A DNA stretch of 64,000 nucleotides from a virus, in the IMG/VR virus record IMGVR_UViG_3300049434_000028, positions 1 to 64,000 of that record; one strand, 5' to 3'. The translations under genes were made by a program, and so were the position numbers. Below are positions 1 to 64,000 of this stretch, piece after piece. The notes beneath the pieces were generated by a model. It had not been told where the DNA came from. It did no database searches and was given only the letters and a program-made list of their open reading frames with translations. The number at the start of each line of letters is the position of its first letter. Position 1 is the stretch's first letter.

Positions 1-643
1 GGTGCGCCAGATGCTCGGGAGCCAAGTCGGCGACCTTGACCTTCTTATCGTTACCGACCTGATGGGCAGGCACCGCAATACCGGACGCCTTGGATACCGC
101 CCTCGCGACAGCCGGGCTCATCGTGACGGTGTGGCCCCCGGCATGCGCATCCATGAGAGCGGAGACAGCGTGCTTCTCGTTGGACGGCGAGTTCAGCGGG
201 CTCATCACCGCGCTGGCGGTGATGGCCTGGTCGGGGGTGTAGGCCGGGCCGCTCTTGGTCTTCGGAACGGACTTCAGGATGGCCGCGTGGTGATTGAAGT
301 ACCAACCGGCGCCCTTCGGTGCACCTGGTCCTTCTTGCGAATGAACCGCCCGGTCGTAGAGGTCCGAGCGGGATTCAGAGGCAGATCGCAGCGTAATGGG
401 CTTGCTCTTCACCAACGGGGCAACCTTGCTCAAGGCTCCGACGCGCCGCTCGGCCTTCTTGTTCGTGGTCGAGCCGGAGAGCCTGGTGATCTCCCCGGCG
501 ACCCGCCCAGGAAGGTCGACACCCTGCTGGCGAACGTGCTCACTGAGCACGGCCTGCCCAGACCTCGGGATGTCGGAGTACTGCAGCGCTCGCCCCTCGG
601 GGGCCGCGACTACCTTCTTGGCCTTCGGCTTGGCGAGGGGCAC
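1..643 (-). CDS. Partial protein of unknown function, N-terminal part (cut by left edge)
   Basis: Open minus-strand frame from GTG at 643 to the window edge, about 214 residues, not closed. An in-frame TAG three codons upstream forces the GTG start, preceded by AGGA. The N-terminus is Lys-rich (PLAKPKAKK). The middle contains GWYFNHHA, then TASAVMSPLNSPSNE and ALMDAHAGGHTVTMSP, a layout like the conserved core (WY..H, LSP..SW..N) of head-proximal unknown proteins in actinophages; that family link is inferred from memory. It follows the gene at 650-1114 by 6 bases and is the last gene of the leftward operon visible here. The partial gene at 63782-64000 could be its C-terminus. Confidence 0.7.
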   Translation of the reverse strand, partial: MPLAKPKAKKVVAAPEGRALQYSDIPRSGQAVLSEHVRQQGVDLPGRVAGEITRLSGSTTNKKAERRVGALSKVAPLVKSKPITLRSASESRSDLYDRAVHSQEGPGAPKGAGWYFNHHAAILKSVPKTKSGPAYTPDQAITASAVMSPLNSPSNEKHAVSALMDAHAGGHTVTMSPAVARAVSKASGIAVPAHQVGNDKKVKVADLAPEHLAH

Positions 644-649
644 GACGTC

Positions 650-1114
650 CTACTTCCAGTTCGGGGAGAGGCTGCGGAGATCCTCCCGTACGAGGGGGTT
701 GACGGCCAGACCGGCCGCACCGCGGGGCAGCATGCCGCCCTCGATCTGCTCGCGTGCGGTCATCAACGGCGCTGCGCGTAGGCCGGTCCGTGCCTGCCGC
801 GCGATGCCGGACATCGGGTCCAGCTCCGGGGGCCAGAGGTAGTCGGCCGGGTCGACCTTCTCGCCCTTGTGCACGCCGCGCTGGTAGCTGCGCTGGTTCA
901 GTCGGTTCTTCAGGCTGTTCAGCAACCGGTCCTCACGGCGGGACTGGATCACGCCCAAGTAGCCATCTGGATACTCAGCAGTGGGGACGAACCCCATCTG
1001 CGCCCTGCGCGCATCCAGAGGATCCCTGAAGCTGATCACCTGCCCGCCACCGCCGGACTGGACCGGGGCTGCAGCGTTGCCAGCTAGCTGCGTCCCGTAC
1101 TGCCAGTTGCTCAC
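650..1114 (-). CDS. Hypothetical protein, 154 aa
   Basis: GTG start overlapping the upstream stop in a GTGA. The protein is rich in Arg/Gln with no transmembrane segment. Recognisable stretches are a Gly-rich segment near residue 20 (QSGGGGQVISFRD), a basic segment RSYQRGVHKGEK, and PADYLWPPELDP followed by a helix with paired Arg residues. No family recognised. Its place between the SpoVS-like gene and the partial gene at the window edge, just before the virion genes if the map is circular, would suit a virion-associated or packaging role, but nothing in the sequence shows it. Confidence 0.7.
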   Translation of the reverse strand: MSNWQYGTQLAGNAAAPVQSGGGGQVISFRDPLDARRAQMGFVPTAEYPDGYLGVIQSRREDRLLNSLKNRLNQRSYQRGVHKGEKVDPADYLWPPELDPMSGIARQARTGLRAAPLMTAREQIEGGMLPRGAAGLAVNPLVREDLRSLSPNWK

Positions 1115-1434
1115 ATCGGGCCGTACGTCAGGCCGCCGCTGCGGAAGTTGTTGTTGCTCCCCACGGCGCTAGGCATGATGCGCCCGTTCGCCTGCGTCGG
1201 GGCCTGCTCGTCCGCCTGGGTGGCCGCCGTGCGGAACGCGGTGATGCGATGCGCAGCGCCAGCGGCCGAGTACGGGATGCCGGTGCGGCGCATCGCGGTC
1301 GCGGGCTCGACGCCGCCAACGGTGCTCTTCTTCGGCACGACCATGCCCTCACGCATGTCGCCGGTACGGGGCGCGCCGCTGCTGTAGGCCTCGTTGCCGA
1401 CCTTCGGGAACTTGTTCGTGTACTTGCCCGCCAT
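1111..1434 (-). CDS. Hypothetical protein, 107 aa
   Basis: ATG start at 1434. Low-complexity, Ala/Gly/Thr-rich protein with scattered Arg/Lys (MAGKYTNKFPKVGNEAYSSG at the N-terminus) and a Gly/Asn-rich end (GSNNNFRSGGLTYGP). No membrane segment or catalytic motif. It is translationally coupled to the 154-aa gene downstream (GTGA overlap). The composition suggests a disordered or virion-internal protein, which is only inference. Confidence 0.65.
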   Translation of the reverse strand: MAGKYTNKFPKVGNEAYSSGAPRTGDMREGMVVPKKSTVGGVEPATAMRRTGIPYSAAGAAHRITAFRTAATQADEQAPTQANGRIMPSAVGSNNNFRSGGLTYGPM

Positions 1435-1468
1435 GGCTGCACTCCTTGCGCGTAGGACCGTCTAGGCC

Positions 1469-1792
1469 CTATTCAACCTTGACGATGAAGAGCATCGCGG
1501 AGAGTTCGTCGCCGTGCTTGCCCTCTACCTCGGTGAAGCCCGGCCGGACCACGAGGTCGAGCCCGCGCTGCGCAACGTAGCCGCGGGCGATGGCACAGCC
1601 CTTCATCGCCTGGTTGACCGAGCCCGCACCGATGGCGCGCAGGATGACCTTCTGGTTGTCGTACAACGCGTGGCTGATCGCTGACGCCAGGGATTGTGCT
1701 GGCGACGCAGCCCCCACCCTGAGGACGGCCTCGGGATTACGCCCGACATGCTCCGAGGCCAGCCCGTCGTTAGTCGTATCTGCCACGGTCAT
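1469..1792 (-). CDS. SpoVS-like (Alba-fold) protein
   Basis: The 107-residue product matches the stage V sporulation protein S family over residues about 22-107: LRVGAASPAQSLASAISHAL, then RAIGAGSVNQAMKGCAIARG, then QRGLDLVVRPGFTEVEG and a C-terminal LFIVKVE strand. The IGAGxxNQAxKAxAIARG signature and overall length fit the family closely. SpoVS proteins are small, dimeric, Alba-like and are thought to bind nucleic acid; in Bacillus they affect sporulation. The N-terminal 20 residues are an unrelated extension. It lies between the RuvC-like gene and unknown genes in the leftward operon. A role as a phage DNA- or RNA-binding protein is inferred. Confidence 0.85.
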   Translation of the reverse strand: MTVADTTNDGLASEHVGRNPEAVLRVGAASPAQSLASAISHALYDNQKVILRAIGAGSVNQAMKGCAIARGYVAQRGLDLVVRPGFTEVEGKHGDELSAMLFIVKVE

Positions 1793-1798
1793 CCGTGC

Positions 1799-2407
1799 CT
1801 ACCGTTCCGTGTATTGGCGCAGGTCTTTCATGACGTCTAGCTGGTAGCCCAAGAGGTTGCTGTCGTCCGGCCAGACTAGGGCCGCAGCCATCTTCGCGAG
1901 GCCATAGGCGTCAGCTTCGTTATCGTCGGCGAACGAGACCCCCCACTGCTTGTAGACGTTGAGCTTCATGTCGCTCTTCGCGCTGCCCGACCCAGAGCCC
2001 TTGCCGGAGACGAACTTCTTCAGCTTCGTGGTGGCCACGATCGTCGGGTAGCAAACCGGGCTGGCCAGGTTCGGGTGCAGCCGCAGCGCCACCTTGACCA
2101 CCGCGCCCAACTCCCCCGCGATCTCGCGGCCGAACTTGCTGTTGGGTGCGTAGCCCTCCATGCACACATGCACGACAGGGCCAGGGTGCTCCAGGATCTC
2201 CGTCACCCACGATGCGATCGTCACCAGCCGATCGACGCCGGTCCCGAACTTCTTCGGCTCGAAGCCGCGCCGGTAGACCTCGTACTTGCCGACCCGATCC
2301 ATACCGCAGATCGCGAAGCCGCTGTAGGACTGGTCGATCCCGAACACCACGCCGCCGGATGCGGTAACCGCGGGCGCAGCACGTAGGCGGCGCTTGATCG
2401 TGGTCAC
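1799..2407 (-). CDS. RuvC-like Holliday junction resolvase
   Basis: GTG start at 2407, overlapping the previous stop (GTGA). About 202 residues with an RNase H-fold resolvase pattern: GGVVFGIDQSYSGFAI (first catalytic Asp), VCMEGYAPNSKFGREIAGELG (catalytic Glu) and a C-terminal DDNEADAYGLAKMA (acidic pair). The central Lys/Gly-rich segment (LKKFVSGKGSGSGSAKSD) is typical of phage RuvC-type enzymes. It would resolve branched recombination or replication intermediates before packaging, alongside RecA and the nuclease at 5156-5461. The N-terminus VTTIKRRLRAA resembles that of two neighbouring genes. Confidence 0.85.
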   Translation of the reverse strand: MTTIKRRLRAAPAVTASGGVVFGIDQSYSGFAICGMDRVGKYEVYRRGFEPKKFGTGVDRLVTIASWVTEILEHPGPVVHVCMEGYAPNSKFGREIAGELGAVVKVALRLHPNLASPVCYPTIVATTKLKKFVSGKGSGSGSAKSDMKLNVYKQWGVSFADDNEADAYGLAKMAAALVWPDDSNLLGYQLDVMKDLRQYTER

Positions 2408-2739
2408 GCTGTCTCCAATACGCCGAGCACGCCTGCGCGCACCGCAGCCTCGTAGTAGGCCTTGGAAGGCTTCCAACATGCAGGAATGGCGTGTAGGTAC
2501 ACGCCTACCTGCGGGTCGAAGGACCAACCCTTCACCGATGAGCAGGTGCAGTACGGCCGGTCCGTGCCAGGGCGCTCGCTGTGCAGGTATGCATCCAGCG
2601 CACGCTTGGCCGCCTCAGGATCCACGCCGAACGTGCCGGGCACCTCAGCAGCCGCCACCGCGTCCTGCATGCGGATCGGCTTCTTCGGACCGGTCGGCTC
2701 CGGCTCTTCCTTCTTCGGCCGTCGCTTGATGACGGTCAC
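2404..2739 (-). CDS. Hypothetical protein with Cys pair, 111 aa
   Basis: GTG start at 2739 overlapping the upstream stop by GTGA. Basic N-terminus (VTVIKRRPKKEEPEPTGPKK), then a helical region and a single CTC motif (RPYCTCSSVKGW) followed by a further Cys at IPACWKPS. The three Cys could bind metal, but the set is incomplete for a standard zinc finger. No family recognised. The first residues match the start of the RuvC-like protein and of the 68-aa protein at 3117-3323. Confidence 0.65.
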   Translation of the reverse strand: MTVIKRRPKKEEPEPTGPKKPIRMQDAVAAAEVPGTFGVDPEAAKRALDAYLHSERPGTDRPYCTCSSVKGWSFDPQVGVYLHAIPACWKPSKAYYEAAVRAGVLGVLETA

Positions 2740-2945
2740 GACTTCTCCCCCGCGGTGCTGTCGGTCTCCCACGATCCGACAGGCTTGGTCCGCTCGACGA
2801 CCAGGATCTCGAACTCCTCGGTGACGTCGAACTTCTCCAAGGCCTCGATCATCCCGTTGCCCAGGTCGCGGTACCGGGTGACGACATAGACGCGATTGCT
2901 CAGGCCACCGCGCATCAAGTGAGGAGGCTGTTTCTTACTGCCCAT
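2736..2945 (-). CDS. Hypothetical small protein, 69 aa
   Basis: ATG start at 2945. Short soluble protein with predicted beta strands (NRVYVVTRYRDLG, FEILVVERTKPVGSW) and no Cys or membrane segment. It overlaps the end of the next upstream gene by 11 bases and the next downstream gene by 4. Nothing indicates its job beyond membership of the early-type leftward operon. Confidence 0.6.
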   Translation of the reverse strand: MGSKKQPPHLMRGGLSNRVYVVTRYRDLGNGMIEALEKFDVTEEFEILVVERTKPVGSWETDSTAGEKS

Positions 2946-3120
2946 CAGATCTCACCTCAGTGATCCAGGAGATACGGTCGGCCCGCTCAGCCAGAACGAT
3001 GAACGGCACGGTGTGCATCGGACCCTTGCAGAACACGACGAAGCCAGGCTCGAACATGACGTAGTCGGCCTCGATCTGCGTGTTGTCCCCAGCATGGCTT
3101 CGGTACAAGAACGTCCTCAC
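2935..3120 (-). CDS. Hypothetical small protein, 61 aa
   Basis: GTG start at 3120, chosen because GGAGAAGCT lies just ahead of it and it forms a GTGA overlap with the upstream stop. Predicted all-beta: RTFLYRSHAG, ADYVMFEPGFVVFCKG, TVPFIVLAERADRISW. The strand pattern resembles small phage proteins of the neighbouring 69-aa type. Function unknown. Confidence 0.6.
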   Translation of the reverse strand: MRTFLYRSHAGDNTQIEADYVMFEPGFVVFCKGPMHTVPFIVLAERADRISWITEVRSDGQ

Positions 3121-3323
3121 AGCTTCTCCTTCGCCCGCAGCACGGCGCACACCGCGTCAGCCTCGTCGATCGACTCGTAGCCGTCGGCCTTCGTACCCCT
3201 GGCCCAGGTGCGCGTGTGGTGGTCGATCACCGTGTAGTAGTACCGCTTCTCGACCTGGCACCACGATGACTGCACGGTGTACCGCGGCAGCGCGGCCTTG
3301 GTGCGCCGACGAATCGTGGTCAT
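3117..3323 (-). CDS. Hypothetical small protein, 68 aa
   Basis: ATG start at 3323 in an ATGA overlap with the upstream stop. N-terminus MTTIRRRTKAALPRY, then aromatic strands (KRYYYTVIDHHTRTW) and a C-terminal helix (IDEADAVCAVLRAKEKL). It looks like a compact two-strand, one-helix protein similar to DUF-type small phage proteins that carry a DGY/EAD pattern. No function assigned. Confidence 0.6.
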   Translation of the reverse strand: MTTIRRRTKAALPRYTVQSSWCQVEKRYYYTVIDHHTRTWARGTKADGYESIDEADAVCAVLRAKEKL

Positions 3324-3829
3324 GAGCCGCCCGCCCAACGGTTGCTGCGACGCTCCGGCGCCTCCCGATCGACGCGGCGGGTCAGCTCACGGGAGACGAC
3401 GGCCGCGTCTCGCACGAACGCCTCATGCCGAGCCTCCAGCAGCTTGCGGTAGGCGTAGGCGTCGAGCTGCTCCTGCCGGTACGCAACTACGTCCTCGTCC
3501 TCCTCCATGCGGGCCTTGGCCAGGGTGACGCGGTCCTCCTTGCCGCCGGTCCACCCCTTCACTACCGCAATGGCCTTGGCCTTGTCGTAGAGCGTCTCAG
3601 CCGCGCGCTCGTCGATCGCCGCCATCGCCAACTGAGCCCCGGAGTAGTCCGCCCAGCGAGTGAGGAGCACTAGCAGGCTCATCAGCTCGCTGTCGTCCAG
3701 ATCGGTTGGGTCGGCGGGCAATTCGGGTTCGTCGCTCGGTCTCTTGGGCAACGTCAACGACCGCTGCGCGGCGCGTGCTCGTGCGCGCTCCGTTTCCTCT
3801 GCGTGCTTCAACCGTGGGTTCCGAGGCAT
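3320..3829 (-). CDS. Helical hypothetical protein, 169 aa
   Basis: ATG at 3829 (MPRNPRLKHAEE). The product is nearly all helical and strongly charged: a basic, Ala/Arg-rich N-terminal helix, an acidic linker (PADPTDLDDSELMSLL), a helix with LLTRWADYSGAQLAMAAID and a Lys/Glu/Arg-rich coiled-coil-like stretch with AYRQEQLDAYAYRKLLEARH. The N-terminal 78 codons are also read in another frame by the end of the Cas4-like gene. Small terminase or recombination-accessory roles are possible by shape only. Confidence 0.7.
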   Translation of the reverse strand: MPRNPRLKHAEETERARARAAQRSLTLPKRPSDEPELPADPTDLDDSELMSLLVLLTRWADYSGAQLAMAAIDERAAETLYDKAKAIAVVKGWTGGKEDRVTLAKARMEEDEDVVAYRQEQLDAYAYRKLLEARHEAFVRDAAVVSRELTRRVDREAPERRSNRWAGGS

Positions 3830-5150
3830 TGTGATCCTTGTCGTCGAAGCTCTTGCACTTGACGCACAGCTTGTTGCGCCCGTTCTTGCACGACGGCGCC
3901 TCACCGGTCTCCAGTGCGTAGACGACGTCCTTGCAGGTCTCCAATACCTCCGCGATCCACTCCTTGTCCGGCCCGATCGAGAACTCCTTGACCGCCTGCG
4001 TCGGCTTGTACTCGTAGATGAACACGATCTTGTTCACCTCGGGCCAGTCGTACAGCTCGGTCATGCGCTGCCGAAGGTACAGGTAGATGACACCCTGGCG
4101 CAGGTGCGCCGGGAACGGGCGACGCAGGTCCCGGAAGAGCGCCTTGTGATCCAGGAACTTGTACGCCTTGCCCTCGGCGTCGGTGACCTCGCGCGTGTAG
4201 TCGCGCATCGTCTTCGGGGACTCGATGCGCACCGTGCCCTCGCCGATGCTCTTGACCTCCAGCAGGACGGCCGGTGCGCCATCGCGACGGATCTCGCCGT
4301 CGGCGTGACCCATAATCAGATTCGACTCGTCCTCCAACACCACCTCGTCGTACCGCAACGCTGCACGAGGGGCACTGCACAGATTGCACAGCTTGGGCGA
4401 GGTGGTCCACCACTCGTTCTGGCAGACCGTGCAGTAGAACTTCCCCCACAACGTCCCGATATCCCAGAACCACATCTGCCACTTGGCGTGGATCTGGTTG
4501 CCCTCCTCGTAGACGTTGTCCAGCGAGAAGTGCGGCGTCTCCTCGGTGAAGCTCTTGCCAGCACGGACCGCGGAGATGCGCAGGTACGCCGCGCGAGGGC
4601 AGAAGTCGCTCTTGGCCAGCTCGCTAACGTGCAGCAGGTGATGATGGCGGTCGACGCCCTGCGGCTGGCTGAGCAGGTGCTGCTGCACCATCGGGAGCAA
4701 CGTCTGCTGCGCCTTCTTGGTCTCCGCGAACCGGCCGAGCATGCCGACCGCCTTGCGCGGCGCTGGCGCAGCGGCCGTCTTGCGCGCGGCTGCCGTCTTC
4801 TTGGCGTAGCGCTCCACCTTGGCGGTCACGGGCTTCTCCTGTTGACGTGTCCTGATGTTGATCACCGGGGCAAGCGAGGCCTCGTACTCCTCCTTGCGGC
4901 GCTTCTTCTCCTTGTAGCGGTCCCGCTCGCTCATCCCGCCCCAAACGCCGAAGCGTTCGCCGCGCATCAGTGCGTACTCCAAGCATTGCGCACGCCACCG
5001 ACAAACCTCGTGCTTGCCGTCCTCGCCGTTGCAGACCTTCTTCGCCTGGCGAGCCGTGATCTGAGCGGTCCCCTTCTCCGGATAGAACCCGTCACCCGGC
5101 AGATCGCTGCAGTTGGCCCCTTCCCACTCGACCGGGCTGGTCATCTTCAT
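3597..5150 (-). CDS. WhiB-like domain fused to Cas4-like PD-(D/E)XK exonuclease
   Basis: A 517-residue protein starting at ATG 5150. Residues 1-75 form a WhiB-type Fe-S domain with Cys14, Cys40, Cys50 and Cys56 followed by the GVWGG turn (residues 68-72) and a basic tail; Cys40-Cys50 spacing is x9 instead of the usual x2. A basic Ala/Lys linker follows. From about residue 180 a Cas4/RecB-like nuclease starts with VSELAKSDFCPRAAYLR, has the GHADGEI and LLEVKSIG catalytic motifs near residues 280-305, and ends with the CKNGRNKLCVKC cluster near residue 430, the Fe-S ligands of Cas4. The last 78 residues read across the next gene out of frame. Likely role: recombination or end processing with RecA. 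Confidence 0.85.
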   Translation of the reverse strand: MKMTSPVEWEGANCSDLPGDGFYPEKGTAQITARQAKKVCNGEDGKHEVCRWRAQCLEYALMRGERFGVWGGMSERDRYKEKKRRKEEYEASLAPVINIRTRQQEKPVTAKVERYAKKTAAARKTAAAPAPRKAVGMLGRFAETKKAQQTLLPMVQQHLLSQPQGVDRHHHLLHVSELAKSDFCPRAAYLRISAVRAGKSFTEETPHFSLDNVYEEGNQIHAKWQMWFWDIGTLWGKFYCTVCQNEWWTTSPKLCNLCSAPRAALRYDEVVLEDESNLIMGHADGEIRRDGAPAVLLEVKSIGEGTVRIESPKTMRDYTREVTDAEGKAYKFLDHKALFRDLRRPFPAHLRQGVIYLYLRQRMTELYDWPEVNKIVFIYEYKPTQAVKEFSIGPDKEWIAEVLETCKDVVYALETGEAPSCKNGRNKLCVKCKSFDDKDHNASEPTVEARRGNGARTSTRRAAVVDVAQETERRTRIARRPNRSGRQRADEPASAPHSLGGLLRGSVGDGGDRRARG

Positions 5151-5155
5151 GATCG

Positions 5156-5461
5156 TCACATGCCCCGGCTGGCGAGGTAGTCCTCCCGCAGGAGGAGCAC
5201 CCAATGCCGTCCATTGATGTCGATCCCGACCACCGGCTCGCGGCCCTCGGACTGTGCCTCCTTGCGGATCTTGTCCAACCACGCACCTTTGAGCGACAAG
5301 GAGTCGTTGTCGGTGCGCTTGTTCTCGATCAGCAGGTCGTCCGTGCGGACGTCACCCTTGCGGAACGCGCCGTTGCCGGAGCCGGGTGTGACCCGGCCTC
5401 CGTAGTCCTTGGCGTCACGCTTCTCCTGCTCGCGGCTCCGGCGCAGGTTGCGGTCAACCAT
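5156..5461 (-). CDS. PD-(D/E)XK endonuclease, Hjc-like resolvase type
   Basis: A 101-residue protein with the core of phage Hjc/VRR-type nucleases: GGRVTPGSGNGAFRKGDVRT, where the GD Asp is a metal ligand, then LLIENKRT (E-x-K), and LKGAWLDKIRKEA and EPVVGIDINGRHWVLL completing the fold. The size is close to the minimum for this nuclease fold. Set between a hypothetical gene and the Cas4-like nuclease in the recombination block, it likely cuts branched DNA. It coexists with a RuvC-like enzyme at 1799-2407, so the two may have different substrates. Confidence 0.8.
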   Translation of the reverse strand: MVDRNLRRSREQEKRDAKDYGGRVTPGSGNGAFRKGDVRTDDLLIENKRTDNDSLSLKGAWLDKIRKEAQSEGREPVVGIDINGRHWVLLLREDYLASRGM

Positions 5462-5687
5462 GAAAGACCAGCTTCGTCAGTTCCATGTTGGCCAGACCCA
5501 CCGCGGTCAGCGCGGTATCCAGCCAGCTCTGTACTTCCTCGGCTGCATCGGCATCCATGAAGCCGCCGACCTGCCGGTGGTCGTTCTCGTACTGCATGTA
5601 GAGCCCGACGTGGTCCGACCCCTCCGGCTGGTGCAGGTAGAGAGCCGTACCGGCGACCGCCCAACCCTTCCACTGATGCTGCGTCAC
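5454..5687 (-). CDS. Hypothetical protein, 77 aa
   Basis: Start at 5687 in an ATGA-type overlap with the end of recA. Soluble, with two aromatic beta stretches (WKGWAVAGTALYLHQP, HVGLYMQYENDHRQVGGF) and a C-terminal helix (ADAAEEVQSWLDTALTAVG). It is coupled between RecA and the Hjc-like nuclease, so a recombination-accessory role is possible. No family recognised. Confidence 0.6.
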   Translation of the reverse strand: MTQHQWKGWAVAGTALYLHQPEGSDHVGLYMQYENDHRQVGGFMDADAAEEVQSWLDTALTAVGLANMELTKLVFHG

Positions 5688-6781
5688 GTCCGCCGCCGGA
5701 TCTTCTTACGTGCAGGCTCCGGCGGTGCAATCGACTCCACGGTGTCGCCGCGGGCCGCATCCAACACCTCCTTGCGCACACGCGCAAACAGCTCCTCGTC
5801 CTCGCGGATAGCGCTGTAAAAGCCGACCTTGCCGCCGGGGTAGCGCACGTCCTCGTAGCGGTTGCCGTTCCCGCTGCGCTCCACGATGTCGTAGGCGAGC
5901 GAGAGGTTCAGCGTCTCCTTGTAGATGTCGTACGTGCCCGCCTCGATGTCGGCCACGTCGGCGAAGTAGAAGTCGACCACCGCGGGCTGGCCGGGCCGGG
6001 CGCCCTTCATCTTGATCGTCGAGATCTTGATGGCCTGGCCGACCTTCTCCTTCTCGGCGCCGACACCGTCGTACAGCCACTCGTCGCGCCGGACCTCGAC
6101 ACGGCAGTACATCCAGAAGTTCTTGGCCTTCCCGCCGGGCGTCGTGCGGGGATCGCCATGCATGACGCCGATCTTCTCGCGCCACTGGTTGATCAGAATG
6201 CCAACGATCGGCCGGTCGTCGTCCACGAGCGAGCGCTTGGTCGCCTTCGTGGCCTTGCGCATGAACTGGTTGGTGCGCCGTGCACCTGCGCCGGGCGACC
6301 ACTCGTCCATGGCCTTGTTGTCCTCGTCCGCAGGCACCAGGGCGGGCAGGGAGTCGATGACCACCATGTCGCACGCACGGTTGCCAACGAACTCCAGGAC
6401 GGCCTCGTAGGCCACCTCCATGACGTTCTCTTCAATCAAGAACACGCGCGTGTTGTCGACGCCGAGCATCGCGGCGTACTCCTCGTCGTAGCTCTCGGCC
6501 GCGACCCACACGACGCTGAAGCTCGGGTCGGCCTTCTGCGCCGCCGCGATCGTCTTCAGGGTGATGGTGGTCTTGCCGCTGCCCTCGTTGCCGACGATCT
6601 CGCTCCACTGGTTGACCGGCCAGCCGCCGCCAAGCGCGACGTCCAGCGCGAGCGAGCCGGTGGACAGCCGCGGGGGCTTCATGCGCGCCGAGCTGGCCAC
6701 GACGACGGTACCCGCGCCGTGCTTCTTGTTGATCGCCGTCAGGATCGCCTGGGCGTTCTTGCGCGCTTCTTCTGTTGCCAC
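5684..6781 (-). CDS. recA: RecA-like recombinase
   Basis: 365 residues from a GTG start at 6781, with GGAG 7 bases upstream. ATPase core: Walker A GNEGSGKTT near residue 63, the catalytic Glu in VVWVAAESYDEEYA, Walker B DMVVIDSLPALVP near residue 140 and the L2-like segment INQWREKIGVMHGDPRTTPGG. The N-terminal helix is short and the C-terminal acidic tail of cellular RecA is replaced by a basic KKIRRRT, as in phage RecA/UvsX types. It would drive strand exchange in recombination-dependent replication with the nearby nucleases, polymerase and ssDNA-binding-like protein. A CGGACCA leader motif lies at 6793-6799. Confidence 0.93.
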   Translation of the reverse strand: MATEEARKNAQAILTAINKKHGAGTVVVASSARMKPPRLSTGSLALDVALGGGWPVNQWSEIVGNEGSGKTTITLKTIAAAQKADPSFSVVWVAAESYDEEYAAMLGVDNTRVFLIEENVMEVAYEAVLEFVGNRACDMVVIDSLPALVPADEDNKAMDEWSPGAGARRTNQFMRKATKATKRSLVDDDRPIVGILINQWREKIGVMHGDPRTTPGGKAKNFWMYCRVEVRRDEWLYDGVGAEKEKVGQAIKISTIKMKGARPGQPAVVDFYFADVADIEAGTYDIYKETLNLSLAYDIVERSGNGNRYEDVRYPGGKVGFYSAIREDEELFARVRKEVLDAARGDTVESIAPPEPARKKIRRRT

Positions 6782-6792
6782 CGTGGTGCTCC

Positions 6793-6799
6793 TGGTCCG
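6793..6799 (-). promoter_or_regulatory. Leader motif CGGACCA
   Basis: ACACGGACCAGGAGCACCACG-GTG ahead of recA: the GGAG ribosome site directly follows the motif. Confidence 0.6.
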
Positions 6800-6814
6800 T
6801 GTCTGGGTGGTCGG

Positions 6815-7318
6815 TTACTTCCGTGCGTCGAAGGTGTGCGTGCGCCCCCCATCCACGACGGTGACCCGGTGACCCTTGCCGAGCTGGCGCGCCTTAGTAG
6901 CCGTGCCGTCGGCACGCGCCGCGGTGGCGCCGCCATGCGAGCTACCGGCCTGGATGAGCGGGTACCCGCAGTCGAAGCAGCGGGCCGCCGCCTCGATACG
7001 CAAGGGCATCCCGTTCTCGGTCCGGCGCTGGGCGAAGAAGTTCCCGCTGCCGCACTCGGGGCACGTCCCCGAGTCCTCCTTGACCTTCTTACTGCCCCCC
7101 GTGGACAGCGCCGCGTTCACCAGGGCCGTCATGACCCCGTCGTCGGCGATCGGCTGGCCGGTGTTGGCGTCGTAGCTCGTTGGCACGCTCTGCGGGGGTG
7201 GGGCCTGCTGCTGCGGGGGCTCCCGGTGCATCCCCGGCATGATCACGGAGGCCTGCTGACGCTGCGTCGGGGCAGAGTTGCCGCCGAGCTTGCGCGCCCA
7301 CCAGTCGCTACCACCCAT
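6815..7318 (-). CDS. Zinc-ribbon protein
   Basis: 167 residues. The N-terminal half is a Pro/Gln-rich disordered region (REPPQQQAPPPQSVP). The centre holds a four-Cys zinc ribbon: GTCPECGSGNFF and ARCFDCGYPLIQ, about 22 residues apart. The C-terminus is basic with Gly turns (GKGHRVTVVDGGRTHTFD). Similar ribbon proteins are common in actinophage replication regions; their job is unknown, with DNA or RNA polymerase contact a guess. The gene sits between polymerase and recA, with its own leader motif at 7333-7339. Confidence 0.75.
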   Translation of the reverse strand: MGGSDWWARKLGGNSAPTQRQQASVIMPGMHREPPQQQAPPPQSVPTSYDANTGQPIADDGVMTALVNAALSTGGSKKVKEDSGTCPECGSGNFFAQRRTENGMPLRIEAAARCFDCGYPLIQAGSSHGGATAARADGTATKARQLGKGHRVTVVDGGRTHTFDARK

Positions 7319-7332
7319 GTCGTGTTCCCACC

Positions 7333-7339
7333 TGGTCCG
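7333..7339 (-). promoter_or_regulatory. Leader motif CGGACCA
   Basis: TTACACGGACCAGGTGGGAACACGAC-ATG ahead of the zinc-ribbon gene, in a 34-base gap that has no room for a promoter. Confidence 0.6.
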
Positions 7340-7352
7340 TGTAATGCCCGGT

Positions 7353-9296
7353 CTAACCCTTAGCCTCGCTCCACCGCTGCACCACCTTGATGTCCGCCTC
7401 CAACGGCACCGGATGGATCAACTTCGCAATCTCCCAGCCGGTCATTGCCTCTTTGACGACATCAACCCCCTCCTTGATGAGGTCGTCCCTCACCGAGGTG
7501 ACCAGCTCGTCGTGAACCGTGAAGTTCATGACCATTCCCGGCCGCAATAGTGCATCCTCGCGCACGATGGCCAATTTCATCAAGTCCGCCGCCGAACCCT
7601 GAATCACTGCATTGACAGCCTGGCGCTCGGCGGCCATCCTCCTACCGAAACTGGAGCTGTTGATGTCCGGCAGCCGCCGCTTGCGGCCGAGCAACGTCTG
7701 CACGTATGCCGGACGGCGGCTGCGGCACCTCCGCACCACCGAGTCGCAGAACGCATACATGCCCGGCAGCATCTTTCGATGCGCACGCAGGAACTCCTCC
7801 GCGTGCTTCACGGTGACCCCGGACATGGACGCCACCTTCTCCACGCCAGCCCCGTAGGCCACGGCGAAGTTGGTGTTCTTCGAGACCGTGCGCTCGACCT
7901 TGGTGACGTCGTCCATGGACTTCTGGAGCAGCAACGAGGCGACGTACTGGTGGAAGTCCAGGCCCTCCTCGAACGCCGCCACGAGCCGCTTATCGCCGGA
8001 GTAGTAGGCCAGGATGCGGTACTCAACCTGGCTCCAGTCGGCCACGATCAGGGAGTGGCCAGGCTCGGCCACGAACAGCCCACGGATCCGCTGGCCCAGC
8101 TCTGTGTCCGGCCGCGGGATGTTCTGCACGTTGGGCTCGGAGCTGCTCATGCGCCCGGTGACCGCGCCGGTCTGCTTGAAGTTCGTGTGAATCCTGCCCG
8201 TGTCCGGGTTGTACGGCGGGGCATTGTTCCTGCTCTTGTCGGTCTTCTTGCGCTCGTTGTTGCCCAGGTAGCTCTTCACGTACGTGCTGGAGATCTTGTT
8301 GACCTCCTGGTACTCCATGAAGGTGTCGATCAGCGGATTCCCGATGTGGTGCTCCAACGCCTCCTTGTCGCAGCTCGGCGCACCGGTACCGGTGAACTTC
8401 TTCGGCCGGAGGCCCTGGCCACCGTCCCGCTTCTTGCCGTAGAAAACCTCGACCTTCTGCGGGTTGCTGTTGAAGTTCCACTGGCGGCCGACGACGCGGT
8501 AGAGGCGGCCGGTGATCTCGGTGAGCTGCTCGTCCAGGTCACGGTCCAGCTCACGCAGCGCGTCGATGTCGACGAGCGGCGAGCCCGCGGCCTCCATGCG
8601 GCACAGCGCGCCGAGCAAGTCCATCTCCAGCTCGAAGAGCTGCCAGAGCCCGCCACGGTGGAGCTGCGGCACGTACTTGTTCTTCAGCAGGTGCGTGTAC
8701 TTGGCGTCCAGGAAGCCGTAGTTGGCCGCGACCTTGAACGGGTACCTCTCAACCTCCTTGCCGACGCTCTTGTCGTACACGAAGCCGAAGTCCCGCTTCA
8801 CGACGTCGCCGAGCCGGTAGGTGTGGAAGTTCTCGTTGCACAAGTACGCCGCGACCATCGTGTCCCCGTACGGCGGGAGCGGGAAGTCGCCGTCGTAGTA
8901 CTTGGCGACGCTCTCCAGGTCGAACTTCAGGTTGTGGCCCCAGAGCCGCTGGTCCTCATCGCGCTCGAAGAACAACGGTTCCAGGATCTCGAACACGTCG
9001 CCGGGGTAGAGCTGCTCCGGCGCGGCATTGTAGAGCGGGATCTTAAACATCCGCGTCTTGCCGTCCTGGCCGACGCGTGGTTCCTTGCCGATGCCGATCT
9101 GACGCCCAATCGGATGCCCGAACGGAATGACATCCGCGCGTCCCTGCGCAGCCAGGCTGAGCCAGAACACCTGGTTGCGCCGGGGGTCCAGCCGGTACTC
9201 GCCCTTGGTCTCGGTGTCGTAGGTGATGTCCGGCTGGTCCAGGTAGAACTTGACGGCCTCGCGCAGCGTGCGCTTGTCCAGGATCGGCTTGGTCAC
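7353..9296 (-). CDS. Family A DNA polymerase (Pol I type) with 3'-5' exonuclease
   Basis: 647 residues from GTG 9296 (GTGA overlap with the previous gene). N-terminal DEDD exonuclease: DITYDTETKGEYR (D-x-E), WGHNLKFDLESVAKY and DTMVAAYLCNEN. Polymerase motifs: A, VADWSQVEYRILAYYSGD; B, VSKNTNFAVAYGAGVEK; C, FTVHDELV near the C-terminus. There is no 5'-3' exonuclease domain, so length fits replicative phage Pol I enzymes. It is the likely replicative polymerase with the DnaB-type helicase and primase encoded on the other strand. Confidence 0.95.
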   Translation of the reverse strand: MTKPILDKRTLREAVKFYLDQPDITYDTETKGEYRLDPRRNQVFWLSLAAQGRADVIPFGHPIGRQIGIGKEPRVGQDGKTRMFKIPLYNAAPEQLYPGDVFEILEPLFFERDEDQRLWGHNLKFDLESVAKYYDGDFPLPPYGDTMVAAYLCNENFHTYRLGDVVKRDFGFVYDKSVGKEVERYPFKVAANYGFLDAKYTHLLKNKYVPQLHRGGLWQLFELEMDLLGALCRMEAAGSPLVDIDALRELDRDLDEQLTEITGRLYRVVGRQWNFNSNPQKVEVFYGKKRDGGQGLRPKKFTGTGAPSCDKEALEHHIGNPLIDTFMEYQEVNKISSTYVKSYLGNNERKKTDKSRNNAPPYNPDTGRIHTNFKQTGAVTGRMSSSEPNVQNIPRPDTELGQRIRGLFVAEPGHSLIVADWSQVEYRILAYYSGDKRLVAAFEEGLDFHQYVASLLLQKSMDDVTKVERTVSKNTNFAVAYGAGVEKVASMSGVTVKHAEEFLRAHRKMLPGMYAFCDSVVRRCRSRRPAYVQTLLGRKRRLPDINSSSFGRRMAAERQAVNAVIQGSAADLMKLAIVREDALLRPGMVMNFTVHDELVTSVRDDLIKEGVDVVKEAMTGWEIAKLIHPVPLEADIKVVQRWSEAKG

Positions 9297-9616
9297 AGAC
9301 TGAGCCCAAGCTGCACCTGGGCCGTGACCACAATGACCTCCACGCTGTGCTGGCCGAACGGGGTGTCCAGGACGACGCGGTGCATGACTAGCGCCTCGCC
9401 TTCGGCCAGCTCTGATGTCGTCGGCTCGTTGTCGTCCGCCTCGGCGGTGCTGATGAAGATCGGACCGACCGGCATGTGCCCGCCCATGTGCGCGCGGCGC
9501 AGGCACTCGTCCCAGACCATCTGCTCGAACTCCGGGTGCAGGAGAAGCTGCTTGGCCGCGCGGAACCGCAACGTGAATGTTCCGTTCTCGACGATCTCCT
9601 CGTACTGAGGGTCCAT
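9293..9616 (-). CDS. Hypothetical protein, 107 aa
   Basis: ATG 9616 is preferred over upstream in-frame starts because a GGAG lies 6 bases ahead of it. The product has a beta-rich pattern (NGTFTLRFRAAKQLL, VGPIFISTAEAD, ALVMHRVVLDT, SVEVIVVTAQVQLGLS) and no Cys. It ends in a GTGA overlap with the DNA polymerase, so the two are probably translated together. A polymerase-associated role is inferred only from this coupling. Confidence 0.65.
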   Translation of the reverse strand: MDPQYEEIVENGTFTLRFRAAKQLLLHPEFEQMVWDECLRRAHMGGHMPVGPIFISTAEADDNEPTTSELAEGEALVMHRVVLDTPFGQHSVEVIVVTAQVQLGLSL

Positions 9617-9699
9617 CTGACGCTCCATCATGGAGTCCGCGGACAGCAGGGACCTTCGGCGTAGGGTCACCTGCTGCCCGCGGGGTCTTGGGGGACTAC

Positions 9700-10698
9700 T
9701 TAATCGTCGTCATCCATGGCTGTGCGTGCAACGGCGTTCAGCTCCGCACGCGGCACGTACCGCACGTACTTGTCCTCGGTCACCATCTTGGAGTCGAACG
9801 CGTCCAGCTCGTGGTCCTTGAGCGGGGGGATCCCCCACTCCTCCTTCAGGTCACGCGTGCGCACTACGTCGATGTCGTAGGTGGTCGCGCCCTTGCCACC
9901 CTTCGGCTTGGTCTTGGAAACCGCGTAGTACTCCTTGCTCAGCGGGCCAGTCTTGGCGGCGGCCTTCTTCTCCAGGATCTGCGCGATACCCGGACCGCAC
10001 GCCCACACGAAGAGCTGGGGGTCGGCGTCCTCCTCCAGCAGCAACACGTTGAACGCACCCACCGCCCGCGGAGAGTCGCCCAGCTTGTCGCACAGCGGGC
10101 ACTTGGACTCCAGGCAGGTGTAGCTACGCAACCCCTTGGGCGTCATGATCCAGTGCTGCCCGAAACTCGCGAACGGCTCGTCGTCCAGGAACTTGATCAG
10201 GATCTGGTCGTCGTCCGGCACCTTGAGGTCATTGCTGAAGCTGCCCATGGTCTTTCGCTTCTTGTTGTACGTGTTCCAACCGGCCGAGGACTTCCGCTTG
10301 CGGGGCTCGTCGTCCTCGTCGTCCTCGTCTTCATCCTCGTCGTCTTCGTCATCCTCGTCGTCGTCCCGTGCACGGCGAGCCGGGCGCTTGGGCTCTGCAC
10401 GACCCCGAGAGCGGCTACGTGCCGGGGGCTCGTCCTCTTCGTCATCCTCGTCTTCATCGTCCTCGTCGGCGGCGGCACGGCCGCGACGGCGAGGGGGGTC
10501 CTCGTCCTCGTCGTCGTCCTTGGCGCGAGCACGCCGGGAGGACGCAGGAGCGGGCTCCGCGTCGCGCTCACGACGTCGCCGGGCCCGCGGGGTCTCCTCC
10601 TCGTCGTCGTCATCGTCCTCGACCGCTGGCTTGCGGTAACGGTCGGCGCTGGGTGCCGGACGATCGTCGCGGCTGCGGCGACGTGCGGGGGATGCCAT
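9700..10698 (-). CDS. Putative ssDNA-binding protein with long charged N-terminal region
   Basis: 332 residues from ATG 10698 with GAGGAGAA upstream. Residues about 1-155 are a disordered alternation of Asp/Glu runs and Arg-rich blocks. The folded part starts near 160 (GWNTYNKKRKTMGSFSNDLK), has a CLESKCPLCDKLGD Cys cluster, strand-rich segments (AFNVLLLEEDADPQLFVWAC, KEYYAVSKTKP) and ends in an acidic tail (MDDDD), like SSB/gp32-type proteins that use an acidic C-terminus for partner binding. Fold and position beside polymerase support the call; the sequence is too divergent for certainty. Confidence 0.6.
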   Translation of the reverse strand: MASPARRRSRDDRPAPSADRYRKPAVEDDDDDEEETPRARRRRERDAEPAPASSRRARAKDDDEDEDPPRRRGRAAADEDDEDEDDEEDEPPARSRSRGRAEPKRPARRARDDDEDDEDDEDEDEDDEDDEPRKRKSSAGWNTYNKKRKTMGSFSNDLKVPDDDQILIKFLDDEPFASFGQHWIMTPKGLRSYTCLESKCPLCDKLGDSPRAVGAFNVLLLEEDADPQLFVWACGPGIAQILEKKAAAKTGPLSKEYYAVSKTKPKGGKGATTYDIDVVRTRDLKEEWGIPPLKDHELDAFDSKMVTEDKYVRYVPRAELNAVARTAMDDDD

Positions 10699-10955
10699 CA
10701 AGTTCTCCTCTTCCTGGTCCGTGAACGATGCTCCGTGAAGCTGTCCAACAGGACCGTCTGGTCTGCGGTGGTCAACTCGCGTGCTTCCTTGATCTCTCCG
10801 GCGAGCTGGCGGTCCAGGATCTCCATCACCTTGTCAGTGAGTTCCTGCACCAACTCGTCCACCGGGATGTCGTGCGCCTCCTCATCGGTGTACCCGAGGT
10901 CGCCGTGCTCCAGGGTGACCGTGCACCCGAACTGGAAGTGCTCATATTGGGACAT
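10698..10955 (-). CDS. Hypothetical protein, 85 aa
   Basis: ATG 10955 (MSQYEHFQFG) with AAGGTG upstream. One N-terminal beta hairpin (FQFGCTVTLEHGDLGYTDEE) and two amphipathic helices (VDELVQELTDKVMEILDRQLAGEIKEA), ending in basic residues. It overlaps the start of the ssDNA-binding-like gene in a TGATG, which suggests coupled translation. No family recognised. Confidence 0.65.
   Translation of the reverse strand: MSQYEHFQFGCTVTLEHGDLGYTDEEAHDIPVDELVQELTDKVMEILDRQLAGEIKEARELTTADQTVLLDSFTEHRSRTRKRRT
10715..10721 (-). promoter_or_regulatory. Leader motif CGGACCA
   Basis: TTCACGGACCAGGAAGAGGAGAACTTG-ATG ahead of the ssDNA-binding-like gene. The motif lies inside the C-terminal codons of the upstream 85-aa gene. 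Confidence 0.55.
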
Positions 10956-10980
10956 ATTCACCTTGAACTGTCGCGTTCGG

Positions 10981-11436
10981 CTAATCCGCAAGGCGCACCC
11001 CCTTCGTCAACAGCGCGGTCACCCAGGTCTTGCTCACGCCGTACATGCGTGCTAGCTCAGCCTTCTGGCCCCGGACCCCGGTGTACGCAGCACGAATCTG
11101 CGCTACCTGCTCGTCCGTCAGCTTGTGCCTACCGTGCGCCTCGTTAGTCAGCCGAGGTACGTAATGGCGCTCCGGGTGCCGCGCCATCATGTCGGCGAAG
11201 TTGTCCGCGTGCGTGCCGAGAAGTAGGTGCGTCGACTCCCGGCAGGGCGGGTTGTCGCAGGTGTGCCGAACAAGCATGCCGTCTGGGACAGGCATCCCGT
11301 TCGCCTCCTCCCAAGCCATGACGTGCGCGCCGCGCACCTTCTTCTGCGCCGGATCCCACTGCTGGCCGTGACCGGTCTTCTTGCTGCAGAACCCGGTCCA
11401 GGGCAGGCATGGAGCGTCGGTGCGGCTGATCCTCAC
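10981..11436 (-). CDS. HNH homing-type endonuclease with C-terminal HTH
   Basis: 151 residues from GTG 11436. The HNH core follows the homing-endonuclease layout: AHVMAWEEANG, PVPDGMLVRHTCDNPPC and STHLLLGTHADNFADM, giving the H-N-H set and the Cys pair. Residues about 110-150 form a helix-turn-helix (LTDEQVAQIRAAYTG, KAELARMYGVSKTWVTALL). Such genes are free-standing mobile elements that cut intron- or gene-lacking alleles; here it may have inserted between the HTH gene and the 85-aa gene, though it is already coupled by a GTGA overlap. It could also have a packaging-linked nicking role. Confidence 0.88.
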   Translation of the reverse strand: MRISRTDAPCLPWTGFCSKKTGHGQQWDPAQKKVRGAHVMAWEEANGMPVPDGMLVRHTCDNPPCRESTHLLLGTHADNFADMMARHPERHYVPRLTNEAHGRHKLTDEQVAQIRAAYTGVRGQKAELARMYGVSKTWVTALLTKGVRLAD

Positions 11437-11903
11437 AGGCGGCCCTCCTTCTTCAACTGGCGGAACAGCTCGGTGACACGCTCACTGAACTGGGTGGCAC
11501 CGACATTTCTGCCGTCGAAGAGGCCCTCCTCCCGCGCGATGCGCCGCATGCCCTCCACCTGCGCCCGCGTCCAGAGCCTCCGGGAGCCCTTGATGGACAC
11601 CGCATTGATGCGAAACCGCGCCTGCGGGATGGTGCCGTACTCGATCCAGCGCCGGATGGTGTTCGACGACCGGCCGAGCGCCTGCGCCACCGCGCCCACG
11701 AAGAAGAACTCGACCAGCTCCCCGTCCACCTTCTGCATGTACGGCGAGGAGTCCCAGCGATCCTCCTCCGGCGGCGCCTCCGCGGCCTTGGCGGCCACTG
11801 CCTTGCGCTTGCGCGTGCTGCCGGGATAGTTGTCCCCCGCCAGCTCCGCGAACGCCGCCTCGACGCTGCTGGCTACTTCACCTCGCGGGGGACGAACGCC
11901 CAC
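11433..11903 (-). CDS. MerR/excisionase-like helix-turn-helix protein
   Basis: 156 residues. GTG 11903 is chosen because a GAGGAGGTGTC Shine-Dalgarno precedes it, giving a 31-base overlap with the upstream gene. After a disordered N-terminus, residues about 60-120 show a winged-helix pattern: FFFVGAVAQALGRSSNTIRRWIEYGTIPQ, then RRLWTRAQVEGMRRIARE. This matches helix-turn-helix proteins of the MerR or excisionase sort. It could regulate the operon or act as a directionality factor for the recombinase at 23797-24612; neither is shown. Confidence 0.75.
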   Translation of the reverse strand: MGVRPPRGEVASSVEAAFAELAGDNYPGSTRKRKAVAAKAAEAPPEEDRWDSSPYMQKVDGELVEFFFVGAVAQALGRSSNTIRRWIEYGTIPQARFRINAVSIKGSRRLWTRAQVEGMRRIAREEGLFDGRNVGATQFSERVTELFRQLKKEGRL

Positions 11904-12415
11904 GACACCTCCTCGGCGAACATGGCGTCGATGTCATCGGCGGTGAGAGTCGGCTCGGGGGAGTCCTTCTCGCTGAAGTACAGCGCCATGATCTTGTCGT
12001 CCGACAGGCGCTCGGTGACGGTGACTACCTCGTCGTAGATACGCGCCTTCTTCAGCACCGCGATCACCAACGGCATCTTGTCGGCGTCGATCGTGATGTC
12101 GACATCCGTGCACGCCTCCAGGACGCCCTTGGCCTCCAGGATCTCGGTGGCCCTGTCAGGATCCAACAACACCTTTGCGCGCCGCTGCCTGCAGACCGCC
12201 GTGAAGCCGCCGATCGGCTCGTCGAACTCCAGCCACAGGGAGCCCTTGTCGTCCGGCTTCCCGGCCCGCTCCAGGATCCCCATCAGCTTCTTCTTCAACT
12301 CGCCGCTGCGCGACTGGATCGTCTTGATCATCGCGCGGTGACCGCCGAACTCCGTCAACAGCGGCGCCAACTCCGCAAGGGGGTCAGCCTTGGAACGCCT
12401 GGCAACGCGGGTCAT
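11873..12415 (-). CDS. Hypothetical protein, first gene of leftward operon, 180 aa
   Basis: ATG 12415. Mixed alpha/beta soluble protein: helical N-terminus (LAELAPLLTEFGGHRAMIKTIQ, ELKKKLMGILERAG), a strand segment (GSLWLEFDEPIGGFTAVCRQRR), then a helix rich in Asp/Lys (VDITIDADKMPLVIAVLKKAR) and an acidic C-terminal third. No catalytic motif. It is the promoter-proximal leftward gene, with two CGGACCA-type motifs in its leader at 12429-12447. Confidence 0.65.
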   Translation of the reverse strand: MTRVARRSKADPLAELAPLLTEFGGHRAMIKTIQSRSGELKKKLMGILERAGKPDDKGSLWLEFDEPIGGFTAVCRQRRAKVLLDPDRATEILEAKGVLEACTDVDITIDADKMPLVIAVLKKARIYDEVVTVTERLSDDKIMALYFSEKDSPEPTLTADDIDAMFAEEVSWAFVPREVK

Positions 12416-12428
12416 CTGGGGTCCTCCG

Positions 12429-12447
12429 TGGTCCGTGCACTGGTCCG
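12429..12447 (-). promoter_or_regulatory. Leader motif CGGACCA, two copies
   Basis: On the minus strand the motif occurs twice 12 bases apart, the nearer copy inside GCACGGACCACGGAGGA, where GGAGGA is the ribosome site of the gene starting at 12415. This is the only leader with a tandem pair. Confidence 0.6.
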
Positions 12448-12589
12448 ATCGGGTTACCTAACCACAGAGCACCGACAGTTTCGATGAGACACGCCAGACC
12501 GATTTCTGCTAGTTGCTCCCGCGGCCGATCAGTGCCAGGGTTGTACGGCACCCTCCCGTCGAGCCCAGAGACACCCGCTCGGCGAAGCA

Positions 12590-12596
12590 CGGACCA
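12590..12596 (+). promoter_or_regulatory. Leader motif CGGACCA, plus strand
   Basis: Within GAAGCACGGACCAGGTCACC, the same CACGGACCAGG string as in the recA leader but on the plus strand and 116 bases ahead of the initiator ATG, farther than the other copies. Confidence 0.45.
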
Positions 12597-12711
12597 GGTC
12601 ACCAGTCGGGGTCAAGATCCCGCCCCGACGAAGTGGGCACCGAACATGGCTGAGGGCCAGCGCGACGAACGCTGACCCTCATGACGCCGTGAAACGAGAC
12701 GAGTGGATTCT

Positions 12712-13656
12712 ATGGCATCACCAACGGGCGAGCGCAACACCATCCTCGTGTCGATCAAGAACGACTACCGGTTCGCCATGGTGCCGGACGCCCTGCTGGT
12801 CGACGGCGTATCCGACCGAGCCGTGCGCCTCTGGGCACTCCTCGCGCGAGCTGCCAGGGCCAATGCGTCCCCGACTCGTGCAGTCCTGGCCGAGAAGCTG
12901 GGTTGCTCTGTGGAGTCCATCGACCGCGCCGTAAAGGAGCTGGAGGCCCGTAGATGGCTGCAGCGCGTCCAACGCGGGCTCAACCGCGCGAACGAATACG
13001 TGCTCGACCCCACCCCCATACATGCGTCTGACGCCCCATCAATCGACTGGACGCCTCACGCGGGAGTCGTCACCCGTGACGACACCGGAGTCGTCACAGG
13101 TGCGGTCTCGGAGTCGTCACCCGTGACGACTCCCTCCTCTATAGAGAGAGGTTTAGAGAGAACTACTGCACCGGCCAAGAACAGGCCGGTGCGGCAACGC
13201 ACGAGCTGGGCCGAGAAGGAACCCGACGACAACGGCGAAGACGGCGGCGTTGCGCCGATCTCCGGCCGGACGAAGTCCAAGCCCCGGCGCAGGATCGGCG
13301 GACCGGACTCGGCCTCCGGCCTGGCGAAGACGTTCGAGGTGCTGGCTCGGGAGAGGTTCACCCGCAAGCAGCTCGCATTCGCGCAGTTCAACCAGGACGG
13401 CACGACCGGCGCGATCAACGCCTGGCTAGACGACGGCGTCTCCCCGGACACCGTGCGTGCAATGATCAAGGTGTTCCTGACCGAGCCGTTCCCCGAACGT
13501 GCACCGCTCTGGAAGACGTTCCTGGCCGCACGACACCGCCTCGCCGATCAGGCCCTGCAGGTCTCCAACGCTCAGCGCGACCCCGTGGAACGCTACAAGC
13601 GCAAGCCGACACCATCTGGATCACTGGACTACCGGGAGCGATTCCGCAATGGATGA
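12712..13656 (+). CDS. Winged-helix replication initiator-like protein
   Basis: 314 residues from ATG 12712; a GTG at 12703 in frame is an alternative. Residues about 10-105 form a winged-helix/DnaD-like DNA-binding domain: MVPDALLVDGVSDRAVRLWALLARAARA, PTRAVLAEKLGCSVESIDRAVKELEARRWLQRV. A disordered Thr/Ser/Arg linker follows, encoded by the iteron-like DNA at 13063-13133. The C-terminal third (ARERFTRKQLAFAQFNQDGTT, DTVRAMIKVFLTE) is helical and probably contacts the helicase loader. The next gene is a DnaC-like ATPase, so the pair mirrors lambda O and P. The iterons inside the gene support an initiator role. Confidence 0.75.
   Translation: MASPTGERNTILVSIKNDYRFAMVPDALLVDGVSDRAVRLWALLARAARANASPTRAVLAEKLGCSVESIDRAVKELEARRWLQRVQRGLNRANEYVLDPTPIHASDAPSIDWTPHAGVVTRDDTGVVTGAVSESSPVTTPSSIERGLERTTAPAKNRPVRQRTSWAEKEPDDNGEDGGVAPISGRTKSKPRRRIGGPDSASGLAKTFEVLARERFTRKQLAFAQFNQDGTTGAINAWLDDGVSPDTVRAMIKVFLTEPFPERAPLWKTFLAARHRLADQALQVSNAQRDPVERYKRKPTPSGSLDYRERFRNG
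13063..13133 (+). repeat. Three iterons, candidate origin core
   Basis: Tandem copies begin at 13063, 13087 and 13110 (24- and 23-base steps), each starting GGAGTCGTCAC. The first and third contain the dyad GTCGTCAC-CC-GTGACGAC; in the third the arms extend to 11 bases (GGAGTCGTCAC / GTGACGACTCC). The middle copy has lost its right arm. They lie inside the initiator gene, as in the lambda origin. Confidence 0.75.
13134..13192 (+). other. A/T-enriched stretch and hairpin next to iterons
   Basis: Right after the iterons comes the locally A/T-rich CTATAGAGAGAGGTTTAGAG segment (about 13138-13166), a plausible unwinding element, then a perfect 9-bp hairpin (GCACCGGCC, 7-base loop, GGCCGGTGC) at 13168-13192. 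Together they complete an origin-like layout. Confidence 0.6.
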
Positions 13657-14335
13657 GTCGTACAACCTCACGGACTACGAACGGGCGCTGATCCGTGCCG
13701 AGGCTCGCTGGCCGCGTGCGAAGCGGCTGGAGCACACTGGCATCCCGCGCCGGTTCTGGGACAAGACCTGGGACGACTACGAGAAGCTCCCCGAGACTGC
13801 ACGTATGCGCGCAGCGCTGATCGCGTACACGGACGGATTCATGGACAGCGATCCGCGCATGCATGGCGGACGCGGGTTCCTGCTGCAGGGTGTCCCCGGC
13901 CTCGGCAAGACGCTGGCTGCAGCAATCGTCGGCGTGACACTGTCCGACCAAGGCTTCCTGGTCCGGTTCACCACGATGGCCGGGTACATGGATCTCGTCA
14001 CCCGCCAGTTCACCCTGCAGCAATCGTGGGCGAAGTACGAGAACATCGACGCCCACGAGGAGTGGATGACCAACGACGACGCGCTGCGCGTCATGCGCAA
14101 GACCGCGCACCTGCTGATCATCGACGACGTCGGCAAGGAGCATCACACCGCCAGCAAGTTCGCCGTCGACTCCTTCGACTCCCTGGTGCGGCACCGCTAC
14201 GACCTCGGTCGTCCCGTCGCGATGACCACCAACGTCGCGCCCGACGACTGGCTGTTCAAGTACTCCGAGGCGATGGAGTCGTTCATCAAAGAGTCCTGCT
14301 ACGTCTACGAGGCCGAGAACACCGATGGCGACTGA
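13649..14335 (+). CDS. DnaC-like AAA+ helicase loader
   Basis: 228 residues from ATG 13649, overlapping the initiator stop by 8 bases. The N-terminal 70 residues include a helicase-interaction-like segment (PRRFWDKTWDDYEKLP). Walker A is LLQGVPGLGKTLAAAI near residue 78, Walker B is AHLLIIDDVGKE near residue 155 and sensor 1 is RPVAMTTNVAPDDW. Length and order fit DnaC/IstB-type loaders that place the DnaB-type helicase on origin DNA, here encoded at 16461-17747. Coupling with the initiator is consistent with an initiator-loader pair. Confidence 0.88.
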   Translation: MDESYNLTDYERALIRAEARWPRAKRLEHTGIPRRFWDKTWDDYEKLPETARMRAALIAYTDGFMDSDPRMHGGRGFLLQGVPGLGKTLAAAIVGVTLSDQGFLVRFTTMAGYMDLVTRQFTLQQSWAKYENIDAHEEWMTNDDALRVMRKTAHLLIIDDVGKEHHTASKFAVDSFDSLVRHRYDLGRPVAMTTNVAPDDWLFKYSEAMESFIKESCYVYEAENTDGD

Positions 14336-14693
14336 CACCAAGACGAAGGTGCAGGAGACCGCTCGCTACATCTGCGGGTTCTGCGCCACCGACAACTGTG
14401 GCTCCTGCCGCGGGGAGTACCGCAACGCCCGGCCGGGTGGCCAGTCCGCAATCTGCGTGCACGAACACACCAAGAAGGAGAGCGCATTGTCTGAGGACGC
14501 GTCAGAAAACGAACCGGGTCATGGCGTCCTGGTCACCAACGGCTACGCATATATACACGGGGACAGCGCACGCTTCCAGGCGCTCAACCTCGCGCTGGAG
14601 CACCACCGTCGCAAGGGCCAGTCCGAGAAGCCCGAGGACGTCGTGGCGACCGCCAAGATCTTCGAGGACTACCTGAGCGGTGCGGGCCAATGA
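14325..14693 (+). CDS. Cys-rich hypothetical protein, 122 aa
   Basis: ATG 14325, overlapping the loader by 11 bases. The N-terminal half has Cys residues in YICGFCATDNCGSCRGEYRN and SAICVHEH, enough for a small zinc or Fe-S site. The C-terminal half has a strand (GVLVTNGYAYIHG) and a helix (RFQALNLALEHHRRKG). It ends in an ATGA overlap with thyX. No family recognised; a metal-binding accessory in the replication operon is likely. Confidence 0.65.
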   Translation: MATDTKTKVQETARYICGFCATDNCGSCRGEYRNARPGGQSAICVHEHTKKESALSEDASENEPGHGVLVTNGYAYIHGDSARFQALNLALEHHRRKGQSEKPEDVVATAKIFEDYLSGAGQ

Positions 14694-15397
14694 CCGACGC
14701 GATCATCCGCACCGACATGACGGTGGACCTGGTGAAGTGCTCGGCGGACGACCTCGACGTCGTACAGGCCGCGCGGGTGTCCACCGGCAAGGATCTGGAA
14801 GAGGACGACGGCGGCTCGACCACCGGGTTGATCGGCTTCCTGATGAAGAACCGGCACGGCACGCCGTTCGAGCACAACTTTTTCAAGTTCCGCATCGAGG
14901 CGCCGATCTTCGTGTGGCGCGAGTTCATGCGGCACCGCATCGGCTGGTCGTACAACGAGACCTCTGGGCGCTATCGCCAGCTCGACCCGGTGTTCTACGT
15001 GCCCGCGCTGGACAGGCCCCTGGTGCAGCAGGGCAAGCCCGGCCACTACACCTTCGTCCAGGGCACCTACGAGCAGGTCGTGGAGACCAACAAGCTGTTG
15101 TGCGAGTCCTACATGGTCTCCTGGGACACGTACTGCAAGCTGCTGGACAACGGCGTGGCCAAGGAGATCGCTCGGGCCTGCCTGCCGGTCGCCATCTACA
15201 GCTCGGCGTACGTGTCCTGCAACGCCCGCTCGCTGATGGCGTTCCTGTCCCTGCGCACCAAGCGCGAGGGTTCGCTGTTCCCCTCGTTCCCACAACGGGA
15301 AATCGAGATGGTCGCGGAGCGGATCGAGTTCCACTTCGCGAACGCCATGCCCATCACCTACGCAGCATTCAACGAGTACAGGAGAGTCAGTCCGTGA
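14690..15397 (+). CDS. thyX: FAD-dependent thymidylate synthase
   Basis: 235 residues. The ThyX signature RHRxxSxNxxSxRY is present as RHRIGWSYNETSGRY near residue 85, and HGTPFEHNFFKFRIEAPIFVWREF precedes it. The C-terminal part has the ARACLPVAIYSSAYVSCNARSLMAFLSLR stretch used in dUMP and FAD binding. The enzyme makes dTMP from dUMP with methylene-tetrahydrofolate and FAD, supplying dTTP for phage DNA synthesis; length is typical. It starts in an ATGA overlap inside the replication operon. Confidence 0.95.
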   Translation: MTDAIIRTDMTVDLVKCSADDLDVVQAARVSTGKDLEEDDGGSTTGLIGFLMKNRHGTPFEHNFFKFRIEAPIFVWREFMRHRIGWSYNETSGRYRQLDPVFYVPALDRPLVQQGKPGHYTFVQGTYEQVVETNKLLCESYMVSWDTYCKLLDNGVAKEIARACLPVAIYSSAYVSCNARSLMAFLSLRTKREGSLFPSFPQREIEMVAERIEFHFANAMPITYAAFNEYRRVSP

Positions 15398-15669
15398 GCG
15401 ATTCGGTCCCCGTCAAGATCCCCGCCGCGAGCCCACAGGTGCCCAGCATCGGCAGGGTCGTCCACTACGTCAGCTACGGCACGCCTGGCGGGGAGTTCCC
15501 CTCCACCTGTCGTGCGGCCATCATCACCGCGGTCGGTCGCAAGAAGAAGGGCGTCGCGCAGGTCTCGCTATTCGTGATGAACCCCGAGGGCGTGTTCCTC
15601 AACCAGAACGTGCCGTACAGCGAGGACGCGTCCGTCGGCGGCTCGTGGCATTGGCCAGAGCGCGTCTGA
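15394..15669 (+). CDS. Hypothetical protein, 91 aa
   Basis: GTG 15394 with AGGAGAG upstream, in a GTGA overlap with thyX. The beta-rich sequence (RVVHYVSYGTPGGEFPSTCRAAIITAVG, VAQVSLFVMNPEGVFLNQNVPY, GSWHWPERV) is typical of small SH3-like proteins widespread in actinophages next to nucleotide or replication genes. Function unknown. Confidence 0.7.
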   Translation: MSDSVPVKIPAASPQVPSIGRVVHYVSYGTPGGEFPSTCRAAIITAVGRKKKGVAQVSLFVMNPEGVFLNQNVPYSEDASVGGSWHWPERV

Positions 15670-16022
15670 TGCCCCGGTTCCGCAAGCGCCCCGTGGAGAT
15701 CGAGGCCGTGCAGCTCACCTGGGCCAACTGGCAGGACATCTGCTCCCTCACCGAGAAGTCCGTCAGCAAGGCGTGGGGGGTCACGCTCAACGACGACGGT
15801 AAGCCTCAGGACAAGATCGAGATCGGCCCGGATGAGCGCATCGGCTTGATGATCGAGACTCTGGAGGGCACCATGGTCGGCCGAGAGAACGACTGGATCA
15901 TCCTCGGCGTCCAAGGCGAGCTGTACCCCTGCAAGCCCGACATCTTCGAGGCCACCTACGAGGCCGTCACGGTCGAGGAGACGACGAGGTCGCGAGCGAT
16001 GCGCGGCGGCTACCCCGGCTGA
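15669..16022 (+). CDS. Hypothetical phage protein, 117 aa
   Basis: ATG 15669 in a TGATG overlap. The first residues RFRKRPVEIEAVQLTWANW and the C-terminal DWIILGVQGELYPCKPDIFEATYEAV match a protein type common in phages and prophages, in which a strand, a GxxGExYP turn and a PDxFxxTYE end are conserved. No biochemical role is known for it. The middle has the pseudo-repeat GPDERIGLMIETLEGTM. Confidence 0.72.
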   Translation: MPRFRKRPVEIEAVQLTWANWQDICSLTEKSVSKAWGVTLNDDGKPQDKIEIGPDERIGLMIETLEGTMVGRENDWIILGVQGELYPCKPDIFEATYEAVTVEETTRSRAMRGGYPG

Positions 16023-16459
16023 TGCAGGGTGGTGACATCGACAACCGGTTGCCCCCTCGTTGGCTCGTGGTCTTCGAGGGGGTGATCGGGCAACACCCGG
16101 AGCCCACCGATCGCGCAGCATTCGATTTCTTCCTGCGGGCACACGCCTACAAGCGTGCGGTCCGTTCGTTCAAGCCCAACGCGCACTCGATCAAGGTGCT
16201 CTGGGATCTGACCTGGCGTCAGGATTACAAGTTCGACGTCGCCACGTTCCTACCGGAGCGATGCGCCAACCACGTCACCGCCTGGCTGGAGCACCGCAAC
16301 GTCCCGTGCGCCAACGTTCGCCACTACCCGAGCCCTGCACACCTGGGCCGGGAACTGGCCTTCATGCCCGACGTGTACGCCGTAGTGCACGCCGAGCCGA
16401 GCAACCGCTTCACCTACGGCAACCGGGGAATGCTCGTAAGCGAGGGATGGAACACCTGA
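16022..16459 (+). CDS. Hypothetical protein, possibly HAD-like, 145 aa
   Basis: ATG 16022 in a TGATG overlap. The strand-helix alternation (LPPRWLVVFEGVIG, IKVLWDLTWRQDYKFDVATFLP, HVTAWLEHRNVPCANVRHYP, PDVYAVVHAEPSNRFTYGNRG) resembles small HAD-superfamily phosphatases of phages, where a VPxxxV segment and an MPDVxxVxxxxxxxxxxYGxxG end recur. The usual N-terminal DxD nucleophile is not evident, so enzymatic activity is doubtful. Confidence 0.55.
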   Translation: MQGGDIDNRLPPRWLVVFEGVIGQHPEPTDRAAFDFFLRAHAYKRAVRSFKPNAHSIKVLWDLTWRQDYKFDVATFLPERCANHVTAWLEHRNVPCANVRHYPSPAHLGRELAFMPDVYAVVHAEPSNRFTYGNRGMLVSEGWNT

Positions 16460-16460
16460 C

Positions 16461-17747
16461 GTGGCCGTGAACATCGAGAAGTGCCTGATCTCCGCGGTCA
16501 TCCACGACGGCGAGATCAACGACGTACTCGATGCCAAGATCACCCTGGACTTCTTCGAGGACGAGGAGCACACCCAGGTCTGGACCTGGCTGCTGAAGCA
16601 CTGGACCGAGCACTCCAAGGTGCCGGACGAGTCCACGCTGAAGCGCAACTACCCGAACTACAAGCTGACCGCCACGCCGGAGCCGATCGGCTACTACATC
16701 GGCGAGATCCAGGCACGGCGCAAGTACACGATCATCATGGAGGCCATCCTCGCGGCCACCGAGCAGATGGAGGACGCGAACGACGTAGAAGCCGCCCTAG
16801 ACACCATCTCCCTTGGCGTCGCCGAGGCGCACGCGCAGGTCTCCTCGCTGAAGAACGACATCCTGACCCAGGACACCGACAAGTGGGCCGACCTCTACGA
16901 CGAGCTGGCCGCCCATCCTGGCCGACTACGCGGCCTGTCCACCGGCTACCGGGCGATCGACCGTGCCACCCGCGGAGTCCAGCCGGAGCAGTACATCGTC
17001 ATCGCCGGGCCGCCTAAGTCCGCGAAGTCCACGGTGCTGATGGACATCGGCATCACCATGAACGAGGAGCACAACGCGCGGGTCCTGCTGGTGTCGTTCG
17101 AGATGAGCCGCGAAGAACAGGCATCCCGGCACTACGCCATGCGTGCGAGGGTCGATTTCAACAAGCTGATGGAAGGCAGGCTGAGCAAGAAGGACATGCG
17201 CAAGCTGCACAACGCCCTGGACGACGTGAAAGAGTTCGAGGACTTCATCCTGTCCACCGACATCTCCGCAATGACCACGGTGTCCGGCGTGCGCTCGCAG
17301 GTCGAACAGGTCAAGCCCGACATCCTCTTGCTCGACGGTATCTACCTGATGCAGGACGAGCACGGCGAGCGGCCCGGCTCGCCGCAGGCGCTCACCAACA
17401 TCTCGCGCGGGCTCAAGCGCATGGCACAGGCCACGAAGATCCCGCTCATCGCCACCACGCAAGCGCTGGAGTCGAAGATCTCCAAGGCCCGCGGGATGGA
17501 GTCGTCCTCGGTCGGCTACAGCTCCGCGTTCGGGCAGGACTGCGACGTGCTGCTCGGCGTGGAGCGGGACGCGATCGACCCCGCCCTGTCCAACCTGCGC
17601 GTGCTGCTCTCCCGATCCGGCCCGACGGCCAAGACGCAACTCATGATCGACTGGACGACGAGCACGATCACCGAGCAGGAATGGGTCGACGACACCGAAG
17701 GCGGTGACGATGGCAAGGACTCGGACAACGCGCCAAAGACGTACTAG
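16461..17747 (+). CDS. DnaB-type replicative helicase
   Basis: 428 residues from a GTG start (16461; GTG 16467 is also possible). The N-terminal domain (EKCLISAVIHDGEINDVLDA) is the DnaB-like helical domain. The RecA-fold motor has Walker A VIAGPPKSAKSTVLMDIG near residue 183, RVLLVSFEMSREEQASRHYA (motif 1a), DILLLDGIYLM (Walker B) and LIATTQALESKIS (motif 3). It should unwind the fork as a hexamer, loaded by the protein at 13649-14335 and working with the primase that follows. Confidence 0.9.
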   Translation: MAVNIEKCLISAVIHDGEINDVLDAKITLDFFEDEEHTQVWTWLLKHWTEHSKVPDESTLKRNYPNYKLTATPEPIGYYIGEIQARRKYTIIMEAILAATEQMEDANDVEAALDTISLGVAEAHAQVSSLKNDILTQDTDKWADLYDELAAHPGRLRGLSTGYRAIDRATRGVQPEQYIVIAGPPKSAKSTVLMDIGITMNEEHNARVLLVSFEMSREEQASRHYAMRARVDFNKLMEGRLSKKDMRKLHNALDDVKEFEDFILSTDISAMTTVSGVRSQVEQVKPDILLLDGIYLMQDEHGERPGSPQALTNISRGLKRMAQATKIPLIATTQALESKISKARGMESSSVGYSSAFGQDCDVLLGVERDAIDPALSNLRVLLSRSGPTAKTQLMIDWTTSTITEQEWVDDTEGGDDGKDSDNAPKTY

Positions 17748-18726
17748 CGCTCGCGGTCCGGCCGACGTCGAGGCCGCCTGCATCGCGCTCGGCCTGGAGA
17801 TCCAGAAAGTCGACGACACGGAGGTGCACTGCGTCTGCCCCAAGCACCTGGAGCGGACCGGCAAGGAGGATCGGCACCCCAGCTTCAGTGTGAACCGGAC
17901 CACCGGCCTGATGGGCTGCTGGAGCTGCCAGTACGGCGGGACGTTCATGAAGCTGGTCATGGACCTGAAGTACCCGAACAACGCCTTCGCCGCCGCACGG
18001 TGGATCCGCCAGTTCGGGGTCGATCTGCAGGGCAAGGTCGAGAACCTCAAGCCCTGGGACCAGCGCAACCAGACCAACGTCCAGCACGACGACGATGACA
18101 TCGACATCCCAGGCCTGTATGCGATGTACACCGACCCACCCACCAAGGCGTTGGCGCTGCGCCAGATCTCGCACGAGGCCGCGCGGCACTACGGCATCCG
18201 CTGGGACGATCGCAAGCGTGCATGGATCACCCCGATTCACAGCCCCGAAGGAACGCTGCTCGGCTGGCAGGCGAAGGCCGCCGACGGCCGGTTCTTCCGC
18301 AACTTCCCGCAGGGGATCAAGAAGGGGGAGACGCTGTTCGGTCTCGCCCAGTTCCCCGCAGGCGAGCCAGCGATCCTGCTGGAGTCCCCACTGGACGTCG
18401 CACGGCTCTACACCGCGGGTTTCGAGGGCGGGCTGTCCAGCTACGGCGTGCACTTCACCGACGCACAGATGCGAATTCTGTCGGAGGTGACCGACAGGCT
18501 GATCGCAGCGTTCGACAACGACAAGGACGGCAGGCTGGCGAACAGACTGCTCCTCTACGGTGACCGCAAGGCAGGTCGCAAGGCGTGGGCCAGGACGATC
18601 AACACCTGGTTCCTGAACTACAACGGGATCACGGCCAAGGACATCGGGGAAATGACTGACGATCAGATCGAGTGGGCGATGACGCACGCACTGCACTGGG
18701 GCAAAATCGTGACGGCAGGGCTGTGA
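17710..18726 (+). CDS. DnaG-type primase
   Basis: 338 residues from ATG 17710 with GAAGG upstream (GTG 17704 is possible), overlapping the helicase end by 38 bases. Zinc-binding domain: EVHCVCPKH near residue 40, then RHPSFSV and MGCWSCQYGGTF. Toprim segment: AILLESPLDVARLYTAGF with the catalytic Glu, then RLIAAFDNDKDGR (D-x-D). The domain order CHC2-linker-Toprim is typical of phage primases, shorter than cellular DnaG and without the C-terminal helicase-binding domain. It makes RNA primers for the Pol I-type enzyme. Confidence 0.85.
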   Translation: MARTRTTRQRRTSARGPADVEAACIALGLEIQKVDDTEVHCVCPKHLERTGKEDRHPSFSVNRTTGLMGCWSCQYGGTFMKLVMDLKYPNNAFAAARWIRQFGVDLQGKVENLKPWDQRNQTNVQHDDDDIDIPGLYAMYTDPPTKALALRQISHEAARHYGIRWDDRKRAWITPIHSPEGTLLGWQAKAADGRFFRNFPQGIKKGETLFGLAQFPAGEPAILLESPLDVARLYTAGFEGGLSSYGVHFTDAQMRILSEVTDRLIAAFDNDKDGRLANRLLLYGDRKAGRKAWARTINTWFLNYNGITAKDIGEMTDDQIEWAMTHALHWGKIVTAGL

Positions 18727-20321
18727 GCTTCCACGGCGAGCTTCGTCCCTACCAGGCCGAGGCGGTCACGCGCTGCGTCGAACGCGGACGCATGCTCATC
18801 GCGCTCGTACCTGGCGCGGGCAAAACCCCGCTCACCATCGCCATCATCGAACAGCTCAACGCCGACTTCGACGACACCCTGTCCGGGCTGGTGTTCGCGT
18901 CCTCCGCGCTGCGCTACCAGTGGGCCGACGAGATCGCCAAGTTCACCGGAGGGCAGGTCGACAAGGACGGCAACTGGACCGGCGGCGCAAGCGTGCTCGT
19001 CATCGACGGAGACCTGACGGCTCGCAAGAAGCTCTACCGACGCGCAGAGAAGGAGCAGCCGCAGTACATCCTCCTCGGCTACGAGCAGGCAGTCAGCGAC
19101 TACGCGTTGGTCCGTGCGCTGCCGCGGGACTTCATGATCATGGACGAGATCTCCTGCTGCAAGAGTCCGGCCAGCCAGCGCAGCCAAGCGATCAAGTCGC
19201 TGGACTCCCCGTTCAAGTACGGGCTCACCGGCACACCCATGGAGAACGGGAAGCCGGACGAGCTGTTCTCGATCATGGAGTGCATCGACCCGTCAGTGCT
19301 CGGCGATGCGCGCGTGTTCGAGCGCACCTTCGTCACCCGCAACGCGCACGGCTGGATCGTGGGCTACAAGAACCTCCCACTGCTGCACAAGACCCTGAAG
19401 GAGGCGATGATCCGCATCAGCCGCGACAACCCTGCGGTGGCCGCCTACATGCCCAAGCAGCACCCTCCGCGGGTGCACCACTCCAAGCTGGACGCCGACA
19501 GCGCCGACGTCTACCGGGTGATGTCGATCGACCTGCAGGAGGAGCTGGCAATGGCCGTGCAGGCCCGCTCCAGCTTCGACGTGTTCGCGCTCTACTCCGG
19601 TGCGGGCAACCAGGGCGACGCCGTGCAGGGCCGGATCAGCTCCAAGATCACCGCCATGCGGATGCTGCTGACGCACCCGGCGATCCTGCGCAAGTCGGCC
19701 GAGCAGTACGCATCCCCGGCGTCACGGTCCGGCTCGGCGTACGCGCACGAGCTGCTGAAGGACGGCGTCCTGGACGACCTGCCGAACAACGGCGCCAAGT
19801 TCGACGACGTCGTGGATCGCATCGACGACGTGCTCAACGAGGACGACGGCAACAAGGTCGTGGTGTTCTCGTTCTTCAAAGGTGCACTGGCCGAGCTGTC
19901 CGGCAGCTACGGCGACGAGTCGGTGCAGTTCCACGGCGGCATGAATGCCAAGGCGAAGGCAGCCGCGAAGCGCCGGTTCCAGTACGACCCATCCGTGCGC
20001 CTGTTCCTGTCGTCCGACGCGGGCGGGTACGGTGTCGACCTACCGCAGGCGAACTACCTGATCAACGTCGACCTCCCGTACAGCAAGGGCAAGAGTGAAC
20101 AGCGCAACTCCCGCCACGACCGCACGTCATCCCTGCACGAGATCATCCACACCGAAACGTTCCTGGTGGCCGGGAGCCTGGAGGAGTTCTACGCCGAGAA
20201 GCTGCGCGGCAAGGGCAACGTCGCGCGGGCCATCGTGGACGGCATCGGGCACGACCGCAAAGGACGCATGGAGCTGGGTGCACACACATTGCTGGAATTC
20301 CTGCAGAACAACGACGTCTAG
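18723..20321 (+). CDS. SNF2-type DNA helicase/translocase
   Basis: 532 residues from GTG 18723, overlapping the primase stop (GTGA). Motif Q/I region GELRPYQAEAVTRCV and Walker A ALVPGAGKTPLTI, motif II FMIMDEISCC, motif III LTGTPMENGKPDELFSIM, then a C-terminal RecA fold with VVVFSFFKG, GGMNAKAKAAAKRRFQ and LFLSSDAGGYGVDLPQA. Motif VI is EQRNSRHDRTSS, weaker than the canonical QxxGRxxRxGQ, and the DExx box is DEIS. Such phage helicases assist fork or recombination intermediate processing; the exact job is unknown. Confidence 0.88.
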   Translation: MSFHGELRPYQAEAVTRCVERGRMLIALVPGAGKTPLTIAIIEQLNADFDDTLSGLVFASSALRYQWADEIAKFTGGQVDKDGNWTGGASVLVIDGDLTARKKLYRRAEKEQPQYILLGYEQAVSDYALVRALPRDFMIMDEISCCKSPASQRSQAIKSLDSPFKYGLTGTPMENGKPDELFSIMECIDPSVLGDARVFERTFVTRNAHGWIVGYKNLPLLHKTLKEAMIRISRDNPAVAAYMPKQHPPRVHHSKLDADSADVYRVMSIDLQEELAMAVQARSSFDVFALYSGAGNQGDAVQGRISSKITAMRMLLTHPAILRKSAEQYASPASRSGSAYAHELLKDGVLDDLPNNGAKFDDVVDRIDDVLNEDDGNKVVVFSFFKGALAELSGSYGDESVQFHGGMNAKAKAAAKRRFQYDPSVRLFLSSDAGGYGVDLPQANYLINVDLPYSKGKSEQRNSRHDRTSSLHEIIHTETFLVAGSLEEFYAEKLRGKGNVARAIVDGIGHDRKGRMELGAHTLLEFLQNNDV

Positions 20322-20356
20322 CGTCTATCCCATAGGTGCACGCTTCACCCGGTAGG

Positions 20357-20396
20357 TTGACCCGCGGCGCACCATCCGGCACACCACACGGACCAC
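20357..20396 (+). promoter_or_regulatory. Possible promoter and leader motif ahead of the 96-aa gene
   Basis: TTGACC at 20357-20362, a 17-base spacer and CACACC at 20380-20385 give a weak -35/-10 pair. It is followed by the CGGACCA leader motif at 20389-20395 (CACACGGACCACGG), 15 bases ahead of the GTG 20411 start. This is one of the plus-strand copies of the motif. Confidence 0.5.
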
Positions 20397-20410
20397 GGAA
20401 TGAGGGACAT

Positions 20411-20701
20411 GTGAGCATCCTTGTCGCGGCGTTAGCTGCAGGGATCGGCACCACCCGGATCGTGGAGACGATCAAAGAGGCCCTTCCGATCATCCCACCA
20501 CCCGTCGCCAAGAGCACATTCGCAAGCGCCATTGCTGCAGCAGCCGGGGCGTCGTTGACGTCCGGTGATTGGCGTACACGCACACTGACGGGGCTGGGAG
20601 CCGCTGGAGTCGCCATGCTGGCGCACGAGGCTGCATCCCTGCTCCGCATGGTCACAGACCGCCAGAAGATCGTCGTCATGCGCGCTGCCGGTCAGCGCTA
20701 G
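20411..20701 (+). CDS. Small hydrophobic protein, 96 aa
   Basis: GTG 20411 with GAGGGACAT upstream. The product is Ala-rich with hydrophobic segments SILVAALAAGIGT and TLTGLGAAGVAMLAHEAAS separated by a helix (FASAIAAAAGASL). It could be membrane-associated. It may be transcribed from the promoter just upstream, independently of the helicase gene. No family recognised. Confidence 0.65.
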   Translation: MSILVAALAAGIGTTRIVETIKEALPIIPPPVAKSTFASAIAAAAGASLTSGDWRTRTLTGLGAAGVAMLAHEAASLLRMVTDRQKIVVMRAAGQR

Positions 20702-20717
20702 AAGAAGGAGCACACAC

Positions 20718-21812
20718 ATGCCCAGGACGAAGTCCAAGCCCGCGCTGATCACCATTGGGGTGTTCGGTCTCGGCGAGGCCGCACCCAAGACCATTGCCGC
20801 CCTGCTGGAGGACTACTGCGGGGACGGCGAGGTGAAGTTCATCGTTCCCGCCACAGCCGACCACTACTCCGGCTCCATCGCCGCCGTGGTGGAGTACCTG
20901 GAGGACGAGAACATCTCCTACGACGTCGTCACCGACTCGACGACGGCCAAGGCGCGCAGCCTGCGCAACGTGGTCAAGAACGCCGACACCGAGCACAAGG
21001 CCTCCGACGTCGGCGCGGCGATCGTGAACCTGCTGAAGGACGCCGAGGACGGGCGCCTGCTCGTGTTCTGGGACGGCGAGCTGGGCGACGAGGAGGACGG
21101 CGGGGCCTACGACGCCGTCGAGTACGCGGACGAGCACGACATCCCCGCGTTCGACCTCTGCGACGGGCTCGCACCGATCGACCTGGACGCCGACGATGAG
21201 GACGACCAGGACGAGCCGGAGCCCGAGAAGGCCGCCCCCAAGGGCCGCGCCAAGCCCGCGGACGACGATCCCGACGACGAGCCCGCTCCGGCCGCCCGGC
21301 GCCGCGGGAGGGCCGCTGCGGAGCCCGAGGAGGACGACGCCGACGAGCCCGCGGGGACGACACGCGGGAAGGCCGACAAGAGCCTGCCGGAGTACGAGGC
21401 CGCGCTGAAGGAGGGCGTCCGCGCGCTCCGCACCCTCGCCCGCGACCTGGAGCTGGCCCCGCACCGCAAGATCGGCTCGATGGACAAGCCCACCGTGCTG
21501 GACCTGCTCTACCCGCTCGACGGTGCCGCCCCCGCGGCGGCGCCGGACGATGACGAGGAGCCCGAGGAGGCCCCCGCCCCGCGGCGCCGGTCCACGCGGG
21601 CCAAGCAGGCCGAGCTGCCCTTCGAGGACGGCTCCGGCGACGGGCTGCAGGCCGAGGTGGCGGCGGCCGGACGCAAGGCCACGGCCGCGCACGTCGCGCT
21701 GCCGGTGGAGCTGAACGGCGACGCCGCGGTGGTGCTCGGCCAGTTCATCCACCTGCTGGCCAAGGAGGTCGCGACCTTGGTCGTCGTGGCTCTTGAGGAT
21801 CAGGCGAAGTAA
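20718..21812 (+). CDS. Rossmann-like domain protein with acidic and basic repeats
   Basis: 364 residues, ATG 20718 with GAAGGAGCAC upstream. Residues 1-140 look like an alpha/beta domain (ALITIGVFGLGEAAPKTIAALLED, EVKFIVPATADHYSGSIAAVVEYLED, GRLLVFWDGELG). Residues about 160-225 and 270-300 are low-complexity runs of Asp/Glu and Arg/Ala. Between them a helical segment (LPEYEAALKEGVRALRTLARDLELA) and, at the end, VVLGQFIHLLAKEVATLVVV. No catalytic motif recognised. It is the last gene before the terminator hairpin, and its charge pattern resembles the ssDNA-binding-like protein at 9700-10698. Confidence 0.7.
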   Translation: MPRTKSKPALITIGVFGLGEAAPKTIAALLEDYCGDGEVKFIVPATADHYSGSIAAVVEYLEDENISYDVVTDSTTAKARSLRNVVKNADTEHKASDVGAAIVNLLKDAEDGRLLVFWDGELGDEEDGGAYDAVEYADEHDIPAFDLCDGLAPIDLDADDEDDQDEPEPEKAAPKGRAKPADDDPDDEPAPAARRRGRAAAEPEEDDADEPAGTTRGKADKSLPEYEAALKEGVRALRTLARDLELAPHRKIGSMDKPTVLDLLYPLDGAAPAAAPDDDEEPEEAPAPRRRSTRAKQAELPFEDGSGDGLQAEVAAAGRKATAAHVALPVELNGDAAVVLGQFIHLLAKEVATLVVVALEDQAK

Positions 21813-21875
21813 CGCTTAGGATCAAGCGCGTCTGGTAGGTAGGTGTCGGTTCGTCGCGTCCCACCCCTCCATGGC

Positions 21876-21906
21876 GAACCCCCGGTGCTCCGGCAACCGG
21901 GGGTTC
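21876..21906. terminator. Strong bidirectional hairpin
   Basis: A perfect 11-bp stem (GAACCCCCGGT / ACCGGGGGTTC) with a 9-base loop lies between the convergent genes ending at 21812 (plus) and 21924 (minus). There is no long T run on either side, so termination efficiency is uncertain. Confidence 0.75.
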
Positions 21907-21923
21907 GTCATCTCTGTACCCGC

Positions 21924-22211
21924 TCAGGGATGCAGGCTCACCCGCACGCCGTACTCCACCTGCCAGGCCGCGGATCCGTCCACCACCACATGGACCGACG
22001 CGTGCCCGAGGTGCTCGATCTGCCGGTCCCAATCCGCCAGCGCGGTGCGCTGCAGCAACGGCGAGTAGGTGTGCAGGTACTTCTCCACCAGCTCGCGGGC
22101 CTCCTGGACGGTGTCGACATCCTGGACCTCTCGATCCACCGCAGCGAACCGGCCGCCGACCACGCTGTCCCGGTCCTCGCGCCAGACCGTGTTGCTGAAC
22201 GTGAGCTTCAC
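21924..22211 (-). CDS. Hypothetical protein, 95 aa
   Basis: ATG start at 22211. Beta-rich N-terminus (MKLTFSNTVWRED, VVGGRFAAVDREVQD), a helix (VQEARELVEKYLHTYSPLLQR) and a C-terminal strand (HASVHVVVDGSAAWQVEYGVRV). No metal ligands or membrane segment. It follows the terminator hairpin on the opposite strand and starts the leftward accessory block. Confidence 0.65.
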   Translation of the reverse strand: MKLTFSNTVWREDRDSVVGGRFAAVDREVQDVDTVQEARELVEKYLHTYSPLLQRTALADWDRQIEHLGHASVHVVVDGSAAWQVEYGVRVSLHP

Positions 22212-22279
22212 GCCCGAACCCTTTCAAGAGAAGCGCCAGGGCCCCGGTCGTACCCAGGACCCCGGCTGCTGGGGGGAGA

Positions 22280-23284
22280 CTAGCTGACCAGCGCGGCCTC
22301 ACGGGCGAGCTTCTCGGCCACCCGCTTCATGGGCTCAACGCTCAGGACGCAGCGGGAGAACTTCGACTCCGCGGTGCGCGAGCTGCGGCCGTGGTCGCTG
22401 TACTCGATCGCCGCCTGCACCAGGCCGTAGGCGGTGTTCGAGATGCCCTCGCAGGTGACGGAGTTCAGGTAGCCGAAAACCTGAGCGCGGGCCCGGTCGA
22501 TGTTGTTCTGGACGCGGGGGGTGATGATCTCGGCGACCGGGGTCGGGATGAACATCTCCACGAACGCCCGCTGGCCTTTCTCGGTGACCTTCAGCGAGAG
22601 GAGGTCGGCGGCCCAGTTCTGCGCGGCCTGCTGGTCGGCGGACATGCCCGCGAGCACCTGCTTGGCGAACTCGACCCGCGCACCGATGGACTGAGTGTGG
22701 CGGAAGACGAACTGCAGGCCGTGACGCTCGGACTCCAGGTCGGCGGCGTGCGAGGTGTTGGCGCACACGATGCGGGTGCGCAGGCGCTGGGCGCGGAGGG
22801 CGCCGGAGCCGTCGTGGCTGTTCTGGATTGCGACGTAGGGGAGGACGTCGCCGCGAGGGTCACCGGGGATCTTGAAGGGCTCGGCGGCGCGGATGAGCGC
22901 CCAGACCTTGCGGCCCTCGTCCAGGCTGCCAGCGGTCTCGTACTCGTAGCGGCCACCGGCCTGCTGGAGCACGGCCTCCACGAGCGGGCCGAGGTCGGCG
23001 TTCGGGAAGATGGTGTAGGAGTCCTTCGGCACCGCGAGGCAGACGCCGTTGTCGCTGCGCTCGATCAGCTTGTGGCCGGGGATCTCCTCGTAGCGGACGT
23101 CGAGGGTGCCGTCCTCGTTGATGACCGGGACGCGGCGGTAGGTCGGGGCCTCGATGGGCTCCCAGTCGAGACCGGCGAGCTTGCGCGCCTCGTCCCAGTT
23201 GGCCGGGTACTCGTCCAGGATGGTGCCCAGACCGTGCCAGGGCATCTCACGGACGGAGAACATTGAATCGAGGAGGTGCGACAT
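22280..23284 (-). CDS. DUF932 family phage/plasmid-like protein
   Basis: 334 residues from ATG 23284. The N-terminus carries the family hallmark REMPWHGLGTILDEYP, followed by DWEPIEAPTYRRV, IPGHKLIERSD and FKIPGDPRGDVLPYVAIQNSHDGSGALRAQRLRTRIVCANT; TIGR03299-like spacing. DUF932 proteins occur in phages and plasmids; some relate to anti-restriction or toxin-linked loci, but no molecular activity is established. The gene has its own promoter-like sequence at 23341-23369, a degenerate CGGACTC leader and a GGAG-like site. Confidence 0.85.
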   Translation of the reverse strand: MSHLLDSMFSVREMPWHGLGTILDEYPANWDEARKLAGLDWEPIEAPTYRRVPVINEDGTLDVRYEEIPGHKLIERSDNGVCLAVPKDSYTIFPNADLGPLVEAVLQQAGGRYEYETAGSLDEGRKVWALIRAAEPFKIPGDPRGDVLPYVAIQNSHDGSGALRAQRLRTRIVCANTSHAADLESERHGLQFVFRHTQSIGARVEFAKQVLAGMSADQQAAQNWAADLLSLKVTEKGQRAFVEMFIPTPVAEIITPRVQNNIDRARAQVFGYLNSVTCEGISNTAYGLVQAAIEYSDHGRSSRTAESKFSRCVLSVEPMKRVAEKLAREAALVS

Positions 23285-23340
23285 GGCGGTGAGTCCTTTG
23301 AGTCCGAAGGTGATGTTCCGAAGTCTTGCTGACAGGTACG

Positions 23341-23369
23341 ACAATACAGGAGGGTGTAGGGACACGCAA
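23341..23369 (-). promoter_or_regulatory. Promoter of DUF932 gene
   Basis: On the minus strand: TTGCGT (-35, 23364-23369), 17-base spacer, TATTGT (-10, 23341-23346). TGCAGAAC lies just upstream of the -35, a feature shared with several nearby promoters. Confidence 0.65.
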
Positions 23370-23386
23370 GCCGTTCTGCATATCTC

Positions 23387-23500
23387 CTAGAGGGTGCCGC
23401 GCCACGCGTTGCTGCGCTGCTTGGGGGCCTTCTCCTGCTTGGGGAGTCCGAGGCCGAGGTAGTAGGCGACGATCGCTCCCAGGATGAACATGAGGCTCAT
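23387..23500 (-). CDS. Single-pass membrane peptide, 37 aa
   Basis: ATG 23500 with AAGGAGCACACC upstream. Sequence begins with a hydrophobic helix (SLMFILGAIVAYYLGLGLP) and ends in a basic tail (QEKAPKQRSNAWRGTL), so it is probably inserted in the inner membrane with the tail in the cytoplasm. A degenerate leader motif (CGGACTC, 23514-23520) precedes it. Too short for family assignment; holin, superinfection or regulatory roles are all possible. Confidence 0.65.
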   Translation of the reverse strand: MSLMFILGAIVAYYLGLGLPKQEKAPKQRSNAWRGTL

Positions 23501-23530
23501 GGTGTGCTCCTTCGAGTCCGTGTGGTTGAC

Positions 23531-23584
23531 CTTGTAAGAGAAGCGTACCCCCACGAGAACCCTTCGCGCAGCGTTTCTGCAGAA
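23531..23584 (-). promoter_or_regulatory. Promoter of 37-aa membrane gene and CTGCAG palindrome
   Basis: TACAAG (23531-23536) can serve as -10 with TTCTCG 17 bases upstream; alternatively GTACGC/CTGCGC. Upstream lies the perfect palindrome TTCTGCAGAA (23575-23584). Two -10 choices keep this uncertain. Confidence 0.45.
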
Positions 23585-23800
23585 CTACTTGTCTCGGTCT
23601 AGACGGAACACATGCCCACACCGGTCCGGCCCGTACGCCGAGCGCGGATCCACAGGAGTTCCCCTGCACTCGTAGTCGGCGCTGGCGTAGGACGAGCACA
23701 GATGAACGCTGGGCTTCCCGCAGCGCACACACTCGACCACCTTCGGCCAGCCAAGCAGAGTGAACGCCGGGTCGCTGCCAAACGGCTCACCGAACTTCAT
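23585..23800 (-). CDS. Cys-rich zinc-binding-like protein, 71 aa
   Basis: ATG 23800 with GGAGCGCCGC upstream, overlapping the recombinase stop. Cys pairs VECVRCGKP and later single Cys in HLCSSYAS, YECRGTP, DRCGHVF suggest a small zinc-bound fold. No family recognised. It is coupled to the tyrosine recombinase, so it might assist recombination, but that is inference from position only. Confidence 0.65.
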   Translation of the reverse strand: MKFGEPFGSDPAFTLLGWPKVVECVRCGKPSVHLCSSYASADYECRGTPVDPRSAYGPDRCGHVFRLDRDK

Positions 23801-24612
23801 GCGGCGCTCCAGTAGTTGACCAGCGCGAGCGCCGGGGAACGCTGCAGGTTCCGACGACCACGGTCGTATCTCATGGTCATTTTCGGATCCCCGTGTCCGG
23901 CGAAGTCCTGAACGTCGCGGGTAGCTGCGCCCGCGTCGAGTGCGGCGGTGATGGCGGCGTGTCTGAGCGAGTGCGGGGTAATCCGATCGGCCTGCTCGAT
24001 GCCCGCAGCGACCGCCAGGCGCTGCACGAGCCGGAAGGCGGTGCTCTGGGCCATCGGGAACAGCAGGCCCTCGGTGACGCCCAGGGCGTCGATCGCGGCG
24101 GCGTCGGCCAGCGGGATGACGCGGACCTTGCCGCCCTTGCCGTGGATGCGCACGACGCGCATGCCCAGGTCGATCTCGATGTCCTCGGCGCGCAGGGCGA
24201 GCGCCTCGCCGACGCGACACGCGGTGTGCAACATGAGCGAGATCAGCGCGTAGGAGCGGGTGCCGTCGGCCTTGGCCGCCGCGAGCAGCGCCCGCGCCTC
24301 GTCCTGCGAGAGGCCGAGCGTCTGGCTGTCCTGGGAGACCTTGGGACGACGGACGTGCTCGGCCGGGTTGCGCTCCAGCATGTCCTCGGCCTGCGCGTAG
24401 GCGTAGAGGCCGGAGACCGCGGACAGGCGGCGGGCGATCGTGCTCGCGCTCAGCTCGCGGGCCTCCATGTCGCGCACGTAGGCGTTGATGTCGGAGCGGG
24501 TGGCGGTGAGCACGTCGGCAGTGAAGAAGGCCTGGAAGTCGGCCAAGTCCCGGCGGTACGCCTTCGCGGTGTTGCCCGCGTACCCGGCGAGGTAGTCGGC
24601 GACGATGTTCAT
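23797..24612 (-). CDS. Tyrosine recombinase (XerC/XerD-like)
   Basis: 271 residues from ATG 24612. Core-binding SAM-like domain at the N-terminus (TAKAYRRDLADFQAFF, RRLSAVSGLYAYAQ). Catalytic set: Arg in HTACRVGEALALRAEDIE, Lys in HGKGGKVRVIPLAD, His-Leu-Arg in TPHSLRHAAITAAL, His in DFAGHGDPKMTMRYDRGRR with the Tyr nucleophile. Its length and lack of an arm-binding domain match Xer-type enzymes rather than lambda-type integrases. It may integrate the phage or resolve genome dimers. The nearby 13-bp inverted repeat (24688-24769) is a candidate site. Confidence 0.92.
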   Translation of the reverse strand: MNIVADYLAGYAGNTAKAYRRDLADFQAFFTADVLTATRSDINAYVRDMEARELSASTIARRLSAVSGLYAYAQAEDMLERNPAEHVRRPKVSQDSQTLGLSQDEARALLAAAKADGTRSYALISLMLHTACRVGEALALRAEDIEIDLGMRVVRIHGKGGKVRVIPLADAAAIDALGVTEGLLFPMAQSTAFRLVQRLAVAAGIEQADRITPHSLRHAAITAALDAGAATRDVQDFAGHGDPKMTMRYDRGRRNLQRSPALALVNYWSAA

Positions 24613-24629
24613 GGAGTGCTCCGAATGCT

Positions 24630-24678
24630 TGGTCCGTGTTCCTGGGTCCATCGTAGCAGGGTGTCCCCCCACCCGCAG
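24630..24678 (-). promoter_or_regulatory. Promoter and leader motif of recombinase gene
   Basis: Minus strand CTGCGG (-35, 24673-24678), 17-base spacer, TACGAT (-10, 24650-24655), then CGGACCA at 24630-24636. The hexamer pair matches that of the plus-strand gene at 46324 (CTGCGG, 17, TACCCT). Confidence 0.65.
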
Positions 24679-24687
24679 GGTTTCCAG

Positions 24688-24769
24688 CCCGGCCACCATG
24701 CGCGCCGCAGGATTCCTGGCCGTCTCGTACGTTGACAGGCAAGAACCGTGCAGCGCCATGGTGGCCGGG
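24688..24769. repeat. 13-bp inverted repeat upstream of recombinase
   Basis: CCCGGCCACCATG (24688-24700) and its exact complement CATGGTGGCCGGG (24757-24769) are separated by 56 bases. The interval is gene-free. Recombination site, operator or RNA structure are all possible; the loop is too long for a typical terminator. Confidence 0.7.
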
Positions 24770-24775
24770 ACGGTG

Positions 24776-25108
24776 CTAGAGCTTCATCTTTCGGCCCGTG
24801 AACACGTCCACGATCTCCGCGCCCTCGCCGAACGCGGCGGTCATCTCGGCGCGCTCCTCGGCGCTGTAGCCGTGCTCCTGGCGGTAGGCGACGTACTCGC
24901 GGATCGCAGCGGCGGACTCCAGCTCGCGAGCTTGGATCGTGTTCGACAGGATCGTGTAGCCGATCCGACCCGCCTCGTGCCAGGACTCCAGCATGTCCGG
25001 GAACGGGCACCGGTCGTTGCTCTTCCAGCGAGCGACGAACCCGGCGTCGATGTACGCCTCCTTGAACATCTCGATGTTGCGGGCCTGCTCGCGCTGCTTC
25101 CAGTCCAT
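24776..25108 (-). CDS. Hypothetical protein, 110 aa
   Basis: ATG 25108. Helical, charged protein (MDWKQREQARNIEMFKEAYI, PFPDMLESWHEAGRIGYTILS, AAAIREYVAYRQEHGYSAEER) ending in Lys/Met-rich DVFTGRKMKL. No Cys or hydrophobic segment. It has the leader motif CGGACCA at 25134-25140 and GGAGCAG as its ribosome site. Family not recognised. Confidence 0.65.
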   Translation of the reverse strand: MDWKQREQARNIEMFKEAYIDAGFVARWKSNDRCPFPDMLESWHEAGRIGYTILSNTIQARELESAAAIREYVAYRQEHGYSAEERAEMTAAFGEGAEIVDVFTGRKMKL

Positions 25109-25133
25109 GATCTCTGCTCCGATGTGTGTGTCG

Positions 25134-25140
25134 TGGTCCG
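25134..25140 (-). promoter_or_regulatory. Leader motif CGGACCA
   Basis: CCCGGACCACGAC on the minus strand, 26 bases ahead of ATG 25108; TCGGAGCAG follows as ribosome site. Confidence 0.55.
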
Positions 25141-25155
25141 GGGTGGGAAGTTGAG

Positions 25156-25332
25156 TCAGCCGTTCGGGTACATGCTGGAATGCGGCTCGAAGTCCTCGGT
25201 CAACCGCTCCGGCATGTACTTGGCGATCCATGCGATCAGCTCGGCCTTTGTGGCCTGCGAGCGGGCGGGCATCCCATGGGCGAGGATGCGCAGGGTCTTC
25301 ACGGGCAGGGTATTCGGGTCGATATTCGCCAT
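25156..25332 (-). CDS. SAP/HeH-like small DNA-binding protein, 58 aa
   Basis: ATG 25332. The stretch NTLPVKTLRILAHGMPARSQATKAELIAWIAKYMPERL fits the SAP or HeH helix-extended loop-helix motif (LxVxxLRxLA..., KAELIxxI), a small module that binds DNA or RNA. The protein is little more than this domain. It has its own promoter at 25370-25398 and a leader variant with CAGACCACG. Confidence 0.65.
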   Translation of the reverse strand: MANIDPNTLPVKTLRILAHGMPARSQATKAELIAWIAKYMPERLTEDFEPHSSMYPNG

Positions 25333-25349
25333 GGTCTGCTCCGAGTGCG

Positions 25350-25398
25350 TGGTCTGGCTTCCTGATTCCATTGTGCACCCACGCGCGGCCTGTGTCAG
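25350..25398 (-). promoter_or_regulatory. Promoter and leader variant of SAP-like gene
   Basis: Minus strand CTGACA (-35, 25393-25398), 17-base spacer, CACAAT (-10, 25370-25375); the leader variant CAGACCA at 25350-25356. CTGCAG (25404-25409) lies 5 bases upstream of the -35. Confidence 0.65.
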
Positions 25399-25411
25399 CG
25401 GAACTGCAGAA

Positions 25412-26032
25412 CTACTTTTGTAAGCGAGGGAGGCGGTACTTGACCCGCTCGACAGCGTAGGCCTCGCGCAGGGCGCGGGCGGCATCGGCTCCAAGCCAGC
25501 GACGCACAAGGAGCATGTAGTAGTAGGCGAAGATCCGACCGTGCCCGTTCTCCGTCGTGCTGTGGGCGTGGTTGTGGCAGGTGGCCATGATGTGCGCCAG
25601 TTCGTGCAAGATAACCCACGGCTGCTTCATCGGGACGGCCCAGTCGGGCGCGTGGGCGAGCACGATCTCCGAAGAGCCCAGATGGATGTGGGGAGCACGA
25701 TCGCGATAGCCGGGCTTCCTGCGGACGGTCCCCACGTTCGCGTGCGCGCCATGTCCGCGCTTGGCGAAGACCCAGACACGCTTCGGTGGCTGCGGGGAGA
25801 CCAAGAATTGCTTGCCCTCTTTCTGCCAGGCGGGATCGCCCATCCACGACGGCGGACAGGTGCGTGCCCACCAGGAGCTGCGGGTGATGCGGTCGACGTA
25901 AATCTGCGCGGCCTTCTCGGTGCCGTCCAGCAACTCCACGGGGCACGCCTTGCGTGCGGCATCTTCGGCTGCGTACACGCGGTTGCCATAGCCGCGCTCC
26001 GTCAGTGTCTTGCGAGGGGAGTTCGTCTCCAT
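25412..26032 (-). CDS. TIGR04338-like metallohydrolase
   Basis: 206 residues from ATG 26032. Zinc-peptidase motif WVILHELAHIMATCHNHAH near residue 140 supplies HExxH, and a downstream NGHGRIFAYYYMLLVRRWLGADAA supplies a third His and the conserved C-terminal helix, the layout of the TIGR04338 family found in mycobacteria and their phages. N-terminal part RKTLTERGYGNRVYAAEDAA is also typical. The substrate is unknown. Promoter, leader motif and GGAGCAC ribosome site lie directly upstream. Confidence 0.8.
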   Translation of the reverse strand: METNSPRKTLTERGYGNRVYAAEDAARKACPVELLDGTEKAAQIYVDRITRSSWWARTCPPSWMGDPAWQKEGKQFLVSPQPPKRVWVFAKRGHGAHANVGTVRRKPGYRDRAPHIHLGSSEIVLAHAPDWAVPMKQPWVILHELAHIMATCHNHAHSTTENGHGRIFAYYYMLLVRRWLGADAARALREAYAVERVKYRLPRLQK

Positions 26033-26048
26033 CTGGTGCTCCGATTCG

Positions 26049-26107
26049 TGGTCCGTGTCACCCCCCGGCAGTGGGGGCTTGTACATCCAGTATCCCAGAT
26101 GTGTCAA
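26049..26107 (-). promoter_or_regulatory. Promoter and leader motif of metallohydrolase gene
   Basis: Minus strand TTGACA (26102-26107), 18-base spacer, TACAAG (26078-26083), then CGGACCA (26049-26055) within CACGGACCACGAATCGGAGCAC. CTGCAG (26114-26119) lies 6 bases upstream of the -35. Confidence 0.7.
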
Positions 26108-26127
26108 GCCCCCCTGCAGATGCGGTG

Positions 26128-26661
26128 TTACTGACGTCCCGTCAGCTTCTCCCGCACCTCGTCCTCCCGAACGCTGAGCCAGACCTGCACTCCGGTTCCG
26201 TCGGTCTTGCGGAACGCGTTGCCGAGAGTCGCTGCGTTCTTGTCGTCGCGGACGTAGAACTCCTTCGCGCCGACGATGCGGGCGACGCGCATGGCGAGCT
26301 GGAAGTAGTCGGCCGGGTAGCCCTCGGCCTGCTCCAGCTTGTCGAGGCCCTTGGCCATCTTGCGCAGGTGCTTGACCATCGCCTCGGCCTGCGCCAGCTC
26401 GACGGAGTGCACGTTGCTGTAGCGGTGCGACGGCCCCCAGAGCACGGGGTAATCGATGGCGCTGCTCTCGTGGCCGAGCCAGGCGCGCACGGTGTAGTCG
26501 GCCAGCTCGTAGCCGGTGCCGCTCCAGCGGTCGGTGGCGCTGAAATTGAGCAGCGTGCCCTTGTCATCGACGTGGCAGAAGTACGCCACGATCTCGGTGG
26601 TGAACGTGTTGCGCTCGACCTGGAACATCATCACCGGGGTGCGCTTGGCGGGACTGGTCAT
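26128..26661 (-). CDS. Hypothetical protein, 177 aa
   Basis: ATG start at 26661. Soluble alpha/beta protein: MMFQVERNTFTTEIVAYFCHVDD, SATDRWSGTGYELADYTVRAWLG, a helix rich in Lys/Ala (EAMVKHLRKMAKGLDKLEQAEG) and a C-terminal strand (VQVWLSVREDEVREKLTG). The end of the gene overlaps a CTGACG-type hairpin (26131-26145). No domain recognised. Leader motif at 26690-26696. Confidence 0.68.
   Translation of the reverse strand: MTSPAKRTPVMMFQVERNTFTTEIVAYFCHVDDKGTLLNFSATDRWSGTGYELADYTVRAWLGHESSAIDYPVLWGPSHRYSNVHSVELAQAEAMVKHLRKMAKGLDKLEQAEGYPADYFQLAMRVARIVGAKEFYVRDDKNAATLGNAFRKTDGTGVQVWLSVREDEVREKLTGRQ
26131..26145. terminator. Hairpin CTGACG-TCC-CGTCAG
   Basis: A 6-bp stem with a 3-base loop near the stop of the 177-aa gene. 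Similar CTGAC/GTCAG hairpins sit at 33896-33910 and 58715-58733. Confidence 0.45.
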
Positions 26662-26689
26662 GGCGGTTCTCCTTGTGATCCGAGAGTTG

Positions 26690-26696
26690 TGGTCCG
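26690..26696 (-). promoter_or_regulatory. Leader motif CGGACCA
   Basis: CTCGGACCACAACTCTCGGATCACAAGGAGAA on the minus strand, directly after the upstream gene's stop, so it works within an operon rather than at a transcript start. The 177-aa gene starts at 26661. Confidence 0.55.
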
Positions 26697-26703
26697 AGAT
26701 GGG

Positions 26704-27189
26704 TCAGGACAGTTGGTCGAGCAGGTCTTCGACGGCCGCACGCGCCTGGCGCAGGGCGTCCAATGCAGTAGAACTGTGCGTCTCAGCAATCAGATCGAGC
26801 GGGATGAGCTGGAGGTGGTGCAGGGCGATAGCCGCCTCACGGTAGGACCGAACGGGGGGCTTGGTGTGCTCGGGGAGCTTCACGTCGGCGAGCAGGGCGC
26901 TAGCAGCAGCACCCTTACGCTCGGTGAGGACACGGTCAATGGCGTCCATGCGCTCGTGGTGCGCGGCGACCTCGGCGGCCAACACCTCAGCCTTGCGGAT
27001 CGCGACCAGCGTGTCGTAGCCCTTGGGGGTGATGGTCGCGTAGTACCCGGTCCCCATCTGGGTGGCCAGCGTCACGAGGCGACGACGGGCGAGCGCCCTG
27101 TAGGTCGGGTAATCCCGGCCGCACTCAACGGTGTTGCCCTGGCTGATGTAGTTGAGGAGCCTGTGCTGGCGGTCGTTGAGCTTGTCCAT
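26704..27189 (-). CDS. Winged-helix-like hypothetical protein, 161 aa
   Basis: ATG 27189 with GGAGGACATC upstream. Residues about 4-62 fit a winged-helix domain: LNDRQHRLLNYISQGNTVE, TYRALARRRLVTLATQMGTGYYATITPKGYDTLVAIRKA. The rest is helical with a coiled-coil-like end (TALDALRQARAAVEDLLDQLS). It may be a small transcription regulator of this accessory block, but the DNA-binding face is not proved. Promoter at 27223-27251. Confidence 0.65.
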   Translation of the reverse strand: MDKLNDRQHRLLNYISQGNTVECGRDYPTYRALARRRLVTLATQMGTGYYATITPKGYDTLVAIRKAEVLAAEVAAHHERMDAIDRVLTERKGAAASALLADVKLPEHTKPPVRSYREAAIALHHLQLIPLDLIAETHSSTALDALRQARAAVEDLLDQLS

Positions 27190-27207
27190 GATGTCCTCCG
27201 AGCGGTG

Positions 27208-27251
27208 TGGTCCGGTCCCCTTAGTGTGGGGGTACACCGCTCGGTGCGCAA
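27208..27251 (-). promoter_or_regulatory. Promoter and leader motif of winged-helix gene
   Basis: Minus strand TTGCGC (-35, 27246-27251), 17-base spacer, CACACT (-10, 27223-27228), then CGGACCA at 27208-27214 and CGGAGGA as ribosome site. Confidence 0.6.
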
Positions 27252-27268
27252 GCAGAACTGCAAGATTG

Positions 27269-27415
27269 CTACAGACGACGTCCGCGACCACGTACGACGT
27301 CGGCGATGACCAGGATGATGCCGACGATCAGCCCGAGCCACAGCAGCTTGAACGCGAAGCCAAGCCCGAGGCAAAGGACGATCAGAAGGATCGCAAGGAT
27401 CAGCAGCGGGGACAT
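27269..27415 (-). CDS. Small membrane protein, 48 aa
   Basis: ATG 27415, overlapping the upstream stop by one base (TGATG). Two hydrophobic helices, PLLILAILLIVLCLGLGFAF and LWLGLIVGIILVIADV, and a basic end (VRGRGRRL); it resembles small lmo0937-type membrane proteins. Holin function is possible because of the size and adjacent membrane gene, but no endolysin is near. Confidence 0.65.
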   Translation of the reverse strand: MSPLLILAILLIVLCLGLGFAFKLLWLGLIVGIILVIADVVRGRGRRL

Positions 27416-27504
27416 CAGTGCAGGTTGCCGGTCACAGCGAGCACGATGACGACCGCAGCCACTGCGACCAGGGCGGCGATCATGATCTGCTGGAAAACGG
27501 TCAT
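27415..27504 (-). CDS. Single-pass membrane peptide, 29 aa
   Basis: ATG 27504 with GAGGAGCAACGCC upstream. Hydrophobic helix QIMIAALVAVAAVVIVLAV with only 7 flanking residues at the N-terminus and TGNLH at the end. Coupled to the 48-aa membrane gene. Likely an inner-membrane partner of that protein. Confidence 0.6.
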   Translation of the reverse strand: MTVFQQIMIAALVAVAAVVIVLAVTGNLH

Positions 27505-27518
27505 GGCGTTGCTCCTCG

Positions 27519-27914
27519 TTAGACGACGATTGCTGCTGAAAGTACCCCGGCGTTGGAGATTGATACTGCCCACCGGGAGCCGTTGGGGCTGAGCAGGTAG
27601 AACGACGTCGCGCCCGCGGCCGGGTACGGGGACGGCACCACGATGTCGATGTTGTCGATCGGCAGCTCGCCCTGGCCGGGCAGCGTGATCCCGAGCTTCA
27701 CCCGGCGCGGGTAGTCCAAGTAAATGTCGATCACCCCGCCGCTCGGTACGAACGGGTTGGCGTAGACGGTGCTGCCGGTGTCGCTGGTGTAGATCGGGGT
27801 CGGCGAACCGCCGTCATTGATCAGCGTGGTCGTGCCCGGCTCCAGCAGACGCACCGTCGGGGACTGGATGTCCCCCGACGCGTTGACCACCGGCAGGTAG
27901 AGATGTGCTCTCAA
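27519..27914 (-). CDS. Tail fibre or baseplate-associated protein, 131 aa
   Basis: Start taken as TTG 27914 with GGAG 7 bases ahead; a nearer TTG at 27920 is possible. Beta-rich Gly/Pro/Asn protein: RAHLYLPVVNASGDIQSPTV, LINDGGSPTPIYTSDTGSTVYANPFVPSGGVIDIYLDYPRRVKLGI. This resembles fibre-associated virion proteins at the 3' end of baseplate operons. It follows the tail protein I-like gene and is the last virion gene of the leftward operon. Confidence 0.6.
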   Translation of the reverse strand: MRAHLYLPVVNASGDIQSPTVRLLEPGTTTLINDGGSPTPIYTSDTGSTVYANPFVPSGGVIDIYLDYPRRVKLGITLPGQGELPIDNIDIVVPSPYPAAGATSFYLLSPNGSRWAVSISNAGVLSAAIVV

Positions 27915-27916
27915 CG

Positions 27917-30601
27917 TCAAGCTCCGTTCACGGTGTTCCAGTCGGGATAGCTTGCAAGCACGGAGGCCCACGTAGCCGGTGCTGTAGCCAGTGTCCCCCA
28001 GGTCTGGCTGGAACGAGCCCAGTCGATCTCAACGCTGCTACCGACCACCACGAGCGGCGACGGCGCCGGGTAGATGTCGTAGTTGATCAGCGCCCACTGA
28101 GGAATGAAGACGGGCTGCGCCGGGGCCGCAGTGACGAACGCCAGGGACTCCACGGTCTCCTCGTCCAGCCAATGCGTCTGCGGGTGCGGGAGGAACTGCG
28201 GGGCCAGCTCCAGGAGCCGCTGCTCCTTGATCCCACGACGGCTGTAGTAGTGCGACCGGGATGCGTTCGGCGTGCCCTCCCAGAGATACTCCACGCTGGT
28301 CGACGCGCTGTCGCCGGAGAAGTAGAACACCTCGTCGAACCGCCCCTTGATCAGCGCGACATGGCGGAACCGCACGGCGTCGAACGTGCTTGTAGCGGGC
28401 AGCGGGGGCATCGTCGGCGCGGGCGAGAACGGAGGCTGGTTGATGTACAGCACGCCACTACCCCCGAAGCTCGCAGCATTCGGGCCAGAGACCGGCAGCA
28501 GATCCGGCTGCGGGAGACGGGTCACCGCCAGAGTGCCCGTACCGCCGAGCACGCAGGAGTTGGCCGTCACCGGCTGAGTAGCGCGCAGCGGACCGATCGT
28601 GGCCTGGCGCAGGCGAGTGATGGCCACCGCGCCCTCGATGGCGGTCACCGAGCCGTCGGCGGGGACCGTGTACTGGAGCACGACGTCCTGCCAGGCCGCA
28701 GTGCCGACGTTGCCCTGGCTCACCGTGTCCGTGAGCCGGATGAGATCGGTGTCCTCGTAGTGGTACGGGTTCCCACCCACGCTGCCGGAGAACTGCCGCA
28801 GGTGCCAGACGACGTCCAACTCCACCGAGAACGGTGCGTCGAAGGGAACGCCGTCCTCGGCAATCGAGGCTGCGCGCATCTGCGCGAACAGCGTCACGGT
28901 CTCGCCAGGCTCTACCGGCACGCGCGGCGTCGTAGCTACGTAGCGGCGATCCCCCGCGCTCACCTGGTCACCGGAGGACCAGTGCAGCAGCAGACCATCG
29001 GTGCCCGCGCTCAGCCCCGCAGTGGCGCCGCGCCAATTCTGGATGCCGCCGATGCCGTTGGGGTTGTAGACCTCGTTGATCAGCTCGGCGAGCAGGGCGA
29101 TGAGAGCCTGGCGCGCGGGCTTGTACGGACCGGGTACGCCGAACGGCGCCACCTCCTCGAACTGTGCCCCATTCAGCAGCAGCATGGCGGTAGGCGTCAC
29201 CGCAGCGGTCACCGTGCCGGTCCCGCCCGTGGGCGCAGGAAGCAACGGCGAGGCGTCGCGGCCCGCCAGCGCGCCGATGAAGCTGACCGTCCACGGGCCG
29301 TTGTTCGGCTGTGGCAAAGGCGCGGTCACCTGGACGTTGCCGACCCCGATGCTCGGCAGACCTTCCAGCGCGCTCTGGACCTGCGCCGCGGTGGAGGAGG
29401 CCGCGATCGAGACGGTGGTGTCCGGCCCGTAGGTGAGGGTGAAGCTGGTCAGTCCTGAACCACCCTCAGTGATGAGCGTGGTCTCGTTGGAGACGACGCG
29501 CAGGGCCGCGTAACGTGCTCCCGGAGGAGCGATCGAGACGTTGGCCATTCGCAGCCAGCCGCCACCCGCCAGCGAGGTAGCCGAACCTGCGGAGGTGGCC
29601 ACCAGCTCACCGGCAATGCCGTACCAGTCGATGTGCACCTGCGCGGTGTTGCCGCCGTAGACGTACAGCGAGGCGGCATAGGTGCGCCCCTGGATGATGG
29701 GGATGGAATGCAGCCGTCCGGTGCGCCCATCCTTCGAGGTGGACAGCGAGAACGGGACCAGCGGGTCTGCAGGGATGACGGCGACGTAGCCACGCCCGTA
29801 CGGCGCAGAGAGCGCCGTAGTGTTGTTACGCACCTCCAGCGTGCAGCGATCGAGCATAGTGTCCCAGCGGCCGAAGGACAGGTCGGTGAGCGCATCCAGG
29901 TTGTCGAGCATCTTGTTCGGCCCGATCGTCACCGATGCATCCCAGTCGGTCAGGATGTTGGTGAGGTTCTCCAGCGCGAGCCGTTTGCCCTTGTCCTTGT
30001 ACAGCTCCACTGCGCCAAGCGCGAGCTGGCGACGAGCACGAGGGTTCAGCTCGGGCTCGGAGGTGAACCCGAGCTGGTTGAGCAGCGCGGGCAGCAGGAT
30101 CTCCGGCACGCTTCCGGCGTCCAGGTGCAACAGCTCGTCCAGCTCAGCGCGCGTCTGGTCCAGCTCGAACCCGAACAGCGTGAGGAACCGGTAAAGCGGG
30201 TTGGTCGGATTCGGAGTACCCGTCAGATTTTGAAAGCTGTCGAGCTTATACAGGTTGGGCAGTCGGTCCCACAGGGCGTCGACATAGCCGTGGTCCTTGG
30301 CCACGAGTACATCGGTGGACCCGGCATTGACCCATCCGTCATCGACGTCGACCGCGTTGAAGAAGAGCCCGTAGTAGTAGCGCTTCCCCGGCGTTACCAC
30401 GGAGTCGGTGTAGGTGTTGAGCGAGGTGAAGGAGGAGAGCACCACCACGCCGTCGTCCACCGAGATCGGTGCACCGTTGGAATTGCGGACCAGCCGAAGC
30501 TCGGTCCAGCCCGCGGTGATCCCCGCCCAGGAGAGCGCGACGACTCCGTAGTCGACGCAGACCGCTTGTGGGTCTGCGAAGTAGAGGGACGTTGGTGCCA
30601 T
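27917..30601 (-). CDS. Tail protein I-like baseplate protein fused to fibre region
   Basis: 894 residues from ATG 30601 with GGAGG upstream. Residues about 100-250 match the P2 gpI/TIGR02242 tail-protein I type: YVDALWDRLPNLYKLDSFQ, FLTLFGFELDQTRAELDELL, PEILLPALLNQLGF and RRQLALGAVELYKDKGK. The long remainder is Gly/Ser/Thr/Pro-rich with fibre-like strands, including GGTGTLAVTRLP and GGSGVLYINQ (the repeat seen in the 914-residue protein). N-terminal 100 residues are fibronectin-like (ALSWAGITAGWTELRL). It probably caps the baseplate wedge and attaches fibres. Confidence 0.78.
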   Translation of the reverse strand: MAPTSLYFADPQAVCVDYGVVALSWAGITAGWTELRLVRNSNGAPISVDDGVVVLSSFTSLNTYTDSVVTPGKRYYYGLFFNAVDVDDGWVNAGSTDVLVAKDHGYVDALWDRLPNLYKLDSFQNLTGTPNPTNPLYRFLTLFGFELDQTRAELDELLHLDAGSVPEILLPALLNQLGFTSEPELNPRARRQLALGAVELYKDKGKRLALENLTNILTDWDASVTIGPNKMLDNLDALTDLSFGRWDTMLDRCTLEVRNNTTALSAPYGRGYVAVIPADPLVPFSLSTSKDGRTGRLHSIPIIQGRTYAASLYVYGGNTAQVHIDWYGIAGELVATSAGSATSLAGGGWLRMANVSIAPPGARYAALRVVSNETTLITEGGSGLTSFTLTYGPDTTVSIAASSTAAQVQSALEGLPSIGVGNVQVTAPLPQPNNGPWTVSFIGALAGRDASPLLPAPTGGTGTVTAAVTPTAMLLLNGAQFEEVAPFGVPGPYKPARQALIALLAELINEVYNPNGIGGIQNWRGATAGLSAGTDGLLLHWSSGDQVSAGDRRYVATTPRVPVEPGETVTLFAQMRAASIAEDGVPFDAPFSVELDVVWHLRQFSGSVGGNPYHYEDTDLIRLTDTVSQGNVGTAAWQDVVLQYTVPADGSVTAIEGAVAITRLRQATIGPLRATQPVTANSCVLGGTGTLAVTRLPQPDLLPVSGPNAASFGGSGVLYINQPPFSPAPTMPPLPATSTFDAVRFRHVALIKGRFDEVFYFSGDSASTSVEYLWEGTPNASRSHYYSRRGIKEQRLLELAPQFLPHPQTHWLDEETVESLAFVTAAPAQPVFIPQWALINYDIYPAPSPLVVVGSSVEIDWARSSQTWGTLATAPATWASVLASYPDWNTVNGA

Positions 30602-30613
30602 TCCGAGCCTCCG

Positions 30614-32395
30614 CTACAGGGCGCACACGTTGGGCGTAGCGAGGTACGGACCGTAGGCGGGACCGACATTCCCGTTGTAGGCCTGCACACGCATGGACAA
30701 GGTGACGGCATCGTCGTTGTTCGGGATGTCGAACTGGAAGTCGGAGAAGATCGTGGTGGGGCCGACAACCGTGCTGCCGACGAAGTTCCCGACAGTGTCC
30801 AGGTAGCGCACCTCCACATACCACTTCGTGTTGTCCGAGCCCGGCGACCAGGCGAGACCGATGCGCATCGAGGTCGGGTCACAGCGGAACAGCGTCAACG
30901 TGGGAATCGTCGTGGAGCCAGGCTGAGTGTCGGTGCTGGCCGACATACCCGCGGGGTCACCCGCAACGATGCCGCCGACTGCGTTGACCGCCAGCAGCGT
31001 TCCTGGCTGAGGGATCTCATTCGCCGACAGGAAGATGTCGGCGACGCCCCCCTCGCCACGACGAGAGAGCTGCGTCAGTGACGCGGCGTCAACGCCCGCG
31101 GTCAGGACGATCGCGGAGTAGATCTCCCCAACGGTGACCAGCTTGCCGAAGTCAACGTTGTCGAAGGCCAGGTACGAGGTGATCGCCGCCGCGACGTCGC
31201 TCTGTACCTGCGCCCTGGTGTACGCGGCGTTGACCGTGACGGTGACCGTGACGTCGATGTCGACGTAGGTCGGGCTGGCGGCCACCACATCCACGCCGAC
31301 GAACTTGCGGGAGGCCATGTAACTGACGACGTCGTTGAGCAGCCGCTGGCTGGGCTGGCCGCCGCCGAACGGCGCGACGAAGATCGAGACGTTGCTGTAG
31401 ACGAGCGCCTCGGAGTTGGCCTTCGCCACCTCGGGTACCTGCAACGCCAACGAGGCGTAGTCCTCCAGGGTGACCGCACGGTTGAGGGAGGTCAGCGAGC
31501 GCGGGGCGTTGGCCCGCACGGCATCAGTGCTCTCCGCGCTGGTGCCGCCGGTCGCCGCGTCGGGATTGGTGAGGGAGAGGACGCCGACGATAGGGCTGGC
31601 CATCTCCACGATCGTGTTGGCCGCGACGTTGCCGATCGCGCCGCCGCCAACGCGGTAGCTGGCGTAGATGGCCGCCGACAGCGGCGGGATCTTCCCGTTG
31701 ACGCCATCGCCAAAGGTGACCGTGACGACCCCGTTGGCGTCGATGGTGGTCGTGTAAACGCTGTCCGTCGGCCGGGCATCGACGAGGTTGGTGACGAAGC
31801 TCCAGGTCGACAGCGCTGTGACCGGCGACTCCTTGATCTGGATCTGAATGCTGGACTCGACGACCGGGATCTGTAGCAGCACGAAGGTCTGATCGACGTC
31901 GCCGGTAGCGATGCCGATCAGCTCCTGCAGCACCGCCTGACCCTGCGTCACGGACACCGATCCGGTAGCAGCGCCCGCGGGGATGTTCAGCGCGGTGTCG
32001 GTGGTGAAGATGACCGGCGTACTGCCGTTGGAGGTACTGGACCGGAGCACCGTCCCCGCGGGGATCGTGACCGCCGCGCCGATCGTGGTGGTGAAGGTGA
32101 CGCTGGTCGTGGAAGCGGCCGTGCCACGCGGCCGGTAGTTCAGCCCAGCAGCGATCTTCAGCACGCTGTCCCGCTGCGTCGCAGTGCCCAGGAACGCCTC
32201 GTTGGCCACGCGGTCGGTGTAGTAACCGAGGATGTCGCCCATCGTGGCGAACAGCTCGATCAGCACGATGCCGAAGTCCTGCGGACTCCGCGAGGTCCAC
32301 TCCGGAAGCCGCACGTCAATAGAGTCGATCATCTGCTGCCGGATCGCGGCGTAGTCCCGCGAGGTGTACTTAATCGCCGGGTAGGGCTGGTCCAT
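30614..32395 (-). CDS. Baseplate J-like protein
   Basis: 593 residues from ATG 32395 (9 bases after GGAGG); ATG 32404 is less likely because its Shine-Dalgarno would touch the codon. Family features: TSRDYAAIRQQMIDSIDVRLPEW near the N-terminus, IELFATMGDILGYYTDRVANEAFLGTA, and the central DAVRANAPRSLTSLNRAVTLEDYASLALQVPEVAKANS. Baseplate J is the wedge component linked with gp25 and tail protein I, which flank it here. A C-terminal fibronectin-like domain (GLAWSPGSDNTKWYVEVRYL) extends it. Confidence 0.9.
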   Translation of the reverse strand: MDQPYPAIKYTSRDYAAIRQQMIDSIDVRLPEWTSRSPQDFGIVLIELFATMGDILGYYTDRVANEAFLGTATQRDSVLKIAAGLNYRPRGTAASTTSVTFTTTIGAAVTIPAGTVLRSSTSNGSTPVIFTTDTALNIPAGAATGSVSVTQGQAVLQELIGIATGDVDQTFVLLQIPVVESSIQIQIKESPVTALSTWSFVTNLVDARPTDSVYTTTIDANGVVTVTFGDGVNGKIPPLSAAIYASYRVGGGAIGNVAANTIVEMASPIVGVLSLTNPDAATGGTSAESTDAVRANAPRSLTSLNRAVTLEDYASLALQVPEVAKANSEALVYSNVSIFVAPFGGGQPSQRLLNDVVSYMASRKFVGVDVVAASPTYVDIDVTVTVTVNAAYTRAQVQSDVAAAITSYLAFDNVDFGKLVTVGEIYSAIVLTAGVDAASLTQLSRRGEGGVADIFLSANEIPQPGTLLAVNAVGGIVAGDPAGMSASTDTQPGSTTIPTLTLFRCDPTSMRIGLAWSPGSDNTKWYVEVRYLDTVGNFVGSTVVGPTTIFSDFQFDIPNNDDAVTLSMRVQAYNGNVGPAYGPYLATPNVCAL

Positions 32396-32400
32396 CAGGG

Positions 32401-32919
32401 TCATCCTCCGTCGGCAACAGTAGTGCTGATCGAGTCCTCGCTGGTGTCGAGACGCGTTGGTGCTGGCCGGTAGACCACCCGTACGTTGGTCTGGCCGTCG
32501 TTGTTGGCGTCCCGGCTCATCTCCACATCCGAGATCTCGATCTCGGGCGCGTACCGGACAGCCGCGTCCAGGATGTCGTTGGTGATGGTCTGGCCGAGCA
32601 GCGCGTCGTTGTTCTCGAACAGCAGCTCGCGGGTGCCGACCCCGTAGTCCGGCCGCATGGCGCGCTCGCCCGGCTGGGTACCGACCAGGGTGATCAGGTT
32701 CATCCGGTCGATCTCCACGATGTCCGACGAGAAAGCAATGCCACCCGTGCTGTCCACCCCGAACGGGATCCGTAGCTGGAGGTTCGGGGTCAGGACCGAG
32801 GTCGGCTGAGGAGCGGCTGCAGTAGGCGCAGGAGGCGCAGGAACGACCGGCGCAGCACCGTACAACGCAGTGTCGTAACGGCTCCCTGCGTCGTCGTAGA
32901 GCCCTGTCGTGCCCGGCAT
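32401..32919 (-). CDS. gp25-like baseplate wedge protein
   Basis: 172 residues. After a Pro/Ala-rich N-terminus, residues about 45-140 match the gp25/gpW family: LRIPFGVDSTGGIAFSSDIVEIDRMNLITLVGTQPGERAMRPDYGVGTRELLFENND, then LGQTITNDILDAAVRYAPEIEISDVEM. The start at 32919 overlaps the previous stop. The position next to baseplate J is standard for contractile tails. Confidence 0.9.
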   Translation of the reverse strand: MPGTTGLYDDAGSRYDTALYGAAPVVPAPPAPTAAAPQPTSVLTPNLQLRIPFGVDSTGGIAFSSDIVEIDRMNLITLVGTQPGERAMRPDYGVGTRELLFENNDALLGQTITNDILDAAVRYAPEIEISDVEMSRDANNDGQTNVRVVYRPAPTRLDTSEDSISTTVADGG

Positions 32920-33869
32920 TACGCGGACACCACCGCGGCGATGTAGCTACCGATCTTGAGGATCGTGCCCGTGGCGCTGGACGTGCCCTGCGCAAAGCGG
33001 AGCTGAAGCGTGCCCCCCGACGCACCGCCCGTGGCGATGAACTCCTCGTAGACCGCGGACTCATTCGTACCGTCCGTGCCGTACGTGACCTCGGTGGCGA
33101 TCGGGTGTCGGCTAGTACGGATCGGTCCGGCAGTGCTGGCCGCCACGTTGCCTTGGGTGACGTCGGTGGTGTTCACGCTGGGACCGATGCAGAGACGCGA
33201 CGTGGAGGCCGTCACGGTTCCGGTCACCGCCCACACGGTGCGGGCATCGCCAGCCTGCGCACCAGTGAACCCCAGGTTGGCCTTCACGATGTAGGTACGG
33301 TTGGCCAGCAGCGTGACCACCAGGCTGGTGGCATTCGTGACCGTCACCGAGCTGGTCACCATCTGGTCGGCACCAGAGATCCCACTCGGCGAAACAGGGA
33401 TGTCGATGGTGGGGTTGCCCGCCACGCCGTCGCCGTTGGTAACCGTGAGCCGAGTCGACCCCGCCGTCAGCGTGCGGGTAGCGAACGCCGTGGCAGAGAT
33501 CCGAGCGGCCATACCGTTGGGGGTGAGCGAAGCCAGCGCCGACGGCGGGATGTTGGTCGCGGTGTTGCCGGTCGGCGCGGCGGCGGCGTAGTCCATCGAC
33601 TTGCCGGTGACGGTCTGCGCGTTGGTCGTCCCCATTACCGCACCGGTCGCACCGTGCACCGCAGTGCCAGCGATGTGTCCGGCGATCGTGGAGCTGTTGA
33701 TGGCCACCTTGTAGTCGAGCGAGGAGGTGACGGCCGAAGAGGTGGTACCGACCTTCGCCTGTAGCGCCTCGATGGCATCGAAGGCGTTGCCGATACGCGC
33801 CGAGTCCACGACGTCGTTGGGAGCAGGGTTGGTGAAGTTGTCCAGCCCCGCTGGGAAGGTGGTTGCCAT
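32919..33869 (-). CDS. Tail fibre-like protein, 316 aa
   Basis: Thr/Ala/Ser/Gly-rich beta protein. N-terminal part (FPAGLDNFTNPAPNDVVDSARIGNAFDAIEALQAKVG) is the fibre entry helix common in actinophage fibres, followed by TVTGKSMDYAAAAPTGNTATNIPPSALASL and a C-terminal sandwich-like region (IVKANLGFTGAQAGDARTVWAVTGTVTASTSRL). It overlaps the gp25-like gene by 1 base. Probably a baseplate-mounted fibre. Confidence 0.68.
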   Translation of the reverse strand: MATTFPAGLDNFTNPAPNDVVDSARIGNAFDAIEALQAKVGTTSSAVTSSLDYKVAINSSTIAGHIAGTAVHGATGAVMGTTNAQTVTGKSMDYAAAAPTGNTATNIPPSALASLTPNGMAARISATAFATRTLTAGSTRLTVTNGDGVAGNPTIDIPVSPSGISGADQMVTSSVTVTNATSLVVTLLANRTYIVKANLGFTGAQAGDARTVWAVTGTVTASTSRLCIGPSVNTTDVTQGNVAASTAGPIRTSRHPIATEVTYGTDGTNESAVYEEFIATGGASGGTLQLRFAQGTSSATGTILKIGSYIAAVVSA

Positions 33870-33895
33870 GCGCTTCTCCTACACTGCCGGTAAGT

Positions 33896-33910
33896 CTGAC
33901 GGTACGTCAG
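33896..33910. terminator. Hairpin CTGAC-GGTAC-GTCAG
   Basis: A 5-bp stem covers the stop codon of the gene ending at 33907 and the spacer before the 316-aa gene. No T run. Confidence 0.4.
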
Positions 33911-34446
33911 TCAATCGTGAATATGACGTTGTTCAAGCTGACGAACCCACTGCTGGCAGTCGAGTCAGGCATGTTGACGTCCCCGTTGGTACTGACGTCT
34001 ATACGGACGCCTGTGTTGGTACGCGGGGACGTGTGCGTGTGTGCCGTGCCTGCGCTCGGCGTAGAGGTCGTGGGAGTGCTGCTGCTCGATATGCAGACGA
34101 ACATCTGGAGCGCGGTAGGTCTGAACCCCACCGGGAGGTTGAACATCACCGCCGTTGCCGGTGCCCCGTTATTGATCAAGCCCTTGCACATGACCGTGTT
34201 GCCGATCTTCCGGTAGGCCGCAGTGGCCCACCCGCTCCCGTAGTTCCCCCAGGTGTTCGTGAGCGTAGACGCGATCCATCCGGTGTCGACGATCTCGTTG
34301 CCCGTGACCCGAGACTCCACCCCCGCGGAGTTGCGCATGTAGAGATGCCCGTCGTCCCGAACGTAGACCAGTCCCTTGGTGGCAACAGCCGTCGGCGATG
34401 CCGACAGCACATCGAAGATGCCGATTCCCCCTACCCGCGTGGACAT
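33907..34446 (-). CDS. Baseplate-proximal fibre-tip-like protein, paralogue 1
   Basis: 179 residues. Regions GLVYVRDDGHLYMRNSAG, EIVDTGWIASTLTNTWGNYGSGWATAAYRKIG and VMFNLPVGFRPTALQMFVC align without gaps to the next protein upstream on the strand. The Gly/Trp repeats and RGI-like strand pattern resemble receptor-binding or fibre-tip domains. TAG-free stop overlaps a hairpin at 33896. Tandem paralogue of 34446-35012. Confidence 0.65.
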   Translation of the reverse strand: MSTRVGGIGIFDVLSASPTAVATKGLVYVRDDGHLYMRNSAGVESRVTGNEIVDTGWIASTLTNTWGNYGSGWATAAYRKIGNTVMCKGLINNGAPATAVMFNLPVGFRPTALQMFVCISSSSTPTTSTPSAGTAHTHTSPRTNTGVRIDVSTNGDVNMPDSTASSGFVSLNNVIFTID

Positions 34447-35012
34447 CAGGCCTCCGCTACGAATCGAGCGGTGTCCAGATTGAAGTGGATCGGCGAGGTC
34501 ACGCTGTCCTGCTCGTAGTAGACGTTGCCGGTGGAGAGGATGGTCAACCGCGCGGTCTGGCCGTTGTCCTGATCGGCGTGAACGTGGCTGACCCCACCGC
34601 TAGGAGTAGTTGGGTTCGTATTCTGGTAGATGCTCCCAACAGCAACGGCGAACATGATGTGCTCGGCCGGTCGGAAGCCAACAGGAAGGGTGAAGAGCAG
34701 AACCGGAGCGCCCACAAAAGTGCCAGCGGCGATGAGCCCGCGAAGCAGCACGATGCCATTCTGCTTGCGGTACCCCGCGGTCACCCAGCCGCTGCCGTAG
34801 TTGGTCCATCCGTTCTGCAAGGAGGGCGCGATCCAACCCGTATCCGTGCGGTCGTTCCCGGTACACCGGAACTCGCTCCCAGCCTCGTTCCTGAGGTAGA
34901 GATGCCCGTTGCTCTTGGCGTACACCTGGCCGACATGGAAACCGGTAGGTGGAGCGGATGGCGAGACAGTGATCTCGTCCAGGATCATGATGCCACCGAT
35001 GCGCATGCTCAT
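34446..35012 (-). CDS. Baseplate-proximal fibre-tip-like protein, paralogue 2
   Basis: 188 residues from ATG 35012 (ATGA overlap with the spike gene). Shares the full layout of its neighbour: GQVYAKSNGHLYLRNEAG, TDTGWIAPSLQNGWTNYGSGWVTAGYRKQNG, LLFTLPVGFRPAEHIMFA. The middle loop is different, consistent with variation in a binding surface. A decoration or receptor-binding role is inferred from place and composition. Confidence 0.65.
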   Translation of the reverse strand: MSMRIGGIMILDEITVSPSAPPTGFHVGQVYAKSNGHLYLRNEAGSEFRCTGNDRTDTGWIAPSLQNGWTNYGSGWVTAGYRKQNGIVLLRGLIAAGTFVGAPVLLFTLPVGFRPAEHIMFAVAVGSIYQNTNPTTPSGGVSHVHADQDNGQTARLTILSTGNVYYEQDSVTSPIHFNLDTARFVAEA

Positions 35013-35569
35013 CCGAGCACCACTACCTTGATGTTCATCGTGACGTCGCACTTGATCGAGACGGTGTTAACGTCCACGTACTTCTCCGTTGCCCCGTAGT
35101 ACTTCTCGTTCGTCGTGGTGTCCCACACCTGGACCACCGGGTAGGCCGTGTTGTAGTTGTGCGGGATGTTGTAGGTGACGCCCGCGCTCGCAGTGAACGA
35201 CGGGACGAACGCCTTGCCGACAGCGTTCAGCGAGGTACGTGCCGAGAACGGCGTAGTCCCACCGGTTCCGCCCTGGGAGATCGGCAGGACATAGGTGGGG
35301 TTGATGTCGACCACCCCACCGACCACCGTGATCCGATCCGTACCTCGCATGGAAGAGCCGAACCACACCGGGCGATTCAGGTCACCGTCGGTAAAGGACG
35401 CGAGGATGGCGTCCCCCACTGCTGGAAGCGCGCCAGGCGTCGCCGGAGCAGCCCATTCGCTCTCCAGCAGCCCGAGCACCAGCGGGCAGAGGAACCGGAT
35501 CCTCAGCTTGTTCTGAGGGTCCGTCACGTTGGTGACGACAGCATTCATGATTCCCGCACGGTCAGGCAT
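35009..35569 (-). CDS. Baseplate spike (gpV/VgrG-like OB domain) with fibre-type tip
   Basis: 186 residues. Residues about 8-75 match the spike OB fold: AVVTNVTDPQNKLRIRFLCPLV, SEWAAPATPGALPAVGDAILASFTDGDLNRPVWFG. Residues about 95-186 differ from the usual beta-helix needle and instead resemble a fibre C-terminal domain (GGTGGTTPFSARTSLNAVG, YNIPHNYNTAYPVVQVWDTTT, VDVNTVSIKCD) also seen in the fibres at 49316-50896 and 50911-51366. It is encoded next to the hub and LysM genes. Confidence 0.72.
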   Translation of the reverse strand: MPDRAGIMNAVVTNVTDPQNKLRIRFLCPLVLGLLESEWAAPATPGALPAVGDAILASFTDGDLNRPVWFGSSMRGTDRITVVGGVVDINPTYVLPISQGGTGGTTPFSARTSLNAVGKAFVPSFTASAGVTYNIPHNYNTAYPVVQVWDTTTNEKYYGATEKYVDVNTVSIKCDVTMNIKVVVLG

Positions 35570-36806
35570 AGCTCACCGCCGCGGGCACCGGAGGAGTACG
35601 CAGTGGCGGGTCCAGGTACCGGGATGCCGGAGCCTGGGCACGCCAGCTCGCCGTGATTGTGGACCAGTACGTATCCGGCGCGGTCTGACGCAGGCTGGCC
35701 GGATTGGGCGCTACCTGCAGACCGTTGTTCACCACGACGCGAGGAGTCTCGGTCACCACGGACGGAGCCACACTGTGGTCGCCCAAACTGTCGCGGCCGA
35801 GTGTGAGTCCTACCTGGTACAGCGCCTGGGTGACGTGGTGCTCGGCCTTCTCGACGAACCAGTAGCCGCTGTAGTCCTGCCCGATACCCCGCAGCCGCAC
35901 GGCGCGGCCTGCGTGCACCCGGACGTCACCGCTGACAGTCGCGTTGGCGCTGATGTAGTGCCGGTTCAGCTCCTGCTCGCCGACCAGCAGAGCGTCCGCC
36001 TCGGAGACAGAGCGGGCCGCGAGCTTGCGGTACTCGGGGAGCTTGGCCGAGATCGCCCTAGGGCCGGACAGCGCAGCCTGCTGGCCCGTGGCGGTGGTGA
36101 ACAGCACGCCCGCCGTGTCGACCCCCTGCAGGACGCGCGTACGCTTCTTGGCGCCGTCAGCGAGCGTCTCGCCATGCACGACGGAGAAGGTGAGCACCGC
36201 AGCTCGGGCCAGGTCCGCGCTCGCCGGACCGAAATCGGTGAAGGTCAGCGCACCAGAGAAGCGGATCGCCCGGCTGTGGCAACGCACGTCGGTCGCGCTG
36301 GGGTACAGCGTCCACCCTGCGCGGCGTGCAGAGGACACCAGGAAGGCCCAGGCAGATTGGTTGAGCTGCTGCAGCAACGGCCAGGCGTAGGGATGCATCT
36401 CCAGCAGCGAGGAGAGCCCTGCTCGCCCGGCCAGGTCGCCCACCAGAGCGTCGATGCGGGTGTCCCGGTACTGGCCAGAACCAGGAGCGTTGAGGACGTC
36501 GGTGGGGCCGATGCAGACGACCTGCATGAGCCGCGTGGTACCCGCGCTCGCAGGCTGCTGCTCGACCGCGACGTGGTGCACCGTGCCGTAGTAGGTACCG
36601 CGGTTCGGATTGAGTCCGTAGTCGATCCGCACCGCGGTACCACGGGTGCACTGGGCGCGCAGCGTCTCGTCATAGACGTAGGTGATGACCGCGACCTCAT
36701 GCGCCCACTCGGCCTGCAGGATGCGCAGATCCAGAGCGTCCTGGGAAGGCTGTGGCGCACCGGCTCGCAGGAAAGGAAAGTAGACCTCGGCACAGAGCAG
36801 CGTCAC
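35562..36806 (-). CDS. Tail hub protein (late control gene D-like)
   Basis: 414 residues from GTG 36806, coupled by GTGA to the LysM gene. Length and layout fit the gpD/gp27-type hub: EVYFPFLRAGAPQ and ITYVYDETLRAQCTRGTAVRIDYG form the N-terminal strand domain, ALVGDLAGRAGLSSLLEM the middle helix, and RHYISANATVSGDVRVHAGRAVRLRGIGQDYSGYWFVEKAEHHVTQALYQVGLTLGR the C-terminal phage_GPD-type region. It forms the trimeric hub under the spike. Confidence 0.82.
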   Translation of the reverse strand: MTLLCAEVYFPFLRAGAPQPSQDALDLRILQAEWAHEVAVITYVYDETLRAQCTRGTAVRIDYGLNPNRGTYYGTVHHVAVEQQPASAGTTRLMQVVCIGPTDVLNAPGSGQYRDTRIDALVGDLAGRAGLSSLLEMHPYAWPLLQQLNQSAWAFLVSSARRAGWTLYPSATDVRCHSRAIRFSGALTFTDFGPASADLARAAVLTFSVVHGETLADGAKKRTRVLQGVDTAGVLFTTATGQQAALSGPRAISAKLPEYRKLAARSVSEADALLVGEQELNRHYISANATVSGDVRVHAGRAVRLRGIGQDYSGYWFVEKAEHHVTQALYQVGLTLGRDSLGDHSVAPSVVTETPRVVVNNGLQVAPNPASLRQTAPDTYWSTITASWRAQAPASRYLDPPLRTPPVPAAVSYA

Positions 36807-37072
36807 GGGATCCTCAACACGGTTCCGGGCGGGATCGCATCCGGGTAAAGGATCTGAGGGTTGGCGTCGGCCAGGATCCACCACTTCTCGGCGTCGTTGT
36901 AGTACTTGTCCGCAAGATGCTGCAGGGTGTCGCCCTCCCGCGCGTGGATCTCACCCCTGGGTGTGGGAGTGCTGATCACCGGCCGGAACACCGTGGGAAC
37001 CCAGCTCCTGTCGGCCTTCTGGACGGACACGACCGGCTCACCCTCGTACCGGCTGCCCTGGTAGATCGTCAT
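36803..37072 (-). CDS. LysM-domain tail protein
   Basis: 89 residues ending in a LysM-like module: EIHAREGDTLQHLADKYYNDAEKWWILADANPQILYPDAIPPGTVLRIP. This is the gpX-type protein that precedes the hub gene in contractile tails; it binds glycan or clamps the tube-hub junction. It overlaps the hub start. Confidence 0.9.
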   Translation of the reverse strand: MTIYQGSRYEGEPVVSVQKADRSWVPTVFRPVISTPTPRGEIHAREGDTLQHLADKYYNDAEKWWILADANPQILYPDAIPPGTVLRIP

Positions 37073-37899
37073 GAGACTGCCGTCGCATCGGTCGCAGGAG
37101 TGGGGTTCGCCAGACTCTTGTCCTCGAACTTCCCGCTCGCGTACTTGGCCAACTGGGAGAAGGTGATGGACGCAGTGGCGCGCATCGGAGTCATATTGGA
37201 CCCGAAGTGCGTGTAGTCCACGCCCATGCCCGCGATGAACCCGAACCAGGCCAACGGTTTGGCCAGCAGCACCCCTGACGTCCCGAACACCAGGTTCATC
37301 GGGATGCGCAGCATCGGACCCTGCCCACCGAGCGACGAGCCGGTGGTCCGGTAGATGCCGACGCAGCGTTCCAGCGCGGCGATGTCGGCGTAAACGCCTT
37401 GTGACAACGCTTTTGAGTCGCTACCCGTCAGCGAGAACACCTCGTAGGTGCGGTCGAACAGGAGGGAGAAGGTGACCGCCTGCATGCTGGAGATCAGGGC
37501 CTGCGCTTCCTTCTGACCCGTGGTCTGGGCCTCACTCGGGAGCACGTTGAGGTTGCTCTCGTAGGAGACCGAGATGACGCTGGGGTTGTAGAGGAAGTTG
37601 CACCGGTAAGGCTTCGCCTGCCCGGTCCCCTTCCAATAGCTCTTGTCCTGTTCCAAGTAGCCCCGGTACAACGGCCCGGACAGGCCGGTGTTGTTCCAGC
37701 TCATGATCCTGGCGTCGAAGGCGGGGTTCTCGTAGCCGAACTCCTTGCCGTCCGCGGCGGCCTTCATCTTGGCCGTAGTGCTGGACTTCTGATCGGCCAG
37801 ATTCTGCGCCGTAGCTACCGGCCCAATAATGGTCTTTTTCTTAGAGGCAGCGATCTTTTTCGCCTGCGTAGTAGTGGGGTCGAACGGGTTCCCTGCCAT
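37069..37899 (-). CDS. Tail protein between tape measure and LysM genes, 276 aa
   Basis: 276 residues from ATG 37899 (TGATG overlap with the tape measure stop). Lys-rich N-terminus, then PYRCNFLYNPSVISVSYESNLNVLPS, ALISSMQAVTFSLLFDRTYEVFSL and GPMLRIPMNLVFGTSGVLLAKPLAWFGFIAGMGVDYTHFG, a pattern of tail-initiator or baseplate proteins in actinophage myoviruses. No enzymatic motif. Confidence 0.65.
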   Translation of the reverse strand: MAGNPFDPTTTQAKKIAASKKKTIIGPVATAQNLADQKSSTTAKMKAAADGKEFGYENPAFDARIMSWNNTGLSGPLYRGYLEQDKSYWKGTGQAKPYRCNFLYNPSVISVSYESNLNVLPSEAQTTGQKEAQALISSMQAVTFSLLFDRTYEVFSLTGSDSKALSQGVYADIAALERCVGIYRTTGSSLGGQGPMLRIPMNLVFGTSGVLLAKPLAWFGFIAGMGVDYTHFGSNMTPMRATASITFSQLAKYASGKFEDKSLANPTPATDATAVS

Positions 37900-40868
37900 C
37901 AGTCGCCACCCATCACTGCGGCGATGCGTGCATCGCTCTCCAACCTGCTGGCCACTGCCCCGACAAGCCGTTGCGCGTCGGCCACCGAACCGGATGCCAT
38001 CTGGATCGGCATACTCAGGTGCACGACGATGGAGCGAGCGCCCTGCACAGGCGCGGGAGTACCGCTCGTACCCTCCTTGCCGCGCCGCACGTAGTCGCGC
38101 ATGCGCTTCGCCGACGCAGCAGGAACGACCATCTCGCCGTGGTGGATCATCGCGAGCTGGTCGCCCTGGATGTTCCAGGCGCCTTCCTTGTACCAGTGCG
38201 GGCTCCGCGCCTGCCACTTGTTCCACGCGATGGCGGGCGTACCGTAGCGGCTCTTGATGTACTTCATGCCCGCGTCGATCTGGATGTGCGGGTCGGCCGA
38301 CTTCTTGTAGCCGTAGTCCTTCCACGTCGAGTTGAGGAACTGCGCGATGCCGTACGCCGTCGATACCGGGTTCTGCGCGGTGGACTTCCAACCGCTCTCG
38401 TGCTGCCACAGGGTGTCCAGCGAGGCCCACTGGTTGGCGCCCCAGCCGTAGGCCGCCATCCGCCCCTTCGCGTACGCACGCGGGTCACCGGACTGCGGGG
38501 TACTCCCCGCCTTGGCCGAGGAGACGCCAGCGGGGCTGGAGCCAAAGCTGCGAGGAGCGCTGCCGAGTGAAGGGCTGTACACGTCGACATCGTTGATGTC
38601 CTCCGACCACCCCTGGTAGGGCTTCCCCCATCGCCGGGTGATGTCGGAGATGCTCGCCTTGTCGATCCGGCCGTCGCGAACGAAGTCGTTCGTCCACACG
38701 TATCCACCGCCCGCGCTGAGCGCGACGTGGCCCTGCCCGCCGGTCCACCACACCGGAACGCCGGGCGGCGGGGTACCAGAGTGGCGCTTCCTCGTATGCG
38801 CCCAACCGATCGCAGCGGTCCCGTACTTGGACGGCACGCCCAACGCCATGCGTACGTCCATGAGGCACTTGTTGTGCCAGTTGGACGCGCCACTGCGGGA
38901 TTGCCGCTGCATCCACGAGAGCGCGGCTGCACCTCGACCCGTAGCCGACCCACTGTTCGAGCCCGTCAGCTTCCCCAGGGCACTGACGACCGCACTCCCG
39001 GAATTCCCTACGGCACCGACCTTTCCTACCTTCGACCCGGACCCCCCGCCCGGCGCCGCCATGTCGCCTACGCCGCCAAGAATGTCCTGCAGAGCGCTGT
39101 TTCCAGGGTCGCCAGGCGTGTTCGGTGTAGCGACCCGGTCCAAGCCCGCGGTTACCGCGTCGATCTCCTCCACCGATCCCGTGCCACCGCCACCACCGGG
39201 ACCGCCGTGCTCACCACCGAAGAATCCAAGAGCGCCGCCTACCAAGGCGCCGACGCCGCCGCCGATCGCGGTACCGATCCCAGGAGCGATCATCGTGCCG
39301 ATCATTGCCCCCGTACCGCCCATCTGGGCAGCACCAGTGACTACTCCACCGACCTTGTTCCTCGTCGCACTGCTGCCATCACCTGAGATCAGGCCGCCAG
39401 CAAGCGAACCGCCGAGGGCCGCCGCCGCGCCGATGCCAACGCCCTTCACCCGCGGAGACATCCCTATACGTGGGCGCGGCCCACCACCAGGTCCCCCGCC
39501 CGCGCCTCCTGCTCGGCCACCCATGATCCGGTTCATCGCGTACATGCCCGCGATACCGCCACCAAAGTTGCTCGCAGCACTCACTGCGCCCATGAGCGGT
39601 CCGGCCGCAGCCGCACCTGTGCCCATCACGCCGCCGAGGATCCCGCCCCCCGCGCCGAGCGCGGTGTTGAGGTTCCGGAACGCCGAGGCGGCTGCGTCGA
39701 CCTGCCGTCGGAGCTGAGGGAGCGCGCTGTCGGCCAGCTCCTGCTCAACCCCTGCCTTTGCCTGCGCCTTGCGCCGATCGGCGTCGAATACCGTGTCTCC
39801 GATCTGGCTCGCGCCCCCGCCTGTCTTGGACAGGGTGCTCGTCATCTTGCTCGAACTCGCACCACCCATCTTGCTGGCGGTCTCCCCGTAGCTGTAGATG
39901 AACTCCTGCGTGGATGCGTCGAGCCCGAGACTGCTCATCGTTGCGCGCATGTTGGAGCCCTCAGCGCGGCCCTCGTTCAACGCCTGAGCCGACGGCATCT
40001 TCCCGCCGTAGATCTTCTTCAGGAGCTGCTCGGCGATCTGCTCAGGAGTCTGCTTCACCCCCCCACTGCCGATCGTCTTGATGCCCATTGGCATCAGGTT
40101 GTAGTAGGCCTGCGGTGAGTAGAACCCGGTAGCCGCCGCTGCGCCCTGCTCATAGCTGCCGAGCAGGTTGCCAGCTCGTCCAGCGGATGCCTGCAGTTGC
40201 TGCGAAGCGCCGCTCATGCTAAGTCCCTGGCGCTCCCGAATGGTCTGCAGGCCAGCGAACGCGTCGGCCGAGCTGGTGTAGCCGGTCAGCCCACCCTGGC
40301 CAGGACCGCCGAACCAGGAGTGACGCGCCTGGCCCATGACCTGGTTGACGTTCCCCGAGCTGCCCCACGCGGTGAGCTGCGAGAGACGCTCGGCGTTGAC
40401 CCAGTTGTCGCGCTTGCTGTTGCCGTACGCAGCCAGCCCGCCGGTAACCGCCCCCGCCACCGCCCACTTCTGCCCCGTGCTCAACGAGAACCGAGAGTTG
40501 CCGCCGTTTGGAAGCGGCCCGCCGTCGTTGTCGCCGCCCGAGCCGCCTTGACCGCCACCGGTCATACCCGAACGACGTGCAGGTGCGGTGGCTGGCCGCG
40601 TGGAGAACGTCGAGTCCCCGCCATTCGCGCTGCCCCCGCCACCCGACCGACGGCCGCCGCCCATGCCCCCGCCGAGCGCGTCGAGCTTCGTGCCGTCGAT
40701 CTTCTTCAGCTCAGCGTTGAACTCTTTGACGTTCTTAACGAGCCGTTCCCATTGCTTGTTGAGGTTGTCCAGCGACTTCGTGTCGACCTTGAACCCAGCC
40801 GTCACCGTGCCAGCGCGGCCACCGCTGCTGCCCGCGCCGCGCCCTAGACCTGGCTGGTTCTCGGCCAC
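37899..40868 (-). CDS. Tape measure protein with CHAP-like and transglycosylase domains
   Basis: 989 residues from GTG 40868 with GAGGGAG upstream. N-terminal 60 residues are helical, followed by Gly/Ser-rich segments, then helices and hydrophobic Gly/Ala stretches (residues about 370-560) typical of tape measure proteins. Residues about 650-790 form a CHAP-like peptidase (SNWHNKCLMDVRMALGVPS with Cys near 667, VWWTGGQGHVALSAGGGYVWTNDF with His near 714). Residues about 800-905 are a lytic transglycosylase (ASLDTLWQHESGWKSTAQNP with Glu near 823, STAYGIAQFLNSTWKDYG). These probably cut the peptidoglycan during injection. Confidence 0.9.
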   Translation of the reverse strand: MAENQPGLGRGAGSSGGRAGTVTAGFKVDTKSLDNLNKQWERLVKNVKEFNAELKKIDGTKLDALGGGMGGGRRSGGGGSANGGDSTFSTRPATAPARRSGMTGGGQGGSGGDNDGGPLPNGGNSRFSLSTGQKWAVAGAVTGGLAAYGNSKRDNWVNAERLSQLTAWGSSGNVNQVMGQARHSWFGGPGQGGLTGYTSSADAFAGLQTIRERQGLSMSGASQQLQASAGRAGNLLGSYEQGAAAATGFYSPQAYYNLMPMGIKTIGSGGVKQTPEQIAEQLLKKIYGGKMPSAQALNEGRAEGSNMRATMSSLGLDASTQEFIYSYGETASKMGGASSSKMTSTLSKTGGGASQIGDTVFDADRRKAQAKAGVEQELADSALPQLRRQVDAAASAFRNLNTALGAGGGILGGVMGTGAAAAGPLMGAVSAASNFGGGIAGMYAMNRIMGGRAGGAGGGPGGGPRPRIGMSPRVKGVGIGAAAALGGSLAGGLISGDGSSATRNKVGGVVTGAAQMGGTGAMIGTMIAPGIGTAIGGGVGALVGGALGFFGGEHGGPGGGGGTGSVEEIDAVTAGLDRVATPNTPGDPGNSALQDILGGVGDMAAPGGGSGSKVGKVGAVGNSGSAVVSALGKLTGSNSGSATGRGAAALSWMQRQSRSGASNWHNKCLMDVRMALGVPSKYGTAAIGWAHTRKRHSGTPPPGVPVWWTGGQGHVALSAGGGYVWTNDFVRDGRIDKASISDITRRWGKPYQGWSEDINDVDVYSPSLGSAPRSFGSSPAGVSSAKAGSTPQSGDPRAYAKGRMAAYGWGANQWASLDTLWQHESGWKSTAQNPVSTAYGIAQFLNSTWKDYGYKKSADPHIQIDAGMKYIKSRYGTPAIAWNKWQARSPHWYKEGAWNIQGDQLAMIHHGEMVVPAASAKRMRDYVRRGKEGTSGTPAPVQGARSIVVHLSMPIQMASGSVADAQRLVGAVASRLESDARIAAVMGGD

Positions 40869-41021
40869 TACGACTCCCTCTTCGTCATCCCTAGACGCTT
40901 AGCCACTACCTCGGTCCAGTACCGACGCTCCCGCACCGTCATCTTCCGAAGCTCCGTCAGATTCCATCCGCTGAAGTACTGCCCGATGTGTCCGTAGTCG
41001 ATGAAGACCTGCTGGTAACTG
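40868..41021 (-). CDS. Startless +1-frame extension of gp51-like protein (DUF6760-like)
   Basis: Frame open from 41095 to the TAG at 40870-40868, with no ATG, GTG or TTG before codon KMTVRERRYW. It encodes SSYQQVFIDYGHIGQYFSG and WNLTELRKMTVRERRYWTEV, the signature of the small protein that follows the gp51-like gene in many contractile phages. It lies in the +1 frame of 41022-41930; TTT at 41036-41034 (followed by C) is a slip-prone codon. The TAG overlaps the tape measure GTG. Programmed frameshift, re-initiation or an indel are possible. Confidence 0.55.
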
Positions 41022-41930
41022 CTAGAAACCGCGAAACATGGTCGCCACGTCGATGACGAGCGGGAACTCGCGGTCGCACTCTGGGCACGCCTGCTTCACC
41101 TCATCCCACAGCGGTCCGGGCTGAGAGTCGGTCAGGAACTGCAGGAGTGCCTGCCGGTCGGCGGTACCCATCGACCGGATCGCCGCCATCGGCACAGGGT
41201 CGCCGTCGATGGTGAGGATGCAGCGCTTCAGCAGCATGGTGTTGATCTCTGCTGCAGTGCGCTGCGAGTTCTCCGCGGTGTACACCGATCGCTGAGTGCC
41301 ACCGTTGATCAAGTTGATCTCGACACTGCCGCCCTTGCGCAGCGGGACGAAGTAGGTGTGCCGCGCCGCGTCCAACGTGATGACGTCCCGGCCGTCCCGC
41401 AGCTTGACCACGAGCCCGTCGAGCTGGCGGACCTTGACGTCCTTGGTGAAGCTGTAGTCGACCTGGAACTCGTGCTTGCAGTCCAGCCTAGGGCAGGTCA
41501 GGTCGAGCCGCATGACGTCGCCGTAGGTGGCGATCCGAATCCCCTGCAACAGCATGTCCCGGTCACCGATGAGCAGATCGTCGAGCATCTCCTGCGTGCA
41601 CGGATGATCCCCGATCCGCTCGACGCACCGCACCAGCAGGGTGTTGATGAACTTGGTGAAGTCCCGCGTGACCGCGGGCCGCGACAGCTCCTCCTCATCC
41701 TCCCCGCACAGCTCGCGCACGCGGGCCTCCTTGATGACCCCCCCTTCGCTCAGGTACCCACCCGGCAACGTGACGGTGCCGTCGGGTGGGGCACTGATGA
41801 GGATCGGCTTGTCGTCCTCGTCCTCTCCTACGCCCATCGCCAGATTCCCGAGCATGTTCGCCATCTCGGGGTTGGTGCCAGGGTCGATCTCTATGCCGGT
41901 TACTAGCCCCTCAAGCTGATCCGCCGTCAC
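41022..41930 (-). CDS. T4 gp51-like baseplate hub assembly protein (PF12322 type)
   Basis: 302 residues. Core features: VRELCGEDEEELSRPAVTRDFTKFINTLLVRCVERIG, LLIGDRDMLLQGIRIATYGDVMRLDLTCPRLDCKHEF, and a C-terminal CPECDREFPLVID. The pattern (GxDEEE, GDR.xLLxxIRxxTYG, CPxxxC) is typical of the PF12322 tail/baseplate family. N-terminal 70 residues are acidic. Probably a chaperone that assembles the tail tube or tape measure. Confidence 0.82.
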   Translation of the reverse strand: MTADQLEGLVTGIEIDPGTNPEMANMLGNLAMGVGEDEDDKPILISAPPDGTVTLPGGYLSEGGVIKEARVRELCGEDEEELSRPAVTRDFTKFINTLLVRCVERIGDHPCTQEMLDDLLIGDRDMLLQGIRIATYGDVMRLDLTCPRLDCKHEFQVDYSFTKDVKVRQLDGLVVKLRDGRDVITLDAARHTYFVPLRKGGSVEINLINGGTQRSVYTAENSQRTAAEINTMLLKRCILTIDGDPVPMAAIRSMGTADRQALLQFLTDSQPGPLWDEVKQACPECDREFPLVIDVATMFRGF

Positions 41931-41957
41931 TTCTGCTCCTAGTGCTCGTGTCGAGTG

Positions 41958-42536
41958 TTACTTGATCGTCGGTGCGTCTGAGGTGTACGGGTCGGCCGCG
42001 TAGCTCGGCTTCCATCCCTCGTGCTGGATGACCATCTGTTCCATGAGGATGCCGTTGCCACCGGCATCGAGGTCGCTAAAGCTGATGCTGCCCGGCCAGG
42101 CGTTGTAGACCTTGAACCGCAGCTTCACCGGCACCTTGTTGTTCAGGGTGTACGGGTGGGCGAGCACCGAGATGTCGATGTTCGACCGGAAGTCCTTGCC
42201 CTTCTTGGGCGCGTACGAGCCACCGCCCTGGATGACCGAGAAGATCTCGCGCACCCACTCGTACGCATGCGGGGTGTTCACCATGACGCCGCGGGACAGC
42301 GTGATCGGCGTGAACTCCGACTGCCCCGGCATCTTCTGGGGCGTCAGGTTGTAGCCACCCTGGCGATACGCGATGACCTGCGTCTCGACGTTCAGTCCGG
42401 CACAATTCATGAAGCCCAGCTCAATGAGCTTCCTGTTGCCACCGGCAGTGACGTGGTTGATGTTGACTATGAAGCGGAAGTTGCGCAGCGGATCGGTCGC
42501 GATCGAAGACCGCGAGTCCTTGACTGTCTCTGGCAT
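41958..42536 (-). CDS. Tail tube protein
   Basis: 192 residues from ATG 42536 (overlaps the sheath stop). Matches the gp19-type tube family: DPLRNFRFIVNINHVTAGG, FMNCAGLNVETQVIAYRQGG, KMPGQSEFTPITLSRGVM, KVPVKLRFKVYNAWPGSISFSDLDAGGNGILMEQMVIQHEGW. Gene order (sheath, tube, gp51-like, tape measure) is the myovirus standard. Multiple copies form the rigid inner tube. Confidence 0.93.
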   Translation of the reverse strand: MPETVKDSRSSIATDPLRNFRFIVNINHVTAGGNRKLIELGFMNCAGLNVETQVIAYRQGGYNLTPQKMPGQSEFTPITLSRGVMVNTPHAYEWVREIFSVIQGGGSYAPKKGKDFRSNIDISVLAHPYTLNNKVPVKLRFKVYNAWPGSISFSDLDAGGNGILMEQMVIQHEGWKPSYAADPYTSDAPTIK

Positions 42537-44083
42537 TAGACCTCCTCGTTGACGGTGGAGCCGGACTCGAACTGACCGATCTTCAAGACGATGAACTCGG
42601 CGGGAGTCTCCAGAGCCACGCCGACCTCGATGTGCACCTCGCCGTTGTTCACAGCGTTCTGCGCGTTGGTGTCCTCGTCGCACTTGACGTAGAACGCCTC
42701 CTCCGCAGTAGTTCCACGAAGAGCGCCGTCCTGCCACAGCTCCAGCAGAACGCGCGAGCAGACATCCTCCAACGAAGCCCAAAGCTGCTCGTCGTTGGAC
42801 TCGAACGCTGCGAATCGCGTGGCGTTGGTGAGCGCCATGCGCAGCGCGATCAGCGTGCGCCGAACGCTGACGTACTTGTCGATCTGATTGAGCTTTAGCG
42901 TGCGCGCACCAAAGATGCAGAGCCCGTTGCCGGGGACCGACTTGATGACGTTGACCTTGCCCATGTTGAGGGAGTCCATCTCAGACTCCAACGCCCGGTA
43001 CTCTAGGGCCACGACGCCGTTGAGGCGGTTGTTGATCCCCGCCGGAGCCTTGTGCGTCCCGCGCTGGGTATCCGTGGCGACGTACTGCCCGACGACCGCG
43101 CCGCCAGGCGGGATGAGTCGCGTGCTGCCCGGCACCGTGTTGCTCGGGTCGCTGATCGCGAGCTGCGGGTAGTACACCGCTGCGTAGCTGCTGCTTGTGT
43201 ACGCCGCCGCGGTGGTGATGAGCTGTGCAGGAGTCTGTGCAACGGCGCAGTCGACGACCAGGAAGCAGGTCCCGCGCGTCTCGCAGAAGGTGATCATTGC
43301 GTTGACCGTGGCCGTGTCGACAACGCCGGGGATATTGATCGTGAGGAAGTCGTCCACGAGCGCCAGCGTGGCCGCCGCGTTGTACAGCTCGCTACCGGCT
43401 CCGACGGTCGGGGCCGCACCATCCGCACCGGAGGTGAGCACCTCACCGCCAGCCGGGGACACCGCGGGGACGATCGTGCCCGCAACGTAGGTGGCGGAAC
43501 TCAGGTTGGTCAGCCTGATGTACACGCTACCGGTGGTGGGGGAGTTCAACAGCGCGGGCGCATACCGCCCATCGGTCGGGTCCATCGACAGGTCGGTCCA
43601 ACGCTCAACGATGAACTGGTCGCCGGAGCCACCCAGACGCACCGTCAGATTGAACCGGCCGGGGAGGCTCGACCCCACGTCGGAGATCTCGGTGTAGATC
43701 ACGTTGCCCCAGGCACCAGGGTTCAGCGCATCGACCCGCAACAGCGGCGCCGGGGTGCCCGCACGGTCGTTGTAGGTGCGCGTCGCCACGACCGCACCGG
43801 CACCGACTGCACGCACGATGTAGGCGGCTTGCCCGCCGTTGTTGTAGTACTGGAACACCGCGTGCGCCAGTGCCTGGTTGGCTCCGGCGAACCCGCCGTA
43901 GAGCTTCACGAACTGGCCCCACGAATTGATCAGCGTCGGCAGGCCGAGGATCGTGCCCGGCTGCACCGGTCCGCGGGTGGATACACCGACGAACGCGGCG
44001 ACGGTGATCGCAGGGAAGGAATCGGGCGTGGTCTGGAGGAGGGACTCCTCCACATACACGCCTGGGCGCTTGTATGTCGCCAT
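42536..44083 (-). CDS. Tail sheath protein
   Basis: 515 residues. N-terminal signature YKRPGVYVEESLLQTTPDSFPAITVAAFVGVSTRGP and C-terminal SVRRTLIALRMALTNATRFAAFESNDEQLWASLEDV, LWQDGALRGTTAEEAFYVKCDEDTN and INVGVALETPAEFIVLKIG-like strands match contractile sheath proteins. The central part carries a variable insertion. The ATG is preceded by TTTAGGAGACC. It contracts to drive the tube. Confidence 0.95.
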   Translation of the reverse strand: MATYKRPGVYVEESLLQTTPDSFPAITVAAFVGVSTRGPVQPGTILGLPTLINSWGQFVKLYGGFAGANQALAHAVFQYYNNGGQAAYIVRAVGAGAVVATRTYNDRAGTPAPLLRVDALNPGAWGNVIYTEISDVGSSLPGRFNLTVRLGGSGDQFIVERWTDLSMDPTDGRYAPALLNSPTTGSVYIRLTNLSSATYVAGTIVPAVSPAGGEVLTSGADGAAPTVGAGSELYNAAATLALVDDFLTINIPGVVDTATVNAMITFCETRGTCFLVVDCAVAQTPAQLITTAAAYTSSSYAAVYYPQLAISDPSNTVPGSTRLIPPGGAVVGQYVATDTQRGTHKAPAGINNRLNGVVALEYRALESEMDSLNMGKVNVIKSVPGNGLCIFGARTLKLNQIDKYVSVRRTLIALRMALTNATRFAAFESNDEQLWASLEDVCSRVLLELWQDGALRGTTAEEAFYVKCDEDTNAQNAVNNGEVHIEVGVALETPAEFIVLKIGQFESGSTVNEEV

Positions 44084-44154
44084 CGGGTAGGTCTCCTAAA
44101 TCGCGAGGATGAGAACGTGGAGACCGAGTAGTAATCCGAGTGATTGTCCGTCAG

Positions 44155-44844
44155 CTAGAACCCGTGCACCACCAAGGAGCCACTCCCTCGGAACTTCACG
44201 ACGTTCGGGAGTTCGAGCAGGAAATCGAAGATCTCGATCGCGATGTCCGAGGTCGCAATGAAGCGGGACAGCTCGGCCGGGAAGTACTCCGACGACATCT
44301 GCACCGTCCACGCCTTGCGGAAGATGCGCTTGTTCGGGTCGCCGGGATCCGGCTGATCGGCCGACTGCGGACCGTTGATGAGATCGAGCCGACGGACGGA
44401 GTGGTCATCGCCTACCTCGTTCGTGCCCACCATGGGGACCGCGCCGAAGCGTTCCACCAACCTGGTGGTCATCATCGACGCCATGATCTGGCGGTCGTGC
44501 TGGACGAAGCGAGCAAAGCTCGTGATCTGGTAGGTGAACAGCAGCGGGATCGGCCACTCGGTCACGGCTCGGTCGTGCAGCACCCGTGTCGGCGGCATGT
44601 ACTCCTCGCCAGCCCTGAAGCGGTAGCTGCCGCGGGTCTCCCGCTCGGGGTCGCGGGCGATGTTGAGCAGGTCGATCGTGATGTAGGGGTACTCCCGGCG
44701 CTGCGCCTCCTGCTCCGGCAGCCGGAAGTAGACCTTGACCTCGCGCCCGACTGCGCCGGAGCTGCCGTCGCGCACCGTCATTCCCTGCAGGTACGACTTC
44801 AGCGCCGCGTCCTCACGAAGGATCAGGCCGTCGTTGGCGCTCAC
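44155..44844 (-). CDS. Tail completion/terminator-like protein, 229 aa
   Basis: Starts at GTG 44844 (GTGA overlap). Mixed alpha/beta: LKSYLQGMTVRDGSSGAVGREVKVYFRLP, PYITIDLLNIARDPERETRGSYRFRAGEEYMPP, PIPLLFTYQITSFARFVQHDRQIMASMM and a C-terminal SRFIATSDIAIEIFDFLLELPN. It lies just upstream of the sheath, the usual spot for tail terminator or completion proteins in contractile phages. Specific family uncertain. Confidence 0.6.
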   Translation of the reverse strand: MSANDGLILREDAALKSYLQGMTVRDGSSGAVGREVKVYFRLPEQEAQRREYPYITIDLLNIARDPERETRGSYRFRAGEEYMPPTRVLHDRAVTEWPIPLLFTYQITSFARFVQHDRQIMASMMTTRLVERFGAVPMVGTNEVGDDHSVRRLDLINGPQSADQPDPGDPNKRIFRKAWTVQMSSEYFPAELSRFIATSDIAIEIFDFLLELPNVVKFRGSGSLVVHGF

Positions 44845-45209
44845 AATGCCCCCCAGATACGACGCGCGAGCGCGGCGCTGAACTCCTCGTTGTAGTGCTT
44901 CTGGTTGCGGGCCAGGGTGGCGCGCATCCAGCCCTTGGGAGCGCCTACCAGGGTGCCCCACTCCAGGTCGTACGCCTCGCGAGCGCTGAGCCCGGTGAGC
45001 ACACCGACCACTGCCTCGCCGCGATCCAGGTACAGCCCGATGTCCGAGCGCGTCTCGTCGCTCATCCCCGCGGCCTTGGCCGCCGCGTCCAGGTCGGCCA
45101 GCAGCGATCCGTGCGCGGCCTCGCCTGCGGCGTCCCAGATGAGCTTGCCGAGATCCACCTTGCGCTTCGCGAACGCCTGCAGCTCCGGCGAGCTGATGGA
45201 GAACCCCAT
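44841..45209 (-). CDS. Putative neck/tail-completion protein, 122 aa
   Basis: ATG 45209 (MGFSISSPELQ) is chosen; an in-frame upstream start at about 45257 is possible. A helical protein (LQAFAKRKVDLGKLIWDAAGEAAHG, DETRSDIGLYLDRGEAVVGVL, AEWGTL-type turn) with a C-terminal helix (NQKHYNEEFSAALARRIWG). It fits the head-tail joining proteins encoded before the sheath. Confidence 0.55.
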   Translation of the reverse strand: MGFSISSPELQAFAKRKVDLGKLIWDAAGEAAHGSLLADLDAAAKAAGMSDETRSDIGLYLDRGEAVVGVLTGLSAREAYDLEWGTLVGAPKGWMRATLARNQKHYNEEFSAALARRIWGAL

Positions 45210-45387
45210 GGCTCGGCAGACCTCCTTGCAAGCGTGCGGCGAAGTGGTGCGGCGTGACATCGACCCGGCGTGTGCGATCGACGTCAAAGCCACGCTAGCC
45301 CGTGCGCACAGCTCCGCGCGAGAGAGGTTCTACGCGAGCTTGTATGTACGCGGGGGCCCGGCTACCCCCAAGTCCGGAGGTAAAATC

Positions 45388-45795
45388 TCAGGCGCGCTTG
45401 CGCGGGTACGCGCGGACGACGGGCTCGCCCTTACGCCAGGCAGCTTCCTTATGCAAGCCAGGCTGCTGACTCGCGAGCTTGCCAACGGCGGCCCTGGCGT
45501 CGGGGGACATGTCGTCACGGTGATGCAGGAAGGGCATGCCGGTCTCCTTGTGCACGCCCTCGTAGAGCGCGGCGGCCACACCCTGACGCCGATGCTCGGG
45601 ATCCACGGCAACGTACTCCACGCCGACGTGACCTTTCTGCTCGGGAGTCATGAACCTCTGGCTGCGGTCGAACCGCATCGTGCCGATAACGTCACCGGTC
45701 TCCGGGTGCCGAGCCGTGGCCAGCTCACCGCCCCAGGGGTGCGGGCCCTCCATCGCGACCTGCCACTGCCTACCAAGGTTGTCGGAAGCGCTCAC
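45388..45795 (-). CDS. GNAT-like acetyltransferase domain protein
   Basis: GTG 45795, coupled to the next gene upstream by GTGA. 135 residues with the GNAT motif A strand and turn (VGVEYVAVDPEHRRQGVAAALYEGVHKETG), giving the acetyl-CoA-binding RRQGVA. The fold is shortened at its C-terminus. The N-terminus (MSASDNLGRQWQV) resembles the next two proteins. Placed among virion genes, it could be packaged or modify virion components; no substrate is known. Confidence 0.7.
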   Translation of the reverse strand: MSASDNLGRQWQVAMEGPHPWGGELATARHPETGDVIGTMRFDRSQRFMTPEQKGHVGVEYVAVDPEHRRQGVAAALYEGVHKETGMPFLHHRDDMSPDARAAVGKLASQQPGLHKEAAWRKGEPVVRAYPRKRA

Positions 45796-46103
45796 TTCCA
45801 GCCGAGCTTCCCGGTGAGGAACTCCATGCCGTGCTTCTTGGCCGCCGTCATCGTCTTGAACGGCGGGGGCGTGTACCGGATCTCCTTCGCGGTACCGTCC
45901 GGGCCCTGGTACCTGCCGATCATGTGGAACTCTCCTGGACCCTTACGCGCGACGGACACCTCGTGCGACTTGGGATCCCAGCCATTCGGACCCAGCCGCC
46001 GGTCGGCCCACTCCGGGCTGTCCTTGCCCCACATCGGCTCTTCCTGACGCCAATCGGTGATCTTCGGCTGGAACTGCTCGCCCAGGTGCTCGTCCGCGCT
46101 CAC
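45792..46103 (-). CDS. Hypothetical protein, 103 aa, N-terminal DHL-QF-like tag
   Basis: GTG 46103 in a GTGA overlap. N-terminus MSADEHLGEQFQPKITDW, then a beta-rich segment (HEVSVARKGPGEFHMIGRYQGPDGTAKEIRYTPPP) and a C-terminal helix. The N-terminal residues match those of the GNAT-like protein and the 44-aa protein. No family recognised. Confidence 0.6.
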   Translation of the reverse strand: MSADEHLGEQFQPKITDWRQEEPMWGKDSPEWADRRLGPNGWDPKSHEVSVARKGPGEFHMIGRYQGPDGTAKEIRYTPPPFKTMTAAKKHGMEFLTGKLGWK

Positions 46104-46234
46104 GGCGTGCTCGGGCTCTCAATCGCCCGCACGGGCGTCTTGGCCAGGCTGCGCTGGTACAGGACCATGCTGCGGTTGGCCTTGTACACGTCCGGGCCGA
46201 ACTGCTGAGGCTGGAGGTTGTCCGCTGCTGCCAT
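46100..46234 (-). CDS. Small hypothetical protein, 44 aa
   Basis: ATG 46234. Sequence begins MAAADNLQPQQFGPDVY and has a short basic helix (ANRSMVLYQRSLAKTPVR). It is the third consecutive gene with a similar N-terminus. It ends in the GTGA overlap with the 103-aa gene and lies tail to tail with nothing else; the plus-strand gene at 46324 starts 90 bases away. Confidence 0.55.
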   Translation of the reverse strand: MAAADNLQPQQFGPDVYKANRSMVLYQRSLAKTPVRAIESPSTP

Positions 46235-46260
46235 GCCGCTCAGCGTAACGGCGCGAAGGC

Positions 46261-46304
46261 CTGCGGTGGGAGAGTCCCGGCGTTACCCTGCAGGCACCGG
46301 ACCA
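46261..46304 (+). promoter_or_regulatory. Plus-strand promoter and leader motif of membrane gene
   Basis: CTGCGG (46261-46266), 17-base spacer, TACCCT (46284-46289), then CGGACCA (46298-46304) and GGAGCACC before ATG 46324. Same -35 and spacing as the recombinase promoter. CTGCAG overlaps the -10. Confidence 0.65.
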
Positions 46305-46323
46305 CTACGACACGGAGCACCCC

Positions 46324-46578
46324 ATGAGCCACTACTGCGATGGCAGCTGCACGCACGAGAGCGAGCGCTTCTATAGAGACGCCAACCGCGGGCTGAACAG
46401 CATCGGCATGCTGCTATGGATCGCCTTCGGACTGTTCTGCTTATGGACGGCATGCGTCACAGGGTCGATGCTCATCGCGCCCGAGCCGGGCGTCAACCCG
46501 ATCAGCTCGCTCATCATCACGCTGTTCTTCGCGTGCATGACCTGGGGCTCATTCCGTGTGGTACTCCGCAGGCGCTGA
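46324..46578 (+). CDS. Two-pass membrane protein on the opposite strand (moron-like)
   Basis: 84 residues, ATG 46324. N-terminal Cys-x3-Cys segment (HYCDGSCTHESERFYRD), then TM1 SIGMLLWIAFGLFCLWTACVTGSML and TM2 SLIITLFFACMTWGSF, ending in Arg-rich VVLRRR. It is the only plus-strand gene in the virion operon and has its own promoter and leader, so it is probably expressed independently, perhaps from a repressed or early state. A host-interaction or superinfection-exclusion role is a guess. Confidence 0.7.
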   Translation: MSHYCDGSCTHESERFYRDANRGLNSIGMLLWIAFGLFCLWTACVTGSMLIAPEPGVNPISSLIITLFFACMTWGSFRVVLRRR

Positions 46579-46710
46579 GTCCTCTACTCGCGCCTTCCCA
46601 TTCGGCTGCCACGTTGCTGGCGGCTCGTTTCCATTCGCCTCGTTAGGGGCGGTGTCCGGCTCCGGGTGCACGATTGCCAAATCCTCTTCAGTGATCCTGA
46701 CCTCGTCCAT
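46549..46710 (-). CDS. Acidic small protein, 53 aa
   Basis: ATG 46710 with GGAG 8 bases ahead. Acidic and Pro/Asn/Glu-rich (DEVRITEEDLAIVHPEPDTAPNEANGNEPPATW), without hydrophobic segments; probably disordered. Its last 30 bases overlap the end of the plus-strand membrane gene. Possibly a small virion-associated or regulatory peptide. Confidence 0.5.
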   Translation of the reverse strand: MDEVRITEEDLAIVHPEPDTAPNEANGNEPPATWQPNGKARVEDSAPAEYHTE

Positions 46711-46721
46711 CAATACGCTCC

Positions 46722-49082
46722 TTAGACAGCCTCTACGAGAATCTGACGAGCCGTCAATGTACCAATAGTGGTGGTCGCGGTCAGGTCGATGTAGAACAAC
46801 GCCGTGGTGGGAATCGAGCCGACCACCTCGGCTGCCGGTGCCTTGGAGTAGATGACCGCGGAGGTACCAGCCGTAGCCACTGCCTGACTCGTGACCTGCC
46901 CATGCGCCACCAACGTCGAGCTGGCACCCAACGCCACTACCTGCACGACGGCGTCCACGTAATAGATCTGGTTGGCCACCGCTGCTGCTGAGACGTTGGA
47001 GGCCCACAGCAGCGTCGTGTCACCGCCTACGGTTCCCGCGGTACCCGCACGGATGCCCACGATGACGGTGCCGGTAGACGACGCCTGCAGCTCTGCCTTG
47101 ATCAGGAACGTCTGGCCCACCACCACCGAGTTGGCCGGGATCCGAACAACGGCCATGATCGTCTCGGACGTACCCGAGGTGACCGCACCACGCCCTGCGA
47201 TGACCGCCGAGCCCGTGGACCCGAGTAGCTGCAGAATCCCGGTGCCGGACATGAGCCCCGAGTTCTGGCTGATCCGCTTGCTCACCCCCACCACAGCCGC
47301 GGAAGCGTCAGCCAGCGGGGCCACGCTCGCGCCGTCCATCTGGTTATCCCCGACGGAGAGCGCACCAAGGCCAGAGGTGCCTGCCTGGATGTCGACGTGC
47401 GTCGCGTTGGTGACCGTCAGGTTGCTGTTCGGACCGAAGATGCAACCATTGATGCGCACCTTGGTCTGATTGCTGGCCGAAGGAATGATCCGAACGCCAG
47501 CGCCACCAACCCCGTTGAACCCGGTGACTCGGCAGGCCTGGATGTTCACGTCCTGCGCGCCGTTGACCAGGATGCCCGCACCGGTCCCGGTTCCTGCCGC
47601 GTTGTAGATGTCGCAATCGACCAGGGAGATACCCGCAGGAAGCGCGGTAGCTGTACCCACCCCCCCTGCGCCAGTGCCGTTGATCTCTACCGAGTGGTTG
47701 GCGCCCGTAGCAGCGATGCCGCACTGCGTGAACTTGATCCGGTTGGAGGTGAACCCTCCCGTGATCTTGATGACCGAACCCTGAGGCTGGTCGAAGAAGC
47801 AGTTGGTGAAATAGCACGCCTGTGCGCCGAGCGCGGAAGCCGCGTTGAACCAGACGACGTTAGTGCCCTGAATCCAGTCGCAGTTGGTGACCTGTACCGC
47901 ACCACTTGCCTGGATCTCACAGCATGCGCTGGTCGTTGCCGCGCCTGCGTTGATGGTCGCGTTGTGGATCATTACATTGATGGTCGCGCCGTTGATGAAG
48001 ATCCCGCGGCCACCATTGGGGACGCTGCTGATGTCGAGGTCAGACCACACGCTGAGGTTCGCGCTCTGGTTGCCGGTGGCGTTGATGGCCTGGAACATCC
48101 CGGAGAACGCGCACCGGTAGACGTTCATCCCTACGTTGTTGCCGACCGGGATGTTGATCGCGGCTCCGGCGGTCTTGGTGACCGACGTCTGGAAGCCGAT
48201 GTCTGTCCACATGTCGTACCAGCCCGCGACGCTCTTGGTGAACGTGTGCTGGGTGGCGTTGGTCGTCTTGATGATCGAGGCGTAGCGGTTGACGCCCTTG
48301 AAGGTGTAGCGCCGGTCGACGTTGATGTCGATGGCGGCAGAGATCCGGTAGGTACCCGCAGGGATGAACAGCACCGCGCCCGCAGGCATCGTCGAGATCG
48401 CATTGGCGAACTGCGTGTCGTTCAGGGTGCTGTCGTTCCCAACGCCCCCGAAATCAGCTACGAAGTCGTAGTGCAGGTTGTCTATCAGGCGCTTGTCCAG
48501 AGCGGACATCAAGCCCTGCAGGCTCTGCGTGGACGCAGGCAACATCGCGGCTACCTGAGTAGGCGTCAGATCAGCAACCGTTGCCGCGCCGCCAGTGTTG
48601 TTGCCCCGCAGCGTGTTCGCTGCCGCGTTCACCTGCATCGCCAACGTGACGTACCCGCCAGGGATGTCCTGCCAGACGGTGTTGTAGTTCGTCGAGTCAA
48701 TCTTGCGAAGGAACTGCCCAGCCGTACCGCCAGCCACTACCCCTGCGCCTGCGGAGCCGGGTGCACCAGCGGTACCCTGCGCGCCCTGCAGGCTCACCAA
48801 CGCGGACCAGGTACTCACACCGGTCTTGACCTGGTAGCCCTTGTTCGTCGAGTCGAAGTAGACGTCTCCGATCACGCCGAGGGAGTTCGACGGCGCGCCT
48901 GCGCCATTGAAGATCGTGTTCTGCTGCCAGGGCAGGGAATTCCAGGCCGTGACGCCGTCGCCGACCTTGAAGCGCAGAGACGTGGTGGCGAAACCCATCT
49001 CGGCCGCGAGCAGCACCGGGTTGTCCGACGTCCAGTTGGCGTCGGTGGCGTTACGCATCTGGAACTGAACCAGGACGGCCAT
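46722..49082 (-). CDS. Tailspike with collagen-like hinge and right-handed beta-helix (pectate-lyase-like)
   Basis: 786 residues. Residues about 1-75 form a fibre head domain (FQMRNATDANWTSDNPVLLAAEMG, FKVGDGVTAWNSLPW), followed by a collagen-like GAQGTAGAPGSAGAG. The region from about residue 215 (GAVLFIPAGTYRISAAIDINVDRRYTFKGVNR) through 560 has pectate-lyase/right-handed beta-helix features (repeated ITXCX, NCDWIQG). The C-terminal 150 residues are a beta-sandwich type. Likely a receptor-binding spike, possibly a depolymerase; no catalytic set is visible. Confidence 0.75.
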   Translation of the reverse strand: MAVLVQFQMRNATDANWTSDNPVLLAAEMGFATTSLRFKVGDGVTAWNSLPWQQNTIFNGAGAPSNSLGVIGDVYFDSTNKGYQVKTGVSTWSALVSLQGAQGTAGAPGSAGAGVVAGGTAGQFLRKIDSTNYNTVWQDIPGGYVTLAMQVNAAANTLRGNNTGGAATVADLTPTQVAAMLPASTQSLQGLMSALDKRLIDNLHYDFVADFGGVGNDSTLNDTQFANAISTMPAGAVLFIPAGTYRISAAIDINVDRRYTFKGVNRYASIIKTTNATQHTFTKSVAGWYDMWTDIGFQTSVTKTAGAAINIPVGNNVGMNVYRCAFSGMFQAINATGNQSANLSVWSDLDISSVPNGGRGIFINGATINVMIHNATINAGAATTSACCEIQASGAVQVTNCDWIQGTNVVWFNAASALGAQACYFTNCFFDQPQGSVIKITGGFTSNRIKFTQCGIAATGANHSVEINGTGAGGVGTATALPAGISLVDCDIYNAAGTGTGAGILVNGAQDVNIQACRVTGFNGVGGAGVRIIPSASNQTKVRINGCIFGPNSNLTVTNATHVDIQAGTSGLGALSVGDNQMDGASVAPLADASAAVVGVSKRISQNSGLMSGTGILQLLGSTGSAVIAGRGAVTSGTSETIMAVVRIPANSVVVGQTFLIKAELQASSTGTVIVGIRAGTAGTVGGDTTLLWASNVSAAAVANQIYYVDAVVQVVALGASSTLVAHGQVTSQAVATAGTSAVIYSKAPAAEVVGSIPTTALFYIDLTATTTIGTLTARQILVEAV

Positions 49083-49316
49083 CTAGCTGGATCCTCCGCA
49101 GTTGATGCGCGGGGTGTTGTTCGTGTAGACGGTGTTCGAGGTACCGCCGGTCCAAATCTGGGTCGTAGCCGTGCTGGCCACGATGGGGACGACCTGACCG
49201 TCGGACTGGCGCACCTTCATCACCCCGCCCTCGGCGTACAAGTACGCACCGTCAGATGGGTTGGCTGTAGGGGCAACCATGTTCCTGAACCAATGCCAGG
49301 TGGCGATCGGTTTCAT
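49083..49316 (-). CDS. Small fibre-associated protein, 77 aa
   Basis: Starts in an overlap with the long fibre gene (stop/start shared at 49316). Sequence IATWHWFRNMVAPTANPSDG and LYAEGGVMKVRQSDGQVVPIV is followed by a Thr/Ser/Asn-rich tail. It resembles small baseplate or fibre chaperone-like proteins encoded beside fibres. No motif. Confidence 0.5.
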   Translation of the reverse strand: MKPIATWHWFRNMVAPTANPSDGAYLYAEGGVMKVRQSDGQVVPIVASTATTQIWTGGTSNTVYTNNTPRINCGGSS

Positions 49317-50896
49317 CAGCCACCAGCCACGGAGATCTGGATCGCCGCCGCGCTGTAGGCAATGTCCGAGGTGACCCCGATCGTGTTGGCGTCGATGGTG
49401 CGCACGCCGATGTCCGTCTTGGTGCCATCCGCCACGACCTTAAAGGACTCGATCGTGTTCGTGGTGTTGAGGTTGTGCACGACGTTCAGCTCTACGCCAG
49501 CGGAAAGCGCGCCAAGCGCCGCGGTGTAGAAGCCGGGCGTGCCGAGGTTGGTACGGGCGGCGGCGGCCGTGGTAGCACCTGTACCGCCGTACAGAACGCC
49601 TACCGCTGTGGCATTCCAGGTCCCGACGGTGACCGTACCCAGCGTGGTGAGAGAGGTCTGACCGACGTAGTTGGACGCGATGTCGATCACGCCAGCGGTG
49701 ACCGTTACCCGGTTGGTAGTGCCGGTGTAGGTCTGACCCTGCCCCCACTGGGTGATCGAGAGGCTGGTGGTGTCCAGGGTGATCGGGTCGGGAGTCGCGA
49801 CCTTCCACTGCGTCCCGGCCAGCGTGCCTTCGGTGATCAACCAGAACGCGCCGGAGGTGAGCGTCTCGTTGGGCGGCCGGTTCCACGCGCCAGAGTGGAT
49901 GATCCACGGCCCGTTCTGCGATCCAGTGGTCTGGCCGAGCAGGATCACTCGGTCGCCGTCGGTGCGTGCGCTGCCGTCCACGGTGAGGCCGGTCAACGAC
50001 GCACGGTTGGCCGTCTCCCCGAATCGCACCGAGGGCTTGTTGTCGATGCCCGCCTGGGCGGTCTGAATGTCCACCAACCGCGCCGCGGAGTTCGGCCCGA
50101 GCGGCGCGCCGAGGTTGGTCAGCTCCTGGCTGTTCATGGTCACCGCGGCGGTGGGTGCCGCGATCTGGTCTAGCCGCGTTGTGCCAGCGAGCGCGTTGGC
50201 CGCCCCAAAACCAAGCTGGCGCAGGGATTCGACACCGGCAGCCTGACTGAGCAGGGAGGCCGCGATGTTGGCCAGGGTGATGGTGCCTGCGGCAATCTTG
50301 ACCCCCGCGCCCGCAGTACCGCCGGTCACGCTCGCGTCGGTGGGGATACGCGTGTCGCTCAGACGGCTGTCGTTGCCCGCGGCGGCCTGTGCCGCGCCCG
50401 TGCCCAACGTGCGCAGCGACGCGGTGCCCGCGGCGCCGTCCTTGTTCGCAGCGGCAATCTGAACGTCGGTGATCGTGGCGTTGACGATGTTCGCAGCGGT
50501 GATGGTGTTCGCCGCGATCTTGACACCGGCCCCGGCCGTGCCGCCGGTTACCGAGCCGTCGGTCGGTACGCGGGTATCGGTGAACCGTGCATCGTTTCCC
50601 AGCGGCACCGTGATGGAGGTCTGCCCGGTAGGAATCTGCGCGATCGGGATGTGGGTAGTGCCGTCAAGAGTTGCGACGCCCGAAGCCACACCGAGCTGAG
50701 AAGCCAGCACGGTGCCCGTCTGAGACAGGAGCACCCAGGCGCCGTTCTCGCGGGTGTACGACCTCAGGGCAACGGTATCGTAGTACTGCTGCCCGTTGAC
50801 CGGCGATGTGGGCGCGCTGGACTTGTTCTCAACGACCATCCCAATCTGCGGGATCTTCTGGAAGTCGTACTGGACCGAGATCTTCTTTGCTGCCAC
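49316..50896 (-). CDS. Tail fibre with internal tandem repeat
   Basis: 526 residues from GTG 50896. N-terminal DFQKIPQIGMVVENKSSAPTSPVNGQQYYDT is a fibre entry motif. Two 37-residue repeats (NDARFTDTRVPTDGSVTGG... and NDSRLSDTRIPTDASVTGG...), about 74 residues apart, are obvious. The C-terminal domain (GGTGATTAAAARTNLGT, NVVHNLNTTNTIES, VVADGTKTDIGV) matches that of the spike and the collagen fibre. Likely trimeric receptor-binding fibre. Confidence 0.72.
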   Translation of the reverse strand: MAAKKISVQYDFQKIPQIGMVVENKSSAPTSPVNGQQYYDTVALRSYTRENGAWVLLSQTGTVLASQLGVASGVATLDGTTHIPIAQIPTGQTSITVPLGNDARFTDTRVPTDGSVTGGTAGAGVKIAANTITAANIVNATITDVQIAAANKDGAAGTASLRTLGTGAAQAAAGNDSRLSDTRIPTDASVTGGTAGAGVKIAAGTITLANIAASLLSQAAGVESLRQLGFGAANALAGTTRLDQIAAPTAAVTMNSQELTNLGAPLGPNSAARLVDIQTAQAGIDNKPSVRFGETANRASLTGLTVDGSARTDGDRVILLGQTTGSQNGPWIIHSGAWNRPPNETLTSGAFWLITEGTLAGTQWKVATPDPITLDTTSLSITQWGQGQTYTGTTNRVTVTAGVIDIASNYVGQTSLTTLGTVTVGTWNATAVGVLYGGTGATTAAAARTNLGTPGFYTAALGALSAGVELNVVHNLNTTNTIESFKVVADGTKTDIGVRTIDANTIGVTSDIAYSAAAIQISVAGG

Positions 50897-50910
50897 GACG
50901 TGCGCCTTCC

Positions 50911-51366
50911 TTAGTAGAGAATCTCCAGCACGCCGGACTCGGCGTAGTACCAATCAGCTCGGACGGTGTTCGCATCGACGTGAACGACGAGCCCCTCCTT
51001 CTCGGTGATGCCGTCGGACTCGTACAGGTTCACCTCCAGCGGTCGGGCGCCCAGGTTGTGCGTCGCGACCCACGAGGTGGCGGCCGACGCGAAATTGAAG
51101 GCCATGCTCTGCAGCGTTCCGCCTGGCGCGCCAGGAGCCCCCGGAGTGCCAGGTGTGCCGGGCGATCCAGGTGCACCTGGTGGGCCAGGAGGACCGATCA
51201 GACCGTGACCGGAATGTACGACGACACGCTCTCCGGGAGTGGAGACCACCTCCCGCGCTACCTCGTTGACCGCTACCTGCGAGGACACCAACGGCGTCGT
51301 GATGATCTCGCGCCGGACGACATTGGTCGTCACGTCCTCATTGGTGTCACGCCGTTGCACACCCAT
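50911..51366 (-). CDS. Collagen-like short tail fibre protein
   Basis: 151 residues. N-terminal Thr/Val-rich part, then collagen repeats GLIGPPGPPGAPGSPGTPG with PGAPGAPGG, then a C-terminal fibre domain (AFNFASAATSWVATHNLGARPLEVNLYE and VVHVDANTVRADWYYAE). The C-terminal domain is shared with the fibre at 49316-50896. Collagen triplets usually serve as trimeric shafts. Confidence 0.75.
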   Translation of the reverse strand: MGVQRRDTNEDVTTNVVRREIITTPLVSSQVAVNEVAREVVSTPGERVVVHSGHGLIGPPGPPGAPGSPGTPGTPGAPGAPGGTLQSMAFNFASAATSWVATHNLGARPLEVNLYESDGITEKEGLVVHVDANTVRADWYYAESGVLEILY

Positions 51367-52274
51367 CAGGGGACCTGCGGATCCACGCAGGCGAGACCCT
51401 TGACCAGCCGCACAACGTCGGTGGGATCGACGAGGTTGGTCAGCTTTAAGTCCCAGACCAGGTCCGTCCCGAAGTAAGGCTGGAATACGGGGGTGAGCGT
51501 CGCAGGAATGCGTACGTCAATGTCCCTACTGACCGCGAGCGTGATGCTCGGGTCGTTCGGCGGTACGCCGTTAGAAGTGATCGTCATGATCGCCGGATCA
51601 ACGTAGTTGACCCCGATGCGCATCACCGCGTAGTAGACGCCGAGCAGCGGGACGTTGACGCCGTTGGCGTCAGTCCAGGACAGCGGCAGATCGAACGTCG
51701 CACCCGGCTGGATAACGATGTTCATCTGCGCGGTCACTGTAGATTCCTCACTGCTGGCGCTGTAGCGGGAGAAGTCAGGATCGTTGACCATCTCGTCCGG
51801 CCGGAGCATGACGCCGAGCACGCGCATCATCGTGTCGTGTCCGGAGGGCTCGAACTGGCCGGTGACGCTGATGTCGCGGATGCCCCAGACGATGTTGTCG
51901 TAGACGAAGCGGTCGCGAACGTGCAGCTCATTGTTGTGCGACATCTCGGGGAGCAGTCCTGCGCGCCTCGCCTGTTCATAACTCATTCGCACGTCAATGG
52001 TGTCGAGCACGTACTGCCCGTCATCGGTGGTCGACTTTTGGCCCTCGCGCCGATTGGCCGATAGCACCGGAATTGGAACCGGGCCGCGCCAACGTCGACC
52101 GGTACCCGCAAGATCCTGCCCCTCGCCATAGACGTCGTCGAAGGTGGAGTTGACCGGGTCGAAGAAGTACCACTCGATGTACGTGCCGAACGCCCGCTGA
52201 TGCTGCTCGATGTCGCGGTCGATGCGCCGAGAGTCGTACTTGGGCGAGAAGAACCGCGAGCGGATCTGCGCCAT
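51366..52274 (-). CDS. Virion structural protein, 302 aa
   Basis: N-terminal part (FFSPKYDSRRIDRDIEQHQRAFGTYIEWYFFDP, DDVYGEGQDLAGTGRRWRGPVPIPVLS) then MSYEQARRAGLLPEMSHNNELHVRDRFVYDNIVWGIRDISVTGQFEPSGHDTMMRVLGVML, ending in beta-rich repeats. Overlaps the collagen fibre start. Similar two-part proteins act in head completion or neck; the specific family is not identified. Confidence 0.6.
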   Translation of the reverse strand: MAQIRSRFFSPKYDSRRIDRDIEQHQRAFGTYIEWYFFDPVNSTFDDVYGEGQDLAGTGRRWRGPVPIPVLSANRREGQKSTTDDGQYVLDTIDVRMSYEQARRAGLLPEMSHNNELHVRDRFVYDNIVWGIRDISVTGQFEPSGHDTMMRVLGVMLRPDEMVNDPDFSRYSASSEESTVTAQMNIVIQPGATFDLPLSWTDANGVNVPLLGVYYAVMRIGVNYVDPAIMTITSNGVPPNDPSITLAVSRDIDVRIPATLTPVFQPYFGTDLVWDLKLTNLVDPTDVVRLVKGLACVDPQVP

Positions 52275-52538
52275 CTACGCCTCCTCCCAGCGCCCGTTGC
52301 GAATCCAGCCATGATGCTGATGAGTGCCGGTGATGAGCTGGATCGAAGGGTGCAGGGTCAGCGGGTCCTCCTGCAGAACGTCCCACTCCTCCTCGCCCAC
52401 GCCGTGGCCTTTGAAGAAGATCGAGCCCCGACAACCGTCGGAGAACCGCAAGATGATCCCAGCGAGATCGTTCTCCCCGCCGTTGACGAACCGCTTGTAG
52501 AGAGTGCTGTCGCCGAGGTCGGTCCAGTCGTCGCTCAC
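52275..52538 (-). CDS. Hypothetical virion-region protein, 87 aa
   Basis: ATG start at 52538; soluble. The stretch LAGIILRFSDGCRGSIFFKGHGVGEEEWDV and HPSIQLITGTHQHHGWIRNGRWEE has His/Trp residues at the C-terminus. No fold recognised. It is placed between two structural genes and probably virion-linked. Confidence 0.55.
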   Translation of the reverse strand: MSDDWTDLGDSTLYKRFVNGGENDLAGIILRFSDGCRGSIFFKGHGVGEEEWDVLQEDPLTLHPSIQLITGTHQHHGWIRNGRWEEA

Positions 52539-53690
52539 CTATACCCCCGGCGGGTACTGCTGACCGACGTACACACGCTGCGCGCTGCCGGTACCGGTGA
52601 TCCCGGAGTCGACCGGCGGGTACACACGAATGGGAGCTGACTGGTCGTCATACTCCCGATCGGTGTAGATGGGGACGTAGCGTCCGGTCGTCCGGGAGAC
52701 GCGCCGCAGCGTGAACATCTCAATCCGCGAGAGCCCGACGTTGAGCTGCTGGGAGAGCGTGTTGTAGCGCTCCTGCTGCGCCTTGATCATTTCCATGATC
52801 GCGCGGTAACGCTCCTGCCGCGGGAGATTGGTGCCCTCCGCGGTCGTGACGTCGATGTCGTAGCTGGCGTCGGCCGCGAGCGCCCACAGCGCCTCGATGG
52901 CGGCCAGCAACGCGACGGGGTGCTCCTCCACCAGCGGAAGGTTGGTGAACTCCTGCACGGCTGTCGTGTACGTCATCCGGCCGGTCAGCGGATCACGGTA
53001 GATCGTACGGTCCGTAGTGCCGTGCGCGTGCTTCCAGAAGGCCGACTCGATGAACCGGTCCAACTCCTCGTCCAGGAAGAACTGCGCGTACTGGCCGCGC
53101 ACGAACAGCTTGCTGCCCAAAGCGACCGGCACGATGGTCGTGATGATGCCGGTGCGCGTCTCCAGGGTGTAGTCGGCATCAGGTACGAGCGGGACCGCGG
53201 TGGTCTCCCCGTCAATCTGCACGAGCACCTGCAACGTGCCCGGCAGGACGGACTCGGCCGGAAGATCGAAGCGTGTCGCCATGCCGTCGCCAGGCTGCGC
53301 GATCGAAAAGCCCTGGATGTAGTCGGCGATCTCGATCCGCAGCCGGTCGCGGATCCGCGTGATCGTGGTGCCCTGCGGGTTCAGGTCGGGCAGCGGGGGC
53401 GCAGGAATCGGAGCCAGCAGAACGTTGACGAGCCCTGCCTGGTTGACGCTGTGCTCGCCGTCAGATGTGCTCAGCAGCACGTAGTAGAAGCCGCTCGGCG
53501 TGGTGCGCGGGACTGTGACGTGGATGCTCACGCCGCTGTCGATGGTGAAGTCCTGAGTGAACACGTACTCGCTCGTGTCGTTGTCCACCAGCCCTACCAT
53601 GGCCACCCGGCCGAAGCCCGTGCCCACAACGATGATCTGGTTCCCGACCGCGACCGGTGAGGTGACAGCGGTGATGACGGGGGCTGTCAT
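52539..53690 (-). CDS. Structural protein with IPT/TIG-like N-terminus, 383 aa
   Basis: Residues about 1-90 resemble an IPT/TIG beta sandwich: APVITAVTSPVAVGNQIIVVGTGFG, VSIHVTVPRTTPSGFYYVLLSTSDG. The middle (TRIRDRLRIEIADYIQGF, AQFFLDEELDRFIESAFWKHAHG) and the C-terminal helical region (RQERYRAIMEMIKAQQERYNTLSQQLNVGLSRIEMF, RYVPIYTDREYDD) are of the type seen in head-proximal connector proteins. The role is not certain. Confidence 0.6.
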   Translation of the reverse strand: MTAPVITAVTSPVAVGNQIIVVGTGFGRVAMVGLVDNDTSEYVFTQDFTIDSGVSIHVTVPRTTPSGFYYVLLSTSDGEHSVNQAGLVNVLLAPIPAPPLPDLNPQGTTITRIRDRLRIEIADYIQGFSIAQPGDGMATRFDLPAESVLPGTLQVLVQIDGETTAVPLVPDADYTLETRTGIITTIVPVALGSKLFVRGQYAQFFLDEELDRFIESAFWKHAHGTTDRTIYRDPLTGRMTYTTAVQEFTNLPLVEEHPVALLAAIEALWALAADASYDIDVTTAEGTNLPRQERYRAIMEMIKAQQERYNTLSQQLNVGLSRIEMFTLRRVSRTTGRYVPIYTDREYDDQSAPIRVYPPVDSGITGTGSAQRVYVGQQYPPGV

Positions 53691-53704
53691 CTCTCCCCTT
53701 TCGC

Positions 53705-53851
53705 TCAGTCCTGCGTGACGTAGGAGACCTGCTCCGCGGTGTAGATCAGATCAGGGTCGGGTCGGAAGGCCACGGGGACCTTCCCTACGGTGCCCAGCGT
53801 GCCAGAGCCGGTGAGCATGGTTGTCGAGACGTACTCCTGCGGACCGCTCAC
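53705..53851 (-). CDS. Small LSGSG-repeat protein, 48 aa
   Basis: GTG 53851 with GGAGGGCCCCG upstream, overlapping the end of the 914-residue gene by a GTGA. The product contains one MLTGSGTLGTVGK unit and PDPDLIYTAEQVSYV, which recalls the C-terminal DPPPLVYAVEASPVPV of the large gene. It may be a separate capping piece of the same fibre. Confidence 0.55.
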   Translation of the reverse strand: MSGPQEYVSTTMLTGSGTLGTVGKVPVAFRPDPDLIYTAEQVSYVTQD

Positions 53852-56592
53852 CGGGGCCCTCCTCTGTCCTTCAGCACCGGTACCGGCGAGGCCTCGACCG
53901 CGTACACCAACGGCGGCGGGTCGGCCACGATACCGATCGACGCCTCCTGCGCGTAGATGGTCGGTGCATCGAAGCCACGGAAGCTGATCCCTGCTCGCCC
54001 GGCCAGAGAGAGTGCGCCAGCGCCGGACAGAGAGAGCGGGCTGCCCTCGTTGATCGCCACAACGACGGCCAGCGCGCCTGCACCGCTCAGCGGCACGTCC
54101 TGCCGAGCCCCCGACACGACGCCTTCGAGGAGCGCGCCCAAACCGGTAAGCGCCACGGCCGCCGACGTCTGGACGGTCGTGGCGATGCCCAGCACTCCCA
54201 GACTGGATAGCTGGGCGCTCCCCGTCGTCGTCAGCGTCGTGGTGAGGGTGAGCGCGCCTGCACCGCTCAGCACTGCAGCAGCAACCGCGGTAGCCGACAC
54301 CTGCGCAACGACGAGCTGGCCAGCGCCAGAGAGCCCCAGGGGCTGAGTTATCGCCAGGGTGCCCGTGTCGACCAGCGTGCCAGAGCCGTTCAACGGAACC
54401 GCGCTGGACGCCGTTGGAGCGCTGCCCGCGGTGACCAACGTTCCAGACCCGGCCAGCACGAAGGAGACGGACACGGCCGGGGTGCCCGCGCCCGCCAACG
54501 TGCCGCTACCGGACAGCGGGACGGCGCGCGACGTCGTGATGGACGTAGGCACCGGGACGAGTTGGCCAGAGCCACTCAGAACACCTGGTTGCGAGTACGC
54601 GGGCACCCCGAGCAGAGAGAGCACTCCTGCGCCCGTCAGCGGAACGGCGCGTGACGCGGTCATCCCGGTCCCAGCCGGAACGAGTGAGCCCGCCCCGCTC
54701 AACGACGCGGCGGCCGAGGCCGACGGCGCGCTGCCAACCGTGCCGAGCGTTCCCGATCCGGTGAGCGAGAGGGCGCGCGGGAAATCCGGCGTGCCGGTCG
54801 TGGTCAGCGTTCCCGATCCACTCAGGGTGTCGCTACCCGTGTACGACGGCAGGATGAGGAACGAGAGCGCTCCCGTGCCGGATAGCGCCAGCGGAACCGT
54901 GAACGCCGGGGATCCCGTTGTGACCAGGCTTCCCGAGCCGGTCAGTGTGGCCGAGCCCGAGGTCGAGACCAAGGCCGCCAGCGTCAATGCGCCAGATCCG
55001 GCGAGCGCCGTTGCGCCGCTGGCCGTGAGCGCCGTGGTGAACGTCAACGAGCCGGATCCGCTGAGCGCCCTGGCGCCGGACGCCGTCGTCAACGATGCGA
55101 CCGGAGTCAGCGCACCGCTGCCGGAGAGCGACGCGCTTCCCGACACCGTGACCAGGCTGGCCGAGCCCGTCAACGACCCGGAGCCCGAAAGCACGCCCGG
55201 CCCGGTGAAGGCGATGGTGCTCGCCAAGGACAGCGTTCCCGAGCCCGTCAACGCAGCCGTGGCCGATGCCGTCGGCGCGCTCCCTACGGGCGAGAGCACA
55301 CCGGAGCCAGACAACGCCATGGAGACCGGGAACGCGGGAGTCGCGGCCGTCAGGGTCAGCGTGCCCGACCCGGTCAGCGGCGCGTTGTCCAACGGGCCAG
55401 GGAAGTTGATCCCGCCGACAACCGTTATGCCTGTATTCGAGGATGAGGTAATAACAGCGAGATCGACGCGGTTGAGCGGAATCGCAATCGTGATCGCACC
55501 GGAATGCCGAGTGGTCCAACTAGAGGCGTCCGAAGAGGTCTCTAGGAAGATCGTCCCAGATGATTCCCGGAACCGCAGGTACCTGTGCGTAGTGGCGCTG
55601 TAAGTGAAGGTGGTGCCGGAGGTTATCGTCCCGTCAATCTTGATCGTAGTGAACACAGTGCCATTGGTGATCTGGAAATTCACGTCATGGGCAGTGGTGT
55701 TGAACGAAGTAGACGTGTTCACCGGAAAATAGAGGTTCCACCACACGGTGTTGCTCGTAGCAACGGGAATCGTCAGCGTATCCAGGTAGGCCGAACTGCC
55801 CACCAAGTTAACGCAGAAGGACGGCAGCGAATGCACACTGTTGAATGCACTGTTCACCGGGAATGTCGCGGTGCCGTTCCCGATAGTGACCGAGGTGTTG
55901 GCAGAGTACATCTGATTGCTAGGCAGACTCTGCCCTGTAGTGAATGTGCCGGACCCGTTGAACCCCTCAATGAAGGTGGAGGCCGTGATCCCGGTGGTGT
56001 AGAACAAGGTGTCGAAGCCCTTGAACTCCACCCACCCAGGCTCTGTGGTGACGTTGACGCTGCCGTCAGTAAGATCCGTTGACCCGGTATTACCGTAGTT
56101 AATGGTCGCGTTGCCGGACGTTCCCGCCGAGACCTTGTACCCGATCTCCACAACAATGCAGTCACCCGCCGTCACGGCGAGGCTGGACAGCGTCTTACCG
56201 ACTTCCCCGCGGCCGGTGGCCGTCGTCGTCCACGACGTAGCGCCATCCGTGTTGGTCAGCAGAGTTCCGCGCAGCGTGTCGGTGGTCCCCTGCGTCACGA
56301 AGATGTGGACGTGGGTGACCATCGTGACGCCAGCAGGCGCCAGAACGCCGAAAGCCCACGACACCGTAGCGGTCGCAGGAATAGTCCCGGACGTACCCAA
56401 AGGCAGGGATACCCCGCGATACAGCAGGGTCTTATCGGTCGACGATACGACCGCGCGAGTCTTGGTCGCGGCGGCGTTGGTCTTTACGCCCAACCGGCCG
56501 GTGACGAAGGAGGTGGCATCGGTCCAGTCGCCCCGCACGGTGGTCGGGGTGAAAGAGGAGGCGGCGTTGGAGATATAGACCCTGACGGTCAT
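53848..56592 (-). CDS. Repeat-rich fibre or head-decoration protein, 914 aa
   Basis: N-terminal region (MTVRVYISNAASSFTPTTVRGDWTDATSF ...) matches a common actinophage virion domain; residues about 200-390 look like a lectin-type domain. From about residue 405 to 870 there are about 23 tandem units of about 20 residues with core ALSGSGTLxxxGxPxxxxx (L[ST]G[ST]G[ATSV]L), likely a beta-solenoid or beta-prism stack. The C-terminus (GFDAPTIYAQEASIGIVADPPPLVYAVEA) is non-repetitive. Place between capsid and neck genes suggests a head fibre or long tail fibre. Confidence 0.7.
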   Translation of the reverse strand: MTVRVYISNAASSFTPTTVRGDWTDATSFVTGRLGVKTNAAATKTRAVVSSTDKTLLYRGVSLPLGTSGTIPATATVSWAFGVLAPAGVTMVTHVHIFVTQGTTDTLRGTLLTNTDGATSWTTTATGRGEVGKTLSSLAVTAGDCIVVEIGYKVSAGTSGNATINYGNTGSTDLTDGSVNVTTEPGWVEFKGFDTLFYTTGITASTFIEGFNGSGTFTTGQSLPSNQMYSANTSVTIGNGTATFPVNSAFNSVHSLPSFCVNLVGSSAYLDTLTIPVATSNTVWWNLYFPVNTSTSFNTTAHDVNFQITNGTVFTTIKIDGTITSGTTFTYSATTHRYLRFRESSGTIFLETSSDASSWTTRHSGAITIAIPLNRVDLAVITSSSNTGITVVGGINFPGPLDNAPLTGSGTLTLTAATPAFPVSMALSGSGVLSPVGSAPTASATAALTGSGTLSLASTIAFTGPGVLSGSGSLTGSASLVTVSGSASLSGSGALTPVASLTTASGARALSGSGSLTFTTALTASGATALAGSGALTLAALVSTSGSATLTGSGSLVTTGSPAFTVPLALSGTGALSFLILPSYTGSDTLSGSGTLTTTGTPDFPRALSLTGSGTLGTVGSAPSASAAASLSGAGSLVPAGTGMTASRAVPLTGAGVLSLLGVPAYSQPGVLSGSGQLVPVPTSITTSRAVPLSGSGTLAGAGTPAVSVSFVLAGSGTLVTAGSAPTASSAVPLNGSGTLVDTGTLAITQPLGLSGAGQLVVAQVSATAVAAAVLSGAGALTLTTTLTTTGSAQLSSLGVLGIATTVQTSAAVALTGLGALLEGVVSGARQDVPLSGAGALAVVVAINEGSPLSLSGAGALSLAGRAGISFRGFDAPTIYAQEASIGIVADPPPLVYAVEASPVPVLKDRGGPR

Positions 56593-56647
56593 TACTCCAC
56601 CCCCTCCCTACCTGACACCCCTCCTTCGTGCTCAGGAAGGAGCGCGA

Positions 56648-56992
56648 CTAGCTCTGGGTGTAGGTGAAGGTGACCGTGTAGGTGCCCTGGCTGGCGAACG
56701 CCTGCGAGGTCACGGATGCACCGTCGTAGTACGTGCCCGCCGTGACCGCAGAGTGCACGCCTGCACCAACGAGGGTGGTACCGGTCGGGATGTCAAAGAC
56801 CGCGGTGGCCGAAGTGACACCGGCCGAGCTGGCCGACCAGGACAGGCTCTTACGCGCATACGCCGGGGAACCACCGGAAGGCTCGGTACCTGCCGACGCG
56901 CCGGGGGCGGTGGTGTAGACCGCCCCGTAGAGGGCCGAGCCCTTGTACGCGTCGGACAGGATGTTCTTCATCGCGTTGGTCTGGATTGCCAT
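56648..56992 (-). CDS. Phage tail fibre-like small protein, 114 aa
   Basis: ATG at 56992. Sequence AIQTNAMKNILSDAYKGSALYGAVYTTAPG, SAYARKSLSWS-type stretch and DIPTGTTLVGAGVHSAVTAGTYYDGASVTSQAFASQGTYTVTF form a widely shared actinophage structural protein (often labelled tail fibre or minor tail protein). Eight-stranded beta pattern is likely. Could be a capsid or fibre decoration. Confidence 0.7.
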   Translation of the reverse strand: MAIQTNAMKNILSDAYKGSALYGAVYTTAPGASAGTEPSGGSPAYARKSLSWSASSAGVTSATAVFDIPTGTTLVGAGVHSAVTAGTYYDGASVTSQAFASQGTYTVTFTYTQS

Positions 56993-56995
56993 GGG

Positions 56996-57268
56996 TCACG
57001 CCTCCGTAGCGGGGTAGAAAGTCCCGGCGTCCGCGACTGCGAGGCCTTCTGGGACGTAGGTGGCTCCGTCGTACCCGCCGGGTCCAGCGTCGTACTCTTC
57101 CGACACCTCGACGAACTGCCAACGCTCCCGAGCGTCCGCAACGTAGGCCTCGATGTACCGGTCTCGCACGTAATCCGTGGCGGTCATCTCCGCGGTCCCA
57201 CCGGGAACCGCGACAATGCTCCTGCATGTCACGCGCCGCTTGTCGATGCGCGGGTCTACCTCAGTCAT
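56996..57268 (-). CDS. Hypothetical virion-region protein, 90 aa
   Basis: Sequence EVDPRIDKRRVTCRSIVAVPGGTAEMTATDYVRDRYIEAYVADARERWQFVEV, then an acidic Gly-rich tail. A beta hairpin and a helix with charge repeats are likely. No family recognised; probably head-tail-associated by location. Confidence 0.55.
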   Translation of the reverse strand: MTEVDPRIDKRRVTCRSIVAVPGGTAEMTATDYVRDRYIEAYVADARERWQFVEVSEEYDAGPGGYDGATYVPEGLAVADAGTFYPATEA

Positions 57269-57286
57269 CCACGTACCTCTCTGCTC

Positions 57287-58105
57287 CTATGCCGGTGAGT
57301 AGCCCTCGACGCGCAGGATCACGCTATCTGGTGTAGGGGCCGCAACGTATGCGAGAGCGGCCTTGGCGAGCAGGGTCAGCGATCCGTACCCGAAGAAAAG
57401 AGGTGCGAGCTGACCGGCATTCGCCACCAACACGCCCTCGCCGGATAGAGCGACCGACGTGAAATTCGGCGCCCCCGACAACTTCAACACGCCGGTTCCG
57501 TTGAGCACGGCCACCGCGGGCCGCCCGACCACCAGCGAGCCGTAGCCCGCGAAGGTCGCATTGTTAGGTCCGCTCTCCGGGTTCGGCGCGGGCGGATCGG
57601 CCGAGGCCACCGCTGCACCGTCGAACGTGCCGCTGCGTCGAAGCCAGATCGGCTTCGCCTGGTTCGGACCGATGGTGCCGAGCTGGATGCCCAGCGCCTT
57701 CGATGGTGCAAGCGAGAACGGCGATGCCAACGACGGAGCCGTGCCCTTATCAGGCACCTTTACCGCCTGCTCCTCGGCCGCGTTGATGCTGCTCGCCGGG
57801 TTGTCGTCCGGTGCGATGTCGATCGTCTGGCCGCCCGGCTTCTGGAACGTCAACCAGGCGACCGCATTGCTGAGCGGGTAGCGCGGATGCCGGTTGACCA
57901 CGAACACGCACTGGTAGTCCACCGCGTTCTGCGAGAACTCGACCGGCGTGGCGCTGGGGAACACCGCACCGATGACGCCGCCGTGGACGACCGACCGAGA
58001 CACCCAACCGCCCAGACTCAGACCGGCCGCGCCATCGGCGGAATCGCCTGACGTAGCGTCAGGAACAGAGAGCCGGTACTCGATCTGGCTCGGGGCGATG
58101 GCCAT
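57287..58105 (-). CDS. Virion protein with C-terminal GxGxL repeats, 272 aa
   Basis: N-terminal half (YRLSVPDATSGDSADGAAGLSLGGWVS, QNAVDYQCVFVVNRHPRYPLSNAVAWLTFQKP, IDIAPDDNPASSINAAEEQAV) is a beta domain of phage structural type. The C-terminal 90 residues contain FAGYGSLVVG, LNGTGVLKLSG and LSGEGVLVANAG, the same repeat type as the 914-residue protein. It may be a head decoration or an anchor for that fibre. Confidence 0.62.
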   Translation of the reverse strand: MAIAPSQIEYRLSVPDATSGDSADGAAGLSLGGWVSRSVVHGGVIGAVFPSATPVEFSQNAVDYQCVFVVNRHPRYPLSNAVAWLTFQKPGGQTIDIAPDDNPASSINAAEEQAVKVPDKGTAPSLASPFSLAPSKALGIQLGTIGPNQAKPIWLRRSGTFDGAAVASADPPAPNPESGPNNATFAGYGSLVVGRPAVAVLNGTGVLKLSGAPNFTSVALSGEGVLVANAGQLAPLFFGYGSLTLLAKAALAYVAAPTPDSVILRVEGYSPA

Positions 58106-58116
58106 CTACTCCTGCT

Positions 58117-58626
58117 TCACCAGGTCAGGCCGCGCTCGTCCAGCCAGGACGCCACCCACCGCGGGACGCGGTAGCGGCGGCCTTCCAGGAACGTGAACGT
58201 GTTGCCGTACCCGAGGGTGATGTCCTCCAGGTCGGTGTTGATGCGCACGACGACCTTCTCATTGAGGTATTCGACCGTCTGTGCGTGAACGACGCCGTTG
58301 GCCTGAGCCTGGGCCTGCGGGTCGGGAAGCTCCTCGATCTGCATCGTGGCGGTGCTGGATCCGATGAGACGCGGGGCGTCATCATCGTCGTCGTCCTCGT
58401 CCATGCGCGTCACCGCGCCGGAGTTAGCGTTGATGACCTCGCGGGTCTCCAGGTCGATGATGTCCTCGTCGACCGAACGTGCAGCGGCCTGCGTCAACAA
58501 GCTGATCTCACCCTCACGGGCCTTGATCTCCTCCGAGTGCTCGCGCGCGAGTTCTTCCCGCTTGCGACCGGTGACGTCGCCAGGGCGCGCCTGACGACCA
58601 GGACGGGTACGCGGCTGTGCTGTCAT
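58117..58626 (-). CDS. Head-associated hypothetical protein, 169 aa
   Basis: ATG 58626. Residues 1-45 are basic and helical (RPGRQARPGDVTGRKREELAREHSEE), residues about 50-95 contain an Asp run, and the end (VEYLNEKVVVRINTDLEDITLGYGNTFTFLEGRRYRVPRWVASWLDERGL) is a strand-helix unit like head-completion or decoration proteins. Directly after the major capsid protein in gene order. Confidence 0.6.
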   Translation of the reverse strand: MTAQPRTRPGRQARPGDVTGRKREELAREHSEEIKAREGEISLLTQAAARSVDEDIIDLETREVINANSGAVTRMDEDDDDDDAPRLIGSSTATMQIEELPDPQAQAQANGVVHAQTVEYLNEKVVVRINTDLEDITLGYGNTFTFLEGRRYRVPRWVASWLDERGLTW

Positions 58627-58714
58627 GAATGACTCCCTGAGTAGGTGTCCGATGCACCGCGGAGCCCATGCCTGGAATCAGCAGGAACGGACCCCGCGGC
58701 GGGATCACGGGTGA

Positions 58715-58733
58715 AACTGACGAACGGTCAGTT
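58715..58733. terminator. Hairpin at the end of the major capsid gene
   Basis: A 7-bp stem (AACTGAC / GTCAGTT) with loop GAACG includes the stop codon of the capsid gene; on the minus strand it is followed by TTCACC. Partial terminator or RNA processing site. Confidence 0.5.
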
Positions 58734-59714
58734 GGTCTCGCAGATCACGACGGAGTTGTCCGTAATCAGGCCAAATCCCCATATTGCATACCAGGCTAGG
58801 GCGTGCTCCCTGCCAAAATCGAGGATACCGCCATCTCTCAATTCGACAGGAAGCGAGATCGCGTGACCGAACGCATTGTCGCCCATGAAGATCGCCTGGT
58901 AGACATCGGACGCCGAGCCGCCAGCACCAACCAGCTTCTTGACCTGAGTGGTCTCGATGAAGACGACGTCCGCGATCCGGCCGATCTCGCCGAGCATGAA
59001 GTTGCCGGGGGCCGCGTACTTCGTGACCTCGATGAACTCGGGGTCGTCACGCAGCTTGCGCGACTGGTGCGGGTGCACGAACGCGACGTAGGTCTCGCCG
59101 AGACGCGGGACATTCTTGGTCGCGAGGGTCTCCACGGCGTCCTTGATGGACGAGACGCGGAGCACGTACGCACCGGTCATCGCTGCACGGTTGGCAGCAA
59201 CGGTGCCGTCGTCGTACGGCGAAGTCGGGGTGATCGCGCCGGTCGGGGGGAGGTAACCGAAGATGACCGACGTCGCCGTCAGGATCGTGTCGCGGGCCGA
59301 GCCGTCCAGGTACAGGGCCATGTTGCGGCCGAGCAGCCGGGAGGCCGACGCCATGACGTCGTCGAACGAAGCGTTGAGCAGCAGCTCGGAGACCGCGATT
59401 GCATAGCCCTGCTCCGCGACGGTGATCTGATACTGCGACGCCGACAGCGCGTTGGTCTGCATGCGCACACCCTCAACGAGCTGCGAGGCAGCGCCGAGGT
59501 TGTTGTACCGCATGAAGTTGACCGTGAGACCGGGCTGCACGCCCAGCTCGGTCTTCTTGACCGCGAACTGCTCGAATCGCAGGATCGGCATGCTCTGGAA
59601 CAAGATCTCCTTGCTCCAGATGCTCTGGATTGCCGCAGAGAGCTGCGCGTTCGCACCGGCATACGCGGTCGGACTCGCACTCAGGAACGGCGTACCGGTG
59701 ATGGCTGATGCCAC
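58728..59714 (-). CDS. Major capsid protein (HK97 fold, N4-gp56-like)
   Basis: 328 residues from GTG 59714, with an AAGGAGGT ribosome site. SAAIQSIWSKEILFQSMPILRFEQFAVKKTELG (N-arm and start), TVNFMRYNNLGAASQLVEGVRMQTNALSASQYQITVAEQGYAIAVSELLLNASFDDVMASASRLLGRNMAL, then AFVHPHQSRKLRDDPEFIEVTKYAAPGNFMLGEIG and NAFGHAISLPVELRDGGILDFGREHALAWYAIWGFGL. This order of N-arm, E-loop and A-domain fits the N4-gp56 type. Position after scaffold supports it. Confidence 0.9.
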   Translation of the reverse strand: MASAITGTPFLSASPTAYAGANAQLSAAIQSIWSKEILFQSMPILRFEQFAVKKTELGVQPGLTVNFMRYNNLGAASQLVEGVRMQTNALSASQYQITVAEQGYAIAVSELLLNASFDDVMASASRLLGRNMALYLDGSARDTILTATSVIFGYLPPTGAITPTSPYDDGTVAANRAAMTGAYVLRVSSIKDAVETLATKNVPRLGETYVAFVHPHQSRKLRDDPEFIEVTKYAAPGNFMLGEIGRIADVVFIETTQVKKLVGAGGSASDVYQAIFMGDNAFGHAISLPVELRDGGILDFGREHALAWYAIWGFGLITDNSVVICETN

Positions 59715-59743
59715 GCGGGGTCTACCTCCTTGGAAGGGGAGCC

Positions 59744-59757
59744 ACTCGGTACCGAGT
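59744..59757. promoter_or_regulatory. Perfect 14-bp palindrome upstream of capsid gene
   Basis: ACTCGGT-ACCGAGT lies in the 72-base gap between scaffold and capsid genes, 30 bases ahead of the capsid start on the minus strand. It could be a processing hairpin or an operator. Confidence 0.45.
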
Positions 59758-59786
59758 AACTCCAGGCTTGCTGGATCGGACGGTGG

Positions 59787-60644
59787 TTACCGCCCACGTA
59801 CTTGCTGACTTGCCGCTTCCAGCAGCCTGCCCCGGTTCTTCATGTACGTCGCCATGTCCATGTTGCTGATCTGCTCAGCAGTAAACGTTTCCTGTCCCGA
59901 CTGGTTCTCCATTGGCCCAACTGGTGGTGCTGTCACCCCGGTGCCGCGAGCCTGCTGGCGTGCCTGCTGGTACGCACTCGCCTGCTCCTGCTGCGCCTGG
60001 GTGACCTGGCTGAGGATATTGCCCGTCGTCTCGATTGCGCGAGAGACGTTGGCGTCGATCTCTTCTATCGAGTTACCCGCTACCCAGGAATGCAGCTCCG
60101 GCATGATGTTGTCGCTCTCCTCCGCGAGCCGCCGTGCACGGTGCTCATTGAGGAGCTGGAACTGCCGCTCGCGTTCCAGCAGGGCGTCGCGCTGCGCAAT
60201 CTGCGACTGCAGGTCCGACATCTGCGCGCTCCAGGCCTGCTGCGTCTCCTCCAGCTTCTGCTCGAAGCTGAGGTTCTTGACGCGCTCGGCCTCGGCCGCT
60301 GCCTCGGCATCCTTGCGCGCCTTCTCCTCCGCGGCCAGCCGGGCCTGGGTGTCGGCCTCGATCTTCTTGAGCCGCTCCTCCTGCTCCGTGATCTTGCCGT
60401 AGAGCTTGTCCTTCTCCTGCTTGCGCGCGGCCTCGATGTCGGCAGCCGTGAAGGTCTGGACGCCGCCGTTCTGCTGCGTCGGCGGGGGCTCGACCGGCAC
60501 CGGTACCGGGAGCGGCGGGACTGTGATCGTGTTGCCCGCGGGCTCATTGCCGCCGCTGGCCCCGGCGATCGGGAAGATCGGCGTGCCGTTCTTGCGGTAC
60601 CCGAGCACCTCGCGGGGGCCATGGGTAAGGATTCTGGGTCGCAT
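59787..60644 (-). CDS. Capsid scaffold protein
   Basis: 285 residues from ATG 60644, chosen because AAGGA lies 7 bases upstream. N-terminal Pro-rich stretch (PPLPVPVPVEPPPTQQ) then a long Glu/Lys/Gln/Ala coiled coil (QEKDKLYGKITEQEERLKKIEADTQ through RERQFQLLNEHRARRLAEE), ending in an Arg-rich segment (YMKNRGRLLEAASQQVRGR). This profile and the location next to the capsid gene are classic for scaffolds. The basic C-terminus probably binds the capsid protein. Confidence 0.85.
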   Translation of the reverse strand: MRPRILTHGPREVLGYRKNGTPIFPIAGASGGNEPAGNTITVPPLPVPVPVEPPPTQQNGGVQTFTAADIEAARKQEKDKLYGKITEQEERLKKIEADTQARLAAEEKARKDAEAAAEAERVKNLSFEQKLEETQQAWSAQMSDLQSQIAQRDALLERERQFQLLNEHRARRLAEESDNIMPELHSWVAGNSIEEIDANVSRAIETTGNILSQVTQAQQEQASAYQQARQQARGTGVTAPPVGPMENQSGQETFTAEQISNMDMATYMKNRGRLLEAASQQVRGR

Positions 60645-60731
60645 GTATCCGTCCTTCGCGTGTCCGTAGGCCCTGACGGGCCGAGCAGTGGCATGCACGC
60701 TAGCTGGACGGCACGCAAGGGTGTGCGAGGG

Positions 60732-61445
60732 TTACTCGCCTGCCACGCGCCGGGTAGAGCGGCCAGTGATGGAGGTCTTCAACGCCGCTCGCCACTCGGG
60801 GTACTTCTCGCCGAACGTGGACTTCTCCCCCGCGGCGGTCCTGGTGATGACGTAGCCGCCTTTGGACATCCGGAACGGTTTCGAGCAGCGCTGCATGTAG
60901 TCCAGCATCGCGCCCTGATGCGCCTGCGGATCCCCCCAGGCCGGAGTGACGAAATTGCTGACCGTTACCGGCGTCGCTGCCGCAGTCCCATGGGTAACGT
61001 TGATGACGTAGGAGTCGGACTCCACCGGGTCGCACACCTCAGCGGCGTAGAGCACGCCCGAGCCGTTGTCCCACCACCCATTGCACCGCGGGTCGACGAA
61101 CCATTCGAGCACCTCGTGCGAGAGCACGCTGGCCACCGAGAGGGTGTTGGTCAAGGCGTTGCCCCCGTTGTCCAGCACCGGCCCAGCGAAGACCCGGCCG
61201 TACTGCGTGCCGTCAGGATCCTCGGTGTGCCAGCCGAGCGCGCCTTCCTGGTCGCTGTCGTCGAACACGCCGAGCACCACCGCACTCGGCGGGATGTGCG
61301 CGGTATCGGGGTAGTAAATGACCGGGATCGGGAGCAGGCCCCACAACGGCGCGGCATGCAGGCGAAGCTGAGTCGCGCACGCACGAGTCATCGTTGCGAC
61401 GTCGTTGTTGCTGACCCGAGTGGACTTGTTGACGATAGCCAACAC
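60732..61445 (-). CDS. HExxE-type metallopeptidase-like protein
   Basis: 237 residues starting at 61445. The central SVLSHEVLEWFVDPRCNGWWDNGSGVLYAAEVCDPVESDSYVINV carries HEVLE-x3-DP and a following Glu/Asp set, a pattern of a zinc-binding family found in phages and bacteria. Its N-terminal part (AIVNKSTRVSNNDVATMTRACATQL, PIPVIYYPD) and C-terminal (HQGAMLDYMQRCSKPFRMSKGGYVI) look structural. It lies in the usual place of a prohead protease, between portal and scaffold, but HExxE is not a proven protease motif here. Confidence 0.6.
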   Translation of the reverse strand: MLAIVNKSTRVSNNDVATMTRACATQLRLHAAPLWGLLPIPVIYYPDTAHIPPSAVVLGVFDDSDQEGALGWHTEDPDGTQYGRVFAGPVLDNGGNALTNTLSVASVLSHEVLEWFVDPRCNGWWDNGSGVLYAAEVCDPVESDSYVINVTHGTAAATPVTVSNFVTPAWGDPQAHQGAMLDYMQRCSKPFRMSKGGYVITRTAAGEKSTFGEKYPEWRAALKTSITGRSTRRVAGE

Positions 61446-61453
61446 GGCGAATC

Positions 61454-63166
61454 CTAATCGTTGTCGTCGTTAGCAGGGTTGCGCCGCTGCGAGAGCTTTG
61501 TGCCATAGGCGCGCGTGTTGAGCTGATTGACCATCTCGCCCACCTCAGGCGGGAGCGCAACCGGCTGGGTGACCGCCGGAGCCCCACCGCCTGCACCCCC
61601 GCCCGCGGTGCTGACACCAGCGCCGCCCGCACTGGTGACATCCGGCTGCGGCCCGTCCGGGCTGGGAAGCATGCCCGTCTCCGACAACACCGCTGCCGAG
61701 ATCTGACTCTTCAACATATCGAGCGCGCCCTGGTCAATCGCGTCCTCGACCAACTCCAAGAAGATCTCCCGGCTCTTGTTATCGGGGAACTCCTCGCCCA
61801 GCTCGCGCAGCGCGCCGCGCTTGGACTCCAGACCGAGCGCCATCTTCATCTGCACCTCGTTGAGCTTGATGAGGATGTCGACGGGCAGCGGCGGCGGCCA
61901 GTGGCATTCGGTCTGGTAGGTGACCGGGTCGTCCGGGTCCAGTACCGGGAGCTGACCATCCTTCAGTTCGTCGCTCTCGCTGGGATCCCACTGGAACGTG
62001 AGCGGTTCCTTGACGGCCAGCGTGCGCAGGATCAGCTCGTTGACGCGTCGGATGCCCTGCCCGTAGTTCGTCGTCTTCTGCCGGTAGCGCTGCATCATCG
62101 GCGTGTACTGGATCGCCAGCGCGACGCCGGAGGTGTTGCTGATCGGCTGCACGTCGCCGAGCGCACCCTCGGGAACACCGGTCAACTCGTGCATGCTCTT
62201 CTTCAGCATCGCGAGGTAGTCCATGGGGCCGCCGAGGTTCGCGCCCAGCTCCAGGTTGAATACCTGCGCGTCCTTCGGCAGTCCGCCCCAAACCTTCTTG
62301 GGGCCCTTCTCCAACTGCGACGCCTTCGCTCCGGTGATCACCGTCACGGGCGCAGCGTGGTAGTTGATGATGTCCGAGACGTCGGTGGCCTTCTCGTTGT
62401 ACTCGCGGTTCAGCGAGATGATGCCGCCGATGTCCGAGAGCCCCCACGGCGAGCCGGAGACCTTGGTGTTGGGGATGTGCACGACGGGGATGACGCCCAG
62501 CGGGTTCGGGCGCGCATCGAGCAGCTCGTCGTTGATGTACTCCTCGATCTGAGTGTCCGTCAGGATCTCGGTATAGGTGAAAACCTGACGCGTACCGTCC
62601 GCCGTCGTGCCCCAGAACTTGTACTTGAGCTTGAAGCGCAGGAGTCGGTTGCGGTCATGCGGATGGAACTCGGGGAAGGCATGCGCGCCGTTGATCGGAA
62701 GGACACGCACGCGACCGGCGTGGAACCCACCGGCCGGGTCCACCCACGGCTCCTCGTACGCGACCTTGATGAAGCAGTCGCCGGAGACACCACCGAGCTG
62801 GCCCAGCTCCAGCAGCAGCGACTCCTTGTCGTTGTCGACCTCCCACACGCGCGAGAGCAACGACGGCACGATCGCCGACGTCGCGAGCGGCGTGCGGAAG
62901 TAGACCCCGCGGCCGAAGCAGAAGTTGTTGATGAACGACGCGAAAGCCTCGACGTAGTTGAACGTGAGCTGGGGCTCGCCCATCTCCCGCCGATGACTCC
63001 AGTGATGACCGAGGAACCAGGCCCAGTTCTGCGCGTACCGGTTGAGCCGCGGGCCGTGTACCTCGAACTCCTCATCGGCCAGCTCTACCAGGCCGAGCGG
63101 AGAGATCGAGACCGTGAGGTCACCGGAGGACGCACGGAAGGACGGCGAGACGAAGTCGACGCTCAC
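61454..63166 (-). CDS. Portal protein (SPP1 gp6-like)
   Basis: 570 residues. Typical features: N-terminal FEVHGPRLNRYAQNWAWFLGHHW, LTFNYVEAFASFINNFCFGRG, RVWEVDNDKESLLLELGQLGGVSGDCFIKVAYE, NPLGVIPVVHIPNTKVSGSPWGLSDIGGIISLNREYNEKATDVSDIINY, then the stem/crown region GVPEGALGDVQPISNTSGVALAIQYTPMM and a Gly-rich C-terminus. Matches SPP1/phage portal proteins that form the dodecameric ring at the packaging vertex. Confidence 0.92.
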   Translation of the reverse strand: MSVDFVSPSFRASSGDLTVSISPLGLVELADEEFEVHGPRLNRYAQNWAWFLGHHWSHRREMGEPQLTFNYVEAFASFINNFCFGRGVYFRTPLATSAIVPSLLSRVWEVDNDKESLLLELGQLGGVSGDCFIKVAYEEPWVDPAGGFHAGRVRVLPINGAHAFPEFHPHDRNRLLRFKLKYKFWGTTADGTRQVFTYTEILTDTQIEEYINDELLDARPNPLGVIPVVHIPNTKVSGSPWGLSDIGGIISLNREYNEKATDVSDIINYHAAPVTVITGAKASQLEKGPKKVWGGLPKDAQVFNLELGANLGGPMDYLAMLKKSMHELTGVPEGALGDVQPISNTSGVALAIQYTPMMQRYRQKTTNYGQGIRRVNELILRTLAVKEPLTFQWDPSESDELKDGQLPVLDPDDPVTYQTECHWPPPLPVDILIKLNEVQMKMALGLESKRGALRELGEEFPDNKSREIFLELVEDAIDQGALDMLKSQISAAVLSETGMLPSPDGPQPDVTSAGGAGVSTAGGGAGGGAPAVTQPVALPPEVGEMVNQLNTRAYGTKLSQRRNPANDDND

Positions 63167-63169
63167 GAG

Positions 63170-63559
63170 CTAGCTCCACTGCCCCTGAACGCCGCCGCGC
63201 TTGCCGAACTGCAGCCGGTGGAACACGTCAGGGTCGTGCGTGCCGTCGGCCTTGATCGGGTGCAGGTCCATGTAGGCGGTGTTGTCCACGCTCGGGGTGT
63301 GAAACGACTCCTCGCCCCCGCGGGTGAGCACACCGTCGTGGGCGACCTGCAGCTTGATCGCGGTCTGACGGAAGTTGTACCCGCTGTCCCGACGCTGCAC
63401 GAACGCCTCCCGCGCGGCCTTGCGGCTGGGGAAGTGCTCCAGGTCGTCGTGCGACGGCTCGGCGTAGCTGCTCCCGCCGTGCCAGCGCGCGGCGTAGCCC
63501 TTGGTCACCTTTGCCTCGGCAGGCGTCGGAGCGCGGCGGTCATTGAACAACTGCGGCAT
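63170..63559 (-). CDS. Hypothetical protein, 129 aa, FNDRR start
   Basis: N-terminus MPQLFNDRRAPTPAEAKVTKGYAARW; the rest has an Arg/Lys-rich helix (FPSRKAAREAFVQRRDSGYNFRQTAIKLQ) and a C-terminal beta segment (DVFHRLQFGKRGGVQGQW). It shares FNDRR with the next protein. It may accompany the portal in the head; no known family. Confidence 0.55.
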   Translation of the reverse strand: MPQLFNDRRAPTPAEAKVTKGYAARWHGGSSYAEPSHDDLEHFPSRKAAREAFVQRRDSGYNFRQTAIKLQVAHDGVLTRGGEESFHTPSVDNTAYMDLHPIKADGTHDPDVFHRLQFGKRGGVQGQWS

Positions 63560-63561
63560 GG

Positions 63562-63774
63562 TCAGCCCCTTCCGTACATCTTCAGCGTGCGCGGGGTGAG
63601 CTTGGCAAGTTCCTCGCGCGGCCGGTCGTAGTTGGCCTTGCCGCAGTCCATGCAGTACGGCTCTCCACCGTCCCGCGAGATGTGCGTGGCGGGCTTGGCG
63701 CAGTAGTCGCAGGTCATCTCCTGCGGGCCAGCGGGAGCGGCAGTACGCGAGACGCGGCGATCGTTGAACTCCAT
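63562..63774 (-). CDS. Zinc-finger-like small protein, 70 aa
   Basis: N-terminus MEFNDRRVSRTAAPAG, then MTCDYCAKPATHISRDGGEPYCMDCGKANYDR, two Cys-x2-Cys pairs fitting a zinc ribbon. Ends with basic LTPRTLKMYGRG. Lies just upstream of the portal with the FNDRR protein between. Possibly nucleic-acid or packaging-linked; small terminase function is not supported. Confidence 0.6.
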   Translation of the reverse strand: MEFNDRRVSRTAAPAGPQEMTCDYCAKPATHISRDGGEPYCMDCGKANYDRPREELAKLTPRTLKMYGRG

Positions 63775-63781
63775 ACGAGAG

Positions 63782-64000
63782 CTACCTCTTCGCCTTCTGG
63801 ATCTTGCCCCTGGCCGAGGCCTTGAGCTGCTTGATGTCGATCGCGGTGACGTTCAACGACCGGCCGACGTCGGCAGTCCCCCAGTGCATGGAGTGGTAGC
63901 CCGCCTGGCCGTACTTGACGCCGAGCGCGTGCTGGTACTGCGCCAGCGCCATGCCGGTGTCCGGTGCGGGGAGCGAGCTGCCGGTCTTGGAGTCCCAGAT
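63782..64000 (-). CDS. Partial protein of unknown function, C-terminal part (cut by right edge)
   Basis: 72 residues plus TAG at 63784-63782, open to the window edge. Sequence ALAQYQHALGVKYGQAGYHSMHWG, then a basic C-terminal helix (NVTAIDIKQLKASARGKIQKAKR). The [AL]-x2-YQ-x2-LG ... MHWG end resembles the C-terminus of the protein type suspected for the 1-643 partial gene. If the molecule is circular and contiguous, the missing middle would link them; the frame would need a gap of 2 (mod 3). Confidence 0.6.
   Translation of the reverse strand: MWDSKTGSSLPAPDTGMALAQYQHALGVKYGQAGYHSMHWGTADVGRSLNVTAIDIKQLKASARGKIQKAKR

Follow-up and report, generated by a model that had tools for sequence, protein, structure and literature searches.

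A WhiB–Cas4 fusion in the recombination cassette of an actinophage

We analyzed a 64,000-nucleotide stretch of DNA from a large actinobacterial phage (hereafter, the window), the first 64 kb of the 102,797-bp IMG/VR record IMGVR_UViG_3300049434_000028, and focused on an open reading frame (P0001; 3597–5150) that encodes a WhiB domain, a type that contacts the transcription apparatus in bacteria, followed by a Cas4/RecB-type nuclease domain. The ORF, which the first-pass annotation had located correctly without giving a strand, lies on the minus rather than the plus strand, with an ATG at 5150, a stop ending at 3597 and 517 codons before the stop. Pfam and PHROG matches support the ORF, and the start is backed by alignment with the WhiB starts of Streptomyces phages (MKLRTxSPRW). 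Its product is the sole WhiB and the sole phrog_2506 match within the whole 102.8-kb record. The neighbouring genes encode RecA-like, DNA polymerase and resolvase proteins. Directly upstream is a Holliday junction resolvase (5156–5461, minus strand; phrog_2002, E = 1.6 × 10−22, with a weak Hjc match), and profile matches identified a RecA/UvsX-like recombinase in the same module (5684–6781, minus strand). Downstream of the nuclease part lies P0002 (3320–3829, minus strand; 169 aa), whose homologues in related phages are annotated as SSB or DNA-binding protein. With a RuvC-like resolvase at 1799–2527 (minus strand) in addition to the phrog_2002/Hjc-like gene, two resolvase types occur in one replication module. 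A putative SSB at 9700–10701 (minus strand), identified by a weak phrog_15004 match, has acidic and arginine runs in its N-terminal part rather than an acidic C-terminal tail.

Third-position GC content (GC3) is 0.73–1.0 in a single frame from codon 1 to about codon 450, including a Lys/Ala-rich linker (residues 87–136; 4743–4892, minus strand) whose GC3 is as high as that of the flanking parts. In the C-terminal tail (residues 442–517; 3597–3827, minus strand) GC3 falls to 0.40–0.63, and the end of the Cas4 part overlaps P0002 out of frame by ~230 nt (3597–3829). This drop and overlap, together with dN/dS above 1 in the matching tail of the sister fusions described below, place the end of the domain part near residue 440; the last ~75 residues are probably not a domain and are shaped by the overlap. 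Long tails are also borne by the Cas4 genes of four other collected loci (L008, L068, L101 and L132).

The WhiB domain (residues 11–78; 4917–5120, minus strand) matched the Pfam WhiB profile with 48.2 bits against a cut-off of 23.6 (E = 1.6 × 10−12), and C14, C40, C50, C56 and the GVWGG turn (residues 68–72) lie where the first-pass annotation had placed them, in agreement with the Wbl hallmark, which pairs four conserved cysteines with a G[V/I]WGG turn (PMC6282962). An AlphaFold2 model of the domain folded alone had a pLDDT of 84 and shows the WhiB fold, all 14 of its Foldseek matches in the PDB being WhiB proteins. By sequence, the closest solved structures were those of Streptomyces venezuelae WhiB with RNA polymerase (8dy7, E = 3 × 10−13; 8dy9, E = 6 × 10−13), and in alignment with that protein the window domain has seven extra residues separating Cys2 from Cys3. 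These two cysteines usually form a CX2C motif in Wbl proteins (C37/C40 in WhiB1), a feature given as usual and not as definitional (PMC6282962); the window has CX9C. The aromatic residues by which WhiB1 contacts region 4 of the sigma factor (σ4), namely W3, F17, F18 and W60 (PMC10245118), correspond to W9, F22, Y23 and W70. The window domain thus resembles class II WhiB/WhiB2 proteins in its four cysteines, its ERF and GVWGG motifs, its predicted fold and its σ4-contact aromatics, and differs from them in being fused to a nuclease, in a Cys2–Cys3 spacing of 9 versus 2 and in a protein length of 517 versus ~80–140 aa.

The C-terminal part (residues 137–441; 3828–4742, minus strand) is identifiable from its sequence as a Cas4/RecB-type exonuclease whose catalytic motifs are intact. 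It matched the PHROG exonuclease family phrog_2506 over residues 166–432 (E = 9.4 × 10−24) and carries the RecB-type motifs H174, D284 (GHADG), E298-x-K300 and Q352-x3-Y356, whose six named residues are invariant, along with C184 and C429, in a profile of 52 relatives. Its cluster-type cysteines, C184 and C421/C429/C432, reproduce the Cas4 pattern of one N-terminal and three C-terminal cysteines (PMC3466216) with the spacing C-x7-C-x2-C. C432 and the four cysteines of an internal CxxC-CxxC ribbon (C240, C243, C255 and C258; 4377–4433, minus strand), a feature recognized by its conservation, are retained in at least 90% of the 52 relatives, whereas C421 is a lineage-specific alternative position of one C-terminal cysteine; unlike the window, the sister fusions keep the usual C-x2-C-x5-C.

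In an AlphaFold2 model of the full-length protein, pLDDT was mostly above 90 over residues 165–435 and below 50 in the C-terminal tail. The WhiB part of this model was weak because of a shallow alignment, and the model therefore gives no guide to how the domains pack. The closest structural neighbours of the nuclease model were LHK-Exo (Z = 12.3), SSO0001 Cas4 (Z = 11.7) and λ exonuclease (Z = 11.3); its alignment with 4ic1 (Z = 11.7 over 182 residues) is that of a Cas4 fold, and Foldseek also matched it to 8d3l (E = 5.9 × 10−6). The best match in a viral structure library was A0A6J7X4L6 (367 aa). P0001 did not match the CRISPR Cas4 model TIGR00372, and its relatives scored 20.8–34.6 bits against a curated cut-off of 65. 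The earlier label of Cas4-like nuclease therefore stands in the wide sense, borne out by the RecB motifs, the C-terminal cysteine cluster and the exonuclease profile, but does not extend to CRISPR Cas4. RecB motifs, one N-terminal and three C-terminal cysteines and the fold are shared with phage Cas4-family exonucleases (phrog_2506), Cas4 SSO0001 and AddB-type cluster nucleases, while the internal ribbon, the C-x7-C-x2-C spacing and the N-terminal WhiB domain set the window protein apart from Cas4-family exonucleases. Judged from their cysteines, both domains of the fusion are likely to hold Fe-S clusters.

Single-ORF WhiB–Cas4 fusions were present on three further IMG/VR contigs from separate metagenomes (L088, L099 and L123). 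Among these contigs dN/dS was 0.19–0.26 for the WhiB part and 0.16–0.36 for the linker, values of purifying selection which indicate that the fused frame is maintained. In L088 and L099, which are tighter fusions, the linker is much shorter than in the window. The first-pass annotation had held that separate ORFs in relatives would point to a merged annotation or a sequencing error. Most relatives do encode two ORFs, usually in different frames, and searches turned up no sequence close enough to the window gene to confirm it, both of which are compatible with a sequencing or assembly indel that merged two ORFs in the window contig alone. Such an indel is nevertheless highly improbable: GC3 is continuous within one frame, a one-base indel would not create a linker of ~50 residues, and separate ORFs elsewhere are not a sign of an artefact given that three other contigs keep the same architecture under purifying selection. 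On the GC3 continuity and the sister fusions, we rejected a frameshift artefact. Because both domains score well, GC3 follows one frame and three other contigs carry the fusion, its occurrence goes beyond chance, and we consider it very probable, on sequence evidence, that P0001 is a true two-domain fusion of neighbouring recombination-cassette genes.

Stop-codon readthrough in the unfused relatives was also considered and rejected; in the 18 same-frame pairs the stops are mixed and some are doubled, and a Cas4 start codon follows most of them. In six loci (L032, L036, L040, L073, L133 and L134) WhiB and Cas4 share a frame, with one stop and about three codons between them, so that a single substitution would fuse the two genes.

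A further reading, compatible with the others, is that besides the full fusion the gene also yields a shorter Cas4 protein, started internally close to where the domains meet. L088 and L099 have strong Shine–Dalgarno-like (SD-like) sequences at codons 93 (−14.2 kcal/mol) and 94 (−10.8), respectively, and the window has AGGAG (4836–4840) followed by an in-frame GTG at codon 108 (4827–4829), a weak candidate spanning 4827–4840 on the minus strand. The predicted SD energy in the window is unremarkable, ~5% of random window positions reach −9.8, and the L088/L099 motif also codes for conserved residues (RRKVNG), all of which makes an internal start unlikely.

The fusion occupies a conserved cassette with the order Holliday-junction resolvase, WhiB (where present), Cas4 and P0002 homologue, in which the upstream resolvase and the downstream P0002 homologue are nearly universal across the collected loci. 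Among 154 distinct Cas4 genes, a WhiB gene is adjacent just upstream in 115, fused in 4 and lacking in 35, counts that come from searches seeded with the fusion family and from related sequences that are not independent. Five Streptomyces phages of the BRock group (BRock, GiJojo, Alone3, LuckySocke and pSt2308) carry separate WhiB and Cas4 genes at the same position; their annotated regions have the gene order of the window and their WhiBs share its Cys spacing class, with identities to the window of 32–43% for WhiB and ~35% for Cas4, but the two domains are encoded by ORFs that overlap in different frames and not by one protein. As read from gene order, the fusion arose from two adjacent genes of the recombination cassette. 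In a Cas4 tree of the first 58 representatives, loci lacking WhiB came together in a single group with good support; the fusions fall with the window, itself on a long branch, in a poorly resolved region. The tree calls for two fusion changes, but a single fusion clade was not rejected (p-AU = 0.18), and one or two fusion events both fit. Four of the loci without WhiB (L066, L071, L072 and L064) have a different small ORF between resolvase and Cas4.

The Cys2–Cys3 spacing was 8–14 residues in all 100 readable Cas4-linked WhiBs, 8–9 in the four fused ones, and 2–3 in all 17 unlinked WhiBs from phages and bacteria, a clean split, though among sequences that are not phylogenetically independent. 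The spacing was likewise 2–3 in three GenBank phage WhiBs that were read directly, and a scan of bacterial genomes with the fusion profile returned only a Corynebacterium WhiB locus with the usual Cys spacing and no Cas4. The split marks a distinct phage WhiB subfamily tied to the Cas4 nuclease, to which the N-terminal domain of the fusion belongs. The expanded loop could alter the cluster or σ4 binding. If these domains no longer engaged sigma, WhiB would be an Fe-S accessory to the nuclease, with a structural or redox-responsive role. The loop expansion in all linked WhiBs agrees with this reading, as does the fact that, of 51 linked WhiBs, only 40 showed a Trp before Cys1 and two have Phe for Trp in the turn. 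We think this reading improbable, because the counterparts of the σ4-contact aromatics and the GxWGG turn are kept by all four fused WhiBs. The redox sensing suggested in the first-pass annotation gained no specific support from this analysis, whereas its proposed link between transcription and recombination is consistent with the σ4-contact residues and the recombination cassette.

We propose that the WhiB domain, with its cluster, would bind σ4 of the host's primary sigma factor in the context of RNA polymerase, and that the Cas4 domain would resect DNA ends and so supply the phage RecA-like recombinase with single strands. In that case the fusion, like the ancestral gene pair, would bridge the host's RNA polymerase and the recombination machinery of the phage: either the nuclease would be brought to DNA that is transcribed or carries promoters, or the polymerase to recombining phage DNA. 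Taken as a whole, a genuine fusion with a σ4/RNA polymerase bridge to recombination is the explanation towards which we lean, if only slightly; the bridging mechanism itself, in which we infer cluster, σ4 binding and exonuclease activity alike, is plausible but tentative. More speculatively, the expanded-Cys-loop WhiB subfamily might be a dedicated adaptor coupling host RNA polymerase to phage recombination, with the fusions as its one-chain form. Most relatives use two separate proteins and 35 of the 154 Cas4 genes lack a WhiB partner, which shows that the nuclease can do without the link. Neighbouring genes often share regulation although their products never touch, and the fusion accordingly suggests cooperation without proving it.

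The two domains might instead do separate jobs on one chain: WhiB would regulate transcription or act as a dominant-negative decoy of host WhiB2/WhiA, in the way that WhiBTM4 does for WhiB2, the exonuclease would be independent, and the fusion would fix only dose and timing. WhiBTM4 represses host whiB2 (PMC8612146), the ERF preceding GVWGG in the window is the triplet of class II WhiB2 (PMC6282962), the solved structure that matches best comes from a WhiA/WhiB RNA polymerase complex and is S. venezuelae WhiB, and many phages bear WhiB without this Cas4 alongside. We regard separate jobs as possible but doubtful, since they leave unexplained why a subfamily with its own Cys spacing, absent from the unlinked set, sits beside Cas4.

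To our knowledge, the roles of phage WhiB proteins are mostly unestablished. Through the fusion and the conserved gene pair, one WhiB subfamily is connected with a particular enzyme and pathway, and the fusion makes it possible to study σ4 binding, cluster content and nuclease activity jointly in one protein. Phages are known to couple transcription with DNA replication or recombination, as in T4 late transcription; the bridge, if true, would be an actinophage counterpart of such devices, and the adaptor reading, if true, a new kind of transcription–recombination coupling in actinophages.

In line with the earlier view that the fusion is undescribed, we found none in the literature searched, which lay outside subscription sources and treats phage WhiB and Cas4 separately, and tblastn of the window protein and L088 against 50,697 GenBank phage records returned only two-ORF relatives of the pair. 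One paper, which reports that cluster EK phages have Cas4 and WhiB genes no more than 5 kb apart, mentions no WhiB–Cas4 fusion (PMC8612146). The Ku–Lsr2 fusions of cluster J mycobacteriophages (PMC8612146) likewise join an actinophage host-type regulator domain to a DNA-end protein, but the domains are others and the Lsr2 part binds DNA, not sigma. Fruitloop gp55, a mycobacteriophage protein annotated as WhiB/HNH endonuclease (L239:2426–2824), similarly extends a phage WhiB at its C-terminus by a segment resembling a zinc finger; unlike the window protein, it is 133 aa long, has the usual CX2C and carries a short treble-clef-like finger instead of a full nuclease domain.

What the first reader, a model, noticed from the sequence alone, without database searches (positions are those of the whole stretch)
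13063..13192. Iteron array, A/T-rich stretch and hairpin inside the initiator gene: a lambda-like origin
Three tandem 23-24 base iterons start at 13063, 13087 and 13110. Two contain the dyad GTCGTCAC-CC-GTGACGAC; in the third the arms reach 11 bases. They are followed by an A/T-enriched segment (about 13138-13166) and a perfect 9-bp hairpin at 13168-13192. All lie inside the winged-helix gene, directly before a DnaC-like loader, matching the lambda O/P arrangement where ori is inside O. That this is the phage origin is inference.
Basis: partly seen in the sequence, partly recalled or inferred. Interest (0 to 1): 0.8.

Follow-up and report, generated by a model that had tools for sequence, protein, structure and literature searches.

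The report
Lambda-type replication origin inside initiator gene
A large uncultivated virus of bacteria appears to start copying its DNA at a site hidden inside the gene for its own starter protein, as phage lambda does; related viruses show that a small DNA hairpin beside this site is also preserved by evolution, which gives a new element to test.

Summary
Iterons at 13063, 13087 and 13110 (spacing 24 and 23), an A/T-rich stretch at 13138-13167 and a 9-bp hairpin at 13168-13192 lie inside an O-like initiator gene (12712-13656). That gene overlaps a DnaC-like loader gene. The array is not a coding by-product: copies 1 and 3 are 23/24 identical in different reading frames (0 of 3000 synonymous recodings reach this), and the A/T-rich stretch is the rarest-codon window of the 102.8-kb record. 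No other comparable array exists there. The lambda origin shows the same order and spacing. In 39 uncultivated relatives (no match in INPHARED or GTDB) the same gene position carries iterons, an A/T-rich stretch and a hairpin; iteron type changes with winged-helix type while the rest stays. The hairpin arms covary and stay paired. A wider survey finds hairpins downstream of the A/T-rich stretch far above background, with 3-4-nt loops, most closable by a G.A pair on one DNA strand. Best reading: a lambda-type in-gene origin (probability about 0.9), a new member of a known kind. The hairpin as a functional third element is the novel part. Nothing was tested at the bench; GC skew gives no support.

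The parts
12712..13656 (+). Initiator gene, 314 aa (O-like): winged-helix N-terminal domain, disordered linker, C-terminal loader-side domain; GTG start at 12703 also possible
   Evidence: phrog_270 2e-7, phrog_678 'replication initiation O-like' 5e-7; lambda O and P22 gp18 match phrog_678 and _345 too; only phrog_678 match in the record
12814..12984 (+). Winged-helix/HTH domain, residues 35-91 (presumed iteron binder)
   Evidence: Pfam HTH_36 5.9e-5, below cut-off; AlphaFold pLDDT about 86-94 for residues 31-80
13063..13086 (+). Iteron 1, perfect dyad GTCGTCACCCGTGACGAC at 13066-13083
13087..13110 (+). Iteron 2, degenerate second half
13110..13133 (+). Iteron 3, dyad with 11-bp arms; out of frame with iterons 1 and 2
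13138..13167 (+). A/T-rich stretch, presumed DNA unwinding element; rarest-codon window of the record
13168..13192 (.). Hairpin, 9-bp arms, loop AAGAACA, flush with the A/T-rich stretch
   Evidence: covarying counterpart in relatives
13312..13578 (+). C-terminal helical domain, residues 201-289; resembles a stand-alone gene just before the loader in Streptomyces phage pSt2308
13649..14335 (+). DnaC-like helicase loader, start overlaps the initiator stop by 8 bp
   Evidence: phrog_50 3.1e-30; 33.5% identity to Streptomyces phage GiJojo loader
16461..17747 (+). DnaB-like replicative helicase
   Evidence: Pfam DnaB_C 2.7e-33
17704..18726 (+). DnaG-like primase
   Evidence: phrog_47 5e-37; Pfam Toprim_2 and CHC2 zinc finger

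Best explanation
This is the theta-type replication origin of a phage of at least 103 kb, placed inside its initiator gene as in lambda. The initiator's winged-helix domain binds the dyad iterons, probably one dimer per iteron. The nucleoprotein complex opens the A/T-rich stretch at 13138-13167. The initiator's C-terminal domain brings the DnaC-like loader (next gene, overlapping start), which loads the phage's own DnaB-like helicase onto the opened strand, and the phage primase follows. The hairpin at 13168-13192 marks the far edge of the opened region and probably acts as a single-stranded DNA structure that guides loader or primase. Shown here: sequence anatomy, DNA-level constraint, conservation of the arrangement, covariation of the hairpin in relatives. 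Inferred: binding, melting, loading, and the role of the hairpin.
For: Out-of-frame repeat beyond synonymous chance. Unique array in the record. A/T stretch kept against codon bias, rank 1 of 27,458. O-like profiles shared with lambda O and P22 gp18. Loader, helicase and primase downstream. Lambda control: annotated iterons at spacing 20, 24, 23, then A/T stretch, then inverted repeat, inside O, with O and P overlapping. Relatives: initiators sharing the C-terminal domain just upstream of the loader carry dyad iterons, an A/T stretch and a hairpin in the same linker. Three winged-helix clusters go with three iteron types. Hairpin covariation 0.661 against 0.258 shuffled, 98.4% of cells paired. 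The linker that holds the elements is predicted disordered.
Against: No direct relative of the window's full initiator was found; the closest (L016) shares the linker and C-terminal half (residues 134-288) only, and no iteron array was recognised in L016. Three iterons, one degenerate, is fewer than lambda's four. GC skew does not turn at 13 kb. No binding, footprinting or replication data exist. The window's hairpin has a 7-nt loop, unlike the 3-4-nt loops of the survey. Most surveyed loci (41 of 59) show no hairpin with arms of 7 or more.
Confidence: 0.9

Rival explanations
1. The dyads are operators: the winged-helix protein binds inside its own gene to control its transcription, and the site is not an origin.
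For: The dyads look like sites of a dimeric HTH regulator, and the region lies about 350 bp inside the gene and 520 bp before the loader gene.
Against: No further copy of the dyad near the start of the operon or anywhere else. No promoter-like site found in 12300-14400 (sigma-70 type only). Does not explain the A/T stretch, the codon bias or the hairpin. Iteron types go with winged-helix types in relatives while the A/T stretch and hairpin stay.
Confidence: 0.05
2. The hairpin (only) is a transcription terminator or an mRNA regulatory stem, unrelated to origin function.
For: Hairpins in genes can act in RNA; on the complementary strand the A/T-rich stretch of lambda is T-rich.
Against: No terminator-like site in 12300-14400 on either strand. 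In the relatives the stem is A/T-rich (GAAGAAAC...), a poor terminator. Loops are 3-4 nt and closable by G.A on either the + or the - strand, which fits DNA better than one RNA. Stems covary without G-T pairs.
Confidence: 0.2
3. The repeats are a coding by-product: a repetitive linker peptide with no DNA-level role.
For: Iterons 1 and 2 are in frame and share GVVT.
Against: Iteron 3 is out of frame and encodes SESSPVTT instead of GVVTRDDT at 23/24 DNA identity; 0 of 3000 recodings reach this. The rarest codons of the record follow directly.
Confidence: 0.01
4. A partition centromere or a host DnaA-dependent origin lies here.
For: Palindromic repeats also form centromeres; origins often carry DnaA boxes.
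Against: No ParB_N match in the record. No DnaA-box-like site (one mismatch allowed) within 7 kb of the array, and their number in the window is the chance number. TAG/CTA (DnaA-trio-like) not enriched.
Confidence: 0.02

Closest known systems
Phage lambda ori in gene O (and lambdoid P22, HK97, SEN22)
   Same: Origin inside the initiator gene; dyad iterons at 20-24-bp spacing; A/T stretch downstream of them; an inverted repeat just after it in lambda (imperfect), P22 and SEN22; loader gene overlaps the initiator stop in lambda. Iteron sequence also changes among lambdoids over a shared downstream stretch.
   Different: Three iterons of unrelated sequence, one degenerate; DnaC-like loader (phrog_50) instead of P (phrog_109); own DnaB-like helicase and primase; genome 103 kb or more; GC 65%.
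Uncultivated phage family L097-L135 (IMG/VR, contigs up to 110 kb)
   Same: Related C-terminal domain directly before a related loader; iterons, A/T stretch and hairpin in the linker.
   Different: Iteron and hairpin sequences differ; loop T[A/T]C instead of AAGAACA; overall protein identity about 23-28%.
Streptomyces phages BRock, GiJojo, LuckySocke, Alone3, pSt2308
   Same: Closest known helicase and loader (about 30-33% identity); pSt2308 has a short gene before the loader that resembles the C-terminal domain.
   Different: No O-like initiator profile among the genes scanned and no dyad iterons found at that position.
Iteron plasmids
   Same: Initiator-binding repeats beside an A/T-rich stretch.
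   Different: [quoted passage not shown] here they are dyads inside the gene.

Membership tests
Lambda-type (O-like) in-gene origin | Initiator belongs to O-like profiles | tested here: met
   phrog_678, _391, _345 hit the window protein (5e-7 to 3e-3) and lambda O (1.7e-35, 2.7e-39, 5e-17); the window matches are weak and cover the N-terminal half
Lambda-type (O-like) in-gene origin | Iterons with hyphenated dyad symmetry inside the initiator gene at about 20-24 bp spacing | tested here: met
   against lambda annotation and PMC6022878
Lambda-type (O-like) in-gene origin | A/T-rich stretch next to the last iteron | tested here: met
Lambda-type (O-like) in-gene origin | Helicase loader gene directly downstream | tested here: met
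   DnaC-like loader, 8-bp overlap; not of the P family
Lambda-type (O-like) in-gene origin | Initiator binds iterons as dimers and opens the A/T stretch | not testable with these tools
   needs protein
Lambda-type (O-like) in-gene origin | Replication starts there in vivo | not testable with these tools
   no culture or read data; GC skew uninformative
DnaA-dependent origin | Cluster of DnaA boxes | tested here: not met
Partition centromere | ParB-type protein in the genome | tested here: not met
   no ParB_N match in the record; the record may be incomplete

The most novel reading that the evidence does not exclude
Origins of this kind have a third functional element that the current descriptions of the lambda origin read here leave out: a single-stranded DNA mini-hairpin directly after the unwinding stretch, kept by compensatory change and by a loop rule (G...A on one strand, 3-4 nt, closed by C-G), which positions the DnaC-like loader or the primase. 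The window carries a longer-looped version.
Probability: 0.45. Interest if true: 0.7.

Novelty: new member of a known kind. Interest (0 to 1): 0.5.

Why it matters
To my knowledge few origins of large phages of high-GC hosts have been located, and this one comes with its initiator, loader, helicase and primase in one stretch, so its function can be tested with a handful of purified proteins. The relatives supply a natural experiment: winged-helix and iteron types change together, while the A/T stretch, hairpin and loader-side domain stay. The covarying hairpin gives a concrete candidate for how loader or primase is placed at lambda-type origins.

Tried and rejected
DnaA-trio-like TAG/CTA enrichment in the A/T stretch: none over dinucleotide shuffles. 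GC-skew turn at 13 kb: none. Terminator reading of the hairpin: no site found. DnaA boxes: chance level. ParB: none. Rfam: only sub-threshold miRNA models on the dyads, taken as chance. Direct relatives of the window initiator in INPHARED, PLSDB, GTDB and, by exact peptide words, IMG/VR: none. Fold search of the predicted initiator: no match with E below 0.4; the model is confident only for the HTH. Sequence search of the PDB: no meaningful match. Close lambda relatives from IMG/VR were 99-100% identical and gave no information. A profile of C-terminal domains was too diverse for a scan. Rhodococcus phage Finch locus: no O-like gene among the genes scanned. Literature searches for a described hairpin element or for GNA mini-hairpins at phage origins found nothing relevant in the open library.

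Full report
Setting. The window is bases 1-64000 of a 102,797-bp IMG/VR virus record, 65% GC; its first 25 kb have no megablast match in INPHARED phages. Its helicase and loader are closest to Streptomyces phages such as BRock, Alone3 and GiJojo, at about 30-33% identity. The host is not shown.

Observation. The three repeats, the dyads, the A/T-rich stretch and the hairpin are at the stated coordinates. The dyads of copies 1 and 3 are perfect and the middle copy is degenerate. The array is the only three-copy tandem array in the record apart from an acidic-codon repeat at 10307.

Is it chance or coding? Copies 1 and 3 are 47 nt apart, so they are read in different frames and encode GVVTRDDT and SESSPVTT. 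Their 23/24 identity is reached by none of 3000 synonymous recodings of the gene (maximum 21). The A/T stretch is translated through ATA, AGA, TTA, AGA, codons among the rarest of the phage; it is the rarest-codon window of 27,458 in the record, 1.81 against 1.37 for the next, and ties for the most A/T-rich 30-mer. Selection is therefore on the DNA. The hairpin alone is not unusual for the whole record but is for its own composition.

The proteins. The 314-aa gene product matches O-like initiator profiles, several of which also match lambda O and P22 gp18. AlphaFold is confident only for an HTH domain at about residues 35-91, predicts a long disordered linker from about 90 to 200, and a moderately supported helical C-terminal part. 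Iterons, A/T stretch and hairpin are all encoded in the linker. The next gene, a DnaC-like loader, starts 8 bp before the initiator ends; a DnaB-like helicase and a primase follow.

Lambda control. In NC_001416 the annotated iterons start at 39034, 39054, 39078 and 39101, a spacing of 20, 24 and 23, inside O, whose stop overlaps the P start. The A/T stretch follows, then an imperfect inverted repeat. P22 has CCCCCTTACCCCCTAAAGGGGG flush with its A/T stretch, and SEN22 has GTCCGAA-AGTG-TTCGGAC. PMC6022878 describes each lambda iteron as an 18-bp inverted repeat bound by two O proteins. PMC3349717 defines the lambda origin as 39034-39160, so most of the inverted repeat lies outside it. From memory, older lambda literature did note this inverted repeat; this was not verified here.

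Relatives. The window initiator has no relative in INPHARED, plasmids or GTDB at the thresholds used. A loader profile fetched 80 IMG/VR loci. In at least nine of these the gene just before the loader shares the C-terminal domain. A profile of six of them fetched 39 loci, a family absent from INPHARED and not found in GTDB. In 38 of the 39 the linker has the hairpin after an A/T stretch; the other one is cut off by its contig end. By sequence the winged-helix parts form three clusters: 25 loci with TGCAGAATCYGCA-like iterons (L116 lacks an exact match to the patterns), 11 with TTCCGRAGACGG, and L118 with AACCCGGAACGTGGTTC three times; two truncated loci were not classed. The downstream elements are shared across clusters. 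This is what co-evolution of binding domain and binding site should look like.

Hairpin. In 23 loci (8 distinct sequences) 98.4% of cells pair, 5 of 8 pairs change on both sides, and covariation is 0.661 against 0.258 plus or minus 0.056 in shuffles (0 of 500); slid structures score 0.22 at most. The number of pairs with a change on both sides is itself not beyond the shuffles (50 of 500), because with few sequences the shuffles also produce such pairs; the cell counts and the score are. The encoded peptides differ (IEETTFLPP, IGTTTLFPP, IEKTTSSPP, RDTSYLQGD), so the pairing, not the peptide, is kept. The loop is always T[A/T]C, which is G[A/T]A on the other strand.

Survey. Of 59 non-redundant genes upstream of loaders, 18 have a hairpin with arms of 7 or more in the 60 nt downstream of the A/T maximum, against 0.034 per 60 nt elsewhere (p about 7e-13); upstream 5 of 59. 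All 18 loops are 3-4 nt (background 111 of 253). In 15 of 18 the loop begins with G and ends with A on one strand, against 14 of 111 background loops (p = 3e-9). The 18 are not fully independent (L057/L255 and L020/L029 share hairpins), and the loop rule was noticed in part of these data before it was counted, so the p-value is optimistic. GNA loops are known to make very stable DNA mini-hairpins (own knowledge). The mixture of strands fits a DNA structure better than one RNA. The window's hairpin, with its 7-nt loop, is not of this loop class.

Mechanism. By analogy with lambda (PMC5043065): initiator dimers on the iterons, opening of the A/T stretch, recruitment of the loader by the C-terminal domain, helicase loading, priming. 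Each step is inferred for this phage. The role of the hairpin as loader or primase signal is a proposal.

Membership. The sequence-testable features of a lambda-type origin are met; binding, melting and replication were not testable. The loader family differs from lambda P, so the claim is a lambda-type origin with a DnaC-type loader, a new member of a known kind.

Noticed in passing
12416-12711: Gene orientation switches from - to + here and AT skew changes sign at about 12 kb, while GC skew stays flat.
   Followed up: partly
L097-L135: A family of uncultivated phage contigs (up to 110 kb) with related initiators and loaders, without initiator match in INPHARED or GTDB.
   Followed up: yes
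L013:5520-5975, L009:5499-5975, L010:5304-5765: Streptomyces phages carry a short gene before the loader that resembles only the C-terminal domain of the initiator (clearest in pSt2308), suggesting a modular loader-side domain.
   Followed up: partly
L014:5391-6776, L015:5400-6779: In two loader relatives the gene before the loader is a long acidic and lysine/alanine-rich protein without a visible winged helix.
   Followed up: no
9700-10701 (-): Protein with long Asp/Glu repeats and a Cys cluster, possibly a single-strand binding protein; source of the only other tandem array in the record.
   Followed up: no
14690-15397 (+): ORF with a RHR...SGRYRQ motif, looks like flavin-dependent thymidylate synthase (by eye).
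   Followed up: no
7353-9506 (-): Long ORF that by eye looks like a family A DNA polymerase.
   Followed up: no
L061:3409-4677: Initiator relative with an extra insert that by eye looks like an HNH endonuclease domain between winged helix and iterons.
   Followed up: no

Follow-up and report, generated by a model that had tools for sequence, protein, structure and literature searches.

Tail assembly chaperones of the lambda G/GT type are made by frameshifting (Xu, Hendrix & Duda 2004; reviewed in PMC5009743): one gene between the tail tube and tape measure genes gives rise to a short and a long protein through a shift immediately before the stop codon of the short form, in lambda a −1 shift. 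The corresponding proteins of T4, gp26 and gp51, are listed among the hub assembly chaperones (PMC3004832), and their reading as a short/long pair is already published in so far as PMC10885494 summarises it, some T4-like phages being described there as having a short chaperone gene and a long one (Vladimirov, Gautam & Davidson 2022). T4 uses two separate genes without a frameshift, gp26 for the short form and gp51 for the long form bearing the T-like end. Shifts in the +1 direction have precedents outside this family. In the chaperone genes of haloarchaeal viruses (the HF1 group and HSTV-2), TTT-CGC was proposed in 2020 as a +1 site (PMC7230728; PMC5009743). Influenza PA-X is produced by a +1 shift at UUU_CGU, where site and direction were identified by mass spectrometry and slippage of the P-site tRNA-Phe is favoured (PMC3498833), and the +1 sites of plant amalgaviruses and influenza A PA-X read UUU_CGN (PMC3498833, PMC5052127).

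The locus described here lies in a window of 64,000 nucleotides (positions 1 to 64,000 of IMG/VR record IMGVR_UViG_3300049434_000028), and combines the G/GT layout with proteins of the T4 gp26/gp51 family and a +1 frame relation. A PF12322 gene sits between the tail tube and tape measure genes (Table 1), an order found identically in the phages BRock, SP-15 and GiJojo, and its 3′ end on the minus strand reads ...GCG ACC ATG TTT CGC GGT TTC TAG. The overlapping +1 frame begins directly after a stop codon (first codon 41095) and is open to 40868, where its own stop overlaps the GTG of the tape measure gene as TAGTG. These coordinates, together with the position of the TTT codon, had been given in the first-pass annotation and were confirmed; its statement that the first 45 codons contain no ATG, GTG or TTG in fact holds through the first 51, and the earliest such codon, ATG 40942, lies within the conserved domain.

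Table 1. Tail genes of the window and features of the candidate frameshift locus
Feature	Coordinates	Strand	Details
Tail sheath protein	42539..44083	−	PF17482 E 7.4e-8; phrog_23 E 4.2e-47
Tail tube protein (T4 gp19 family), directly upstream of the zero-frame gene	41961..42542	−	PF06841 E 5.4e-28
Zero-frame gene: PF12322 T4_baseplate/phrog_150 protein, 302 aa (predicted short form)	41022..41930	−	start GTG 41930; stop TAG 41024-41022
Candidate shift site TTT_C	41033..41036	−	TTT 41036-41034 to TTC 41035-41033; E-site ATG, A-site CGC
+1-frame extension (T-like domain), 54 residues after the shift	40868..41035	−	stop TAG 40870-40868
Predicted frameshift product, 353 aa (299 to the shift-site Phe + 54; predicted long form)	40868..41930	−	conceptual translation with one +1 step at TTTC
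Tape measure protein, 989 aa, transglycosylase (SLT) domain	37899..40868	−	GTG start

Comparison with relatives makes it highly probable that a programmed +1 frameshift at UUU_C, in which the P-site tRNA-Phe moves from UUU to UUC, yields a short and a long tail assembly chaperone. The majority of ribosomes would terminate at the zero-frame stop and release the short form; in the remainder, tRNA-Phe with its anticodon GAA would re-pair one base forward on UUC, where its fit is better, and translation would then proceed in the +1 frame, producing a minority long form that ends in a T-like domain of three helices. On the model of lambda G/GT, where the short form outnumbers the long by about 30:1, the tape measure protein would be coated by many short chaperones while a few long ones recruit tail tube subunits, and both forms would depart before the tail is completed.

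Sequence comparison places the zero-frame protein in the T4 gp26/gp51 family, with matches to PF12322 (E 1e-5, 25.8 bits, above the cut-off of 24.5) and phrog_150 (E 1.8e-8). For structure prediction the zero-frame part and the extension were folded separately, not as a fusion. The zero-frame model (pLDDT 89) has T4-like baseplate hub proteins as its top fold matches in a viral library (E 2.5e-20) and also matches gp26-type proteins, for example Aeromonas phage 25 gp26 (E 1.5e-4) and the SP-15 baseplate hub protein (E 9.4e-11); searching the PDB with sequence and fold returned no relative. The gene had initially been called gp51-like, which is right as to the family, but its zero-frame product is gp26-like and the gp51-specific C-terminus lies out of frame. 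Homology and gene position suggest that this product is the short, G-like and T4 gp26-like, form of the chaperone. It is unlikely that the +1 frame is translated into a virion or baseplate hub component instead, as might be read from the baseplate/hub label that Pfam and PHROGs attach to the PF12322 family and from the T4 genetics that assigned gp26 to the hub (PMC3004832), since gp51 is absent from the final particle and both proteins are classed as assembly chaperones in that same source, short- and long-type chaperone genes have been identified in T4-like phages according to the summary in PMC10885494, and the gene occupies the place between tube and tape measure genes that G/GT has in lambda.

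The 54 residues of the extension, AVSSSYQQVFIDYGHIGQYFSGWNLTELRKMTVRERRYWTEVVAKRLGMTKRES, are conserved in all relatives examined, whose +1 frames share the motif GWxLxEIRxLxxRERxxW, and the conserved-looking protein end noted at first pass is a conserved domain. Three helices are predicted for it (pLDDT 83). On its own the extension gives weak matches in Pfam and PHROGs (DUF6760, E 0.17; phrog_634, E 0.14), and its link to gp51 draws on a profile–profile comparison with the gp51-type extension (probability 88%, E 2.9e-6), on its position, and on the match of a −1-frame relative to phrog_634; judged by this comparison, the +1-frame part is the counterpart of the C-terminal addition in T4 gp51. 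A 76-codon open frame is by itself unremarkable at 65% G+C. That the frame exceeds chance follows from its conservation, both in the frame relation and TTT codon kept in 60/60 relatives and in the substitutions over the first 60 nt past the zero-frame stop, which fall 288/73/466 on the three +1 codon positions; over the same 60 nt, synonymous and non-synonymous codon changes in the +1 frame number 395 and 272. The comparison thus reveals coding constraint on the +1 frame. A lambda-type −1 shift at a heptamer X_XXY_YYZ does not account for the locus, where the −1 frame closes 65 nt beyond the zero-frame stop and lacks the T-like domain.

The close relatives, 105 loci grouped into 60 independent clusters at the 85% nucleotide identity level, have a zero-frame TTT one to seven sense codons before the stop in every cluster, followed by C in 59 of the 60, and an open +1 frame downstream in all. 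Since the distance from site to stop varies, TTT plus pyrimidine is the constant. This conserved slippery site joins overlapping frames just ahead of a stop codon, as in G/GT genes, and codon usage singles it out: the Phe column at the site is TTT in 60/60 clusters, against 28/49 and 21/41 in two other conserved Phe columns and 174 TTT versus 227 TTC in the remainder of these genes, and 17 clusters that strongly prefer TTC elsewhere nonetheless carry TTT here. The window PF12322 gene has the site as its sole TTT beside 8 TTC, and the tail genes of the window contain 64 TTC and 6 TTT. A P-site UUU followed by C, with CGN favoured in the A site (40 of the 60 clusters, the others having CAR in 12, CTY in 6, and CCG and TGG in 1 each), is the configuration of PA-X and the amalgaviruses, which likewise have no evident 3′ structure but are eukaryotic RNA viruses with unrelated genes. 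Searches for stimulatory elements turned up neither a conserved 3′ RNA structure (mean z −0.53; window +0.8) nor an upstream stimulator resembling a Shine-Dalgarno sequence (duplex −3.22 versus −2.82 kcal/mol in shuffled sequence), and the efficiency of the shift may therefore be low.

The regularity of the site also bears on other routes into the extension. A sequencing indel or pseudogene, in which both frames are really one gene, is an explanation against which a single genome offers no defence, yet it was rejected and retains next to no credibility, because the identical +1 relation recurs across 60/60 clusters, extending to finished phage genomes and to bacterial assemblies, with the zero-frame stop retained throughout. 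The first-pass annotation had named an indel restoring one frame, or an in-frame start in a related phage, as observations that would speak against a shift; no relative has such an indel, and no consistent start was seen. The latter argues against a separate small gene on which ribosomes reinitiate past the zero-frame stop at a rare (CTG, ATC) or internal ATG, GTG or TTG start. Database annotations do start the extension at an ATG inside the conserved core (LuckySocke gp91) or at TTG (BRock gp135), and 37 of 59 clusters have an ATG, GTG or TTG somewhere between the preceding stop of the +1 frame and the core, but these codons are scattered, the annotated starts truncate the conserved domain, and 22/59 clusters, the window included, have none at all. 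Reinitiation would moreover leave the invariant TTT plus pyrimidine before the stop unexplained, and the separate gene, quite improbable on these grounds, was rejected. Slippage by −2 leads to the identical frame and is how the G/GT pair of phage Mu is made (PMC5009743), but in most relatives it would pair tRNA-Phe with UGU (from NUG UUU C), a poor match, and would not require C or U after UUU, whereas a +1 step lets the tRNA re-pair perfectly with UUC or UUU and the shift at the UUU_C of PA-X was demonstrated as +1 (PMC3498833); a −2 step is accordingly very improbable. The +1 shift at the TTT, which the first-pass annotation had suggested for a tail assembly chaperone, thus gains support from the relatives.

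The arrangement extends well beyond the close relatives. An IMG/VR scan with the window protein as sole query gave no matches, while the alignment as query gave 518. In bacterial genome assemblies 10 of 11 loci have the +1 arrangement at UUU-pyrimidine, as do 64 distinct, more distant viral loci, with 0 in −1. The cultured phages BRock, LuckySocke, Alone3, GiJojo, pSt2308, SP-15, GXN1, LIS04, immuto and Mel-JY01 share it. A gp26 followed by a gp51-like ORF in the Kyanoviridae and in KVP40-, phiM12- and 121Q-type phages belongs to the same family and has the same T-like extension beside the stop, but in the −1 frame, nearly always at T_TTT_TTC or T_TTT_TTT; the cyanophage relatives shift −1 at T_TTT_TTY. 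In the tree every +1 user falls on one side of one branch (support 97/87). It is probable that one conserved UUU_Y +1 frameshift gives a whole clade of contractile-tailed bacterial phages its gp26/gp51-type chaperone, with sister phages shifting −1 and T4 having two genes. Hosts or members of this proposed clade include actinophages, Bacillus, Listeria and Streptococcus, Flavobacterium, Microcystis and many environmental viruses.

The first-pass annotation considered a +1 event unusual, a view that does not hold for this branch, where +1 is the rule, and published precedents exist at the same site in other genes (PA-X and the haloviruses). The haloarchaeal chaperones share position, +1 frame and TTT-CGC with the window, but have archaeal hosts and fall in phrog_12163/14268; no homology to the gp26/gp51 family was found. 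The mechanism itself is known, and the +1 version in this family appears to be previously undescribed; it is very probably a widespread variant of short/long chaperone frameshifting in a very large group of relatives. To our knowledge, bacteria have few well-documented natural cases of programmed +1 frameshifting, namely prfB and the Listeria and SPP1 tail proteins. The present shift apparently requires UUU_Y and codon context alone and is preserved in roughly a thousand matching viral contigs, across several host phyla, which makes it a large natural data set on tRNA-Phe slippage. A single protein family would thus reach the same two products by three routes, a +1 shift, a −1 shift or two genes. 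If true, this would represent a very widespread bacterial use of UUU_Y +1 slippage, and the remark that long-tailed phages conserve G–T frameshifting 'except T4' would need qualifying. Many of these phages are annotated with the conserved extension wrongly started or left out.

Sites of somewhat different composition also occur. Many SP-15-type and marine sites have a longer run of T (TTT TTT TGG), at which transcriptional slippage is conceivable, and in the LIS04 site, TTT TTT A, a pyrimidine follows the first TTT only.

The virus record totals 102,797 bases, of which the window is a part, and the tail genes lie on its minus strand in the order sheath, tube, PF12322 protein (gp26/gp51 family) and tape measure. 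The first-pass annotation had noted a +1 frame without start codons behind the gp51-like gene, with the tape measure GTG overlapping its stop. This is confirmed, since the gene end, the open frame (41095 to 40868, its first 51 codons free of ATG, GTG and TTG) and the stop/GTG overlap are all found. The tape measure protein carries an SLT transglycosylase domain at its C-terminal end, and a match to phrog_12298 (membrane associated protein) N-terminal to it.

Tail genes at the proposed frameshift locus of the window
Feature	Coordinates	Strand	Remark
Tail sheath	44083-42539	minus	
Tail tube, gp19 family	42542-41961	minus	
PF12322 protein, 302 aa	41930-41022	minus	3' end ATG TTT CGC GGT TTC TAG
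Tape measure protein	40868-37899	minus	GTG start

Site, frame and coding are conserved across relatives. The Streptomyces phages BRock, LuckySocke, Alone3, pSt2308 and GiJojo share the gene order and the +1 relation, their zero frame ending in CTG TTT C(GC/AG) GAA CTC stop. An alignment-based IMG/VR scan returned 518 relatives; scan relatives, 16 BRock-like loci and others made up a readable set of 105 loci, or 60 clusters at 85% nucleotide identity. In all 60, a zero-frame TTT lies 1-7 sense codons upstream of the stop, followed by C in 59 and by T in one, and the +1 frame continues into a common domain, Y...YExL...GWxLxEIRxLxxRERxxW. In 22 of 59 clusters the stretch from the upstream +1 stop to the domain core holds no start codon. 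In the Streptomyces phage annotations (loci L002 3926, L004 3755 and L005) the extension ORF is either mis-started, internal starts truncating the domain, or, in pSt2308, unannotated.

The phenylalanine at the site is encoded by TTT in 60/60 clusters, against 28/49 and 21/41 at two further conserved phenylalanine columns of the PF12322 gene and 174 TTT versus 227 TTC among its remaining phenylalanine codons. Own-gene usage gives this invariance a naive probability of about 10^-28, for which we claim no formal standing because the clusters are related. The window's tail genes use 64 TTC and 6 TTT, and the single TTT of its PF12322 gene is the proposed shift site. Over the first 60 nt past the zero-frame stop, close (and overlapping) pairs differ 288/73/466 times by +1-frame codon position, with 395 synonymous versus 272 non-synonymous changes.

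The likely step is slippage of the P-site tRNA-Phe from UUU to UUC (or UUU), with +1 the inferred direction over -2. UUU-pyrimidine sites are +1-prone in E. coli, as Schwartz and Curran reportedly found in 1997, and the A-site codon is CGN in 40/60 clusters. P-site tRNA-Phe slippage is also the preferred model for the UUU_CGU shift of influenza PA-X, whose position and direction were established by mass spectrometry (PMC3498833). Searches around the proposed shift site found neither a 3' RNA structure nor an internal Shine-Dalgarno, which argues for a probably low frameshift level; this would fit the lambda gpG:gpGT ratio of roughly 30:1 (PMC5009743). The predicted fusion in the window (...TMF-AVSSSYQQV..., 353 aa) would, by analogy, act as a tail assembly chaperone. 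The predicted fold of the zero-frame product (pLDDT 89) resembles other gp26-type proteins, and the extension is predicted as three helices (pLDDT 83). A fold search with the extension gave no significant matches; LE4 and ctgXL3, phages that also give gp26-fold matches, account for two of the seven best.

Bacillus phage SP-15, Streptococcus phage GXN1 and megaphage LR756508 have the +1 extension at TTT_C and, wherever annotated, the window's gene order. Used as queries they retrieved at least 508 further relatives, and the 80 fetched comprised 64 distinct loci with +1 and none with -1, four ambiguous by the length rule, three running off the contig, and copies. Their sites are TTT TTT TGG, TTC TTT CGT, TTC TTT TGG and alike. 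The extension is likewise +1 in Listeria LIS04, Flavobacterium immuto and Microcystis Mel-JY01, and in ten loci from actinobacterial and Bacillota genome assemblies. Bacterial contigs with the chaperone module (L126-L134) come from Streptomyces, Nonomuraea, Actinomadura, Terracoccus and Saccharothrix assemblies, several being long chromosomal scaffolds.

Frameshifted tail chaperones are classical, with -1, -2 and +1 versions known (PMC5009743). In some T4-like phages both a short and a long chaperone gene are reported to occur (Vladimirov 2022, as summarised in PMC10885494). Our search of non-subscription literature turned up no account of +1 frameshifting for the gp26/gp51 (PF12322) family, and hence this version is apparently new. 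TTT-CGC has been proposed as the +1 site in HF1-group halovirus chaperones (PMC7230728; HF1, L110 34257-35040), and it is also present in HSTV-2 (L109 14982-15813). These archaeal virus chaperones share the window's site but belong to a different protein family, which suggests that non-homologous chaperones came to use UUU_C independently.

Within the PF12322 family the extension follows gp26 in the -1 frame in cyanophages, KVP40, phiM12, Mendera, Atu_ph04, K493, 121Q, Atu_ph07 and SCTP-2, nearly all at T_TTT_TTC or T_TTT_TTT (CTT TTC in K493). In several an ATG overlaps the gp26 stop, and coupled initiation is therefore possible there; in the cyanophage-like and other T4-related records (L115, L117-L123), whose gp26 genes end at T_TTT_TTC/T, the gp51-like ORF is probably reached by a -1 frameshift, or else by coupled initiation if such an ATG is present. 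Annotated gp51 starts in these records often truncate the conserved part. In T4 the two PF12322 proteins gp26 and gp51 are paralogous (E 2e-6), and only gp51 has the T-like end, which matches phrog_634. Profile comparison matches +1-type to -1/gp51-type extensions (probability 88%, E 2.9e-6). In a tree of 55 proteins one branch (97/87) sets all +1 users on one side, and T4 gp26 and gp51 join each other on long branches among the -1 users. The Ramlibacter monticola chromosome (L135 3500-3960) carries a distant PF12322-like gene with nine consecutive T at its end, and the -1 frame runs on into a domain (HYHWSEAAILGLPRRKRLRYLQLL) that by eye resembles DUF6760 of contractile injection systems. In systems of this type, -1 or transcriptional slippage may yield the same pair of a short and a long form.
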